From the NCBI RefSeq assembly GCF_000336875.1, contig NZ_AOJK01000014.1:23182-65137 (forward strand): a stretch of 41,956 bases of DNA, read 5' to 3'. The position numbers and the translations under genes are program-made. Under the pieces are notes generated by a model. It was not told where the DNA came from. It ran no database searches and worked only from the letters and a program-made list of their open reading frames with translations. Source of the stretch: Halorubrum californiense DSM 19288 (GTDB lineage Archaea > Halobacteriota > Halobacteria > Halobacteriales > Haloferacaceae). Positions within the stretch are counted from its first letter, which is position 1, and each line of letters begins with the position of its first letter. Shown piece after piece: positions 1-41,956 of the stretch.

Positions 1-224
1 GTCGCGAACGTGTTGTCGGATTCGTGTCCGGGTGTCCGCCATCTGTACTAATTCAGCGTAACCTGTTCTGAGGTAAAACGTGTCCGTATAGTATCGCTGC
101 TTGGGAACGGACGAAACCACGGTTCCGCATCGGTTGGGAATCCTCTGTCAGGCGCCGCGGATTCCCACCTACGAGATTCCGCCGAAGGGAGTGATTTCTT
201 ATTCGTTCCCGACGAACGACGGTT

Positions 225-578
225 GTGACGCAGCCAATCGGCCCTCTACAGTCCGCGGTTGACGGGTGGTCCGTAGAGGGGTCACTGTTGCTGCTTGCGG
301 TCGCGCTTGTCGCTGGTCTCGGAACGGGAGTTCTCTTTGTCATCAGCGTCGTCGCGTACCGTCGACGGCGAGGGGCACAGTACGGACTGATTGCCGCCGC
401 GGTCGGGGTGCTGTTGTTCCGATCAGTTGTGGGCGCGGGAACGATTCTCGGTGTCGTTCCGATGCCGATTCACCATTTCCTCGAACACAGCCTCGACTTC
501 CTGATCGCGGCGATCGTCCTCTACGCCGTGTACGCACATGCGCCGGGAACGGTCGGAAACGATGCCACCTCGGACTGA
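225..578 (+). CDS. Small three-helix membrane protein near the nos genes
   Basis: The product is 117 residues with three hydrophobic stretches, at about residues 18-44, 52-76 and 86-106. A short basic loop (YRRRRGAQ) follows the first helix. A histidine pair (IHHFLEHS) sits just before the third helix and could bind metal, but that is only inference. The start is GTG at 225. An A/T-rich TATA-like element (TTCTTATT, 197-204) lies about 25 bases upstream, which suits a leaderless mRNA. It converges on nosY (end 626), and its own promoter lacks the motif shared by the four nos-island promoters. I do not recognise a function. A membrane partner of the copper or N2O machinery is possible from position alone. 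Confidence 0.75.
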   Translation: MTQPIGPLQSAVDGWSVEGSLLLLAVALVAGLGTGVLFVISVVAYRRRRGAQYGLIAAAVGVLLFRSVVGAGTILGVVPMPIHHFLEHSLDFLIAAIVLYAVYAHAPGTVGNDATSD

Positions 579-625
579 ACACCGGCGGTGACTGACGTGC
601 GGCGGCTCCGTTCCCGTCGCGACGC

Positions 626-1489
626 TCAGTACCCGCCACGCCTGCGAATCCGTTCGTTGACGACATCGAGCCGTCCGCGGTACGCGAGCGTCACAACTGC
701 GACTGCGGTTCCGGCGAGAGTCCAGCCGACGAGTGAGCCGACCGCACGGCCGGTGTGGACGAACTCGCCGTCAGACGCAAAAGCGACGCCGACAACGTGT
801 TCGAAGACCAGCCCGCGGAACGCCCCGTTCGGCGTTAGTGCGAGCGTTTCGGCGATCCCGGTGGCCGAAGCGCCACCCGCGAGCGACCGGAGGATCGCGA
901 GGTCGCCGCCGAGGACGCCGCCGAGCAATACGAGCAGTCCGAGCGCGATCGCGCTCCGTCGGCTCGATGCGACCGTCGAGACCGCCGCCGCCAGCGACAG
1001 GTACGCAGCCCCGAACAGCAGGACGAACGCGATGAACCGCACGAACAACAGCGGCGAGTCCACTCCGCTGTGCGTCGCGAAGATCCCCGTGTCCGGTGCC
1101 GCAGTTACCCAGACGTACACGCCCACGAGCGCAAATGGAATCCCGACGACCGCGAGGAGCGCGACCAGCCGCGCAAACAACACGCCGACAACGTAGCCGA
1201 CGGTACTCACGGGATAGGTCCGGATCACGGTGAGTTCACCGCTCGTGGCGTCGGTGAGCAGCGCACGGTACCCGAGTACCACGCCGAGAAGCGGGACGAG
1301 CACCTCTGTCGGGAGGAGCAGGTCGACCACAGCCGGGACAAACCCGGTCCCCCCGCCGCCGCCGACTGTGACGAGTCCGCCGAGGACGAGCAGCAACCCG
1401 GCTGCGAGGGCAGGGTAGCCGGGGGTCCGTTGAACGGTCAGTAGTTCCCGACGGAACACGATCGAAACGCTTCCGAGGAACCGACTCAT
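626..1489 (-). CDS. nosY: ABC transporter permease NosY
   Basis: This is the membrane permease of the NosDFY ABC system, which is needed to assemble the copper-sulfur centre of nitrous oxide reductase. The 287-residue product has about six hydrophobic segments, as in ABC-2 type permeases: near residues 24-45, 60-75, 100-128, 146-170, 178-200 and 250-272. It has no ATPase motifs of its own. Its start codon overlaps the stop of nosF by four bases (ATGA, 1486-1489), so the two are translationally coupled. It is the last gene of the nosD-nosF-nosY operon. Assignment rests on topology plus operon order; the sequence alone would only say ABC-2 permease. Confidence 0.85.
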   Translation of the reverse strand: MSRFLGSVSIVFRRELLTVQRTPGYPALAAGLLLVLGGLVTVGGGGGTGFVPAVVDLLLPTEVLVPLLGVVLGYRALLTDATSGELTVIRTYPVSTVGYVVGVLFARLVALLAVVGIPFALVGVYVWVTAAPDTGIFATHSGVDSPLLFVRFIAFVLLFGAAYLSLAAAVSTVASSRRSAIALGLLVLLGGVLGGDLAILRSLAGGASATGIAETLALTPNGAFRGLVFEHVVGVAFASDGEFVHTGRAVGSLVGWTLAGTAVAVVTLAYRGRLDVVNERIRRRGGY

Positions 1490-2289
1490 CGGTCCGACAC
1501 CCCCGCGACGTGGACCGACTCCGGCGCGGTCGCGTCACCGTTCTCGGGGCCGTCATCGCTATCGCCATCTCCAGCGTCGGTCACCGCGCTCGCACCGTCG
1601 CCGACAACAGCTCGGAACAGGGATGTCACGTTCTCGACCCCGTGATCCGTGAGCAGTCGTTCGACGGATCCCGCCGCGGCCACGCGACCCCGATCGAGAA
1701 CGACTATCTCGTCGGCGTAGCTGTCGACGAGGTCGAGGTCGTGTGAGCTGACGACGACGGCGGTGTCGTCGTTCGCACGCGCGGCGGCGGCTCGGAAGGC
1801 TCGCTCGCGCATCGCTGGGTCGAGTCCGCTCGTCGGTTCGTCGAGCACAGCGATCGCCGGATTCCCGAGCGTCGCCTGCGCGATGCCGAGCAGGCGTCGC
1901 ATCCCGCCCGACAGCGCCGCGACACGTTTGTCACCCGCGTCGGCCAATCCGACGTCCGCCAGCGCTGCGTCGGGATCGCCGTCGGCCAGCGCCGCGTAGA
2001 AGCCGAGCGTCTCGCGGGCCGTGAACGCGTCTCGGAACGGGACCCGCTGCGGGAGGTACCCGATCCGCTTGCCAGCATCGGCTCCGTTCTCGTGCGCGTA
2101 CCGTACCTCCCCGTCGACCGGCTCGACCGCTCCCGCGAGGATCCCGAGCAGCGTCGATTTCCCGGAGCCGTTCGGACCGACGACGACCGTGACACCGGAG
2201 GTGATCGAAACGGAGACCTCGTCGAGAACCGGAACCCCGCCGTAGGTCCGTGTCACGTCGACGAGTTCAGCGAGCGTGTGTTCACTCAT
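1486..2289 (-). CDS. nosF: ABC transporter ATP-binding protein NosF
   Basis: This is the cytoplasmic ATPase that powers NosDFY. Walker A (VGPNGSGKST) is near residue 38, the signature is LSGGMRR near 125, Walker B is AIAVLDEPT near 145, and the switch histidine is in VVVSSHDLDLVD near 180. The protein is 267 residues, slightly long for the family because of an acidic tail of about 40 residues rich in Asp and Gly, a common haloarchaeal feature. It overlaps nosD upstream and nosY downstream by four bases each. The operon context makes NosF far more likely than a generic export ATPase. Confidence 0.9.
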   Translation of the reverse strand: MSEHTLAELVDVTRTYGGVPVLDEVSVSITSGVTVVVGPNGSGKSTLLGILAGAVEPVDGEVRYAHENGADAGKRIGYLPQRVPFRDAFTARETLGFYAALADGDPDAALADVGLADAGDKRVAALSGGMRRLLGIAQATLGNPAIAVLDEPTSGLDPAMRERAFRAAAARANDDTAVVVSSHDLDLVDSYADEIVVLDRGRVAAAGSVERLLTDHGVENVTSLFRAVVGDGASAVTDAGDGDSDDGPENGDATAPESVHVAGVSDR

Positions 2290-4343
2290 CTGTCGTTCCC
2301 CACGTTTCGAGTGCCGATCTGACCAGTCGTACTCTGGGTAGTCGTGTTTCCATCAGGTGCTTCTCGAACTGCCGTCGGTGAACCGAGGACAGATCGCCAG
2401 TCCGCGTGGATCGGCCCTCTCTGTCCGACGTCAGAGTCCGTCACCGCATCGATTCGGTCGGGATGGAAGGGCGTGGACACCGGTGCCGGATCGATGATGC
2501 TTCCGGTGCGAGCACCGGGTACGGTGCCGCGCAGTCGGTCCAGCAGTACGGCCGCGGGCGACTCCCGCACGGCGACGGCCGCGGCCTCCCGATGAAGTGC
2601 GGCGTCGACCGGCGATGTCGGGCGATACGCCCGTTCGCCAGACGGTCGCGGCCCGAGGTTCGCCCCCTCCCAGTAGTTGCCGCGGTCGCCGTCCGCCCAC
2701 ACGCGGAGGGCGCCCGCGCCGGCGGCCGCGTGGTCGTCGTTTCCGACGAAGTCGTTCGCGACGACACGGCTCGACGGGACGACCGTCGTCGCGCGAGCGC
2801 CGAGTTCGTTGTCGACGACGACGTTGTGTTCGTACAGCGACCCGCGAGCGCTCGTCGAGAACCCGAGTTCGTTGCCGACGAGCGTGTTGTAGCCGATGTA
2901 CGTTTGCGTCCCCGACGATTGGATCCCTGCCCCGGAGTTCCGAACGTCGTTGCCGACGATCGCGTTCCCCGCGGGACGAGTCATCACGGTGATGCCGGCG
3001 AACAGCTCGTTGCGGGCCGTGTTATCCGCGACCAGCGCGTCGCCGGTGTACATGAGATGGATACCGTACCGGTTATCCGTGAACGTCGAGTTCCGGATGA
3101 CCGACCCGTCCGCGCGGTGGAGATAGATCCCGTCACGACCGCCCTCGAACCGGCTGTCGGTGACGGCCACCCGTGACTCCATCCCCGCGATTCCCATGAA
3201 ACCGTTCTGCCACGTCTCAGAGCCGTCGACGCGGAGGTTGCGGACGACGGCGTGTGAGCCCTCGCGCAACAGGAGCCCGCTCGCGTTTGTCTCGACGGCG
3301 ACGTTCTCGACGACGAGCCCGGGCGCGTCGATCGCCCGGAGCCCCGCGTCGCCGTGGCCGTACCCGTTCTGAATGTTCGCGTCCCACGCCTCGGTCTCTT
3401 CATCCCTATCGGCGCGCGCCGCTTCCGGATCTCGCGTCTGGTTCCCAGCACCGTCGATCCGGAGCCCCCGAATCGCGACGTCGGCCGCGCGAACGGTGAC
3501 GACAGAGCCGTTGCCGTCACCGCTGATCCGTGCGCCGTCGCCGACGATGCTCACGGATTCGTTGACAGTCACTGTCTCGTGATAGACTCCTTCTGGAACG
3601 ACGACCGTCGTGTTCGGCGGCGCCGCCTCGACCGCCGCACCGATCGTCGTCGCGTCTTCACCGACTACCACCGAGACGGGACGGTCCGCGGCTCGTTCCG
3701 CCTCGGCGATCCGGTCGTCTGCCGCCTCCCACCGATTCGGTGCCAGCGACCGCACCGTCGCCGCGGAGTCGGTGTCGAACGAGCGGTCTCGGACCGATTC
3801 CCAGCCGACGACCGTCCCGTCGTGATCGGTCGCGAACGACACGGCAGCCTCGCGGCTGCTGAAGGGTACCACGGCCTCGCCGGCCGGCGTGCGGACGCTA
3901 CTGTCGACGACGTACTGAGCGTCCTCGGCAGGGGTCCATCCGCCGGCCCCGCTCGCCGACAACAGCCCGTTATCGGTCGTCCCAGGGTCGCGGTGATCGA
4001 AGGTTTCGACGTACGCGACGAGCGGGTAACCGAACTGCTGTTCGGTTCGACCGTCCGACAGCGACGTGACGAACGAACCGACTCCGTTGTACCCGACGAC
4101 GTACTGTAACTGTGAGTAGAACACCTGTGCCCGCGGCACCGTCGCGTTGCCGCCCATCATCTCGTCGGTCTCCGACGACAGCCCGAGTTCGGTCGTGTCT
4201 TCGTACGCCACCGGCTCGGGGACCGACTCGGCCGGGTCGACGACGAACGCGCCCGCAGTCCCGACCACAGCGAGGAGCGTCCCCACGGCGACAACCAAGC
4301 GAACGTACCTCGACCGGCTGTCATCGGGAGTGAACACTGCCAC
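2286..4343 (-). CDS. nosD: NosD, periplasmic-type beta-helix protein with an N-terminal NosL-like domain
   Basis: NosD is the extracytoplasmic component of NosDFY and works in maturation of the CuZ centre of N2O reductase. The 685-residue product starts with a hydrophobic signal or anchor segment at about residues 14-34. Residues 70-186 resemble the NosL fold: an FG.PLVAYVE strand, then WTPAEDAQYVV, TPAGEAVVPFSS and a trailing WESV. From about residue 210 to 550 there are parallel beta-helix (CASH/PbH1) repeats such as GISGDGNGSVVTV, NSTFTDNRYGIHL and NELFAGITV. The start chosen is GTG at 4343 because the nos promoter motif ends exactly 32 bases before it. The N-terminal domain has no cysteine. 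A Ser/Thr-rich tail ends the protein. Confidence 0.88.
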   Translation of the reverse strand: MAVFTPDDSRSRYVRLVVAVGTLLAVVGTAGAFVVDPAESVPEPVAYEDTTELGLSSETDEMMGGNATVPRAQVFYSQLQYVVGYNGVGSFVTSLSDGRTEQQFGYPLVAYVETFDHRDPGTTDNGLLSASGAGGWTPAEDAQYVVDSSVRTPAGEAVVPFSSREAAVSFATDHDGTVVGWESVRDRSFDTDSAATVRSLAPNRWEAADDRIAEAERAADRPVSVVVGEDATTIGAAVEAAPPNTTVVVPEGVYHETVTVNESVSIVGDGARISGDGNGSVVTVRAADVAIRGLRIDGAGNQTRDPEAARADRDEETEAWDANIQNGYGHGDAGLRAIDAPGLVVENVAVETNASGLLLREGSHAVVRNLRVDGSETWQNGFMGIAGMESRVAVTDSRFEGGRDGIYLHRADGSVIRNSTFTDNRYGIHLMYTGDALVADNTARNELFAGITVMTRPAGNAIVGNDVRNSGAGIQSSGTQTYIGYNTLVGNELGFSTSARGSLYEHNVVVDNELGARATTVVPSSRVVANDFVGNDDHAAAGAGALRVWADGDRGNYWEGANLGPRPSGERAYRPTSPVDAALHREAAAVAVRESPAAVLLDRLRGTVPGARTGSIIDPAPVSTPFHPDRIDAVTDSDVGQRGPIHADWRSVLGSPTAVREAPDGNTTTQSTTGQIGTRNVGNDR

Positions 4344-4375
4344 ACTGAACGTTCTGTTTGCGGCGACTTATCCCG

Positions 4376-4397
4376 TCTGGTGTATCTCTCGAACGCG
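4376..4397 (-). promoter_or_regulatory. nos-island promoter motif upstream of nosD
   Basis: Read toward nosD, this 22-base element contains TTCGAGAGATACACCAGA. It ends 32 bases before the GTG start of nosD and is followed immediately by GGGATAAG at the TATA position. The copy at 6124-6145 matches all 22 bases. If the mRNA is leaderless, the motif occupies about -33 to -54, covering the BRE position and the adjoining upstream activator position. Confidence 0.75.
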
Positions 4398-4455
4398 TTC
4401 CGTCGCGGGTCCGTGAGAGACGCCACACGCCGGACGACGACATCTCTGTGAACCG

Positions 4456-4477
4456 GGCTGTCGACAATCGCACCAGA
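4456..4477 (+). promoter_or_regulatory. nos-island promoter motif upstream of the SafE-like gene
   Basis: This is the most divergent copy of the shared motif. It keeps TCGACA and CACCAGA in register (TCGACAATCGCACCAGA) and ends 32 bases before the ATG at 4510. Orientation relative to the gene and spacing to the start are the same as for the other three copies. The TATA region is weak (GGTACAAG). Confidence 0.6.
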
Positions 4478-4509
4478 CGGTACAAGCCGTCCGGCAACGA
4501 ATCTCGCGT

Positions 4510-5310
4510 ATGATCGAGCCACTCCTCCGGATCGACGTCGCGCTGTTCGTCCTTATCGGCGTGTTCGGCGGCGCACACTGCATCGGGATGTGCGGGCCAC
4601 TCGTGACGATGTACTCGGAGCAGATGACACCGCGTCCGGACGGTGGAACGGCGGCCGTTCACGACGGGCGAGCCGGGCACCTCACGACCTACGAGGTCCG
4701 ACAACACTTCCTGTTCAACGTCGGCCGGGCGACGACGTACGCCGTCTTCGGGGCCCTCTTCGGTGCGCTCGGCAGCGTCGTGTTCGTAACCGCCGACCAG
4801 CTCACCCCGGTCGCTGACCTCTTGCGAGGCACCGTCGGCCTCGCGGTCGGCGGCTTCATCGTACTGACCGGGGTTCGGTACGTGATCGGCGGCAGCGGCG
4901 GCGACATTCGTATTCCCGGTGTCCAGCGCGTCACGTCGTGGCTCGCGGCGAGAGTCCACCGGCACGTGAACAGCCCGAGTATCGTCGGCCTCGGGGCCGT
5001 TCATGCGTTACTTCCATGCCCGATGCTGTACCCCGCGTACTTGTTCGCCTTCGCGAGCGGCTCTCCGACGACTGGCGGGATCGCCCTCGGTGCTCTGGGT
5101 CTCGGTACGATCCCGGCCGTGTTCCTCTACGGAACGGTCATCCAGTCGATCGACGTCACACACCGACGTCGCGTCCATCGGTTACTCGGCGTGGTGTTCG
5201 TCGCGCTGGGGTACGTACTCGTCGCGCACGGGCTGATGGCGCTTGGCGTTCATATCCCCCACCCGATGTTCCCGCATTATCAGCCGCTCGGGGGTGGAAT
5301 GGGACACTAA
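4510..5310 (+). CDS. SafE-type (COG2836) six-helix heavy-metal transport membrane protein
   Basis: The 266-residue protein belongs to the sulfite exporter TauE/SafE-like group that includes copper transporters for cytochrome oxidase assembly and UreH. The hallmark is the motif HCIGMCG at residues 23-29 in the first helix, a likely soft-metal site. Further helices lie at about 78-105, 112-132, 160-190, 195-220 and 232-252. A second cysteine sits in ALLPCPM near residue 176. It is transcribed divergently from nosD, and its ATG at 4510 is fixed by the promoter motif 32 bases upstream. Together with the adjacent SCO and NosL genes, a role in moving copper to N2O reductase or an oxidase is the best inference; the metal is not proven by sequence. 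Confidence 0.85.
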   Translation: MIEPLLRIDVALFVLIGVFGGAHCIGMCGPLVTMYSEQMTPRPDGGTAAVHDGRAGHLTTYEVRQHFLFNVGRATTYAVFGALFGALGSVVFVTADQLTPVADLLRGTVGLAVGGFIVLTGVRYVIGGSGGDIRIPGVQRVTSWLAARVHRHVNSPSIVGLGAVHALLPCPMLYPAYLFAFASGSPTTGGIALGALGLGTIPAVFLYGTVIQSIDVTHRRRVHRLLGVVFVALGYVLVAHGLMALGVHIPHPMFPHYQPLGGGMGH

Positions 5311-5403
5311 CGGAGCTGGATACCCTCATACAATCGATAGAGCGTAGCTCTCCCCGAGTGCGTCGAGAGAAACACAGTCCGACTTCCCACACCTCACGGG
5401 CGC

Positions 5404-6090
5404 TCACGCGGTCGCGACTCGTTCGAGGTCGTCGACGAGCCGTTCGATGTCGGTCTTGGGGCCCCGTGGGTACGCACGCTCGATGACCCCTCGCTCGTTG
5501 GCGAGAATGATGAGCCCGTAGTGCGGGAAGCGGTACTCAAGATTCTCGATATCGTCGGCCGGTGCCTTCTCGATCTTCAGACCGAAGTGCTCGTCGTGGA
5601 TCTCTTGGGCCCGCTCGTAGGTCTCCGGGCGGAGGAAGTGCCAGTTCCCGGCGTCGAGGTCGACACTCTGCTGGCCGGCATACTCGCGGAGCGTTTCGGC
5701 GGTGTCGCGCTCGGGATCGAACGTGGTGGGGAGAAACGCGACTTGATCGCCGTACCCCGCCTCGGCGGCGGCTTCCTGCCCGCGACGGAGTCGGAGAATG
5801 AGGGCGGGACAGACCCCGTCCGGACAGTTTGTGTAAAACGAGGTCCACAGCACCGCGCGCTCGCCCTCGAGCTGTGCGGTCGAGATCGCCTCGTCGCGGA
5901 TCGGATCGGGGACGGTGAAATCGGGCATCTCGTCGCCGTAACTCGGGAACGACGCCTCGCTGAGATCTTGATCTGGGGGGCCGAGAATAGCTCCCTCGGC
6001 GCCGGGGTCACCGAGTACACCGAGACAGCCGGCAGTGCCGGCGACGACTCCCAAAGCACTGGCCGTCTTACAGAAACTCCGTCTATCCAT
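5404..6090 (-). CDS. SCO1/SenC-family copper chaperone, Tat lipoprotein
   Basis: This is a thioredoxin-fold protein of 228 residues that would deliver copper to a cuproenzyme outside the cell membrane. The N-terminus MDRRSFCKTAS is a Tat signal followed by the lipobox AGC, with lipidated Cys22. The metal site is TNCPDGVCP with Cys89 and Cys94, so four residues lie between the cysteines rather than the usual three. The conserved distal histidine is probably His190 in RFPHYGLI. In canonical SCO proteins two Cys and one His bind Cu. The gene is divergent from nosL, converges on the SafE-like gene and has a full copy of the nos promoter motif 33 bases before its ATG, so co-regulation with nosD is likely. 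Confidence 0.85.
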   Translation of the reverse strand: MDRRSFCKTASALGVVAGTAGCLGVLGDPGAEGAILGPPDQDLSEASFPSYGDEMPDFTVPDPIRDEAISTAQLEGERAVLWTSFYTNCPDGVCPALILRLRRGQEAAAEAGYGDQVAFLPTTFDPERDTAETLREYAGQQSVDLDAGNWHFLRPETYERAQEIHDEHFGLKIEKAPADDIENLEYRFPHYGLIILANERGVIERAYPRGPKTDIERLVDDLERVATA

Positions 6091-6123
6091 AGATCACTGT
6101 ATCGCTCCCGTCGTTTTGAGGTA

Positions 6124-6145
6124 TCTGGTGTATCTCTCGAACGCG
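6124..6145 (-). promoter_or_regulatory. nos-island promoter motif upstream of the SCO gene
   Basis: This 22-base element is identical to the one upstream of nosD (4376-4397). It points toward the SCO gene and ends 33 bases before its ATG at 6090. Confidence 0.75.
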
Positions 6146-6171
6146 GCGCCTATTCGGCTCCTGAAACGAAC

Positions 6172-6193
6172 CGCGTTCGACAGTTACACCAGA
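6172..6193 (+). promoter_or_regulatory. nos-island promoter motif upstream of nosL
   Basis: The element reads CGCGTTCGACAGTTACACC plus AGA. It differs from the nosD and SCO copies at two of 22 positions. It ends 32 bases before the GTG at 6226 and runs straight into ATCTTATT at the TATA position. With the SCO copy (6124-6145) it forms a divergent pair whose two copies are separated by 26 bases. Confidence 0.75.
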
Positions 6194-6225
6194 ATCTTAT
6201 TCGATATCTGCGAGGAAATACGTGT

Positions 6226-6855
6226 GTGAGATCGAACGCAAACCATCGCTCAGCATCGCGTCGGCGGGCGGTTCACGCGATCGCTACAGGAGTCGCAATC
6301 GGGGTGGCTGGGTGCCTCGGGGGATCCGCCGAGCAAACCCCTGACCCGGTAGATCTGTCAGGGCAGAAAACCGATTACCAAGGCGGAATGGTGATCGGGG
6401 ACCACGGGGGTCCAAACGGGCAGGTGTTCTATGCCAATATGGAACCGGAGCCTCGACAAGGGCCCGTCCAAGGTCCAGACGGAACGGAGAATCTCGCTTG
6501 GTTCCACACGCTCGCACACGGTCTCTTCCCCTACCACTTCGACATGGTCGATACCGGTGCGGAGGCGACCGCGATGTACGTCACGGACTACTCTCGCGTC
6601 GACTGGGAACTCGCTGAGGAAGCCGAGCGCAAAACGATGCCGGCGCCGACCGCACCCGAGACGTTTTCGGATGCGACTCGGCTCACCTACGTCGTCGGGT
6701 CCTCGGTGATGGGAGGCATGGGTCCGGACCTCATCCCGTTCTCTGAAACCGATGCGGCCGAACGGCTCGCGGAGACTCACGGCGGTCAAACCATCGAGTA
6801 CGACGATATTGACAGAACGCTCATCGAAGGGATCCGGATGACCGGCATGGGATAA
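6226..6855 (+). CDS. nosL: NosL-family lipoprotein lacking the usual cysteine metal site
   Basis: NosL is a copper-delivery lipoprotein for N2O reductase. The GTG start at 6226 gives 209 residues with a Tat signal (SASRRRAVHAIATG) and lipobox AGCLGG. It is supported by the promoter motif 32 bases upstream and TATA-like ATCTTATT. The mature part follows the family pattern: a GGMVIGDHGGP.GQVFYAN block near residues 52-70, AMYVTDYSRVDW near 118, YVVGSSVMGGMG near 158, then PFSETDAAERLAETHGG. The family's CxxCGM site has become TDYQGGM, and the lipobox cysteine is the only Cys left. Several methionines (VMGGMG, RMTGMG) could supply thioether ligands. The reading frame extends further upstream, but that part only mirrors the SCO gene. 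Confidence 0.82.
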   Translation: MRSNANHRSASRRRAVHAIATGVAIGVAGCLGGSAEQTPDPVDLSGQKTDYQGGMVIGDHGGPNGQVFYANMEPEPRQGPVQGPDGTENLAWFHTLAHGLFPYHFDMVDTGAEATAMYVTDYSRVDWELAEEAERKTMPAPTAPETFSDATRLTYVVGSSVMGGMGPDLIPFSETDAAERLAETHGGQTIEYDDIDRTLIEGIRMTGMG

Positions 6856-6880
6856 TTCAATCTCTTTCTTCTTCTATTCC

Positions 6881-7372
6881 ATTGGAGGTCGAGATCCCGA
6901 GGGCTTCGCCGCCGTCGTCGACGCGTGTGAAACGCTCGTCTTCCGGATGTACGCAATTGACTCACGACGTGCGGACACGGGTCGAGGACGACTCGTTCGA
7001 CTCGCTCACGACGTTCACACGACACCGTCGATCGATCCCGAGACCGTCGTCGAACGACTCGATGCGATCACGAAGCGATACACGGATGACAATCGGTTCG
7101 AACGGCAACTCCGCGACCCGGATTTCTACCAAAGCACGTCGAGGCGGGATACGAAGTACCTCCTCTATCACTACGGCCAAGCGGTTGAATCCGAAGCGGG
7201 CGAAGAGGTCCTGACCAGTCCGGGCCACATCATCTCGACTGAATTCCAAGTCGAACACGTCCTTGCGCGAAAACTTCCCGCTGATGCGATTCCCGAGAGC
7301 CTCGTCGGTGAGTTCGATGACCACGTCCACCGTCTCGGAAACCTCACACTCTCCCGCCCCGTACTCAGTCCA
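6881..7372 (+). pseudogene. Remnant of a GmrSD-like DUF262/DUF1524 restriction endonuclease
   Basis: One frame carries the C-terminal part of a DUF262/DUF1524 protein. It begins without a start codon (IGGRDPEGFAAVVDACETLV) and passes DDNRFERQLRDPDFY and TKYLLYHYGQAVE. It reaches the His-Me (HNH-like) core QVEHVLARKLP and VHRLGNLTLS, which in the family contain the catalytic His and Asn. After about 7372 the similarity stops and the frame runs on as Ser/Thr/Pro-rich nonsense to 7507. The N-terminal DUF262 ParB/Srx-like nucleotidase half is absent. This is a truncated copy of a type IV modification-dependent restriction enzyme or toxin relative, squeezed 25 bases after nosL, and most likely non-functional. 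Confidence 0.65.
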
Positions 7373-7560
7373 GAAAGTCGGACGACACCGTCGTCGAACA
7401 CGACTATCTCACCACCGATGTGGACTCCCGGACCCTGCGTAACGTCCTGTCACCGGCTTCGTTATCGTGGGTCCCGTGGATTTCACCACACCAGTTGCTA
7501 CTCATAAGACAATACGAGCGACCGCTATATGATGGCTACAGTAACGATTTGACTCATCGG

Positions 7561-7593
7561 CACTTTATATACGCCGTGTCAGTATTGTTGCGT
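7561..7593 (+). promoter_or_regulatory. TATA box for the secreted repeat protein
   Basis: ACTTTATATACG at 7562-7573 places TTTATATA about 25 bases before the ATG at 7594. This fits a leaderless transcript and supports that start over the upstream in-frame codons. Confidence 0.6.
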
Positions 7594-10488
7594 ATGGTAC
7601 GGCCCTCCCGTCGCCGCTTCCTCGGAGGAAGCGCCCTGACGCTCGCGACGCTGACAGGTGTTCTCTCTCCCGAAACCACCGTGAACGGTGCTGATCGACC
7701 GAGCGATCTCGATGTCGATATCTCGTCCCCGTTCGCCGACGTATTCCTCCCGCTCCCGACGGGCGATGCCCTCTCAACGACGTACGCGATGATTATCGCG
7801 GAGCGCGTCGACGCCGACACGGAAGCGGACCTGAGTTATCGCGCTCGGTCCGTGGCCGACCGGCTCGACATCGACGTCGACGAGCTGGCGGCGACCGCGT
7901 CGATCACTCCCTCCGAACGTGGAATCCAACTGGTGACGGCGGCCGGCGGGTTCGACCGTCCCGACCGCGGTGAGACGATCGCGGTCGGAGCGGGAGACGG
8001 GGTGTCCAGCGACGATGTCCCCGCGGCGGCCGAAACGACTGACGAACTCCCTGCCGGGTGGCGACTTACCGAGACCGACGAGGCAGCGTTCGTCGCCGGT
8101 GAGGGCGTGGCGGCTGCCGCGACTGGCGGGGATTCGTCGAGTCCCCGCGGTCGGTCGGACTCGTCGGCAGACGACATGAGCGAGCGACGGGTCGAAGCCG
8201 CTCGCGTTGCCGGCCGCGCGGCCGTCGATGAGGTCGACCGCTTTGCGGAGTCATCGCTGGGCACGGCTGCCCTCCCTCGGCTCGGTGGATTCGGAACAGT
8301 GCTTTTGGCCCCGGACGCCGCCGGCGGCCCGTTCCCGCTCTCGGTCCCCGACGACGTCGACGCGTTCGCCGCCGGCTTCGAGGCCGACCCGAACGACCTC
8401 AGAGATATCGACGGAACGGCGGAGAACGCATACGTGGTCCGTCCGGCTGGTGACCTCCACGGGGTCGACGACGAGACTGTCAGGCGACTCGTGCGTACCA
8501 TCGATCCCGCCGACCCCGTCGAGATGGACATCACGCGAACCGACGGCGTCGTGCTCGTCGACGCCGTCGTCGAGGCCCCGCCGGAACTCGACCGCGAGGC
8601 GTCGCCGGACGCCCACGTCCGGGCGCAGTTCGACCGCGACGCGGGCACCGTGACGTTCGAGCACGCCGAAGGCGAGGCGGTGCCGGTCGACGAACTGGAG
8701 GTGTGGCACGACGGCGAGGAGGTGAGCGACGCGGTCTTCGACGGCGAGGAGTTCACGGCAGGTGATACGATCGCCGTCGACACCGGACTGATCGCGACCG
8801 TCATGCTGCGGTGGTTCGACCCGGACGCGAACGTCTACGACACGTACGCTCGCGAACAGGTCGATCGCGAAGCGTTCGCTCTCGACTACGACATGCGCGC
8901 CGAGACGCTGGAACTCAGCTACGAGGCCGAGCGCCCCGCCGACGCGAGCAGCCTTCGGCTGGTCCACCGCGACGAGGGGGGCGTCGAAACAGTCGGCGAG
9001 GAATTCACCGGCGGAACGCTCGACCCGGGCGACGAAGTCACCGTCGCGGACGTGTCGATCGGCGATAGTGTACAGCTATCGTTCGACGTCGAGCGACCGA
9101 TGGGCGGCGGCTCGCTCGTTCATTACCGCGCCCGCCCCCCGCGCGTTTGGATCCACTCGCACGCCGAGGAGGGGACCACGGTCAGGTACGACGACGAGGA
9201 GTCTCGTCCCGCCGACGCGTTCGTGACCCTCGTCGACGGAGAGCCGACCGACGCGCAGTTCGCCGACGAGTACGACACGCTCTCGGGCGACGAGGAGCTG
9301 GTTCTCGGCGAGCTTCCGCTGGGGAGTACGGTCGCAGTCGAGTGGCGGAAGCCGGACGAGCCGGTGGTTGTCGCCGAACACGAGGTCGTTCCGAACACGC
9401 GCGCATCGATCGAGTACGACCCGGACGCCGGCGAGATTACGGTCCAGCACGCGCGCGGACGGACGCTTCCCGCGTCGGCGTTGGAGCTTCAGGTCGGCCG
9501 TTCCCCGGCCGACGTTCAGCCCGAAGACGAACTCGACGAGTTTGGGCCGGACGCCTCGTTCACCGCTCCGGTGCGGCCGCTCTCACGGGTTCGACTCGTG
9601 TGGACCGGCGGCGACCGCGAACACCATCTCGGTGGCACAACCACGGCACGCGACGCGGTCGCGGCGGCCTACGACGACGACGCCGAGGCGATGACGATCG
9701 AGTACGTCGGTGAGCAGCCCGCCGATCCCGACCGACTGCGCGTGTCGGTGAACGGTGCCGGTGACTTCCGGGGAGAAGACGATCAGGAGTCGGCATTCGC
9801 GGCCGAGCACGACGAACTAACCACGGGGGACACGATCACGGTCGACGACGTCGGGCTCGACGACACCGTGGTCGTCAGCGTTCACACAGAGTTCGAGAAC
9901 GGCTCGGCGACCAGCTCCGTCGCCCACTTCTCGGGGGCACCGCGCCACGGATTCATGGTCGACCGGGGTGGTAGGGGCGGCGATGAATCGGAGACGACGC
10001 TCCGCTACGTCGGCGACGTCCGCCGCGACGCCGACGCCTTCCGGGTGCTGATCGACGGCGAGCCCGCACCGACCCAGCCCGCCGACGAGACGGACCGACT
10101 GACCGACGGGGAGACGCTGTCGCTCGGCGATCCGGCCGCCGGCGCGACGATAACCGTCGAGTGGACCGCCGGCGACGAGACGCGAACCGTGCTGGAACAC
10201 GTGATCCCGCCGGAGGCGACCTTCGAGGTCGCGTACGAGTCGGCCGACGACGGCGAGGGCGGCCTCGTGACGTTCACCCACGCCGGCGGCGACGCGCTCG
10301 ACGCCGACCGCGTCGACGTGGTCGTCGAACCCGCGACCGACGGACTGCGCCCGTGGGACGACGACGCCGACGAGGTGACCGCCGGCGACGAGACGAGCGT
10401 CACGATCGACTCGGAGCCCGAGATGGCCGTCGTCGTCTTCAACGAGAGCGAGGTCCTCCACCGCGAACGGCTCGATCAGGACGAGTAG
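7594..10488 (+). CDS. Large Tat-exported protein with tandem pilin-head-like repeats
   Basis: The 964-residue, strongly acidic protein begins with a Tat signal (RPSRRRFLGGSALTLAT) with no lipobox cysteine. Residues of about 30-335 show no family I recognise; they include a Ser/Asp-rich stretch near 195-215. From about residue 340 to the end there are some seven degenerate units of 75-110 residues, starting near 343, 430, 517, 604, 687, 800 and 875. Each has the order TVTFEHAEGEAV, a short strand (LEVWHDGE), F.AGDTI.VD, then a VRLVW-type strand. This matches the beta-sandwich head of haloarchaeal PilA pilins. A TATA box lies 25 bases before the ATG. A surface adhesin or cell-wall fibre is plausible but unproven. 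Confidence 0.8.
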   Translation: MVRPSRRRFLGGSALTLATLTGVLSPETTVNGADRPSDLDVDISSPFADVFLPLPTGDALSTTYAMIIAERVDADTEADLSYRARSVADRLDIDVDELAATASITPSERGIQLVTAAGGFDRPDRGETIAVGAGDGVSSDDVPAAAETTDELPAGWRLTETDEAAFVAGEGVAAAATGGDSSSPRGRSDSSADDMSERRVEAARVAGRAAVDEVDRFAESSLGTAALPRLGGFGTVLLAPDAAGGPFPLSVPDDVDAFAAGFEADPNDLRDIDGTAENAYVVRPAGDLHGVDDETVRRLVRTIDPADPVEMDITRTDGVVLVDAVVEAPPELDREASPDAHVRAQFDRDAGTVTFEHAEGEAVPVDELEVWHDGEEVSDAVFDGEEFTAGDTIAVDTGLIATVMLRWFDPDANVYDTYAREQVDREAFALDYDMRAETLELSYEAERPADASSLRLVHRDEGGVETVGEEFTGGTLDPGDEVTVADVSIGDSVQLSFDVERPMGGGSLVHYRARPPRVWIHSHAEEGTTVRYDDEESRPADAFVTLVDGEPTDAQFADEYDTLSGDEELVLGELPLGSTVAVEWRKPDEPVVVAEHEVVPNTRASIEYDPDAGEITVQHARGRTLPASALELQVGRSPADVQPEDELDEFGPDASFTAPVRPLSRVRLVWTGGDREHHLGGTTTARDAVAAAYDDDAEAMTIEYVGEQPADPDRLRVSVNGAGDFRGEDDQESAFAAEHDELTTGDTITVDDVGLDDTVVVSVHTEFENGSATSSVAHFSGAPRHGFMVDRGGRGGDESETTLRYVGDVRRDADAFRVLIDGEPAPTQPADETDRLTDGETLSLGDPAAGATITVEWTAGDETRTVLEHVIPPEATFEVAYESADDGEGGLVTFTHAGGDALDADRVDVVVEPATDGLRPWDDDADEVTAGDETSVTIDSEPEMAVVVFNESEVLHRERLDQDE

Positions 10489-10509
10489 GAGAGTATTCCA
10501 CCGAGGTGC

Positions 10510-10662
10510 GTGGTAATCGATGCTGCGCTCGCGCACCCGTTTTACTCAGAAGAGAACATCTGCGAGGCTCGCGATGAATTGGACCCAGCAATGATTCAAA
10601 AATTCAATACTGCTGTCCTTGGACTACGATACCGAAGACAAATAGAATCTAAGTGGAGGTGA
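10510..10662 (+). other. Possible small ORF or gene remnant, lower GC than its neighbours
   Basis: A 50-codon frame opens with GTG at 10510 and ends in TGA at 10660-10662. It encodes VVIDAALAHPFYSEENICEA, then about 24 further residues, then RQIESKWR. The composition looks protein-like, and many codons end in A or T, unlike the flanking genes. There is no clear promoter and no family I recognise. It could be the 3' end of a gene brought in by a mobile element. It lies between the repeat protein and the convergent pilin gene. Confidence 0.3.
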
Positions 10663-10683
10663 CTCTATCAGCAGCCTACCGAT

Positions 10684-11109
10684 TTAGCTGCCGAAGTCGA
10701 CATCTTCCTCGAAGATGGCGTTCCCACTCGGATCGTGGATTATTCTGACCGTTTGTGTACCGCTATACAGACCACTGCCGGAGTAGTTTCCTACTTTTTC
10801 CGACCCACTTTGCCAGTCTTCATCTGGGAACGCATCGGGGTAGCGCTCTCCGTCAATCGAGAGGACGAGATCACCAGCGGCAACCGTCTGCCCACCGGTT
10901 TTGGCGAATGTAATATTGCCATTCGAATCGCTCACATTTGTAACGTCGAAACTTGCCTGCGGCGCGGTGTCACCTAACTGATCGCCGAGTCCGAGAACGA
11001 ACGTCCCGATAACGGCCGCCAGGATGACGGTAATCGCGACCATGAGGATGACGCCGATGACGGGACTCACTGCCCTGTCGTCCGCGTTGGATTGGTTGCG
11101 TGGTTTCAT
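10684..11109 (-). CDS. Type IV pilin (PilA-like)
   Basis: This 141-residue pilin subunit builds adhesion pili. A short polar leader ends in NADDR, followed by AVSPVIGVILMVAITVILAA, the conserved assembly helix of haloarchaeal pilins; the prepilin peptidase PibD should cut just before it. After about residue 45 comes the head domain: ASFDVTN, NITFAKTGGQTVAAGDLVLS, a Gly/Ser-rich loop and TVRIIHDPSGNAIFEEDVDF. A TATA-like GTTATACT (minus strand, near 11214-11221) suggests a leader of roughly 80 bases. The head resembles the repeat units of the large exported protein at 7594-10488, so the two may share origin or surface location. No pilus ATPase or PilC gene is nearby, which is normal because pilA genes are scattered. 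Confidence 0.92.
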   Translation of the reverse strand: MKPRNQSNADDRAVSPVIGVILMVAITVILAAVIGTFVLGLGDQLGDTAPQASFDVTNVSDSNGNITFAKTGGQTVAAGDLVLSIDGERYPDAFPDEDWQSGSEKVGNYSGSGLYSGTQTVRIIHDPSGNAIFEEDVDFGS

Positions 11110-11267
11110 AGTTTGAACCCAGCGGCCACCGCCGAACGAGGTCTCGGGGACTCGGGTGCCGTCGTCGACCCCGCGGACAATCCCGAACCCGTTCAGATCG
11201 GTTGCTGGTTGAGTATAACGAGGCGTATCGCCCTTATGTACTTATTGCCGCGAATATCAGCGGTGAA

Positions 11268-11290
11268 AATTTGACGGGCAGAGTCAAATT
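11268..11290. repeat. 8-base inverted repeat over the promoter of the HTH/LAGLIDADG gene
   Basis: Arms AATTTGAC (11268-11275) and GTCAAATT (11283-11290) are perfect inverted copies separated by seven bases. The right arm sits about 25 bases before the ATG at 11313, where a leaderless TATA box would be. It could be an operator, possibly for autoregulation. No direct evidence exists. Confidence 0.4.
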
Positions 11291-11312
11291 CGTTGACGTG
11301 TGTGGTGTGGCT

Positions 11313-12089
11313 ATGGAACCCACGGCGCCCTCCCTCTCCCGGACCTACAGCGACCGCGTGTACCCGGACCCGTGGGAGAAGGTCCTCGACTACCGCCGCG
11401 TCCGCGAGTACGCGGCCGACCACCCGACCGCCGGCCGGGTCCGCGTCGGGCGAGCGCTCGACCTCCCCGCCGAGCGCGTCCGCGGGTGGCTCGACGACGC
11501 CGTCCCCGACCCCGTCCGGGGGATCGACACCGCGGCCGACCGCGGCTGGCTCGACCCCGGCCCGGAGGGCGAGGCGGCCGCCGCGCTCGTCGAACTGCTC
11601 GCGCACGTCCTCGCCGGCGGGAGCATCCCGGCCGGGAACTACGTCCCGGCCGTGACGCCGGGCGAGCGCGTGCGCGCCGCGGAGATCCGCGCCGCGTTCG
11701 AGCGCGTCGGTGCCGAGACGCGCACCCGCAACGCCGACGCCCCCGGCCGCGCGGTCGAAGTCGTCCCCACCTGCGACGGGACGGTCCTCGGTCGGTGTCT
11801 CGTCGCGATGGGCGCGCCGACCGGCCCGAAGACGTCGCTCGACCATCTCCCCGCGGTCGTGTGGGACGTGCCGCGGGCGATCCGGCGGTCGTTCGCACGG
11901 ACCTACGTCCGACACCGCGGACTGAACTACGCCGACAAGTCGACGACGCGCGTACAGGTCGAACGCCCCCGTTCGTTCATCGCGGAGCTCCGCGACGTGC
12001 TCGACGACGTCCTCGACGAGGGCGTCAGCACGGCCGACGCCGGGCTCACCATCTCGGCGGACGCCGCCCGCGAACTCGGCGTCGAGTAG
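11313..12089 (+). CDS. Helix-turn-helix protein with an inactive LAGLIDADG-type fold
   Basis: The ATG at 11313 (MEPTAPSLSR) gives 258 residues. About residues 28-60 form a helix-turn-helix (DYRRVREYAAD..GRVRVGRALDLPAERVRGWL). The rest follows the two-fold plan of LAGLIDADG homing endonucleases. The first motif is ELLAHVLAGGSI near 94-107. TVLGRCLVAMGAPTGPKTS mirrors the GrLLvaLGaPvGnKt block, and VPRAIRRSFARTYVRHRG near 187-204 stands where a second RRxFlRGlfDGDG motif would be. The catalytic acids are gone in both: AGG for DGG, and RHRG for DGDG. It should bind DNA without cutting, so a domesticated regulator is the best reading. An inverted repeat covers its promoter. Confidence 0.7.
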   Translation: MEPTAPSLSRTYSDRVYPDPWEKVLDYRRVREYAADHPTAGRVRVGRALDLPAERVRGWLDDAVPDPVRGIDTAADRGWLDPGPEGEAAAALVELLAHVLAGGSIPAGNYVPAVTPGERVRAAEIRAAFERVGAETRTRNADAPGRAVEVVPTCDGTVLGRCLVAMGAPTGPKTSLDHLPAVVWDVPRAIRRSFARTYVRHRGLNYADKSTTRVQVERPRSFIAELRDVLDDVLDEGVSTADAGLTISADAARELGVE

Positions 12090-12163
12090 CGCCGATCCCC
12101 CGGAACAGAGCGCCCTCGCCCGGTGACCCAAACCACTTGCCCGGGGGGGCCGTCGCTCCGCAC

Positions 12164-13168
12164 ATGAGCACTCCGGCACCTGAGCCGCCCAGCCTCGAAT
12201 TCGGCGTCCTCGGCACCGCCGGGATCGCGCGCAAAGCGGTGATCCCGGCGATCGCCGCCAGCGACCACGCGGTCGGCGCGGTGGCGTCCCGCGACGCCGA
12301 CCGCGCCGAGCGGTTCGCGGCCGAGAACGCGATCCCCCGCAGCTACGGCTCCTACGAGGCGCTCCTCGACGACGACGGGCTCGACGCGGTGTACGTCCCG
12401 CTCCCGAACGGCCGCCACGCCGAGTGGACGAAACGCGCCGCGGACGCGGGCCTACACGTCCTCTGCGAGAAGCCGCTGGCCGCCGACGCCGACGAGGCGC
12501 GGGCGGTCGTCGACCACTGCGACGAGCGCGGCGTCACGCTGATGGAGGCGTTCATGTACCGGTACCACCCGCGCACCGAGCGCGCCGTCGCGCTCGCGGC
12601 GACCGAACTCGACGACGTCCGCACGGTGACGGGCACCTTCCGCTTCCCGCTGTACAACCGCCCGAACGACGTGCGGCTCGACCCCGACCTCGCGGGCGGG
12701 TCGCTGATGGACGTCGGCTGCTACCCCGTCTCGCTCGCCCGGACGGTGCTCGGGGAGCCCGACCGCGCGCACGCCCACGCCGGCGACACCCGCGACGCCG
12801 GGGTCGACACGGAGCTCGCGGGCGTGCTGGCGTACGACGACGGCCGCTCGGCGCGGGTCGCCGCCGGCTTCGACACGCAGCTGGTCCAGCGGTACCGGAT
12901 CGACGCGACGAACGGCTGGGTCGAGGTCGAGCGCGCGTTCGACGCCCCGACCGACGAGGCGGTCGAACTGGCGTACGAGATCGACGGCCGACACGGCGTC
13001 GAGACGTTCCCCGCGGTCGACCAGTACCGGCTTCAGGTCGACCACTTCGCCGAGCGCGTCGCCGACGGGACCGCCCCCCTGACCGACGGAGCGGAGGCGA
13101 TCGCGAACATGAATATCATCGACGCGCTCGCAGAAAGCGCCGCCGACGGCGGTCCCGTCGACCTCTGA
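12164..13168 (+). CDS. Gfo/Idh/MocA-family sugar dehydrogenase
   Basis: This is a 334-residue NAD(P)-dependent oxidoreductase of the glucose-fructose oxidoreductase family. The ATG at 12164 (MSTPAPEPPS) precedes the Rossmann motif GVLGTAGIARK near residue 15. The conserved CEKPLA with the catalytic-site lysine is near 98, followed by LMEAFMYRYHP near 126 and SLMDVGCYPVS near 178. Relatives in haloarchaea oxidise aldose sugars such as xylose or glucose to lactones with NADP. Beside galactosidases and a galactonate dehydratase, it is a candidate galactose 1-dehydrogenase, but substrate cannot be read from sequence. It is a lone plus-strand gene convergent with the kinase. Confidence 0.87.
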   Translation: MSTPAPEPPSLEFGVLGTAGIARKAVIPAIAASDHAVGAVASRDADRAERFAAENAIPRSYGSYEALLDDDGLDAVYVPLPNGRHAEWTKRAADAGLHVLCEKPLAADADEARAVVDHCDERGVTLMEAFMYRYHPRTERAVALAATELDDVRTVTGTFRFPLYNRPNDVRLDPDLAGGSLMDVGCYPVSLARTVLGEPDRAHAHAGDTRDAGVDTELAGVLAYDDGRSARVAAGFDTQLVQRYRIDATNGWVEVERAFDAPTDEAVELAYEIDGRHGVETFPAVDQYRLQVDHFAERVADGTAPLTDGAEAIANMNIIDALAESAADGGPVDL

Positions 13169-13228
13169 GCCCGGGAGCCAGATCGGACTCGGTGCCCTGT
13201 CAGTTCGCCGCGGGCCCCGCCCCCTTGC

Positions 13229-14185
13229 TCACCGGTCGATCCCGCCCTCGCCGTCGATGACGTTACGGACCTCCGCCCGGGTCGTCACCGCGAGGTCGCC
13301 GTCGGTGGTGCGTTTCAGCGCCGCCGTCGCCGACCCCCACCGGAGCGCCGCGGGGAGGTCCCCGCCGCGCAGCCGCTCCGCGACGAAGCCGGCGACGAAC
13401 GCGTCGCCGGTGCCGATCGCGTCGAACGTCTCCGCCTCGTACACGTCCTGTTCGTACACCGAGCCCTCGTGGAGGGCGACCGCCCCCTCCAGCCCGCGGG
13501 TGACGACGACCGTGTCGAGTCCGAACTCCGTGGCGAGGCCGTGCGCGATCTCGACGGCGCCGCCCTCGCGGTCGAGCACCGCCCGGGCGTCCCGCCGCGG
13601 GACGAACAGGGTGTCGACGTGTTCGAACAGGTCCTCGTAGGCCGCTCGCGCCGTCTCCGGGTCCCAGAGCTTCGCCCGGTAGTTCAGGTCGAACGAGCGC
13701 GTGGTCCCCGCCTCGCCCGCGGTCCGTAACAGTGCGGTCGTCGTCTCCGCGGTCGTCTCCGAGAGGGCGGGCGTGATCCCCGTCGTGTGGAACCACTCGG
13801 ACTCTGCGACCGCGTCCGTCGGCAGCTCGTCGGGCTCGACGGTCGTGATCGCCGCGTCGGCGCGGTCGTAGATCACGTTCGTCCCCCGCGGCTCGCCGCC
13901 GTGTTCGAGGTAGTAGGTCCCCACCCGGCTCTCGTCCGCGTCGGCCCACGCCACTCCCGGGCTGACGCCGTGGCTCCGCAGTTCGGTCACGATTCGCCGT
14001 CCGAGCGGCGAGTCGGGCAGCTTCGAGAGCCAGCGGGCGTCGGCGCCGAGCCGCGCGGCCCCGACCGCGACGTTGCTCTCCGCGCCGCCGGCCTGGACGG
14101 TCAGGTCGCGCGTCGTCTCCAGCCGCTCGCCGCGCGGCGGCGACAGCCGGAGCATCGTCTCGCCGAACGTGACGAGGTCGGTCAT
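13229..14185 (-). CDS. kdgK: PfkB-family 2-keto-3-deoxy-sugar-acid kinase
   Basis: This kinase probably phosphorylates 2-keto-3-deoxygalactonate (or -gluconate) before aldol cleavage. The ATG at 14185 starts [19 protein letters not shown], the usual PfkB N-terminus; a GTG three codons earlier is less likely. Substrate-binding signature 1 is the [17 protein letters not shown] block near residue 33. Signature 2 with the catalytic base is [13 protein letters not shown] near 251-263. Length is 318 residues, typical for KDG kinases. A TATA box (TTTAAT, 14245-14250) lies about 62 bases upstream, and a 13-codon upstream frame fills the leader. It works with the dehydratase (19513-20661) and aldolase (26206-26844). 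Confidence 0.88.
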
Positions 14186-14223
14186 CGGCGCCACCCCGCG
14201 TCGCAGGTCTCGAACGGACTCAT
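14182..14223 (-). CDS. Possible 13-codon leader peptide before the kinase gene
   Basis: The first ATG downstream of the kinase TATA box (TTTAAT, 14245-14250) lies at 14223, about 25 bases on, which is the leaderless position. It encodes [13 protein letters not shown] and stops at TGA (14182-14184), which overlaps the kinase ATG in an ATGA junction. Translation could be coupled to the kinase by reinitiation. The peptide has no recognisable function, and the frame may be fortuitous. Confidence 0.35.
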
Positions 14224-14274
14224 ACTCGGCCCTACGCTCGGTCGATTAAAAGAGGGGGTGATCGCCGCCGACCG

Positions 14275-16317
14275 TCACTCGCGGTCGAGAGCGAACGTCA
14301 CGTCCTCTCCGTCGACCGCCGCCGCGAGCGTCCCGTCTCGGAGGGTCGCCGTCGACGCGCGGGCGGACCCGCCCGTAAGCGTCGCGGCGTCGCCGAGCAG
14401 GTCGCCCCCCTCGGCCGATACGACGGAAAACACGGCCGCGCCGTGCGGCGGCAGTTCCCGCTCGACGACGGGGCCGTCGACGACCTCGCCCGACAGTCCG
14501 TCCCAGACGACCCGGTCCGCCCCCGCTCCGTCCGTTCGCCCGTACTCACGCGCGTCGAACCGAACGGTCGACGGCTCGTCCGCCCAGTTGAACAGCGCGA
14601 CGGTCGCGGCCCCGTCGCCCGGCCGGTCGCAGACGACCCGCGACGGGAACCGCTCCTCGTCGAGTCCGATGACCTCGCCGCCGGTCGCGGGCGGGATGGA
14701 CCGTTCGAGGAGTCGCCGGCCGCTCGCGTCGATCTCCGCGAGACGGTCCGAGAACACGTTCACGCCGCCGGTCGCGGCGACGAGCGCCGCGAACGCCTCC
14801 CGCTCGGCCCCGCTGAGGTCGCTCGTGCCCCGAACGAGCTGGCAGTCGGGGTCGTTGAGCCACCACCGCCGGTGGAGGACGTTCCGGGTGAGCGTGTTGC
14901 GGACGGCGTTTTTCAACGCCGGTTGGCTCCCCGACTCTCCCGGCGTCTCCCACGTCGGGTCGGTGTCCGGGCCGACCCGCATGGCGTCGAAGAGCCCGAC
15001 GCTCGGGGCCATCGGCGCGCCGCAGCCGAGGAGGAACGCCTCGTCGCCGGCCGCCTCGGCGATCGCCTCGACGCCGCGGCGGTACGCCTCGATGCGCGTC
15101 GCCTCGGCGTCGTGCCGCTCGCCGGGGAGCGCCGCCGCGAAGAGGAAATCGAGCTTCAGATAGGTGAATCCCCAGTCGTCGACGACCGTCGAAACGGTCT
15201 CGCGGAGCCAGTCGAGGACCTCCGGGTGCGTGGTGTCGAGGCCGTACAGCGCCGACCCGGCGCGGAAGCCGCCGTCGACGGGCGTCCCCGGCCCCTCGCG
15301 GGTCCCGTCTGTGGGCTCCGTGACGAACCACTCCGGGTGGTCGTCGTACAGGTCGGCGCCGGACTCCACGTAGAACGGCGCGAGCCACAACCCCGGGCGG
15401 TATCCCGCGGTCTCGATGTCGTCCGCGACGGCGCTCATGTCCTCGAACCCGTCGGCGATCGACCGCCAGTCGCCGAACGCCTCCATGTAGCCGTCGTCGA
15501 TCTGAACCACGTCGACCGGGATCCCCCACTCGCGGAGTTCGGCGAGGTTCTCCCGGACGTCCGCCTCGGTGACGTCGGTGAAGTAGTGGTACCACGAACA
15601 CCACCCGGTCGGCGCGGTCTCGGGCACGCGGGCGTCCATCCGCTCGCCGACGCGGTCGGCCAGCGCGGCCAGCCCCTCCCGGAGGCCGCGGTCGGCGTCG
15701 AGCCACAGCGGCGGGAGTTCCACCCGCTCGCCGGGCGTCAGGAGCGTCCCCTCCAGCGGACACACCGCGCGGAGCGTCGCGACCCCGTCGTCGTCGTCGT
15801 CGACCTCGAACCGGGTACAGAACCGGTCGTGTTCGAGGAACCCCGCCGTGACGCCCCGGTCCCCCTCGACGAGTCCGGTCAGGTAGCTGCTGACCCGGTC
15901 GTCCGTCGACGCCGCGAGGTCGTTCATCATCGGGGCGTTGTCCGGGTCCTCTGTCGGGAACTGCTCTCCGACGGGAAGCGTCCCCGTCGGCGTCCACGAC
16001 TGGTACCCGTGTCGGTACACGCGCGCGTCAGCGCCGAACGCGGTGTCGAACGCGAACGTCACGTCGCTGACCCGGACCGGCTCCTCGCCGGCGTTCTCGA
16101 CGGTGGTGGTCGCGGTCACGCCGCCGCCCTCGGTCGACAGCGACACCTCGGCGACCCGTATCCGCCCGTCGTCCCCGTCGGCCGCTCCCGCGTCCGCCCC
16201 GCCGGCTTCCGTCGCGCGGACCGTCCCGACGAGGAGGTCACCGGCGTCGTCCGCGACCGTGACCTCGTGGCCCGTCGGGTCGTACGTGACTGCGGTGTCC
16301 GCCCTGCGCTCGTTCAT
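14275..16317 (-). CDS. GH36-type alpha-galactosidase
   Basis: The 680-residue glycoside hydrolase releases terminal alpha-galactose from melibiose- or raffinose-type sugars. The N-terminal half is a beta-sandwich (VYRHGYQSWTPTG near residue 103). The TIM barrel begins with TGWCSWYHYFTDV near 238, a GH36 hallmark, then VVQIDDGYMEAFGDW near 270. The probable nucleophile is Asp390 in TYLKLDFLF, and the acid/base is Asp451 in MRVGPDTDPTW. A C-terminal beta domain ends in VTFALDRE. No signal peptide is visible, so it is cytoplasmic. The ATG at 16317 has GGAG about nine bases upstream. The same frame stays open much further upstream, but only as a mirror of bgaH. It is divergent from bgaH. Confidence 0.9.
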   Translation of the reverse strand: MNERRADTAVTYDPTGHEVTVADDAGDLLVGTVRATEAGGADAGAADGDDGRIRVAEVSLSTEGGGVTATTTVENAGEEPVRVSDVTFAFDTAFGADARVYRHGYQSWTPTGTLPVGEQFPTEDPDNAPMMNDLAASTDDRVSSYLTGLVEGDRGVTAGFLEHDRFCTRFEVDDDDDGVATLRAVCPLEGTLLTPGERVELPPLWLDADRGLREGLAALADRVGERMDARVPETAPTGWCSWYHYFTDVTEADVRENLAELREWGIPVDVVQIDDGYMEAFGDWRSIADGFEDMSAVADDIETAGYRPGLWLAPFYVESGADLYDDHPEWFVTEPTDGTREGPGTPVDGGFRAGSALYGLDTTHPEVLDWLRETVSTVVDDWGFTYLKLDFLFAAALPGERHDAEATRIEAYRRGVEAIAEAAGDEAFLLGCGAPMAPSVGLFDAMRVGPDTDPTWETPGESGSQPALKNAVRNTLTRNVLHRRWWLNDPDCQLVRGTSDLSGAEREAFAALVAATGGVNVFSDRLAEIDASGRRLLERSIPPATGGEVIGLDEERFPSRVVCDRPGDGAATVALFNWADEPSTVRFDAREYGRTDGAGADRVVWDGLSGEVVDGPVVERELPPHGAAVFSVVSAEGGDLLGDAATLTGGSARASTATLRDGTLAAAVDGEDVTFALDRE

Positions 16318-16446
16318 ATCACTCCATCTCCGTGCCCCCACAAATACTCTACCACGAGGGCGGCGTGACGCGGACCGACCGCCGCCGTCGGCGGCGCCCC
16401 CCTGCCTATCCGAACTCCTTAGGTGACGCGGTCGAGACGGTGAGCC

Positions 16447-18552
16447 ATGCGAACCGGAGTCTGTTACTTCCCCGAACACTGGCCGAGCGAGGACTGGGAA
16501 CGCGACGTCGCCGCGATGGCCGACGCCGGTCTGGAGTACGTGCGAATGGCGGAGTTCTCGTGGGGGGTCCTCGAACCGGAGCGCGGCGAGTTCGACTTCG
16601 AGTGGCTCGACGAGGCGGTCGAACTCGTCGGCGACCACGGGATGCAGGTCGTGTTGTGTACGCCGACGGCGACCCCGCCGAAGTGGCTGGTCGACGAGCG
16701 CCCGTCCATCCGGCAGGAAGCGCCGGACGGCACCGTCCGCGAACACGGCAGCCGCCGGCACTACTGTTTCAACTCCGACGCCTACCGCGAGGAGACGGAA
16801 CGGATCGTCGAGCGGGTCACCGAGCGGTACGCCGACTCGCCGCACGTCGCCGGCTGGCAGACGGACAACGAGTTCGGCTGTCACCGGACCGTCCGCTGTT
16901 ACTGCGACGACTGCGCGGACGCGTTCCGGACGTGGCTCGCGGACCGGTACGGCGACGTCGACACCCTCAACGAGGCGTGGGGGAACGCGTTCTGGAGCCA
17001 GGGGTACGGCTCCTTCGAGGAGGTCGACCCGCCGGGACCGACGCCCGCGGAACACCACCCCTCGCGGCTGCTGGCGTACGCGCGCTTCGCCAGCGACTCG
17101 GTCGTCGACTACAACCGCCTCCACGCCGACCTGATACGCGAGGCGGACCCCGACTGGTTCGTCACCCACAACTTCATGGGCCGGTTCCCGACGCTGAACG
17201 CCTACGACGTGAGTGCGGACCTCGACCGCGTCGCGTGGGACTCGTACCCGACGGGGTTCGTCCAGGACCGCTACGACGGGGAGGCGTCGCCGGACCAGCT
17301 GCGCGCCGGCGACCCCGACCAGGTCGGGATGGACCACGACCTCTATCGGAGCGCGCTCGACCGGCCCTTCTGGGTGATGGAACAGCAGCCGGGCGACGTC
17401 AACTGGCCGCCGCACTGCCCGCAGCCGGGCGAGGGCGCGATGCGGCTGTGGGCCCACCACGCCGCCGCCCACGGGGCCGACGCCGTCCTCTACTTCCGGT
17501 GGCGGCGCTGTCTCGAAGGGCAAGAGCAGTACCACGCCGGGCTCCGGAAGGCCGACGGGTCGCCCGACCGCGGGTACGCAGACGCCGCCCGCGCGGCCGA
17601 GGAGTTCGCGGCGCTCGACGGCGCGGGCCACGTCGACGCCCCCGTCGCGGTCCTGTTCGACTACGACTCACTGTGGGCGCTCGACGCCCAGCCGCACGCG
17701 CCCGACTTCGACTACTGGGCGCTCCAAGAGGCGTTCTACGGCGCCGTGCGGAGCCGCGGCGTTCAGGTCGACGTGGTCCCGCCGAGCGCCGATCTCTCCG
17801 AGTACGCGGCCGTCGTGGCGCCCGCGCTCCACCTCGTCAGCGAGCGCCTCGCCGACCGACTGACCGACTACGTCGCCGGCGGCGGAGAGGTCCTCTTCGG
17901 GCCGCGGACCGGCGTGAAGGACACGGAGAACAAGCTTCGACCGGCGGCCCAGCCCGGGCCGCTGGCCGGCCTCGTCGGCGCGACGGTTGCGCAGCACGAG
18001 TCTCTGCCGCGGCGCCTCGAAACCGCGGTCCGCCCGGTCGACGACTCCGCCGCGGCGGGCGACGACGGCGGCGCGAGTCCGTCACTCCCCTTCCGGACGT
18101 GGGCCGAGTGGCTCGCCCCAGGGGCCGCAGAACCGCTGTACGCGTACGACATCGACGGCCCGGCGGACGGCCGGCCGGCGGTCGTCGCCAACGCGGTCGG
18201 CGACGGAAGCGTCACCTACTGCGGCGTGTGGCCCGGCCCCGACCTCGCCGACACGCTCGCGTCGGAACTGCTCGACCGCGCGGACGTCCGGCGCACCGAC
18301 CCGCTTCCGGACGGAGTTCGAGTCGGCTACCGCGTCGGCCACACGTGGGTGACGAACTTCACGAGCGACCGGCTCCGCCTCCCCGAAATCGACTCGGAAT
18401 CGCTCGCGGTCGACGACGCGGACCGCGACGTCGTCGACGCGGCGGGAGACTCCGGTCCGGGGCAGTCGGCGGACGGCGTCGTCGTGGGCCCGTACGGCGT
18501 CGCCGTCGTCGAAGGCGACCGCGTCGACGGGCTGCGAGTCGCCCGGCCGTAG
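16447..18552 (+). CDS. bgaH: GH42 beta-galactosidase
   Basis: This is a 701-residue halophilic beta-galactosidase of the BgaH type, splitting lactose-like beta-galactosides. The N-terminus MRTGVCYFPEHWP opens the TIM barrel. The acid/base is Glu142 in WQTDNEFG and the nucleophile Glu312 in WVMEQQPG. The cysteines of CHRTVRCYCDDC (about 144-155), with Cys106, match the zinc site known in Thermus GH42 enzymes. Residues of about 395-600 form the trimerisation domain and the end is a small beta domain. Length is near the 660-700 usual in haloarchaea. No signal peptide is seen. GGTGAG lies just before the ATG. It converges on the SDR gene with a small hairpin between. Confidence 0.95.
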   Translation: MRTGVCYFPEHWPSEDWERDVAAMADAGLEYVRMAEFSWGVLEPERGEFDFEWLDEAVELVGDHGMQVVLCTPTATPPKWLVDERPSIRQEAPDGTVREHGSRRHYCFNSDAYREETERIVERVTERYADSPHVAGWQTDNEFGCHRTVRCYCDDCADAFRTWLADRYGDVDTLNEAWGNAFWSQGYGSFEEVDPPGPTPAEHHPSRLLAYARFASDSVVDYNRLHADLIREADPDWFVTHNFMGRFPTLNAYDVSADLDRVAWDSYPTGFVQDRYDGEASPDQLRAGDPDQVGMDHDLYRSALDRPFWVMEQQPGDVNWPPHCPQPGEGAMRLWAHHAAAHGADAVLYFRWRRCLEGQEQYHAGLRKADGSPDRGYADAARAAEEFAALDGAGHVDAPVAVLFDYDSLWALDAQPHAPDFDYWALQEAFYGAVRSRGVQVDVVPPSADLSEYAAVVAPALHLVSERLADRLTDYVAGGGEVLFGPRTGVKDTENKLRPAAQPGPLAGLVGATVAQHESLPRRLETAVRPVDDSAAAGDDGGASPSLPFRTWAEWLAPGAAEPLYAYDIDGPADGRPAVVANAVGDGSVTYCGVWPGPDLADTLASELLDRADVRRTDPLPDGVRVGYRVGHTWVTNFTSDRLRLPEIDSESLAVDDADRDVVDAAGDSGPGQSADGVVVGPYGVAVVEGDRVDGLRVARP

Positions 18553-18584
18553 TCGGCGGCGGTCGTCGAAAATAGGACCTCCCC

Positions 18585-18600
18585 CTCGGCGAGCGCCGAG
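18585..18600. terminator. Small hairpin between convergent bgaH and SDR genes
   Basis: CTCGGCG and CGCCGAG form perfect seven-base arms separated by AG. It lies in the 65-base gap between two converging genes, where a shared terminator would be. There is no T-run, so the call is tentative. Confidence 0.3.
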
Positions 18601-18617
18601 AATCCCGCGGTCGTCGG

Positions 18618-19472
18618 CTACTCTGAGCGCTCTTTCTCCCGGTAGTTCGGAAGCACGTCGTCTTGCATCACCGCGCCGCGGCCGCCGTCGACGAGCAGCG
18701 CGGCGCCGGTGACGAAGGCGGCGTCCTCGCTCGCGAGGAAGGAGACGGCGCCGGCGACGTCGGCGGGCGTGCCGATCCGCCCGGTCGGGTGGATCGACTC
18801 GACCTCTTCCAGTCGCCCCTCCGGTAGCTCCTCGCGGGTCCGCTCGATCTCGACCCAGCCGGGGACGACCGTGTTCACCCGGACCCGCGGGCCGAAGTCG
18901 ACCGCGAGCGACCGGGTCATGCCGTTGATCCCCGCCTTGACGGCGTTGTACGGGAAGTGCGCCGGCATCGTCGCGTACGCGTGGTTCGACGAGACGTTCA
19001 CGATCGCCCCGCGGTCCATGTGTTCGAGGGCGGCCCGCGCGGCGAGCCAGTACGCCCGGAAGTCCGTCTCGACGACGAACGCCCAGTCGTCGAGCGTCGC
19101 CTCCTCGGCGGTCGTCTCCGTCTGGACGCCGGCATTGTTCACGAGGACGTCGACCGAGCCGTAGCGCTCGGCGGCCGCCTCCGCCAGCGCGGCCACGTCG
19201 TCCGGGTCGCGCATGTCGGCGCGGACGAACGTCGCGTCGCCGGGCGGCGAACCGTCGGCCGACGCCGCCCCGCTCCGCTCCGAGATCCGGTCGGCGACGG
19301 CCTCGCCGGCGTCCTCGGAGCGCCCGCTGACGACGACGTTCGCCCCTTCGGCCGCGAACCGCTCCGCGATTCCGGCGCCGATCCCGCGGGTCGACCCCGT
19401 GACGATGACCGTCTCGCCGGCGAACCGTCCGGGGACCGCGCCCTCGGTGGGCGACTCGCGTCGGCGGGTCAT
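18618..19472 (-). CDS. SDR-family sugar dehydrogenase candidate
   Basis: This is a short-chain dehydrogenase/reductase of 284 residues. The cofactor motif is TGSTRGIGAGIAERF near residue 26, with NNAG (VLVNNAGVQ) near 117. The catalytic Ser is in VNVSSNHAY, and Tyr/Lys are in PYNAVKAG near 176-180. The C-terminus has the usual FVTGAALLVDGG. It is the last gene of the operon headed by the sugar ABC transporter, 40 bases after galactonate dehydratase. This suggests oxidation of galactose or a related sugar or sugar acid, as in glucose/galactose 1-dehydrogenases of the family. It competes with the Gfo/Idh/MocA enzyme for that role, and sequence does not decide. Confidence 0.85.
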   Translation of the reverse strand: MTRRRESPTEGAVPGRFAGETVIVTGSTRGIGAGIAERFAAEGANVVVSGRSEDAGEAVADRISERSGAASADGSPPGDATFVRADMRDPDDVAALAEAAAERYGSVDVLVNNAGVQTETTAEEATLDDWAFVVETDFRAYWLAARAALEHMDRGAIVNVSSNHAYATMPAHFPYNAVKAGINGMTRSLAVDFGPRVRVNTVVPGWVEIERTREELPEGRLEEVESIHPTGRIGTPADVAGAVSFLASEDAAFVTGAALLVDGGRGAVMQDDVLPNYREKERSE

Positions 19473-19512
19473 CGGTCGCCCCCCGGCCGTCGAGATTCGG
19501 TCGCCATCGGAA

Positions 19513-20661
19513 TCACCACTCCGCGACCGAGCCGTCGTCGTGGCGCCAGACCGGGTTGTGCCAGTCGACGTTGCCGCGCTGCTCCCGGACGTGTTCCTCG
19601 TCGATCTCGATCCCCAGTCCGTCGCCGTCGGGGATGTCGACGAACCCGTCGTGATACTCGAACACCGACGGGTCGGCGAGGTAGTCCAACACGTCGCTCG
19701 TCTCGTTGTAGTGGATGTCGAGCGACTGCTCTTGGATGAGCGCGTTCGGCGTACAGGCGTCGACCTGGATACAGGACGCGAGCGCGATCGGCCCGAGCGG
19801 GCAGTGTGGCGCGACCGACACGTCGTACGCCTCGGCCATCGACGCGATCTTCTTCATCTCGGTGATCCCGCCCGCGTGCGAGACGTCCGGCTGGATCAGG
19901 TCGACGGCGTCCGTCTCGAACACCTCCTTGAAGTCCCACCGCGAGTACATCCGCTCGCCGGTCGCGATCGGGATCGTCGTCGACTCCCGGATCGCCGCGA
20001 GCGAGTCGTTGTGCTCCGGCAACACCGGCTCTTCGATGAACATCGGGTCGTACGGCTCCAGCGCCGCCGCGAGCCGCCGGACCATCGGCTTCGACACGCG
20101 CCCGTGGAAGTCGACGCCGATGTCGACCTCCTCGCCGACCGCCTCCCGCACGGCCGCGATCCGGTCGGCCGCGTCGGACACCGCGGACGGGTTATCGATC
20201 GGCCGTAGCTCCGCGGTGGCGTTCATCTTCAGCGCCGTGAACCCCGCGTCGACCTTCTCGCGTGCGGCATCGCCGACGTCCGCCGGCCGGTCGCCGCCGA
20301 TCCACTGGTACACGCGAATCCGATTGCGCGCGCGGCCGCCGAGCAGCTCGTGGACGGGCGCGCCGAACTGCTTCCCCTTGAGGTCCCACAGCGCCTGGTC
20401 GACGCCGGCGATGGCGCTCATCAGCACGGGGCCGCCGCGGTAGAAGCCGCCGCGATACATCGCCTGCCAGTGGTCTTCGATCCGCGTCGGGTCCTCGCCG
20501 AGCAGGTAGTTGTCGAGGAGCTCCTCGACGGCGGCGACCACCGTGTGAGAGCGTCCCTCCACGATCGGCTCTCCCCATCCGACGGTGCCGTCGCTCGTCG
20601 TCAGCTTCAAGAACAGCCAGCGGGGCGGTACTTCGAACAGCTCGTAATCTGTGATATACAT
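19513..20661 (-). CDS. dgoD: D-galactonate dehydratase (enolase superfamily)
   Basis: The enzyme removes water from galactonate to give 2-keto-3-deoxygalactonate. The 382-residue protein starts MYITDYELFEVPPRWLFLK. Metal and acid-base residues of the DgoD group are visible. Asp184 and His186 are in GVDFHGR, one Glu is in MFIEEPVLPE, another in ATGERMYSRWDF, and His286 is in VAPHCPLGP. The order and spacing match galactonate dehydratases rather than mandelate racemase. It follows the ABC ATPase gene by six bases, so import and catabolism are co-transcribed. Gluconate or arabonate relatives are possible, but the HxD-type motif and the galactosidase neighbours favour galactonate. Confidence 0.92.
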   Translation of the reverse strand: MYITDYELFEVPPRWLFLKLTTSDGTVGWGEPIVEGRSHTVVAAVEELLDNYLLGEDPTRIEDHWQAMYRGGFYRGGPVLMSAIAGVDQALWDLKGKQFGAPVHELLGGRARNRIRVYQWIGGDRPADVGDAAREKVDAGFTALKMNATAELRPIDNPSAVSDAADRIAAVREAVGEEVDIGVDFHGRVSKPMVRRLAAALEPYDPMFIEEPVLPEHNDSLAAIRESTTIPIATGERMYSRWDFKEVFETDAVDLIQPDVSHAGGITEMKKIASMAEAYDVSVAPHCPLGPIALASCIQVDACTPNALIQEQSLDIHYNETSDVLDYLADPSVFEYHDGFVDIPDGDGLGIEIDEEHVREQRGNVDWHNPVWRHDDGSVAEW

Positions 20662-20667
20662 GCTATC

Positions 20668-21789
20668 TCAGTTTTCGGCGGTCCCGACGACCGCCGTGTC
20701 GACTGCGTCCGTCTTCGTCTTGAGCGCGTCACCGGTCTCGGCGTCGAACAGGTACAGGGCCGCCTCGTCGAAATCGAACGACACTTCGGTCTCCTCCGCC
20801 GGCCGGACCGCCGGTCTGACGCGCGCCGTGAGTTCGTGGTCGCCCATCTCCATGTAGAGGAAGTTTTCGTTCCCCATCGGTTCCACGACCGTCACGTCGG
20901 CGGCGTTCCGCCCCGCGTCGACGACCGTGATGTCCTCGGGTCGGATGCCGACGCGGACGCGACTCCGCTCGCCGACCGGCTCCGGATCGTCGAGTTCGTA
21001 CGCGAACCCGCCGGGGCCCCGGAGGGTATCCCCCTCGACGTCGGCCGTGAAGAGGTTGATGCTCGGCGACCCGATGAAGTCGGCGACGAACTGGTTCACC
21101 GGCGACCGGTACACCTCCTCGGGAGATCCGACCTGTTGAAGCACGCCCCCGTCCATCACGGCGATCCGGTCGCCCATCGCCATCGCCTCGGTCTGGTCGT
21201 GCGTGACGTAGACCGTGGTGACGTCGAGGTCGGCCTGGAGCTCCTGTAGCTCGGTCCGCATGTCCGACCGGAGCTTCGCGTCGAGGTTACTGAGCGGCTC
21301 GTCCATCAGGAACACGGACGGTTCGCGGACGATCGCCCGTCCGAGCGCGACGCGCTGCTGTTGCCCGCCCGAGAGCGCCTTCGGTTTCTCGTCGAGCAGC
21401 TCGCTGATGCCGAGCATCTCGGCGACGCTCTCGACCTTTTCTTCGATCTCGTCGCCGGTCAGCTTCGTCGAGAGCTTCAGCCCGAAGCCGATGTTCCCGC
21501 GAACGGTCATGTGCGGGTACAACGCGTAGTTCTGGAACACCATCGCCACGTCTCGCTCGCTGGCCCGCCGATCCGTGACGTCCGTGTCGCCGAACCGGAT
21601 CGAGCCGTCCGTCACGTCTTCCAGCCCGGCGAGACAGCGGAGCGTCGTCGACTTCCCGCAGCCGGACGGCCCGACCAACACGAGGAACTCCCCGTGGTCG
21701 ATCTCGACGGAGAGGTCTTCGACGGCGACCACGTTCTCGGTTCCGGAGTCGTACACCTTGTCCAGTTGAGTGATGTTGATCCCTGTCAT
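20668..21789 (-). CDS. Carbohydrate ABC transporter ATPase (MalK/UgpC/MsmX type)
   Basis: This is the 373-residue ATPase of the sugar importer. Walker A is GPSGCGKST near residue 39, Q-loop FQNYALYPHM near 84, signature LSGGQQQRVALGRA near 135, Walker B VFLMDEPLSNLDA near 154 and the switch His in VTHDQTEAM near 191. From about residue 235 there is the C-terminal OB-fold (MOP/TOBE_2) domain typical of MalK-type subunits (VRVGIRPEDITVVD), used for regulation. It starts three bases after the preceding permease gene, so translation is coupled. Confidence 0.95.
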   Translation of the reverse strand: MTGINITQLDKVYDSGTENVVAVEDLSVEIDHGEFLVLVGPSGCGKSTTLRCLAGLEDVTDGSIRFGDTDVTDRRASERDVAMVFQNYALYPHMTVRGNIGFGLKLSTKLTGDEIEEKVESVAEMLGISELLDEKPKALSGGQQQRVALGRAIVREPSVFLMDEPLSNLDAKLRSDMRTELQELQADLDVTTVYVTHDQTEAMAMGDRIAVMDGGVLQQVGSPEEVYRSPVNQFVADFIGSPSINLFTADVEGDTLRGPGGFAYELDDPEPVGERSRVRVGIRPEDITVVDAGRNAADVTVVEPMGNENFLYMEMGDHELTARVRPAVRPAEETEVSFDFDEAALYLFDAETGDALKTKTDAVDTAVVGTAEN

Positions 21790-21792
21790 TGG

Positions 21793-22629
21793 TTACTCCT
21801 TGAGCGACCCCGCGAGGATGCCGCTGACGAACTGCTTCTGTAGCACTAAGAACAACACGACCATCGGCACGATGGCGAGCGTCGCCGCCACCATGATCTG
21901 GTCGTAGTAGATCCGCTGGAACCCGGTCAGCTGCGCCAGCCCGATGGGGATCGTGTACATGTCCGCCGACTCGAGAATCACGAGCGGGTATAAGAACAGG
22001 TCCCACTGGAACAGGAACAGGATGATGGCCAACGCGGCCAGCGACGAGCGCATCGTCGGTAAGGCGATCCGGTAGAAGATCTGGAACTCCGTCGCCCCGT
22101 CCATCCGGGCAGATTCCAGCAGTGCGTCCGGGATCGATTTCATGTTCTGCCGCATGAGGAAGATGCCGATTGGGTTCGCCGCCCACGGCAGGATGATCGC
22201 CCGGAAGGTGTTCGTCCAGTCCAACTGCGCCATCAGCAGGAACAGCGGGATGACGAGCAGCTGGATCGGCAACACGAGCGTCGCCAAGATCGTGTAGAAG
22301 ATCGGCTCCTTGTACTTGAACTCGTATTTCGCGAACGCGAAGCCGGCCATCGAACACAGCACCAGCGAGAGCAGCGTGTAGACGACGGCGATGAGGACGC
22401 TGTTCCGGATCGTCCGGACGAAATCGAGCCGCTCCTGTAGCGCCGCGAAGTTGTCGAGGAATGCGGTCCCGGGGATCAGCCGCGGCGGGAACTGGAGGAA
22501 CTGCTCTTGGGGCAGCGTCGCCGCCACCAGCATCCAGTACAGGGGAACCATCATCACGACGACCATCGTGACGACGAAGGCGTACGTGAGGAACCGCCAG
22601 ACGGCGTCCTTCCGTCGCTGCTCGCGCAT
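21793..22629 (-). CDS. Carbohydrate ABC transporter permease (MalG/UgpE type)
   Basis: This inner permease subunit has 278 residues and six predicted helices, the first near 15-35. The cytoplasmic EAA-like loop that contacts the ATPase is DALLESARMDGATEFQIFYRI near residues 168-188. It is the MalG-type partner of the gene upstream, which it overlaps by one base at 22629. The protein ends SGILAGSLKE, typical for the family. Substrate is inferred as a galactoside or oligosaccharide from the locus. Confidence 0.93.
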   Translation of the reverse strand: MREQRRKDAVWRFLTYAFVVTMVVVMMVPLYWMLVAATLPQEQFLQFPPRLIPGTAFLDNFAALQERLDFVRTIRNSVLIAVVYTLLSLVLCSMAGFAFAKYEFKYKEPIFYTILATLVLPIQLLVIPLFLLMAQLDWTNTFRAIILPWAANPIGIFLMRQNMKSIPDALLESARMDGATEFQIFYRIALPTMRSSLAALAIILFLFQWDLFLYPLVILESADMYTIPIGLAQLTGFQRIYYDQIMVAATLAIVPMVVLFLVLQKQFVSGILAGSLKE

Positions 22630-23699
22630 CAGTCCTCACCCCCGATCTTGATCTGAACGATGGAAAAGACGCTGACGATCGCCACGAACACGACCGTGAG
22701 CGCGCTCGCGTAGCCGAGGTTGAAGTTGACGAACGCCTGCCGGTAGATGTACTGGACGATCGTAATCGTCGAGTTCGTCGGTCCGCCGCCGGTGATGACG
22801 TACGGCTCGGCGAACAGCTTGAACGTCCCGATCGTCGACAGCACGACGACGAACAGCAACACCGGCTTGAGCTGCGGGAGCGTGACGTATCGGAACTTCT
22901 CCCACCGGCTCGCGCCGTCGATTTCGGCCGCTTCGTACAACTGTTGCGGGATCGTCTGAAGGCCGGCGAGCAGAATGATCATGTTGTATCCCGTCCACCG
23001 CCACGTCACCGCGGCGATGATCGTGTTTCGCGCCCAGAAGGCGTCAGTCAGCCACGGAACCGGACCGACCCCGACGCCGGCGAGGACGTAGTTGAGGAAC
23101 CCTAACTGCTCGTTGAACAGCAGCAGGAACACCGTCGAGTACGCCACGAGATTCGCCGACACGGGCAGCGCGATCGCGGTGCGGAACACGCCTTTGAGCC
23201 GCATGAACGAGGCGTTCAGTGCGAGCGCGAGGGCGAGCGCCAACCCGATCATGAGCGGGACCTGGATGGCGAGAATGTACGAGGTGTTGAACATCGACTG
23301 CCAGAACAGGTCGTTGCCGAGTAGGCGCGCGTAGTTCCCGAGCCCGATGAAACTCAGCTGTGCGATCTGCGGGATCTCGACGTACAGCGGACCGAGGTCC
23401 ACCCAGAACAGCGATCCTTCGCCGACGCCCTGATACTCGAAGAACGAGAGATACACCGTGTAAAACACCGGGAACGCGAGGAACAACCCGAACAGGATGA
23501 AGAAGGGCGCGATGAACAGGTACGCGACCCGCGGCAGCGTCGGGGTCGCCGCGGTCACGTCCTGTCTGGCGAAGCGCACTCGGTCCCAGACCGGTCGCGC
23601 CGCTCGCTTGACCTGTCTCGTGGCGTTCCGTACCCTCGCGCCGGCGCGGCGGCGATACGTCTCTCCGACGCGGTCGTCCGTTTCGTCAGAAGTTGCCAT
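22629..23699 (-). CDS. Carbohydrate ABC transporter permease (MalF/UgpA type)
   Basis: This is a 356-residue permease subunit. A basic N-terminal extension of about 60 residues (RRRAGARVRNATRQVKRAAR) precedes the first helix at about 62-85. The EAA loop is QQLYEAAEIDGASRWEKFRY near 265-285. Later helices include LLFVVVLSTIGTFKLF and the C-terminal VVFVAIVSVFSIVQIKI. It is 18 bases after the binding-protein gene and overlaps the next permease by one base. Confidence 0.93.
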   Translation of the reverse strand: MATSDETDDRVGETYRRRAGARVRNATRQVKRAARPVWDRVRFARQDVTAATPTLPRVAYLFIAPFFILFGLFLAFPVFYTVYLSFFEYQGVGEGSLFWVDLGPLYVEIPQIAQLSFIGLGNYARLLGNDLFWQSMFNTSYILAIQVPLMIGLALALALALNASFMRLKGVFRTAIALPVSANLVAYSTVFLLLFNEQLGFLNYVLAGVGVGPVPWLTDAFWARNTIIAAVTWRWTGYNMIILLAGLQTIPQQLYEAAEIDGASRWEKFRYVTLPQLKPVLLFVVVLSTIGTFKLFAEPYVITGGGPTNSTITIVQYIYRQAFVNFNLGYASALTVVFVAIVSVFSIVQIKIGGED

Positions 23700-23717
23700 G
23701 CGATCGGTACCCCCGGG

Positions 23718-25124
23718 TTACGCGAGGTCCCGATCGGTGTTCTCGGCGACGGTCTCCGCGGCGGCCTGAACGGCTTCTTCAGGAGACTGTTCGCCGTTGA
23801 TCATCCGCTGAAGCTCCGTCTCGATGGCCTGCGACACCTCCGGCGTGTCCGCGGTGAACCGGTATCCGGGGGCGTTCTGTGCGACCTCGGCGAAGAGCGC
23901 GCGAGCGGCCTGCCCGTCGTAGAAGTCGAGTTCCTCGTCGAACACCGGATCCTCGTACGTCGTCTCCAGCGCCGGGAAGAGGCCGTATTCGTCGTACATC
24001 GCCAGTTGCATCTCCTCGGCCGCGAGCGAGTACTCCATGTAGTCCCAGCCCCGCGCTTTCTTCTCGTCGGACACCTGGTCGGCGATCATGAGGTTGGACC
24101 CGCCCCAGTTCGACGCGCGCGGTCCGCCCGACTCCAGCGCGGGGATCTTGAAGACGCCCCAGTCGCCCGCGGTGTCGGGGAGTTCGGCGCGCAGGGTCCC
24201 CTCCATCCACGCCGCCGAAGGGAGCGACGCGATCGTCGCGTCGCCGTAGGCGCTGAACCACGCGGACGTCCACCCCTCGATGTTGGCCGCGATGTCGGCG
24301 TCGTAGATCGCTTTGATGTTCTGTGCCACTTTGAGCGACTTCTCGTTGTGGATGTTCACCTCGCCGCTCTCGAGGAAGGGCTCGCCGGAGAGCTGACGGA
24401 ACTGGTACCGCCAGACGCCGGAGAGGTCTCCCTCGGGGAGGTTGAGCATGTACTGGTCGTCCGGTAGCTTCTGGCCCTCCTCGATGAAGTCGTCCCACGT
24501 CTCGATGCTGTCCGGGTCGATGTCGTGTTCGTCGTACACGGACCGCCGATAGTACACCGCCGTCGGACCCGTGTCCCACGGGAGCGCGTAGATGTCACCG
24601 TCGATGGTAAGCGCCTCCCACTTCCCGGAGACGAAGTCGTCCTGGATGCCCGCCTCCTCGATTTCGTCAGTGAGCGGCGCGATGGACCCCGTGTCGATGA
24701 ACGACGGACCGTCAACCGACTCCAGCATGGAGACCGCCGGCGCGCCGGAGCCCGAGAGCAGGTTCGTCTGGAGCCGGTCTTTCATCGCCGACCGACCGAA
24801 CTCCTCGACCGAGACCGTCGCGTCGTTGTCGGACTGGTACTCCTCGGCGGTGATCATCAGCGCCCGCGCGGCGACGTCCCACCCCCACACGTTGATCTCC
24901 GACGCCATACCGTTACCGTCGCCGCCGTCGTCACCGTCGCTGCCGTCCCCACCATCGCCGCCGTCGCCGCCGTCACCGCCATCGCCGCCGTCGCCGCCGC
25001 CGCTGCCGTCACCGCCGGGATCGCCCGTCCCGATACACCCTGCGAGCCCCGCGACCCCCGCGATCCCTGCGCCTTTCATCAGTCGCCGCCGTCCGTATTG
25101 TGCGTAGTCTGGTTTGTTAGTCAT
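23718..25124 (-). CDS. Sugar ABC transporter substrate-binding lipoprotein
   Basis: This is a family-1 extracellular solute-binding protein of 468 residues that captures the imported sugar. The Tat signal GRRRLMKGAG is followed by lipobox LAGC with Cys30. Residues of about 35-71 are a Gly/Asp linker built from GGD triplets, encoded by a near-perfect nine-base-type repeat. The binding domain starts near 75 (INVWGWDVAARALM) and includes GDIYALPWDTGPTAVYY near 177, a typical hinge and strand block of oligosaccharide binders. It is the first gene of a six-gene operon (SBP, two permeases, ATPase, dgoD, SDR). The promoter lies in the A/T-rich gap before the IclR gene, with TATA at 25159-25168. Confidence 0.95.
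   Translation of the reverse strand: MTNKPDYAQYGRRRLMKGAGIAGVAGLAGCIGTGDPGGDGSGGGDGGDGGDGGDGGDGGDGSDGDDGGDGNGMASEINVWGWDVAARALMITAEEYQSDNDATVSVEEFGRSAMKDRLQTNLLSGSGAPAVSMLESVDGPSFIDTGSIAPLTDEIEEAGIQDDFVSGKWEALTIDGDIYALPWDTGPTAVYYRRSVYDEHDIDPDSIETWDDFIEEGQKLPDDQYMLNLPEGDLSGVWRYQFRQLSGEPFLESGEVNIHNEKSLKVAQNIKAIYDADIAANIEGWTSAWFSAYGDATIASLPSAAWMEGTLRAELPDTAGDWGVFKIPALESGGPRASNWGGSNLMIADQVSDEKKARGWDYMEYSLAAEEMQLAMYDEYGLFPALETTYEDPVFDEELDFYDGQAARALFAEVAQNAPGYRFTADTPEVSQAIETELQRMINGEQSPEEAVQAAAETVAENTDRDLA
24911..25020. repeat. Simple repeat coding for the Gly/Asp linker of the binding protein
   Basis: Triplets CCG/TCG/CCA repeat through this stretch and encode a (GGD)n linker just after the lipidated cysteine. 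It is a tether between membrane and binding domain and is likely to vary in length between strains. Confidence 0.7.
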
Positions 25125-25401
25125 GATCGTACCTGACTATCTGCTCCTTGTATCATAAGTATATAAATCTACTGTACAGTCGTCCTAAAATCGGCTTAGA
25201 AATCCATTATTCGTGTTTTCTTGGAGTGAACAGAGCGCTATTATATACTCATATCAGATATACGGTTCCTCATTGATAAATTACTCTTTATAATTTACTA
25301 ATTTATATGTGTTTTATGTGTTTTATACTTCATCTCGCGGCCCCGTTCAGTTGTGCTAAACAAACGTTATACGGGTGTCGCACGTATTACTCTACGAAAC
25401 G
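25125..25401. promoter_or_regulatory. A/T-rich divergent promoter region between the transporter operon and the IclR gene
   Basis: This gap is strikingly A/T-rich. Toward the operon, TATA GTATATAAAT (25159-25168) is flanked upstream by the perfect palindrome ACTGTACAGT (25171-25180). Further along are the 11-base palindrome ATATCAGATAT (25251-25261), inverted arms TAAATTA/TAATTTA (25277-25283 and 25291-25297), and direct repeats of GTGTTTTAT (25309-25326). Toward the IclR gene, GTTATACGG lies near 25365. These are candidate operators for the adjacent IclR protein. No coding frame was found. Confidence 0.6.
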
Positions 25402-26148
25402 ATGGGGAACACGGACACCATTGCCGTTCAGGCGACCGCGACGTCCTTCCGGATCGTCGAAGAGTTGTACGACCGTGACGGCAGCGGAGTCACCGAATTA
25501 GCCGACACGCTCGACGTCTCGAAAAGCGCGGTCCACAACCACCTTTCGACGCTCTGTGCCCTCGGATACGTAACAAACGCGGGCGGTACCTACGAACTCA
25601 CCCACCAGTTCCTCCGAATCGGGTTCGGGACGAGAGAACGAAATCCCGTCTACCACGCTGCGCGGAGCGAGGTCCGAATGCTCGCGCGGAACACGGGGGC
25701 CGTCGCGAACCTCGTGGTACCCGAAGACGCCGAGGCCGTCTACCTCCACCGGATCGGCGCCCGAGACCATCCCGTTCCGGTGGGCGACAGCGTTCGGCTC
25801 CACGCCGCCGCCGCCGGCAAGGCAATCTTAGCGTTCCGGTCGCGCGAGCGGATCGACGAGTACGTCTCCCGTTACGGACTCGACCGAAAGACCGACCGAA
25901 CCGCGACGGACCCGGCGACGCTCCGTTCGGAGCTCCGGTCGATCAGGGACCGAAACATCGCGTTCGATCGCGGCGAACTCGACGAGAACTGGCAGTGCGT
26001 CGCCTCTCCGATCGTCGTCGACGGCGACCCCGTCGGCGCGGTCAGCGTCTCCGGGCCGTCCGACGAGATGCAGGGGAAACGGCTGGAGGAGGACACGGCC
26101 GGACTCGTCTCCAGCGCCGCGAAGACGATCGAACTCGAACTGCTGTGA
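25402..26148 (+). CDS. IclR-family transcriptional regulator
   Basis: The 248-residue regulator (ATG at 25402, MGNTDTIAVQATATSFRIVE) has an N-terminal winged helix-turn-helix. Its recognition part is GVTELADTLDVSKSAVHNHLSTLCALGYV at about residues 28-56. The C-terminal IclR effector domain begins near 85 and includes LHAAAAGKAILAF and GAVSVSGPSDEM. The effector is probably a sugar or a keto-deoxy acid. It sits between the divergent transporter operon and the aldolase gene, so it most likely controls the galactose genes. An in-frame GTG nine codons earlier (25375) is an alternative start. Confidence 0.9.
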   Translation: MGNTDTIAVQATATSFRIVEELYDRDGSGVTELADTLDVSKSAVHNHLSTLCALGYVTNAGGTYELTHQFLRIGFGTRERNPVYHAARSEVRMLARNTGAVANLVVPEDAEAVYLHRIGARDHPVPVGDSVRLHAAAAGKAILAFRSRERIDEYVSRYGLDRKTDRTATDPATLRSELRSIRDRNIAFDRGELDENWQCVASPIVVDGDPVGAVSVSGPSDEMQGKRLEEDTAGLVSSAAKTIELELL

Positions 26149-26205
26149 CGCGCCGCCCTCCTCGACACGGTCTGATTTAATACCCCTCCGGGGGAGGTAC
26201 CCACC

Positions 26206-26844
26206 ATGCGAACTGATCGACTCGACCGGATCACGGACGGCGGAGTGATCGCGATCCTCCGCGGCGTGGCGCGGGACGACGCCGTGGCGGTCGCGGACGC
26301 CGTCGTCGACGCCGGCGTGACGGCGTTAGAGGTGACGGCGGACACGCCGGACGCGACGGCGTCGATCGCGGCGATAGCCGAGCGCGTCGACGACGCGCTG
26401 GTCGGCGCGGGGACCGTCCTCGACGCGGAGACCGCGCGCGCTGCGCAGCTCGCCGGCGCGGAGTTCCTCGTGACGCCGACCGTGAACCGCGACGTGATCC
26501 GAACGGCGAACCGCTACGGAACGCCGGTCGTCGTCGGCGCGTACACGCCGACCGAGGCGATCGAGGCCTTCGAGGCCGGCGCCGACGCGGTGAAGGTGTT
26601 CCCCGCGAAGACCGGCGGCCCCGACCACGTCGCGGCGATCGGCGGCCCGCTCCCGCAGGTCCCGCTGGTCCCGACCGGCGGCGTGGGTCCCGACAACGCG
26701 GCCGACTACGTCGACGCCGGCGCGGTCGCGGTCGGCGTCGGCAGTTCGATCGTCGACGACGAGGCGATCGCCGACGGCGACTTCGACGCGATCCGGGCGA
26801 ACGCGCGCGCGGTCGTCGAGGCTGTCGCCGCCGCGCGAGAGTGA
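26206..26844 (+). CDS. KDPG/KDPGal-type class I aldolase
   Basis: This aldolase cleaves 2-keto-3-deoxy-6-phospho-galactonate or -gluconate to pyruvate and glyceraldehyde-3-phosphate. Length is 212 residues, normal for the Eda/DgoA family. Catalytic Glu42 is in ALEVTADTP, the Schiff-base Lys130 in DAVKVFPAK, Arg19 in AILRG, and the phosphate site is PTGGVGPDN near 162. A TATA box (ATTTAAT, 26175-26181) about 27 bases before the ATG suggests a leaderless mRNA. It closes the pathway started by the dehydrogenase, dehydratase and kinase in this locus. Confidence 0.93.
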   Translation: MRTDRLDRITDGGVIAILRGVARDDAVAVADAVVDAGVTALEVTADTPDATASIAAIAERVDDALVGAGTVLDAETARAAQLAGAEFLVTPTVNRDVIRTANRYGTPVVVGAYTPTEAIEAFEAGADAVKVFPAKTGGPDHVAAIGGPLPQVPLVPTGGVGPDNAADYVDAGAVAVGVGSSIVDDEAIADGDFDAIRANARAVVEAVAAARE

Positions 26845-26880
26845 CCGCTCCGCGCTCCGCCTCGGCGTGGCTGGTGCCGT

Positions 26881-26918
26881 GCCCGACGCCCGCTACCGCG
26901 CCCGACGCCCGCTACCGC
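26881..26918. repeat. Perfect 19-base tandem duplication at the end of the zinc-ribbon gene
   Basis: GCCCGACGCCCGCTACCGC occurs twice in direct succession (26881-26899 and 26900-26918). The right-hand copy contains the stop codon of the minus-strand 51-residue zinc protein. It looks like a recent slippage duplication. Confidence 0.85.
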
Positions 26919-27067
26919 GCGGGGGATCGACTCTCGTCGGGGGTGTCGGCGGAGGGGGACCGAACCGCGTCCCAGCCGCGGATACAGGCCTCACACAGGT
27001 AGTACGCGAAGCCGTCGATGTCCCGATGCGCGAGCGGAGCGTCGACGCCGCACTTCTCGCAGTTCAT
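26912..27067 (-). CDS. 51-residue zinc-ribbon protein
   Basis: The short frame encodes MNCEKCGVDAPLAHRDIDG, then FAYYLCEACIRGWDAV and a polar tail ending SPAR. Two CxxC pairs (Cys3/Cys6 and Cys25/Cys28) are spaced as in a treble-clef or zinc-ribbon knuckle, a common class of tiny haloarchaeal regulators. On the coding strand, CATATATTC (near 27086-27094) lies about 25 bases upstream, so a leaderless start at 27067 is well placed. It follows pheT on the same strand with its own promoter. Function is unknown; it may bind nucleic acid or a protein partner. Confidence 0.75.
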   Translation of the reverse strand: MNCEKCGVDAPLAHRDIDGFAYYLCEACIRGWDAVRSPSADTPDESRSPAR

Positions 27068-27192
27068 ACTCGGCGGGTGCGCTATGGCGAATATATGTCT
27101 TCTGTTCGCCGTCGCGTCCGTGATGATTCGTTACGGAACCGACCGATCTGAAACTCCGCCGGCCGTCCGCGGTCGATCGCCCACCTCGGCGC

Positions 27193-28929
27193 CTACCGCA
27201 GCGCGTCGAGGTCGAACTCGAAGGCGGCGACCGGCACCTCCAGGTCGTGTTCGACGAGCACCGCGGGGTGGAGTTCGCCGATCACGCCGACGCGCTCGCC
27301 GTCGACCTCGACGGCTGCGGCGCGCCCCTCGATGAACGAGGGGTGTTCGGTCCGGGGAGTCGACAGCTCGGCGCCGAAGTCGTCGCACAGCGCTTGGAGG
27401 CGCCCCTTCGCGGCCTCGTAGGAGGCGTCGCGGCGGGCGACCGCGCCGGCGACGTGACGGGACTCGGCGACGTTCGTGTCCTCGGCGTCGTCGCGCTCGG
27501 CGACGAAGCCGACCTCGGCGACGTCCTGCGGGTAAGCGTTGTGGGTGTTCCGCTCCAACAGCATGACGAGCGACGGGAGCGCCCAGGTTCGCAGCTGCGT
27601 GTACTCCTCGCTGTACGGCTCGGTGATCTCGACGGGGTCGCCGCCGCCGAAGGCGTCGCTTCCAGGCTCCACGCGCATCCGGTCGTAGTTCTCGGTCCCG
27701 CTCGTCATGTGGAAGTTCAGCAGGTCCTCGAAGCCGAGGCCGACGAGGCTCGTCCGGACCGCGTCCTCCAGCCGCGAGCGCTCGTGGCGGCCCCCGACCG
27801 TCCCGACGTCGGGGTAGCGCGGCTCCAGGTTGTCGAAGCCGTACGCCCGCCCCACGTCGTCGACGAGGTCGAGCGGGTGGAGCACGTCGACGCGGTACGG
27901 CGGAATCTCGACCTCGTAGCGCACGTCCTCGCCGAGGGTGTAGTCGGCGTCGAGGCCGGCGCGCTCGAAGCAGTCGACGACCTCCTCGGGCTCGAAGTCG
28001 ACGCCGAGCAGCGTCTCGATCCGGTCGTGCGACACCGCCTTCTCGTCGACGTCGAGGTTCGGGCGGACCAGCTCCGCGCCGTACTCGCTCGGGTGCGTCG
28101 CGCCGTCGGCGTAGTTCACCTCGACCTCCTCGATCGTCGCGCCGCGGGCCGACAGCGCGTAACAGATAATCGTACACATCCGGTCGATCGTCCACTGGTC
28201 GGTGCCGGTGAGCTCGACGAACAGCTCGCGAGAGCCGGTCGTCACCTCGGTGCGTTTCCCGTTGATGACGGGCGGGAACGAGAAGAGGCCGAGCTCGTCG
28301 TAGATCGCGGGGTAGCGGTCCAGATCCTCGACGAGGTCGGCGTAGGTCGTCCCCGTGTCGTGTTCCGCCAAGACCTCGGTGGGGGTCAGCTCGTCGTTCG
28401 CGTCGAGCGGGACGAACGCATCCCCGTCGGGGTCGACGCCGCGGTAGGTGATCGACGGCTCCGCGCCCTCTTGGAGCGGCGCCCCCTTCACCATCGCGAG
28501 GTCGTGGATGCCGATCGCGCCCTTCGCGCGGCCCCGCCCCATCGTCGCGTGGAGCTTCTCTTGGAGCTGGATCAGCGACTCCAGCGCGGCTTCGTCGAGG
28601 TCGAGGCCGCGGACCACGGCGCCGGTGACGAACGGGCGCTCGTCGGGGACCGACTCGTCGACCTCGATGGTCCACTCGGGGTCGTTCGTGTTCGGGACGT
28701 AGACGCCGCGCGCGTCGCCGTAGTGGTAGCGCAGCGAGCGCGCGACCCCCTCGACGGAGAGCCGGTCGAGCCGGTCGGGCGCGAACTCGAACTGGTACAT
28801 GCCGTCGTCGGTCTCGCCTTCGAACTCCAGCCCGAGGCCGAACAGGTCGTCCTTCAGCTCTGCGTCGTCCTTCTCCTCGTGGCCGGTGAGCTCGCGGAGC
28901 TCGTCGGGGTCGACGTCGACGACGGGCAT
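27193..28929 (-). CDS. pheT: Phenylalanyl-tRNA synthetase beta subunit
   Basis: PheT pairs with PheS to charge tRNA-Phe. The 578-residue protein is of the archaeal/eukaryotic-cytosolic type, which lacks the bacterial N-terminal tRNA-binding extension. It begins MPVVDVDPDELRELTG, contains the B3/4 editing region near residues 100-270 and the B5 and catalytic-like fold in the C-terminal half (VDVLHPLDLVDDVGRAYGF near 345). It ends with VPVAAFEFDLDAL. Its ATG overlaps the PheS stop by one base (TGATG at 28927-28931), so the subunits are made in a coupled way. Confidence 0.96.
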   Translation of the reverse strand: MPVVDVDPDELRELTGHEEKDDAELKDDLFGLGLEFEGETDDGMYQFEFAPDRLDRLSVEGVARSLRYHYGDARGVYVPNTNDPEWTIEVDESVPDERPFVTGAVVRGLDLDEAALESLIQLQEKLHATMGRGRAKGAIGIHDLAMVKGAPLQEGAEPSITYRGVDPDGDAFVPLDANDELTPTEVLAEHDTGTTYADLVEDLDRYPAIYDELGLFSFPPVINGKRTEVTTGSRELFVELTGTDQWTIDRMCTIICYALSARGATIEEVEVNYADGATHPSEYGAELVRPNLDVDEKAVSHDRIETLLGVDFEPEEVVDCFERAGLDADYTLGEDVRYEVEIPPYRVDVLHPLDLVDDVGRAYGFDNLEPRYPDVGTVGGRHERSRLEDAVRTSLVGLGFEDLLNFHMTSGTENYDRMRVEPGSDAFGGGDPVEITEPYSEEYTQLRTWALPSLVMLLERNTHNAYPQDVAEVGFVAERDDAEDTNVAESRHVAGAVARRDASYEAAKGRLQALCDDFGAELSTPRTEHPSFIEGRAAAVEVDGERVGVIGELHPAVLVEHDLEVPVAAFEFDLDALR

Positions 28930-30458
28930 CAGTAGCTCACCTCCGCGTTCCGCAGGAAGTCAATGTCGGCGAGGGTCCCGTGGAGGTCACGGATGTCCTC
29001 GGCGCCCGTGGTGAGCATCGCGAGCCGTTCGAGGGCGAGCCCCCACGCCATCACGTCGCAGTCGACGCCGAGCGGCCCGGTGACCTCCTCGCGGAAGACG
29101 CCGGAGTTGCCGATCTCGATCTCCTCGCCCGTCTCCGGGTGTTCGCCGAACAGCTCGAAGGAGGGTTCGGTGTAGGGATTGTAGTGCGGCTTGAACCGGA
29201 TGTCCGTGATGCCGAACTGCCGGTAGAACTCCTCGAAGGTGCCCATCAGGTCGCGCACGGAGAGGTCCTCGGCCATCACCCACCCCTCGATCTGGAAGAA
29301 CTCGAGGAGGTGCGTCGGGTCGAGGGTGTCGTTGCGGTACACCTTCTCGACGGAGAAGTAGCGCTGGGGCGGCTCCAGTTCGGCGCCTTCGACCCCGGAG
29401 AGGTAGCGCATCGACAGCGAGGTGGTGTGGCCGCGAAGCGCGACCTCGCGGGCGAAGTCGGCAGACCACGGCGAGTGGTAGCCGTCGCCGTCGAGCCCCC
29501 AGCCGTCGCGGTGGGCGGCCTCGACGCGGGCCATCAGCTCGTCGGGGATCCCGTCCATCCGGTCCACGTCGAGTGCGAACCGGTCCCAGTGGGTCCGCGC
29601 CGGGTGGTCCTGCGGCATGAACAGGCAGTCGTTGATCCAGAAGTCTGCGTCGGCGTGGGGGCCCTCCATCTCTTGGAACCCCATCCCCACCAGCACGTCT
29701 TTCACGCGGTCGGCGGTCCGCCGGAGGACGTGTTTCCGACCCCCGCGGGCCGTCTCCGCGTCGGCCTCGACGTTGTACTCGGCGAAGTCGGCGTCGCGCC
29801 ACTCGCCGCTGGCGAGGAGTTCCGGCGTGAGCGCCCCGACCCTCTCGGTCGCCTCGACGCCGGTCATCAGCGCGTCGACGCCGTCGTCGGTGAGCCGAAC
29901 CGTCCGCGTGACCGACTCGCCGACCGCCACCAGCCCGCGCGAGTCGAGCTGATCGATCACCGCCTCGTCGACGTCGAGGGCGTCCGCGTCGAGGCCCTCA
30001 CCGTCGGCGTCCGCGAGCGCATCGAGCGCCGTCGCCTCGGGGTCGGCGTCGGGGTCGACGTCGAGGTCGACCGAGAGTTCGCCGCCGTCGACGCTCCCGA
30101 ACCCCTTGCGCGCGAAGTTCGCGAGCGCGATGTCGACCTCGGGGCCGTCCAGCCCGGCCTCGCCGATGACCGCACCCATCGAGACCGGCTCGGCGTCGGC
30201 GCCCGCGTCGAGCCCCGCCCGGTAGAGCCGTGTCTCGGGGAGCCCCGCGTCGACGTAGCGCCGCCCCTCGTCGGTGAGCGCGAGCGTCTCGTCGGTCTCA
30301 GACCCGACCTCGACGAGCCCCTCGTCGGCCAGGTCGAACGCCGCGCCGGCGACCGTCTCCGGCTTCAGGTCGGTCTCCGCGGCTATCTCCGCCACCGTTC
30401 GTTCGTCCGTCGCGCTCGCGGCCTCGAGGACCGCGAGCTGTCGTTCCGGGAGTCGCAT
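28929..30458 (-). CDS. pheS: Phenylalanyl-tRNA synthetase alpha subunit
   Basis: This is the catalytic alpha subunit, 509 residues from the ATG at 30458 (MRLPERQLAVLEAASA); a longer frame exists but lacks support. The N-terminus has winged-helix DNA-binding-like domains (TVAEIAAETDLKPETVAGAAFDL near 20-45) of the archaeal/eukaryotic type. An acidic stretch of Asp/Ala repeats lies near 135-165, a halophile trait. Class II motifs follow: motif 1 around GFQEMEGPHADADFW near 270, motif 2 FSVEKVYRNDTLDPTHL near 365-382, and motif 3 GVDCDVMAWGLALERLAML near 470-488. It is first in the pheS-pheT operon. Confidence 0.96.
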   Translation of the reverse strand: MRLPERQLAVLEAASATDERTVAEIAAETDLKPETVAGAAFDLADEGLVEVGSETDETLALTDEGRRYVDAGLPETRLYRAGLDAGADAEPVSMGAVIGEAGLDGPEVDIALANFARKGFGSVDGGELSVDLDVDPDADPEATALDALADADGEGLDADALDVDEAVIDQLDSRGLVAVGESVTRTVRLTDDGVDALMTGVEATERVGALTPELLASGEWRDADFAEYNVEADAETARGGRKHVLRRTADRVKDVLVGMGFQEMEGPHADADFWINDCLFMPQDHPARTHWDRFALDVDRMDGIPDELMARVEAAHRDGWGLDGDGYHSPWSADFAREVALRGHTTSLSMRYLSGVEGAELEPPQRYFSVEKVYRNDTLDPTHLLEFFQIEGWVMAEDLSVRDLMGTFEEFYRQFGITDIRFKPHYNPYTEPSFELFGEHPETGEEIEIGNSGVFREEVTGPLGVDCDVMAWGLALERLAMLTTGAEDIRDLHGTLADIDFLRNAEVSY

Positions 30459-30511
30459 TCGAGTTGTCTCTACACGCGTGCGGCTGGTTGGTAACGGTTC
30501 CGGGACCGAGA

Positions 30512-30527
30512 CGCGACCGCGGTCGCG
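30512..30527. repeat. Perfect 16-base palindrome in the pheS upstream region
   Basis: CGCGACCGCGGTCGCG is its own reverse complement. It lies about 55 bases before the pheS ATG and downstream of a TATA-like GATATTTG (minus strand, near 30552-30559), so it would fall in the mRNA leader as a hairpin or in DNA as a protein site. GC-rich chance palindromes are common here. Confidence 0.4.
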
Positions 30528-30610
30528 GTTCCGTGCCGGCGCCACACACAAATATCACATGTAATAAATTGGGTGGTTTGTTTATACATTGTGTCGAAAA
30601 CAGTACGGGT

Positions 30611-30910
30611 ATGAGCAGCGCAACGTCCGAATCGATCGACTCCGGATCGGTACCGGAGACGGCCCGCGTCCCGCACGGCGGTGACGGCCTCGCACCGAGC
30701 CTCGCCGTCGTCGAGGCGATCGCCGAACTCGCCGGCGTCGAGCCCGCGGAACTGTCCGCAGAGGGCATCGTGCTGTACGACCACGTCGACCCCGACGCGC
30801 TGAACGCGCTCGTTTCCGGCCGGTCCGACGCCGACGTCTCCCTCACGGTCGCGGGCTACGACATCCGCGTCGGTCCCGACTCCGCGGTCGCCCGGCGGTC
30901 GGGGAACTGA
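30611..30910 (+). CDS. HalOD1-domain protein
   Basis: This is a 99-residue protein made almost only of the haloarchaeal output domain HalOD1: SLAVVEAIAELAGVEPAEL near residue 30, LYDHVDPDALNALVSG near 57, then SLTVAGYDIRVGPDSAV near 75. The domain is found alone or fused to bacterial-style signalling domains in haloarchaea; its target is unknown. TTTATAC (30578-30584) lies about 27 bases before the ATG at 30611, which supports this start and a leaderless mRNA. It is divergent from pheS. Confidence 0.88.
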   Translation: MSSATSESIDSGSVPETARVPHGGDGLAPSLAVVEAIAELAGVEPAELSAEGIVLYDHVDPDALNALVSGRSDADVSLTVAGYDIRVGPDSAVARRSGN

Positions 30911-30943
30911 GCCGACCGCCCGAATCGCGTATTCTCCCGACTA

Positions 30944-31636
30944 TCAGTCCTCGTCCGCCCGCTCGCGGAGCCGCGCGATCCGGTCGCCGAGCGGCGGCTG
31001 GACCTCGAACCACGTCGACCAGTCCCCCATCTCCGGCTCCACCCCGCGCCGCTCCGCGACGCGCTCGAACGCGTCGACCACGCGGTCGGCGCCGACCGCG
31101 TCGGCGGCGTGGGTGTCCGCCGCGTACTGAACCCGCCGCCCCGCCCAGAAGGAGACGAGACCCACAGCGATGACGGCGGCGAAGCCGGACTCGAACGGGA
31201 CGAGCACCGTGACGACCGCCGCCAGCGTCGCCAACACGACGCCGACGGCGACGGCGCGAAACTCGGCGTAGTACGTCTTCACCCGTCCCGCCTCGGCCGC
31301 GAGCAGCCCGACCGCGACGTCCTCATCGAGGTCGGTCAACACGTCCTCCGTGAGGAACAGCACCCGCCGGCCGGGCGGCCCCCGGACCGAAACCTCGGCG
31401 GGGCCACTCGTTCCGGGATTCCCCCCGCCGCCGTCGTCACCCACCCGGCCGACCGACTCGATCGCGATCCGGTCGACGCCGAGTCCGCCGGGGTCGGCCA
31501 GCGCCGCTATCTGCGCGCGCTCCGCGTCCGTCGGCTCCCGGAGGTCGCGGAAGCGGTCGGCCGCGTACAGCGGTCCCACCGAGACCGCGAGCGCGGCGAC
31601 GACGGCGACACCGGTGACGAACGCGACCCTGATCAT
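30944..31636 (-). CDS. M48 (HtpX-like) membrane peptidase homologue without the zinc site
   Basis: The 230-residue protein has an N-terminal helix (about 3-25) and a helical pair near 128-168. Layout follows M48 peptidases: RRVLFLTEDVLTDLDEDVAV, then the position of HExxH, the helical pair, a YAADTHAADAVG helix, and the usual ending PPLGDRIARLRE. HExxH is replaced by AEAGR (LLAAEAGRVKTYY), so both His ligands are missing, and the third acidic ligand (ExxAD) is also lost. It is therefore probably a pseudo-peptidase with a structural or regulatory role. It lies 78 bases after the ParA-like gene and may have its own promoter (CTTTTTAC on the minus strand). Confidence 0.7.
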   Translation of the reverse strand: MIRVAFVTGVAVVAALAVSVGPLYAADRFRDLREPTDAERAQIAALADPGGLGVDRIAIESVGRVGDDGGGGNPGTSGPAEVSVRGPPGRRVLFLTEDVLTDLDEDVAVGLLAAEAGRVKTYYAEFRAVAVGVVLATLAAVVTVLVPFESGFAAVIAVGLVSFWAGRRVQYAADTHAADAVGADRVVDAFERVAERRGVEPEMGDWSTWFEVQPPLGDRIARLRERADED

Positions 31637-31714
31637 CGCTCTCGCCGACGGGACGACCGGAGTAAAAAGGCGCGGTGTCGCGACGGCGTCCCCGTTTCTC
31701 TCGCCTCGCTCACC

Positions 31715-32365
31715 TCACTTCGGGACCCGCCGCGCGAGCGCTCGAACCGCCGCCGCGGCCTCGCTGTCGGGCGCGGCGTCGACGACCGGCCGCTCCGCCG
31801 CCACGGACCGCCCGACGCGGGGATCGGCCGGGACCACCTCGACCGGCGCGCCGAGCGCGTCGCCGATCGGTTCGACGGGCGGCCGCTCGGTCACGCGGTT
31901 GACCGCGCAGCCGGTCACGCCGGCGTCGAGTTCGCGGGCGAGTTCACGGGTGCGGATCGCGTCGGCCAGCGCGAACGCCCGGGGCGAGACGACCAGGAGG
32001 CAGGCGTCCGCGACCGCCAGCGGTACGCCGGCGTCGGCGCGGCGTCCCGCGGGGCAGTCGAGGACGACGGTCCCGAACTCTCGCTCGGCCGCGGCGACCG
32101 CTCCCTCCAACCGCGTCAGGTCGGCCGCCCGCGCACCGGCCAGCGTCCGCCCGCATGGGACGATGTCGACCGGACCGGGACGGACCGTCTCTATCGGATC
32201 CGCCGCGCCGGCGAGCACGTCGTGGAGATCGGGGCCGCGGCCGTCCGGGAGGTCCGCCATCCCGAGGTCCGCGTCGACGACGACGGCGTCGAGTTCGGCG
32301 GCGACGTTGTACGCGAGCGTCGTCTTCCCGACCCCGCCCTTCCCGCCCGCGACCGCGAGGATCAC
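31715..32365 (-). CDS. ParA/MinD-family P-loop ATPase
   Basis: This is a 216-residue deviant Walker ATPase of the MinD/ParA group. The GTG at 32365 begins ILAVAGGKGGVGKTT with the signature lysines of KGGVGKT. VVVDADLGMADL is Walker A', VVLDCPAG is Walker B near residue 103, and VTGCAVNRVTE closes the nucleotide site. It lacks a long C-terminal amphipathic helix of the MinD membrane type. Its start overlaps the stop of the preceding gene by four bases (GTGA). It is the last member of a coupled set of haloarchaeal genes downstream of mcm. A positioning, segregation or assembly role is inferred from family only. Confidence 0.88.
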   Translation of the reverse strand: MILAVAGGKGGVGKTTLAYNVAAELDAVVVDADLGMADLPDGRGPDLHDVLAGAADPIETVRPGPVDIVPCGRTLAGARAADLTRLEGAVAAAEREFGTVVLDCPAGRRADAGVPLAVADACLLVVSPRAFALADAIRTRELARELDAGVTGCAVNRVTERPPVEPIGDALGAPVEVVPADPRVGRSVAAERPVVDAAPDSEAAAAVRALARRVPK

Positions 32366-33156
32366 GCCAGCGCCTCCAGCGCCTCGGTCGGGACCTCGCG
32401 CTCCTCGGCGCGGTCTGCGAGCTCCGCGGCGCGGTCGCGGATCGCCCGCAGGCGCTCGGCGTCGGCCGCGACGCGCTCGTCGAGTTCGCCGACCCCGTCG
32501 AGGCCGCCGGCCTCGTCGACGACCGCCGTCGCCGTCGCGAGGTCGGCGTCGGTCAGCCGCTCCGTCCGCTCGATCCGCGCCTCGACGGCCGCGAACCACG
32601 CGTCGATCTCGTCGGGACTCGCCGCGCTCGGCGACGGATCGGTGAGCGCGGACCGGTCCGTGTCGCCGCCGTCCTCCTCGCCGTCGACCGCGCTCCCGTT
32701 CACGTCGTCATCCTCGCCGTCGACCGTTTCCGAGTCACCGCTCCCCTCGTTGACGGCGTCGACCGCGTCCCCTCCGGCGACCGCGCGCCGCGGGGGGCGA
32801 TGCGATTCGAGGTCTCGCACCGCCGCCCGCGCGAGGTCGGAGCCGTCCTCGGTCGCCGCCCGGCCGTCGTCTCCGTCCCCGGTCGCGGGCTCGACGCTCG
32901 CGATTTCGACCGGCGGGTCGACGGGGCCGGCGAGCGCCGCGAATCCGAACGCCGCGCGTTCGCCCGGGTCGATCACCGCGGTCACGCCCTCGTCGTCCCA
33001 TCCGGACTCGGGGACGCCGCCGCGCCGCGGCGGGAGGACGGGGCCGTCCAGCCGGCTTTCGATCCGGACGCGCCGCGGGACCGATCCGTCGTTGCGCACT
33101 CGGACGCCGACGAGCGACGCGTCCCCCTCGCGGTCGACGGACCAGTCGAGTTCCAT
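32362..33156 (-). CDS. Haloarchaeal protein of unknown function: beta domain, acidic linker, coiled coil
   Basis: The product has 264 residues. Residues 1-95 look like a beta-sandwich (MELDWSVDREGDASLVGVRV, then NDGSVPRRVRIESRL and DPGERAAFGFAAL). About 95-185 is an acidic, Gly/Asp/Ser-rich disordered linker. The C-terminus (185-264) is helical and probably coiled-coil (IDAWFAAVEARIERTERL, ELADRAEEREVPTEALEAL). TATA TTTAAATA lies about 25 bases before the ATG at 33156, so it begins its own leaderless transcript, which continues by four-base overlap into the ParA-like ATPase. I do not recognise a function. The coupling suggests it is the ATPase's partner or adaptor. Confidence 0.75.
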   Translation of the reverse strand: MELDWSVDREGDASLVGVRVRNDGSVPRRVRIESRLDGPVLPPRRGGVPESGWDDEGVTAVIDPGERAAFGFAALAGPVDPPVEIASVEPATGDGDDGRAATEDGSDLARAAVRDLESHRPPRRAVAGGDAVDAVNEGSGDSETVDGEDDDVNGSAVDGEEDGGDTDRSALTDPSPSAASPDEIDAWFAAVEARIERTERLTDADLATATAVVDEAGGLDGVGELDERVAADAERLRAIRDRAAELADRAEEREVPTEALEALA

Positions 33157-33216
33157 GGGCCGGGTGCCGCGGAATCGTATTTAAACCTCGGGGCGAACTC
33201 GCCGCCGCCGTCGGCG

Positions 33217-34023
33217 TCACCCCCCATCGGACGCGCCACGGAGGCGAACGCGCTCCGCTCGGAGCAGCGACCGCGCGCTCCGCTCGGACGCCGTGACCCT
33301 CCGCGCCGCGTCGCCGCGCAGGTCGACCGTCGCGTCGAGCGCCGCGACCCTGACCGCCGCGAGCGACGCCGCGACCGGATCCCCGTCGTACGCGTCCGGC
33401 CCCGCGCCGGCTTCGCTCGCGTCGCCACCCGGGATGACCGCGAGCGCGCGCCGAAACGCCGGATAGACCGCCTCGGAGAGTTCGCGGCGGGCGGTTCGCC
33501 GCCGATTTCGGAGCCGGTCGCGGAGCCGCAGCCGTCGCTGGCGCTCGTCTCGGTTCCGGGCCGCCTCGGCCCGCGCGCGTTCGAGCGCCTGCTCGGCGGC
33601 GATCGCCTCCGTCTGCGCGGCCGACAGCTCCGCGGCCGCCGCCTCCAGGTCGTCGAGCGCCTCGTCCGCTTCGGCGTCGACCGCGCGGCGCGCCCGGGCG
33701 TCGCCGCGCAGCGCCGCGACCCGCTCTTTCAGCCGCTCGGTCTCGCCGGTCGTCTCGGCGACCCGCCGCCGCGCAGCCGTCAGGTCGACCGGTTCGATTT
33801 CGATCGCCGCGAGCTCCGACTCGATCTCGTCGATCTCGGCCGCGACCGAGGCGGTCCGCCCCCGCGACCGCGCTGCCGCCGCGAGCTGCCGTCGGAGCCC
33901 GGCGTCGGTGGGGAGTCGCCCGAGTACCGCGCCCGGCTCCGGAGCCCCATCGACGGCGGCAGTCTCGTCGTCTTCGCCGCCCTCGCGCTCCGGTCTCGGT
34001 GCCGTCGACTCCGCCCCGGTCAC
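33217..34023 (-). CDS. Coiled-coil haloarchaeal protein of unknown function
   Basis: The GTG at 34023 opens 268 residues and overlaps the stop of the upstream gene by four bases (GTGA). After an acidic N-terminus, about residues 45-180 are a long heptad-rich helix (EIDEIESELAAIEIEPVDLT, RLKERVAALRGDARAR, LDDLEAAAAELSAAQTEAIA, RRLRLRDRLRNRRRTARREL). The last 80 residues are alpha-helical and Ala/Arg-rich. There is no transmembrane segment and no catalytic motif. The shape resembles structural or SMC-arm-like proteins, but I would not name a family. It belongs to the mcm-downstream gene set. Confidence 0.75.
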   Translation of the reverse strand: MTGAESTAPRPEREGGEDDETAAVDGAPEPGAVLGRLPTDAGLRRQLAAAARSRGRTASVAAEIDEIESELAAIEIEPVDLTAARRRVAETTGETERLKERVAALRGDARARRAVDAEADEALDDLEAAAAELSAAQTEAIAAEQALERARAEAARNRDERQRRLRLRDRLRNRRRTARRELSEAVYPAFRRALAVIPGGDASEAGAGPDAYDGDPVAASLAAVRVAALDATVDLRGDAARRVTASERSARSLLRAERVRLRGASDGG

Positions 34024-34358
34024 AGCTCTCGGCCGCGCATGGCGTCCGGATCCGGATGTTCCGTCCCCGCCGCGAAGGCCGCGTACGGCGTCGACTTCGC
34101 GGACCGGTCCGCGTAGGCCGCGGCAGCACCTCGAACCTCGTCGTCGACGGCGACGAACTCGTTGAACGGCTCGGTGCGCTCTATCTGGACGTCGCCGCCG
34201 TGCGACTCCCGCAGCCGCAGCGCGAGGAAGGCGGCGTACACCGTCTCGTCGAACAGCGCGGCGCGGCCGAACCGCCGGGCGACGACCGATTCGTGGCGAC
34301 GACACAGGTTTCGGAGGCCGGTTCGGGCGGCCGCCGAATACGTCACGACCAGCAGCAC
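34020..34358 (-). CDS. Conserved haloarchaeal protein of unknown function, 112 residues
   Basis: This is a small soluble protein beginning MLLVVTYSAAARTGLRNLCR. It has a mixed alpha/beta pattern: RHESVVARRFGRAALFDET, then AAFLALRLRESHGGDVQIERT and a polar tail. No catalytic motif is evident. GATAAATT (minus strand, near 34379-34386) lies about 25 bases before the ATG, so it probably starts a leaderless transcript. It overlaps the coiled-coil gene by four bases. Function unknown; its link to mcm and a ParA-type ATPase is positional. Confidence 0.75.
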   Translation of the reverse strand: MLLVVTYSAAARTGLRNLCRRHESVVARRFGRAALFDETVYAAFLALRLRESHGGDVQIERTEPFNEFVAVDDEVRGAAAAYADRSAKSTPYAAFAAGTEHPDPDAMRGREL

Positions 34359-34487
34359 GCCCGCCGGTGGTCGATCTCGGAATTTATCCGTTCCGGACCG
34401 GAACGTTTCAGTCGTCTTCAGCGACGGCGAACCGATTCGGTACTCGCGAGCCCGCGCTCTGCGATCAGAACCCCCTGATGTCTGACG

Positions 34488-34787
34488 TTAGAACCGCTCG
34501 ACGTCGAACTCGGGGTCGCCGGCGCCGTCCGCATCGCCCTCGCCGCTGGTGCCGTTCGCCGCGAGGACGCGCTCGCGGGCGGCCGGTTCCGACGGCGCGA
34601 CGACGACGGTGCCGTCGACGGGGTCGTCGCCGACCGCGCGGAACACGTCGTCGTCGCCGTCGAACTCGGTGGCGTAGGTCCGGAGGACGGCCGCGACGCG
34701 CCGCTCCGTGGCCGCGAGGTCGGCGTCGCCGTTCTCGAACTCGCGGAGCGCGTCCTCGACGTTCCGTATCGCGGAGATGCGGTCCAT
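34488..34787 (-). CDS. Conserved haloarchaeal protein directly downstream of mcm, 99 residues
   Basis: The ATG at 34787 directly follows the mcm stop (no gap), so the gene is co-transcribed with mcm. Residues 1-45 are helical (MDRISAIRNVEDALREFENG, ATERRVAAVLRTYATEF). The middle carries a strand-rich VDGTVVVAPSEPAARERVLAA. The tail is Asp/Gly-rich and probably disordered, ending EFDVERF. No known motif is seen. Tight linkage suggests a replication-associated accessory protein, but that is inference. Confidence 0.78.
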   Translation of the reverse strand: MDRISAIRNVEDALREFENGDADLAATERRVAAVLRTYATEFDGDDDVFRAVGDDPVDGTVVVAPSEPAARERVLAANGTSGEGDADGAGDPEFDVERF

Positions 34788-37700
34788 CTACGTCGTCCGG
34801 AGGTGGCCCTGCTTGGGCTCGTACACCTCGCCCTTCGTGCGGAGCTTCTCGATCTCCTGCTCCGCCTTCCCGGGGTCCATCCCGATCTCGCCCGCGCGGT
34901 CGAGCACCTCCTCGACGGGCGCGCCCTCTTGATACTCCTCTTCGATGTCGGCGATGAGCCCCTTGATGTTCTTGATGCGGTCGCGCTGGCTCTTCGAGGT
35001 GCCCGTCTCGACCACGTCGGCGTCGAACTGCCCCGTCTCCGGGTCGACGCCGATGTCCTTGAGACAGGACTCGACGATGTCGGTCGCGCGGTCGGCGTCC
35101 TCGCGCTCGACGGTGTCCGAGAGCCGGACCCGCGCGCTCGCCTCGGAGAGCCGCACCATCGCCTCCAGCTTCCGGGCGGTGACCGGCACCGGCGCGTCCT
35201 CGTCGGCGCCCTTCGAACGGAGGTCGACGTAGAACTCCTCGATTAGTTCCTTCGCCTCCTCGGTCATCGTCGGGAAACAGGAGCGCTTCGCGTGGGCGAT
35301 GTACTTCCGTAACAGCTCGGAGTCGATCTCCGGCGCGACCTCCTCGGTCACCTCCGCCACCTGCTCTGCCGTGAACTCCGAGCTCGCCAGCTCCTCGCGC
35401 TGGGTGTTGAGTTCGCCGGCGTAGTTCGTCTTGATGATGTGTTTCGCCAGCCGGGAGTCGTGCTCCGCGTCCGGGCTGTCCGTCACGGTAAAGATCAGGT
35501 CGAACCGCGAGATGAGCGCGGGCTCCAAGTCGATCTGCTCGCCGATCGGCTCGTACTGGTCGAACCGGCCGTACTTGGGGTTCGCGGCGCCGAGCAGCGA
35601 GCAGCGGGCCTTGAGGGTGGCGTTGATCCCCGCCTTCGAGACGGAGATCTTCTGCTGTTCGAGCCCCTCGTGCATCGCGGAGCGGTCCGAGGAGTTGTGG
35701 ACGACGAGCCCGTTCGCGACGAAGTTGTGCGTCTCCTCGACGGTCAGGTCGTACACCTTCGGCCGCCGGCCGTCCTCGATCCGCGCCAGTATCGAGCGCA
35801 GTTCCGCCTTCACGGCGTCGACCTCCTCCGCGACGGCCTCGCGCAGGTCGTCGAGCCGGTCCGTTTCGACGGCGCCGGAGAGCCACCGCGACACGGTCGC
35901 CTGCGTCACGTCGAGCCGGGACGCCACGTCGGACTGACTGATACCGTAGGCGTCGAGCGCCGCCGACAGTTCTGCCTGCGTTTCGCCGATCGGACCCCGG
36001 TCGACCAGCTCGCGAGCGCGCTCCTCTGCCGTCTCGATCGGTCCTCCGATTACGTCCGCGAGACGCTGTCGGAGTACTTCGCCGCGGTGTTCGGTCGACT
36101 CCGGCGGAACGGTTTCGACCGACTCGACGCGCCGCCACTTCACGTCGCCGCGGACGTACTCGCGGAGGTCGTCGAGGTCGGTCTCTGCGACCTCGGTGAG
36201 TATCTCCCGGAGTCGCTCGGTAACCGTCCGACGAACTTCGCCGTCTTCCCCCCACTCGCGGGAGATCTGCTGTTGGGACAACGCGGTCCCGTCCGCGAGT
36301 TCGGACTGCGAGACGTGGTACCGTTCCCGCAGTTCCGAGAGCGTCTCCCACGTCGCCGTCTCGTCGAGCCGGCACCGATCCTCTGCGGCCGTCTCCAGCC
36401 TCTCCTCGAACGCCGCGAGGACCCGAGCGGCGCGGTGGAGCGAGACGTTCGCGTCCTCGCGCTCGAAGTCGTGGTACGTGACCGCGTTGAGACCGCACTC
36501 ACTCTGGTGGAACCGCAGCGACTCGCGAGACCGCGCGAGCGTGTCATCGATATCCGGGATCACGTCGAGAATCGTCCGATCACCGTCGGCCGAATCGACG
36601 ACGCGGTCGAGGGCCTCGGCCTTTCGCGTGGCCGTGAACCCGATGTGGCGTTGGAACGCCGCGAGCGAGTCGGCGTCGGTCACCGTGAGGTAGTACACGT
36701 CGCGACCGCTGTCTCGTTCGCGGTGCTGGAGCTGACTCGACACGCCGAACTGTAAGAGCAGGTTTCGCGTGCCGCGGAGCAAGTCTCGGCTCGCAGACGC
36801 TACCCGAACGTTGCCCGCCGACTCGTCGACGTGGCCCTCGCTGTCGGCGAGCGCGCGGACGAACGCGGCCTTGGCCGCTCGGCTCCCGGTCGAGACGCCG
36901 GTCGGGAAACACTTCCCGTCGTACCGACCGAGGTTCATCCCCGCGTCGAGGACGGCGTCGGCGTGTTCTTTCCCCGTGACTCGAACCGTCTCGACGCCGC
37001 CGTCGCGTTTCTCGCTCGGCGGACGAGTCGGCTCCGCGTCGAACGCCTCTCGCGCCGCCCGCTCGAAGTCGGCCAGCAGTCCGTCGTCGACGTTGGTGAA
37101 CCGGACGCCGTAGACGCCCTCGTCGCGGTCGTAGAAGACGTTTCCGTCACCGGAGAGGTAGCCGAGGACGCTCGCCATCGCGGCATCGATCCCGTCGCCG
37201 TCGACGGATCCGTCGCCGAGCGGTTCGATGCTTCCGTCGCCGCCCGCAACTGCCGCCGCCCCGCCGCCGTCGGCGGCCTTCGTCGGAATCTCTCGGGGGA
37301 CGTACACCCAGTCGCCGCCGTCGAGCGCGGCCGCTTCGCGCTCGACGCGCTCCCCGTCGTCGAGGACGAAGAACGGGTGGTCGGCCGTCGCGGTCAGCGA
37401 CTCGCCGGTCTCCATCGTGACCTCGGTGAGCTCCGACGGCGCGTCGTACTCATGGACCGCCGAGACCGGGCGCTCGACCAACGACCCGTTCTCGTCCATC
37501 GTCCAGACGTCGAGGTCCACGTCGCGGATGTGTCGCCCGTTCGAGAGCTCCTCGATCTCGCCGTCTTCCGCGGCCTCCCGCGCCAGTTCGTCGATGCGCT
37601 CGACGCGGCCGTCCGCGAGCGAGACCAGCGTGTCGCCCGTGACGCAGTCCATCTTGTCCAGCTCGTCGACCGCGGCGATCCCCTTGTCCGCGAGGACGAG

Positions 37701-38843
37701 CGCACCTGCTTCGAGCGACCACTGCTGGCCGTCGCCGAAGTCATCTCTTACAGCCGCGGCAGTAAGGCCCGCAGCAGATGATCCTTTCCCAGAAGTATAA
37801 ACTGATCTTGGAGCAATATTCTCGACATAACTGATCATCTGGCTCTTTCCAGTTCCAGGGTCGCCAATAAGGAGCATGTGGAGGTCCCCGCGGATCCGTG
37901 AGCCGTCGGGGAGGTGTTTCGTGACGCCGGAGAACAGCTGGAGGATCATCGCGAGCTTCTCCTCCTCGTAGCCGTAGATGGCGGGCGCGATGGAGCCGAC
38001 CATCGCCTCGTAGATGTCGTCGCGCTCGGAGAGCTCGATGATGTCGCGTTTGTCCGCCTCCGTGATGTCCATGTCCTCGAACTCCTCGTCCTCGATGGCG
38101 ATGGAGACGCCGTCCATGTACAGGTCGAAGATGGCGGACTTCTCGTTGCCCTGTTCGACCTGCTCGATGTGGAGGATGCCAACGCAGGTCACGTGGTCGC
38201 CGGGGCTCACCTTGCCGGTGATGTCGTCGACGATGTCGACGTCGAGCGACTGGGGCGTCTCGCCGCCGCGGAGTCCCTCGGGGGACTCTTGGATGCGGAG
38301 CTTCTGGGAGTCGACGAACTCGGACTGGTCGAAGTTGACGCGGAAGGGGCCCTGTCGCTCGCAGCCCTGACACTCGTGGGGCTCTTGGAAGCCGCCGTCG
38401 GACTGGGGGATGTACGTCATCGTGCCGCAGCGCTGGCACTCGAAGGCGGCCTCGGTCACCTTCGGGCGGACGTCCGTGGCCTTGCGGACGATCCCCTGAA
38501 TCGAGACGAGCTTCCCGATGTGGTCGTCGTGGACCCGAATTCCCCGGATGTCGACGCTGTCGGGGAGGTCCTCGATGCGGACGTGCGCGCGGCCGAGGCT
38601 GACGTCGGCGGGGAGGTCGTAGAGCCGCAGCGCCTCCTCGGCGTACTCGCGCATCTGCTCCGGCTTGTTCAGGAAGTCCTCGGCGAGGTCGCGGTCGAAC
38701 TGAAAGAGGTCGTCGTAGGAGACGTACAGCGAGCGCTGCTCGTTGGGGTACCGCTGCGCGAGCTGCCCGATCTTCTCCCGGTAGTAGTTGCGATAGAACT
38801 GGATGAACCGCTCCGTGAGGTCCTGGGTGCCGGCCTGAGCCAT
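34788..38843 (-). CDS. mcm: Replicative DNA helicase MCM, interrupted by an intein
   Basis: MCM is the hexameric 3'-5' replicative helicase. The 1,351-residue precursor should splice to a 700-residue protein, the normal haloarchaeal size. The N-terminal domain has a zinc site (CQRCG and CQGC, near 136-160). The AAA+ domain has Walker A GDPGTGKS (327-334) and Walker B AAVDELDKMD, directly followed by the intein (residues 400-1050). The rest of the AAA+ core (SSDRSAMHEGLEQQKIS, sensor 1 LLGAANP, arginine finger region SRFDLIF) and a C-terminal winged helix follow. AGAGGTG lies just before the ATG at 38843. The 43 codons over the P-loop have a distinct low-GC composition. Confidence 0.96.
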   Translation of the reverse strand: MAQAGTQDLTERFIQFYRNYYREKIGQLAQRYPNEQRSLYVSYDDLFQFDRDLAEDFLNKPEQMREYAEEALRLYDLPADVSLGRAHVRIEDLPDSVDIRGIRVHDDHIGKLVSIQGIVRKATDVRPKVTEAAFECQRCGTMTYIPQSDGGFQEPHECQGCERQGPFRVNFDQSEFVDSQKLRIQESPEGLRGGETPQSLDVDIVDDITGKVSPGDHVTCVGILHIEQVEQGNEKSAIFDLYMDGVSIAIEDEEFEDMDITEADKRDIIELSERDDIYEAMVGSIAPAIYGYEEEKLAMILQLFSGVTKHLPDGSRIRGDLHMLLIGDPGTGKSQMISYVENIAPRSVYTSGKGSSAAGLTAAAVRDDFGDGQQWSLEAGALVLADKGIAAVDELDKMDCVTGDTLVSLADGRVERIDELAREAAEDGEIEELSNGRHIRDVDLDVWTMDENGSLVERPVSAVHEYDAPSELTEVTMETGESLTATADHPFFVLDDGERVEREAAALDGGDWVYVPREIPTKAADGGGAAAVAGGDGSIEPLGDGSVDGDGIDAAMASVLGYLSGDGNVFYDRDEGVYGVRFTNVDDGLLADFERAAREAFDAEPTRPPSEKRDGGVETVRVTGKEHADAVLDAGMNLGRYDGKCFPTGVSTGSRAAKAAFVRALADSEGHVDESAGNVRVASASRDLLRGTRNLLLQFGVSSQLQHRERDSGRDVYYLTVTDADSLAAFQRHIGFTATRKAEALDRVVDSADGDRTILDVIPDIDDTLARSRESLRFHQSECGLNAVTYHDFEREDANVSLHRAARVLAAFEERLETAAEDRCRLDETATWETLSELRERYHVSQSELADGTALSQQQISREWGEDGEVRRTVTERLREILTEVAETDLDDLREYVRGDVKWRRVESVETVPPESTEHRGEVLRQRLADVIGGPIETAEERARELVDRGPIGETQAELSAALDAYGISQSDVASRLDVTQATVSRWLSGAVETDRLDDLREAVAEEVDAVKAELRSILARIEDGRRPKVYDLTVEETHNFVANGLVVHNSSDRSAMHEGLEQQKISVSKAGINATLKARCSLLGAANPKYGRFDQYEPIGEQIDLEPALISRFDLIFTVTDSPDAEHDSRLAKHIIKTNYAGELNTQREELASSEFTAEQVAEVTEEVAPEIDSELLRKYIAHAKRSCFPTMTEEAKELIEEFYVDLRSKGADEDAPVPVTARKLEAMVRLSEASARVRLSDTVEREDADRATDIVESCLKDIGVDPETGQFDADVVETGTSKSQRDRIKNIKGLIADIEEEYQEGAPVEEVLDRAGEIGMDPGKAEQEIEKLRTKGEVYEPKQGHLRTT
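35694..37646 (-). other. MCM intein (651 residues) with DOD homing endonuclease and two HTH segments
   Basis: The intein starts at Cys400 (CVTGDTLVSLADG) and ends at Asn1050 in FVANGLVVHN; the +1 residue is Ser1051. Splicing block B is ATADHPFFV near residue 484. The LAGLIDADG motifs are SVLGYLSGDGN near 556-566 and FVRALADSEG near 660-670; both keep an acidic residue, so the nuclease may be active. After the endonuclease there are two DNA-binding-like helices: SQSELADGTALSQQQISREW near 848 and SQSDVASRLDVTQATVSRW near 970. It inserts after Walker B (DELDKMD), a conserved site that homing elements favour. All splicing residues are present, so it should splice. Confidence 0.93.
37743..37871 (-). 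other. Low-GC codon tract over the MCM P-loop
   Basis: Within mcm, 29 of these 43 codons end in A or T, including two AGA arginines, whereas the flanking extein codons almost all end in G or C. From 37741 to 37860, 58 of 120 bases are G or C; in the neighbouring 37621-37740, 82 of 120 are. The tract covers Walker A GDPGTGKS and ends about 100 bases before the intein junction. The protein sequence is normal. Confidence 0.85.
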
Positions 38844-38941
38844 TGCGACACCTCTTCGTCACCACCACGTATGAACCTCCGGTTCGGGGCGGACGTGGTC
38901 GCGACGGGCGCGGCGTCGGTCCGGTGACCGCCCCGTCGTGA

Positions 38942-39304
38942 TTACGCGCGGCCGACGAAGGTCGCGTCGGCGGAGGTGCGCCCCTCGTTGAACGAGAGGA
39001 CCTTCGCGCGGATCACGTCGCCCGGTTCGAGGCCGCTCGGGACGTCCTCGGTGAAGACGACGAACCCCTTGACCTTGCCGACGGCGACCTCGTCGCCGGA
39101 GTGGTGGTCGGTGAGTTCGTTGACGCCGAACTCGTAGGTCTCGCCGATCTCGACCGGCGGCTCGCGCTCTTGGGCCGCGTCGTGTGCGCGCTTCGACTCG
39201 CGCGCCTCGGCGGACGGGGCGCGGAGTCGGCGAGCGAGCACGAACAGCGCGAGCAGCGCGACCGCGACGCCCACCCCGATGACGAGCGGCGACGAGGAGA
39301 TCAT
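38942..39304 (-). CDS. TRAM-domain membrane-anchored protein
   Basis: The 120-residue protein has one N-terminal helix (about residues 7-25), a charged linker, then a TRAM domain at about 50-118 (PVEIGETYEFGVNELTDHHS, GFVVFTEDVPSGLEPGDVIR, KVLSFNEGRTSADATFVG). TRAM is a beta-barrel that binds RNA in archaeal RNA chaperones and methylthiotransferases. Here it is tethered to the membrane and would face the cytoplasm. It lies upstream of mcm on the same strand with a 98-base gap and is divergent from the helicase gene. Confidence 0.87.
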   Translation of the reverse strand: MISSSPLVIGVGVAVALLALFVLARRLRAPSAEARESKRAHDAAQEREPPVEIGETYEFGVNELTDHHSGDEVAVGKVKGFVVFTEDVPSGLEPGDVIRAKVLSFNEGRTSADATFVGRA

Positions 39305-39515
39305 GTCCGTGCGGTCGACCGCGGTCGCCTAAACGGTGTGGGTCGGCGGCGGTCCTTCGGCGGTCGACGCTGCCCCCGATACCCCCTCGCCTCCGCCACC
39401 GCCGTCCCGACGCGTCACGCTCGCATGAGAAACGCCTTTGCCCTCGAAGCCCCCCTCTCGATCCGATGCGACACAGCCGCGGTTCCCGACGACTCGCGCA
39501 CGGGTGTGGTGTGCC

Positions 39516-41858
39516 GTGAAGGTCGCGGACGCGGTGCCGGAGTTCGCGGAGGCCTTCGGGTTCGACGAGTTCAATCGGATGCAGCGGGAGGCGCTGCCGG
39601 GCATCTTGGAGACCGACCGCAACGTGGTCGCGTCCGCGCCGACCGCTTCCGGGAAGACCGCGCTCGCCGAGCTCGCCATCTGCCGGACGCTCGCCGCGGG
39701 CGGGACCGCGCTCTTCGTCGCGCCGCTGCGCGCGCTCACCAACGAGAAGGAGAGCGAGTGGGAACGCTTCGAGGAGCTCGGCTACTCCGTCTACGTCGTC
39801 TCCGGCGAGCGCGACCTGAACCCCCGCCGCGCGGAGCGCGCGGACGTGCTCGTGACGACCCCCGAGAAGGCCGACAGCGCGACGCGGAAGCACGACTCCG
39901 CGCGCTACTCGTTTATCACCGACGTGGACTGCGTCGTCATCGACGAGGTCCACCTGCTCGACTCCGAGAAGCGCGGCGCGGTGCTGGAGGTCACCGTCTC
40001 GCGGCTCCGCCGGCTTCAGGACCCGCGCGTCGTCGCGCTCTCGGCGACGATGCCGAACATCGACGACGTGGCGGAGTGGCTGGACGCGCCCGCGGAGACG
40101 ACGTACGCGTTCGGCGACGAGTACCGCCCCGTCGACCTCGAAACGGGCGTGAAGACGTACTCGCACGGCTCGAACGCGTTCGCCGACAAGTACCGCCGGC
40201 TCTACCGCGCGCTCGACTTGGCCGAGCCGCACGTCCGCGAGGACGGGCAGGCGCTCGTGTTCGTCTCCTCGCGGCAGGACACGGTTCAGGCGGCCAAGAA
40301 GGCGCGCGACGAGATCACCGAACGGGACATCCCGATCGACTCGCGGGACGACTATGACTTCCACAACGAGGCCAAGGAACTCACCAACGACACGCTCCGC
40401 CAGTCGGTCACGGACGGCGTCGGCTTCCACCACGCCGGCCTCGGGAAGGACGACCGCGACCGCGTCGAGGAGTGGTTCAAGCAGGGGAAGATCAAGCTCC
40501 TCTTCTCGACGTCGACGCTCGCGTGGGGGGTGAACCTCCCCGCCCGCTGCGTCGTCATCCGCGACACGAAGTACCACGATCCGCTGGAGGGGGAGACCGA
40601 CATCTCGCCGCTGGACGTGCTCCAGATGCTCGGGCGTGCCGGCCGCCCCGAGTACGACGACGTGGGGTACGGCTGGGTGGTCTGCGACCGCGCGGACGCG
40701 GACAAGTACCGCAAACTGCTTCGCGAGGGCAAAGAGATCGAGTCGCGGCTCGCGGCCGACCTCGAGTCCCACCTCAACGCCGAGATCGCGATGGGGACGA
40801 TCCGCGGGCTGGAGGACGTGATGGCGTGGCTGGAGACCACCTTCTACTACGTCCGCGCGCAGTCGGAGCCCGAGGCGTACGAGTTCGCCACCCTCCGCGA
40901 CCGCGTTCGCGACACGCTCGAATCGCTCGTCGACGACGGGTTCGTCGCGGCCGACGACGACCTCGCGATCGAGCCCACCGCCCTCGGCCGCCTCGCCTCG
41001 AAGTACTATCTCCGCCTCGACACCGCGCGCCGGTTCAGTCGCCTCGCCGACCGCGAGACGCTGACGGTCGACTCGGTGTTGGAGGCCGTCGCGTCGGCCG
41101 GCGAGTTCGACTCCGTCTCGGCGCGCTCCGCCGAGTCGGACGCGATCGACCGGATCCTCGACGGCCGCAACACCGACCTCGAAGACGGCCACCGGAAGGT
41201 GTTCGCCATCCTGCTCGCCGGGATGGCCGACTCGGTCCCCTCCGACCTTCGGTCGGACGCGTGGGTGATCCGACAGAACGCCCTCCGCCTGCTGGCCGCG
41301 CTCGCGGAGTTCCTCGACCGCTTCGCCGGCCCGCGCGCCGCCAACCTCGCCCGCCGCGTCGAGGCGCGCGTCGAACACGGCGTCTCCCGGGAGGCGGTCG
41401 CGCTCACGGCGATAGAGGGAGTCGGCTCCGGTCGCGCCGAGCGCCTCGCGGACGCCGGCCTCACCTCGCCCGCCGACGTCGTCGACGCGGGCGCGAAGGA
41501 ACTCGAAAACGCCGGCATGAGCGGCTCCGTCGCGGAGCGGATCGTCGACGCCGCCCGCGACTGCCCGCGGATCGACGTCGACTGGGGCGACTTCCCGGAT
41601 AGCATCGCGGTCGGGGAAAACGAGATGTGCGAGGTCGCCGTGACCGCCGTCTCCGGGAGCGCCCGCGCGGGGATCCGCGTCACCGTCAACGACGTGGAGA
41701 TGACCGCGACGACGACGTACCTCGACGGCGAGGCGACGGTCCCAGTCGGCGTGTTCGGCACGCCCGACGCCGACGAACTGGAGTTCGTCGTCGAGGTCGT
41801 CTTCCCGGACCTTCCGCTGTTGCCAGTCACGGCGACCAGAACGGTTCGGGTGGCGTAG
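39516..41858 (+). CDS. Ski2/Hel308-like superfamily 2 helicase
   Basis: This is a 780-residue SF2 helicase from the GTG at 39516 (KVADAVPEFAEAFGF); earlier in-frame starts are possible. Motifs are Q-motif FDEFNRMQREALP, Walker A SAPTASGKT near residue 38, APLRALTNEK near 68, TTPEKAD near 113, DEVH near 142, SATMPN near 179 and VI LQMLGRAGRPEYD near 370. The winged helix and ratchet region follow, then a helix-hairpin-helix (AIEGVGSGRAERLADAGL near 635). The C-terminus (about 695-780) is a beta-rich domain. Members unwind stalled replication forks or, in the Brr2/Ski2 branch, RNA; closeness to mcm fits a DNA role. Confidence 0.9.
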   Translation: MKVADAVPEFAEAFGFDEFNRMQREALPGILETDRNVVASAPTASGKTALAELAICRTLAAGGTALFVAPLRALTNEKESEWERFEELGYSVYVVSGERDLNPRRAERADVLVTTPEKADSATRKHDSARYSFITDVDCVVIDEVHLLDSEKRGAVLEVTVSRLRRLQDPRVVALSATMPNIDDVAEWLDAPAETTYAFGDEYRPVDLETGVKTYSHGSNAFADKYRRLYRALDLAEPHVREDGQALVFVSSRQDTVQAAKKARDEITERDIPIDSRDDYDFHNEAKELTNDTLRQSVTDGVGFHHAGLGKDDRDRVEEWFKQGKIKLLFSTSTLAWGVNLPARCVVIRDTKYHDPLEGETDISPLDVLQMLGRAGRPEYDDVGYGWVVCDRADADKYRKLLREGKEIESRLAADLESHLNAEIAMGTIRGLEDVMAWLETTFYYVRAQSEPEAYEFATLRDRVRDTLESLVDDGFVAADDDLAIEPTALGRLASKYYLRLDTARRFSRLADRETLTVDSVLEAVASAGEFDSVSARSAESDAIDRILDGRNTDLEDGHRKVFAILLAGMADSVPSDLRSDAWVIRQNALRLLAALAEFLDRFAGPRAANLARRVEARVEHGVSREAVALTAIEGVGSGRAERLADAGLTSPADVVDAGAKELENAGMSGSVAERIVDAARDCPRIDVDWGDFPDSIAVGENEMCEVAVTAVSGSARAGIRVTVNDVEMTATTTYLDGEATVPVGVFGTPDADELEFVVEVVFPDLPLLPVTATRTVRVA

Positions 41859-41877
41859 GGCCACCTGCGAAACTGTG

Positions 41878-41929
41878 GCGCGTGCCTGCGAGCGGCCGGA
41901 GCGAAGCGGAGGCCGCGAGGAGCACGCGC
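41878..41929. repeat. Imperfect inverted repeat at the right edge
   Basis: GCGCGTGC (41878-41885) pairs with GCACGCGC (41922-41929), and inner GCGGCC pairs with GGCCGC. It contains and is followed by GAGCGAAGCG-type repeats seen between haloarchaeal genes. It lies just after the helicase gene and could terminate it. The window ends before it can be judged fully. Confidence 0.45.
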
Positions 41930-41956
41930 GAGGGAGTCGGTCGCCGAGCGAAGCGA

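What the first reader, a model, noticed from the sequence alone, without database searches (positions are those of the whole stretch)
4376..6193. Oriented promoter motif shared by four nos-island genes at a fixed distance from the start codon
TTCGAnAGnTACACCAGA-type elements lie before nosD (4376-4397), the SafE-like gene (4456-4477), SCO (6124-6145) and nosL (6172-6193). The nosD and SCO copies match over 22 bases; the nosL copy differs at two; the SafE copy is looser. All four have the CACCAGA end facing the gene and stop 32, 32, 33 and 32 bases before the start codon. In a leaderless mRNA this puts the motif against the BRE/TATA. It fixes the GTG starts of nosD and nosL and defines a regulon. 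Known haloarchaeal denitrification regulators such as NarO and DmsR are candidates, but I cannot match this sequence to a published site.
Basis: partly seen in the sequence, partly recalled or inferred. Interest (0 to 1): 0.7.

Follow-up and report, generated by a model that had tools for sequence, protein, structure and literature searches.

The report
Haloarchaeal copper-delivery promoter motif
Four neighbouring genes in a salt-loving archaeon share a real control sequence just upstream of their starts; the same sequence precedes copper-handling genes across the whole haloarchaeal class, is probably read by a little-studied regulator encoded beside them, and is not the nitrogen-respiration switch it was first taken for.

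Summary
TTCG-N8-ACCAGA precedes nosD, SafE, SCO and nosL, oriented towards each gene and ending 32, 32, 33 and 32 nt before the start codon. It is conserved at the same distances in orthologous clusters across Halobacteria. A profile of 160 promoters places a TATA core at about -26 and a conserved A at -9, so these look like leaderless promoters with the motif against the BRE/TATA. A strict version gave 20 hits in 20 distant genomes and none for the reversed pattern; 19 of the 20 lie 32-35 nt before an ORF start.

The denitrification reading fails. The own genome has no NosZ or NirK above cut-off. Motif number is the same in NosZ-positive and NosZ-negative Halorubrum (3.3 vs 3.4). Twelve NosZ loci lack it; some carry the published CGAA-N4-TTCG motif instead. 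Targets are exported or membrane metal-handling proteins: NosL, NosL-NosD, SCO1/SenC, DsbD-like, DUF7350, DUF7405.

The best candidate reader is a double winged-helix ArsR-like protein of the HVO_0163 family (PF24266), not NarO or DmsR. It is encoded beside motif clusters, one copy about 55 nt left of this window, and co-occurs with the motif. Binding, signal and direction of control are untested. Haloferax has the regulator but mostly not the motif.

The parts
4376..4393 (-). motif copy before nosD (TTCGAGAGATACACCAGA); 32 nt to GTG at 4343
   Evidence: conserved at gap 32 in nosD orthologues
4368..4370 (-). predicted TATA core (TAA in GATAAG), -27 to -25 of nosD start
   Evidence: position from the 160-promoter profile
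2286..4343 (-). nosD: NosL-NosD fusion protein (PF05573 + PF05048), GTG start, first gene of nosD-F-Y
   Evidence: NosD domain at 392-559, NosL domain at 58-186
1486..2289 (-). nosF: ABC transporter ATPase, in operon after nosD (no motif of its own)
626..1489 (-). nosY: ABC-2 type permease, in operon (no motif of its own)
4460..4477 (+). motif copy before SafE-like gene (GTCGACAATCGCACCAGA, one mismatch in TTCG); 32 nt to ATG at 4510
4510..5310 (+). SafE-like gene: DsbD_2 family (PF13386) membrane protein
6124..6141 (-). motif copy before SCO (TTCGAGAGATACACCAGA); 33 nt to ATG at 6090
5404..6090 (-). SCO1/SenC family copper chaperone (PF02630)
6176..6193 (+). motif copy before nosL (TTCGACAGTTACACCAGA); 32 nt to GTG at 6226
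6226..6855 (+). nosL: NosL family copper chaperone (PF05573), GTG start
225..578 (+). DUF7471 (PF24283) small membrane protein with invariant HHxxxHxxD, divergent to the candidate regulator gene, which starts about 55 nt left of the window (C14:22630-23127, - strand)

Best explanation
The motif (consensus CGTTCGASRRNYRCACCAGA, core at -50 to -33 of the start codon) is a promoter-proximal operator abutting the BRE/TATA of leaderless genes. It defines a class-wide haloarchaeal regulon of exported or membrane proteins that acquire and deliver copper (and perhaps iron): NosL, the NosL-NosD/F/Y transporter, SCO, DsbD-like SafE, DUF7350 and DUF7405. The likely reader is the HVO_0163-family double winged-helix ArsR-like protein encoded in the same clusters. 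It would bind as one unit across TTCG...ACCAGA; the site lies where archaeal activators recruit TFB/TBP, so activation is favoured, with copper demand or redox stress as the likely signal, possibly sensed with the histidine-rich membrane protein DUF7471. Shown by sequence: the element, its geometry, its targets, its conservation and its linkage to the regulator. Inferred: binding, direction and signal.
For: Fixed geometry across species: SCO gap 33, nosD/nosL/SafE gap 32 in Halorubrum-type clusters, although spacers have diverged. Profile of 160 promoters: TATA core near -26, conserved A at -9; the TTCG-ACCAGA spacing stays 8 while the distance to the start varies (32-42), so it behaves as one unit. 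Strict pattern in 20 distant genomes: 20 hits, 0 for the reversed pattern; 17 lie before DUF7350, DUF7405 or NosL, 19 lie 32-35 nt before an ORF. Operon-internal nosF and nosY have no motif (0/33, 0/19). Regulator adjacent to or within the motif cluster in Halorubrum, Haloarcula, Halobacterium hubeiense and others. Across 391 genomes the motif occurs in 308/332 with a close regulator and 29/59 without (Fisher p about 1.6e-14). Own genome lacks NosZ and NirK above cut-off but has two heme-copper oxidases. Related motif-free SafE genes sit with a copper-type P-ATPase, and one SafE sits with a ba3 oxidase.
Against: No binding or expression data. Haloferax genomes keep the regulator, but most lack the motif and none shows it at the regulator's neighbours. 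The regulator's own promoter almost never carries the motif (1/53). The co-occurrence test ignores phylogeny, and in the plasmid islands regulator and targets travel together. Many of the loci in the profile were fetched because they carry the motif. The regulator has no conserved cysteine, unusual for a copper sensor. AlphaFold models of the regulator and of DUF7405 were too poor to use. The metal role of DUF7350/DUF7405 rests on weak evidence (PF10634 just below cut-off).
Confidence: 0.66

Rival explanations
1. The motif is a denitrification operator read by NarO, DmsR or another Bat-type (HTH_10) regulator.
For: The genes are named nos genes, and the TTCG half resembles half of the published CGAA-N4-TTCG denitrification motif.
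Against: No NosZ or NirK above cut-off in the own genome; motif number independent of NosZ in 52 Halorubrum genomes; no exact motif in 12 NosZ loci, of which five carry CGAA-N4-TTCG-like sites, four of them exact; the window has no CGAA-N4-TTCG at these promoters.
Confidence: 0.05
2. ACCAGA is a special BRE read by one of the haloarchaeal TFB paralogues, and TTCG belongs to a separate upstream factor.
For: ACCAGA lies at the BRE position, directly upstream of the TATA core; a TFB gene lies near the cluster in Halorubrum salinarum and two other genomes.
Against: TTCG and ACCAGA keep an invariant 8-nt spacing even where the distance to the start changes, as expected of one site; the TFB gene is near only a few clusters; ACCAGA is not a general promoter word (CACCAGA occurs 5 times in the 42-kb window, four of them here).
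Confidence: 0.13
3. The motif is real and defines this metal-handling regulon, but is read by a different, unlinked transcription factor; the HVO_0163-family gene is a linked passenger with another target.
For: Haloferax keeps the regulator mostly without the motif; the regulator gene is not itself preceded by the motif; some motif-bearing genomes lack a close regulator.
Against: Repeated adjacency in different cluster arrangements and the genome-level co-occurrence; I saw no other regulator family recurring beside the motif in the loci examined.
Confidence: 0.15
4. The similarity reflects recent duplication of one promoter within the island, with no regulatory meaning.
For: nosD and SCO copies are identical over 22 bases.
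Against: The element is conserved between orthologues while flanks diverge, and it recurs before unrelated gene families in distant genera at the same position.
Confidence: 0.01

Closest known systems
Haloferax mediterranei semi-palindromic denitrification motif CGAAYATDKTYG (PMC10062603, PMC11218638); a similar motif was reported by Hattori et al. 2016 as cited there
   Same: Haloarchaeal promoter element shared by several genes; contains a TTCG half.
   Different: CGAA-N4-TTCG palindrome 66-79 nt before nirK, nor and nosZ starts; no ACCAGA; different genes; found here upstream of some NosZ genes that lack our motif.
HVO_0163 family (Pfam PF24266 plus ArsR-like HTH), Haloferax volcanii
   Same: The regulator encoded in the motif clusters belongs to this family.
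   Different: No function or binding site found in the papers searched; HVO_0163 is only reported as more abundant after hypochlorite (PMC10294847).
Bat/bop upstream activator sequence of Halobacterium (from memory)
   Same: Activator site directly upstream of the TATA box of a haloarchaeal promoter.
   Different: Different sequence and regulator family (Bat, HTH_10); not compared here beyond recall.
CopR-type archaeal copper regulators (Pyrococcus CopR, PMC7830388; Halobacterium VNG1179C, from memory)
   Same: Archaeal regulators of copper genes.
   Different: They control the response to excess copper; the genes here look like delivery and assembly factors.

Membership tests
NarO/DmsR denitrification or DMSO regulon | Targets include denitrification enzymes (nosZ, nirK, nor, nar) | tested here: not met
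   12 NosZ loci without exact motif; own genome has no NosZ/NirK above cut-off, and its exact motif hits lie only at the two islands plus three non-promoter sites; nor and nar promoters were not examined one by one
NarO/DmsR denitrification or DMSO regulon | Bat-type HTH_10 regulator linked to the targets | tested here: inconclusive
   The adjacent recurring regulator is HVO_0163 family; whether HTH_10 genes elsewhere act here was not tested
CGAAYATDKTYG denitrification motif | CGAA-N4-TTCG palindrome at the promoter | tested here: not met
   No CGAA-N4-TTCG at the four promoters; window hits only at 645, 2747, 34428, 40171
Haloarchaeal leaderless promoter with a TATA-adjacent upstream element | TATA core near -27 relative to the start codon | tested here: met
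   Profile: TATA core at -27 to -25, conserved A at -9
Haloarchaeal leaderless promoter with a TATA-adjacent upstream element | Transcript 5' end at the start codon | not testable with these tools
   Needs 5'-end mapping
HVO_0163-family regulon | Regulator gene linked to and co-occurring with the motif | tested here: met
   exception: Haloferax
HVO_0163-family regulon | Regulator binds the motif and changes target expression | not testable with these tools
   Needs gel shift, ChIP or a knock-out
nos gene cluster for nitrous oxide reductase maturation | NosZ encoded with or near the accessory genes | tested here: not met
   No NosZ above cut-off in the own genome; in relatives NosZ lies elsewhere, e.g. 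G006 C1:2743963 against the cluster within C1:2319500-2334000

The most novel reading that the evidence does not exclude
A paired haloarchaeal copper-demand switch: the membrane protein DUF7471 (invariant HHxxxHxxD) senses copper or redox state and signals to its gene neighbour, the double winged-helix HVO_0163-family protein, which then binds TTCG-N8-ACCAGA, partly standing in for the BRE, to recruit TFB at leaderless promoters of copper-delivery genes.
Probability: 0.22. Interest if true: 0.72.

Novelty: new member of a known kind. Interest (0 to 1): 0.52.

Why it matters
It gives a sequence-defined, class-wide regulon for copper delivery in haloarchaea, another role for genes usually labelled denitrification accessories, a first candidate function for the HVO_0163 family and a lead for DUF7350, DUF7405 and DUF7471, and a simple start-codon check (32-34 nt) for these genes. 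It is directly testable in laboratory haloarchaea.

Tried and rejected
Hattori 2016 (NarO) is not held, so its site was taken only as cited by PMC10062603. AlphaFold models of the regulator (mean pLDDT 51) and DUF7405 (33) were too poor for fold searches. PDB sequence searches gave only generic winged-helix hits for the regulator, nothing for DUF7405 and a weak FtrA hit (E 0.28) for DUF7350. I suspected DUF7405 to be a DyP-type peroxidase from its sequence, but Pfam shows only DUF7405, so I do not claim it. CsmR (PMC13286277) was checked and is a different protein, hvo_1209. The class-wide excess of the loose pattern over the reversed control is partly codon bias, since several sampled hits have no gene start behind them, so I rely on the strict pattern.

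Full report
OBSERVATION. All four elements are at the stated places and orientations. The core forms are nosD 4376-4393 (-), SafE 4460-4477 (+, one mismatch), SCO 6124-6141 (-) and nosL 6176-6193 (+), with gaps of 32, 32, 33 and 32 nt to GTG 4343, ATG 4510, ATG 6090 and GTG 6226. Shuffled sequence gives 0.12 matches even at three mismatches; the window has three exact ones.

OWN GENOME. The window is C14:23182-65137 of a draft genome; its closest relatives in the named collection are Halorubrum. TTCGN8ACCAGA has eight exact hits: three in this island, two on contig C45, and three with no promoter context. C45 carries a second island with SafE (91% identical), SCO and NosL (70% identical) paralogues, each with the element (the NosL copy with one change in TTCG), gaps 32, 33 and 32.

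CONSERVATION. Eighty SafE loci were collected without reference to the motif. Among SafE proteins of about 65% identity or more, nearly all have ACCAGA preceded by a TTCG-like half at 32 nt (Halorubrum, Halobellus) or 36-42 nt (Natrinema, Natronomonas, Natronococcus and others); the more distant paralogues, which in the loci I checked sit before a copper-type P-ATPase, do not. SCO orthologues keep 33 nt, nosD orthologues keep GTG at 32 nt, nosL keeps 32 nt. A profile of 160 distinct promoters gives CGTTCGASRRNYRCACCAGA, a TATA core at -27 to -25 and a conserved A at -9, the layout of a leaderless haloarchaeal promoter. The left part, TTCG-N5-CGNA, is a weak inverted repeat. Many loci in this profile were fetched because of the motif, so its fractions are not unbiased.

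CLASS-WIDE REGULON. The loose pattern occurs in 337 of 391 haloarchaeal genomes, but part of that is background. In Halorubrum, a chromosomal cluster (NosL-NosD, SafE2, SCO2) carries it, and 29 of 32 sampled instances lie before regulon genes (my count). A stricter pattern in 20 genomes outside the genus gave 20 hits and no reversed-control hits: 10 before DUF7350, 5 before DUF7405, 2 before NosL, one before a membrane protein, one before a beta-propeller-like lipoprotein, one without a clear ORF; 19 lie 32-35 nt before the start (my count).

NOT DENITRIFICATION. NosZ and NirK are not found above cut-off in the own genome; two heme-copper oxidases are present. The genome is a draft, 95.6% complete, so absence is not absolute. 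Among 52 Halorubrum genomes, 30 have NosZ with 3.3 motif hits on average and 22 lack it with 3.4 (my arithmetic). Twelve NosZ loci have no exact motif; four carry CGAACGTGTTCG upstream and a fifth a one-base variant, close to the published motif (PMC10062603). A true nosZ cluster in Natronorubrum aibiense shows only two one-mismatch matches in 28 kb, neither at nosZ.

CANDIDATE READER. A 167-aa protein with PF24266 (HVO_0163 N-terminal HTH) and an ArsR-like HTH lies in the clusters of Halorubrum, Haloarcula, Halobacterium hubeiense and others. In this genome one copy (75% identical to the C45 copy) is at C14:22630-23127 (-), starting about 55 nt left of the window and divergent to DUF7471 at 225-578. 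Motif presence is 308/332 with a close regulator and 29/59 without (groups counted by hand, cut-off E 1e-30, phylogeny ignored). The family has near-invariant histidines (19, 37, 57, 111) and no conserved cysteine. DUF7471 has an invariant HHxxxHxxD and lies within 1.5 kb of the regulator in 32 of 68 regulator loci, many of which are short.

MECHANISM. The site occupies -50 to -33, touching the BRE; archaeal activators commonly bind there (established knowledge), while a repressor could also block TFB from there. I favour activation, about 70:30. NosL and SCO are copper chaperones (NosL: PMC6530538), and SafE-like genes sit with copper ATPases or a ba3 oxidase, so copper delivery to oxidases is the most likely role in this strain, which lacks NosZ. 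Direction, signal and binding are inferences.

LIMITS. Haloferax keeps the regulator but mostly lacks the motif; the regulator promoter lacks it; structure predictions failed; I found no binding or expression data in the sources searched.

Noticed in passing
L010 (G000 C45) 5474-9053: A second copy of the island (NosL, DUF7471, regulator, SCO, SafE) lies on contig C45; its SCO gene contains an N and a local duplication that looks like a scaffold join.
   Followed up: partly
window 225-578 and homologues: DUF7471, a small membrane protein, has an invariant HHxxxHxxD and neighbours the HVO_0163-family regulator; possible metal-sensing partner.
   Followed up: partly
L196, L198, L203, L206, about 200 nt upstream of the NosZ match: CGAACGTGTTCG, close to the published Haloferax denitrification motif, upstream of Halorubrum NosZ.
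   Followed up: partly
window 2286-4343: NosD carries an N-terminal NosL domain, a NosL-NosD fusion.
   Followed up: no
L133, L167, L169, L171 (TTCGAAAGACAAACCAGA) and L134, L170, L172 (TTCGAACGTCGAACCAGA): Near-identical motif-bearing DNA shared by genomes of different genera, probably mobile; the second precedes an 88-aa zinc-finger-like membrane protein at 49 nt.
   Followed up: no
L103 7353-8387; L146; L147: A TFB (transcription factor B) gene lies near the motif cluster in three genomes.
   Followed up: partly

Follow-up and report, generated by a model that had tools for sequence, protein, structure and literature searches.

WhiA is the best known example of a homing endonuclease that was turned into a regulator. 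It joins a degenerate two-motif LAGLIDADG domain, which lacks the metal-binding and catalytic residues, to a helix-turn-helix (HTH) domain. What the dead nuclease domain does was given as unknown in 2013, and this domain of WhiA does not footprint DNA when isolated (PMC3781837). Here we describe a family of haloarchaeal proteins by way of one member that is encoded in a stretch of 41,956 nucleotides from Halorubrum californiense DSM 19288 (contig NZ_AOJK01000014.1), hereafter the window. Like WhiA, the window protein has a degenerate LAGLIDADG domain (Z = 14.7 against WhiA). An HTH-like domain is predicted in it as well (pLDDT 89), with no significant HTH match. However, the HTH of WhiA is C-terminal (PMC3781837), whereas in the window protein the HTH-like domain (residues 20-76) comes first and is followed by the LAGLIDADG domain (residues 83-258). 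Also, WhiA is described as present in essentially all Gram-positive bacteria (PMC3781837), whereas the window family is a patchy accessory gene of haloarchaea, and its partner genes encode pilins or S-layer proteins. The WhiA/DUF199 models of Pfam and NCBIfam did not match the window protein (no family at E ≤ 10). Overall, the window protein resembles WhiA in architecture, with the order of domains reversed, yet it is not a member of WhiA by the tests that we ran.

A second point of comparison is the LAGLIDADG_3 domain of the inteins in DNA gyrase B (GyrB), which is similar to the window protein over profile positions 84-214 and which has an HTH_3 domain ahead of the nuclease domain. In contrast to the window family, which is free-standing and appears to be dead as a nuclease, these inteins have intact DGS motifs and a splicing domain and lie inside a host protein. 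The family itself has already been clustered, as phrog_14115 of the PHROGs database (full-length matches to the window protein, E = 3.5e-105, and to gp09 of the virus SNJ2, E = 8.1e-121), but this entry has no function or description.

Two reports touch on the genomic setting. The pilA2 glycosylation locus of Haloferax is described as including a free-standing LAGLIDADG_2 (PF03161) gene, which was called an endonuclease (PMC5867893). This gene is similar to ours in that it is a free-standing LAGLIDADG gene in a pilin-containing locus, but, comparing by family assignment only, PF03161 is not among the 20 families that were matched by 24 members of the window family. Also, the section on regulation in a census of archaeal type IV pili (T4P) names ATPases, TFIIB homologues, and further regulators beside T4P loci (PMC4858521); regulator genes adjoin type IV pilus loci there, as the window family does. 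No LAGLIDADG protein is mentioned in that main section ("Regulation of T4P Expression," PMC4858521). In the open literature that our searches covered, the only item on point for LAGLIDADG proteins and (type IV) pilins was the Haloferax pilA2 locus (PMC5867893); no link was drawn among homing endonucleases, halobacteria, regulators, and pilins; and nothing was on point for domesticated LAGLIDADG proteins in archaea. The words pilin, pilus, and pili are absent from the main text of a pleolipovirus study, and the words pilin and pili are absent from a paper on pR1SE-type plasmids.

A Conserved Gene in Halorubrum

The preliminary description of this DNA had reported an open reading frame at 11313-12089, and this was borne out: the frame, on the forward strand, is uninterrupted by stops and its translation has 258 amino acids.

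11313..12089, + strand: gene for the LAGLIDADG and HTH protein, predicted to be nuclease-dead (open reading frame; the matches of its relatives start at query residue 1 in 22/22)

The source genome is 3.68 Mb in 83 contigs. At all 22 of 22 loci, the named close relatives of the window protein are from Halorubrum, and a match was found in 38 of the 52 Halorubrum genomes that we searched (a few of these are mere remnants). Compared to nine Halorubrum orthologues, the dN/dS of the window gene is 0.12-0.37; in the same comparisons, residues 1-85 give 0.09-0.30 and the remainder of the protein gives 0.14-0.46. The gene is under purifying selection. Because of these low ratios and the matches in 38/52 genomes of the genus, the reading frame is not due to chance.

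A LAGLIDADG Fold

The preliminary description had claimed the layout of a two-motif LAGLIDADG protein, including a block that is seen in intein nucleases. We found both helices and the block GRCLVAMGAPTGPKT:

11571..11624, + strand: first LAGLIDADG helix, residues 87-104 (...LLAHVLAGGS), from the profile alignment with inteins, the model, and the structural match
11790..11831, + strand: block GRCLVAMGAPTGPKT at residues 160-174 (GRCLVAMGAPTGPK is residues 160-173), from the profile alignment; R161 in 169/169
11874..11924, + strand: second LAGLIDADG helix, residues 188-204 (...FARTYVRHRGL), from the profile alignment and the model

With the window protein as the sole query, a search of 170 genomes found two GyrB inteins (E = 1.6e-6 and 7.6e-5, each per one genome), which are near-identical and from the same other genus, so they count as one observation. 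The matching part is the LAGLIDADG region inside the DNA gyrase B intein. In the profile alignment, LLGFYAADGS and LRGYLHGDGS of the intein lie opposite LLAHVLAGGS and ARTYVRHRGL of the window protein. (The core of the motif-1 helix, LLAHVLAGGSI, is residues 95-105, and the core of the motif-2 helix, RSFARTYVRHRGL, is residues 192-204.) A profile-profile comparison with the GyrB intein (hhalign) gave E = 0.00029 with a Prob of just 40.5%. In Pfam, one of the GyrB intein proteins has LAGLIDADG_3 (PF14528), Intein_splicing, and HTH_3 ahead of the nuclease part. (The second intein-bearing gyrB of that genus has an extra insertion in the same gene; Pfam was run on the first only.) Neither Pfam nor NCBIfam gave any family for the window protein at E ≤ 10, none of the 20 Pfam families matched by 24 diverse members was a LAGLIDADG model, and a search of PDB sequences with the window protein gave three weak matches, all to unrelated enzymes (best E = 0.031). 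Taken by itself, sequence is moderate evidence for membership in LAGLIDADG. As for the profile search against LAGLIDADG families that the preliminary description had suggested, no Pfam model matched; the homology to the GyrB intein (E = 1.6e-6) came from the search with the window protein as the sole query.

The fold was modeled with template-free AlphaFold2 from 21 sequences; the best model had a mean pLDDT of 74 and the four others had 44-57. Residues ~83-258 of the model matched the nuclease of the TliVMA intein (7qsu; Z = 15.1, 3.1 Å, 166 residues) and WhiA (8dy7; Z = 14.7, 2.9 Å, 166 residues). The model also matched I-DmoI (4unb; Z = 13.3), with residues 86-258 placed on residues 5-179 of I-DmoI, and the bI3 maturase (Z = 7.8). 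Hence, a predicted fold unrelated to LAGLIDADG, which would have spoken against the original claim, is not what we obtained (Z = 15.1, 14.7, and 13.3). As a predicted fold, the window protein belongs to the LAGLIDADG superfamily.

Loss of the Catalytic Acids

The claim that both catalytic acids are replaced (AGG, RHRG) also held up: G102 and R202 lie opposite Asp in the inteins.

11616..11618, + strand: former catalytic acid 1, now Gly102 (acid in 0/170, Gly in 126/170; Asp in the inteins)
11916..11918, + strand: former catalytic acid 2, now Arg202 (acid in 0/168, Arg in 161/168; Asp in the inteins)

The acid is absent from site 1 in all 170 nonredundant rows of the family alignment and from site 2 in all 168 rows that have a residue there, although close relatives were retained and so these counts are not independent. 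(Before counting, we set aside the two inteins, rows with fewer than 150 aligned residues, and exact duplicates of aligned sequences.) In other words, the acid that ends both helices in LAGLIDADG homing endonucleases was found in 0/170 and 0/168 rows. The preliminary description had proposed checking whether the dead sites are conserved or whether some relatives have intact motifs; across these rows the sites are consistently without the acid, and the acid-bearing GyrB inteins are outside of the free-standing family. Nearby, G103 is invariant (170/170 rows) and R161 is present in 169/169 rows. By simple offset from the aligned ranges (our own arithmetic), G102 falls at residue 21 of I-DmoI, whose catalytic acids are Asp21 and Glu117. 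Because Arg is found in 161 of the 168 rows at site 2, the second acid was replaced by one particular residue, which is more than mere loss.

Could the protein still be a nuclease that cuts via non-canonical residues? Nothing beyond the fold favors this. It seems very improbable because the acids are missing at both sites in every row that we examined and because an Arg at site 2 would disfavor metal binding.

The N-Terminal Domain

11436..11492, + strand: predicted helix-turn-helix, residues 42-60, within a helical domain at 20-76 (model pLDDT 89; W59 conserved)

When modeled alone, the N-terminal helical domain is HTH-like (pLDDT 89), and W59 is present in all 168 rows that have a residue at that position. 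Similarity to described HTH families was weak. Among the HTH models of Pfam, none matched the 24 members at better than E = 0.006 (about 8 of the 20 weak families are HTH by name). A double-length member scanned against Pfam gave 10 weak families, all of them HTH and none over the cut-off. A profile of 24 rows compared to PDB sequences gave homeobox/homeodomain matches to the HTH region, with a best E of only 0.056, and a search of solved structures with the HTH domain alone (Foldseek) gave mostly HTH regulators, which were not significant (best E = 0.36). This domain is probably an HTH, as modeled, of an unnamed class.

The preliminary description had stated that an N-terminal HTH was added to the nuclease fold. 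An HTH-like domain is indeed predicted (pLDDT 89), but it need not be an addition made in the course of domestication, given that an HTH (HTH_3) also precedes the LAGLIDADG domain of the related GyrB intein.

Linkage to Adhesion Pilins

The window gene is transcribed away from a pilin gene:

10684..11109, - strand: divergent partner gene, PilA-like archaeal adhesion type IV pilin of 141 amino acids (Pilin_N PF07790, E = 5e-24)
11110..11312, no strand: intergenic region shared by the two divergent genes, with 203 bp from one start codon to the other (from the coordinates of both genes)

This arrangement is common in the family. Using a relaxed pilin pattern (S is allowed before AVSP), we found a PilA H-domain at most 1.6 kb from 144 of 162 nonredundant family genes and no PilA within 1.6 kb of the other 18. 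Of the 144 pairs, 110 are divergent, 32 have the family gene downstream of the pilin on the same strand, and 2 have other orientations. The 162 genes were chosen by the same exclusions as the rows above, with close relatives kept, so these counts too are not independent. When we clustered the neighboring genes, only the pilin, apart from the family gene itself, recurred in most loci (89/114, with some places fetched twice); the runner-up was in 20/114. In a second set of fetched loci, mostly from other taxonomic families, 72/77 were paired with a pilin. If we remove three records from the window's own taxonomic family (Halorubrum, Halobellus, and Haloplanus), then 71/74 are paired, including the variant pilin at locus L217. 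As the window pilin has just three matches in the window genome, including a weak one, and Pilin_N exceeds its cut-off there six times, we estimate that the chance of a pilin being adjacent is about 0.003-0.005 per 3.2 kb (our own arithmetic). In genomes, then, the family gene is partnered with PilA, the adhesion pilin of archaea; this linkage is the new finding here.

The pilins do not depend on the family gene for their presence. Within Halorubrum, 51/52 genomes have a pilin match, versus 38/52 with a match to the family. Because 13 of the 14 Halorubrum genomes without a detectable family copy (14/52) do have a pilin match, the family protein is dispensable for having pilins.

Because of its domain content and its linkage to pilin genes, we propose that the window protein is a domesticated, nuclease-dead LAGLIDADG protein that, as a dedicated regulator, binds DNA to control the transcription of the adjacent surface gene, which here is PilA (probability of about 0.6). 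The preliminary description had suggested a conversion from nuclease to DNA-binding regulator like that of WhiA; our results support domestication, and the pilin linkage points to a specific likely role. If so, a homing endonuclease would have been domesticated and would have lost its ability to cut, while the LAGLIDADG saddle would still grip DNA. Arg202 and other conserved basic residues might contact phosphates where Mg2+ once sat, and the N-terminal HTH would provide a second DNA contact. When bound to the promoter region between the two divergent genes, the protein would control the expression of the pilin and/or of its own gene. In the double-length members, discussed below, two full units are fused together, and for most of them the partner gene encodes an S-layer-like protein or another secreted surface protein.

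Distribution, Plasmids, and a Virus

The family is widespread but patchy. Matches were found in 130/292 genomes of Halobacteria and in 47/77 genera (E ≤ 1e-5; some of these are weak), and within the window's own taxonomic family they were found in 76/170 genomes (E ≤ 1e-3). When 15 genomes without the gene were searched again at E ≤ 1, 4 had weak matches, the best of which (E = 2.4e-4) lies within a frame of 983 amino acids. Also, N-terminal pieces of the family gene lie beside other pilins (L050:7660-8088, L053, L105, and L107:9098-9364); such truncated pieces suggest repeated loss.

The patchy distribution and the remnants might instead indicate a decayed free-standing homing gene, that is, a functionless hitch-hiker beside the pilin that it formerly targeted. 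Conserved sequences such as the PilA H-domain are of the kind that homing enzymes target. Nevertheless, we consider this quite improbable, as it does not account for the dN/dS of 0.12-0.37, for the same substitution being found across the family (Arg at site 2 in 161/168), or for the matches in 47/77 genera, some of them weak.

The family gene was also matched in 21 plasmid records. In 9/9 plasmid records that we opened for pairing, a gene annotated as a pilin (type IV pilin or archaellin/type IV pilin) lies beside it. These include pNRC200 of Halobacterium salinarum and pR1SE2 of Halorubrum lacusprofundi, and the others are from Natrinema, Haloterrigena, Natronorubrum, Halobacterium noricense, Haloarcula, Halobellus, and Natronosalvus. 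A tenth plasmid that we opened, from Haloplanus, has csg in place of the pilin. In the temperate pleolipovirus SNJ2, the pair is gp09 (the family member) and gp10 (with the PilA H-domain). Of the 20 plasmid records listed, 19 label the family gene "hypothetical protein," as do both virus records, and one partial match falls under an ABC-transporter label. (SNJ2 gp10 itself, a PilA-type adhesion pilin at L161 10942-11406 of NC_074646.1, is annotated as "hypothetical protein" as well. Also, the annotated starts of VNG_RS13700, at L162 5172-5768, and LT974_RS17690, at L167 3172-3789, are well inside the match and omit the N-terminal HTH region. VNG_RS13700, whose pilin partner in Halobacterium salinarum NRC-1 is VNG_RS12020, probably begins farther upstream than annotated.) Scans of viral contigs with the window protein, SNJ2 gp09, and a Natrinema member gave no confirmed relative; such single-query scans detect close relatives only.

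The copies on plasmids and on a virus could also be explained if the protein, instead of acting in transcription, served to swap or convert pilin genes (by recombination or cassette exchange), with the pair travelling as a unit and often leaving remnants. The truncated N-terminal pieces beside other pilins would fit, as would an integrase-like gene family (by eye) in 20/114 fetched loci and the integrases annotated close to the pair in the plasmids of Halobacterium noricense and Halobellus. This seems unlikely to us because the residues for cutting DNA are absent and because the integrase-like genes are in a minority of loci; also, the remnants fit simple gene loss.

A separate observation is that 14 loci (L035, L036, L037, L047, L052, L055, L059, L063, L065, L073, L076, L078, L094, and L107) share a gene family that looks, by eye, like a Tat-type secreted protein, and several of them also have an integrase-like gene (by eye). 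Perhaps these 14 loci are integrated pleolipovirus-like elements.

Partners Other than Pilins

Eight family genes are double-length, with two full units. One of these is divergent from a pilin, and the other seven have no pilin nearby. For 5 of these 7, the fetched stretch contains an S-layer-like protein; the neighbor of the double-length gene in Haloplanus is annotated as csg, "HVO_2072 family ArtA-dependent S-layer glycoprotein." The sixth (L087) adjoins another protein that appears, by eye, to be secreted, and for the seventh (L093) we saw no surface-protein neighbor. Three single-unit members that lack a pilin (L079, L082, and L095) adjoin PGF-CTERM proteins (identified with Pfam for L082 and L095 and by pattern only for L079). 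As the neighbors of family members are pilins, S-layer-like proteins, or PGF-CTERM proteins, the usual partner of the family gene is a major surface protein.

The loci with S-layer-like genes near a double-length gene are L071, L077, L080 (the same place as L171), L089, and L092. The two genes are divergent in L089 and L092, and in L071 there is an extra frame between them.

The pilA Promoter and Leader

11255..11273, - strand: conserved pilA-promoter element AATTTTC-N5-TGATA (pilin strand), also upstream of an unlinked second pilin on another contig
11233..11245, - strand: probable TATA element of the pilin, TAAGTACATAAG (pilin strand)

A conserved element in the pilA promoter was a candidate for the operator of the family protein. 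In Halorubrum, this element (AATTTTC-N5-TGATA) is immediately upstream of the probable TATA. If up to one mismatch is allowed, it is found at three sites in the window genome: the promoters of both strong pilins and the end of an unrelated frame. In the second set of loci, a related form, TTTCA-N4-TGA[TG]A, is present in 36 of 61 divergent intergenic regions, and in 33 of these 36 it is 126-130 bp before the start of the family gene (in SNJ2, it is at 151 bp). Across the 292 genomes, TTTCA-N4-TGATAATCA has 59 sites, as compared to one site for the reversed pattern. Of 30 of these 59 sites that we inspected, 27 are 224-355 bp from a PilA motif.

However, the element is not confined to pilins that have the family gene next to them. 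Nine of the 30 inspected TTTCA-N4-TGATAATCA sites are in genomes that lack the family, and 8 of these 9 are among the 27 that lie 224-355 bp from a PilA motif. Among 34 pilins in 30 fetched Halorubrum loci, which are a subset of the pilins found, TTTC-N5-TGATA precedes 17/24 pilins in genomes with a family member and 7/10 pilins in 7 genomes without a detected member (6 of the 7 genomes). The idea that the element is the operator of the family protein is thus weakened: because it lies before unlinked pilins and in genomes that lack a member, the element is a property of the pilins and not of the family gene. A factor that acts on pilA more generally probably uses this dyad-like element as its operator. 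(Some of the Halorubrum pilins in family-less genomes seem, by eye, to keep a decayed start of the family gene upstream, and at such pilins the loss of the family gene may be recent.) Among inverted repeats within single intergenic regions, only 1 of 46 regions (L037) beat the best of 30 shuffles.

We also considered the pilA mRNA. In the window, 11115-11123 and 11200-11211, near the pilin start and about 80 bp upstream of it, are complementary arms of the pilA leader. In one genome family, such arms pair better within sequences than between them (36 sequences, 0/2000 permutations), but the pairing was not significant in two Halorubrum groups (27 sequences, 576/2000; 10 sequences, 658/2000). 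A search of the window at 10400-12400 against Rfam gave one match, below the gathering score (E = 0.33). It is possible that the pilA leader is structured, given a pairing test that ignores relatedness. The family protein might, then, be a maturase-like regulator that binds a structured 5' leader of the pilA mRNA and controls translation or stability. Some LAGLIDADG proteins do act on RNA, the bI3 maturase matches the model (Z = 7.8), and the arms in the 36 sequences (0/2000) would fit. Nonetheless, we doubt this strongly because the pairing was insignificant in both Halorubrum groups (576/2000 and 658/2000), because the leader sequence is kept at Halorubrum pilins that lack the family gene, and because the HTH points to DNA.

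Implications

If the family protein is a transcriptional regulator of the adjacent surface gene, then it would be an archaeal counterpart to WhiA, with the opposite order of domains, with relatives among inteins that are intact, and with an obvious candidate target as its neighbor. The adhesion pilins of haloarchaea would also gain a candidate controller, and the finding suggests a role for proteins that are annotated as "hypothetical," one of which is viral. As pNRC200 of Halobacterium salinarum NRC-1 carries the pair, the regulator proposal is open to genetic test.

A broader idea, which is possible but toward which we are rather skeptical, is that "surface cassettes" are exchanged among haloarchaea, their plasmids, and at least one temperate virus. 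Each cassette would pair the gene for a major surface protein with a controller of its own, descended from a homing endonuclease that can no longer cut. The S-layer cassettes would have the double-length partner. If this is true, then surface cassettes would let an incoming element bring and control a new cell surface, which would affect adhesion, mating, and the entry of viruses.
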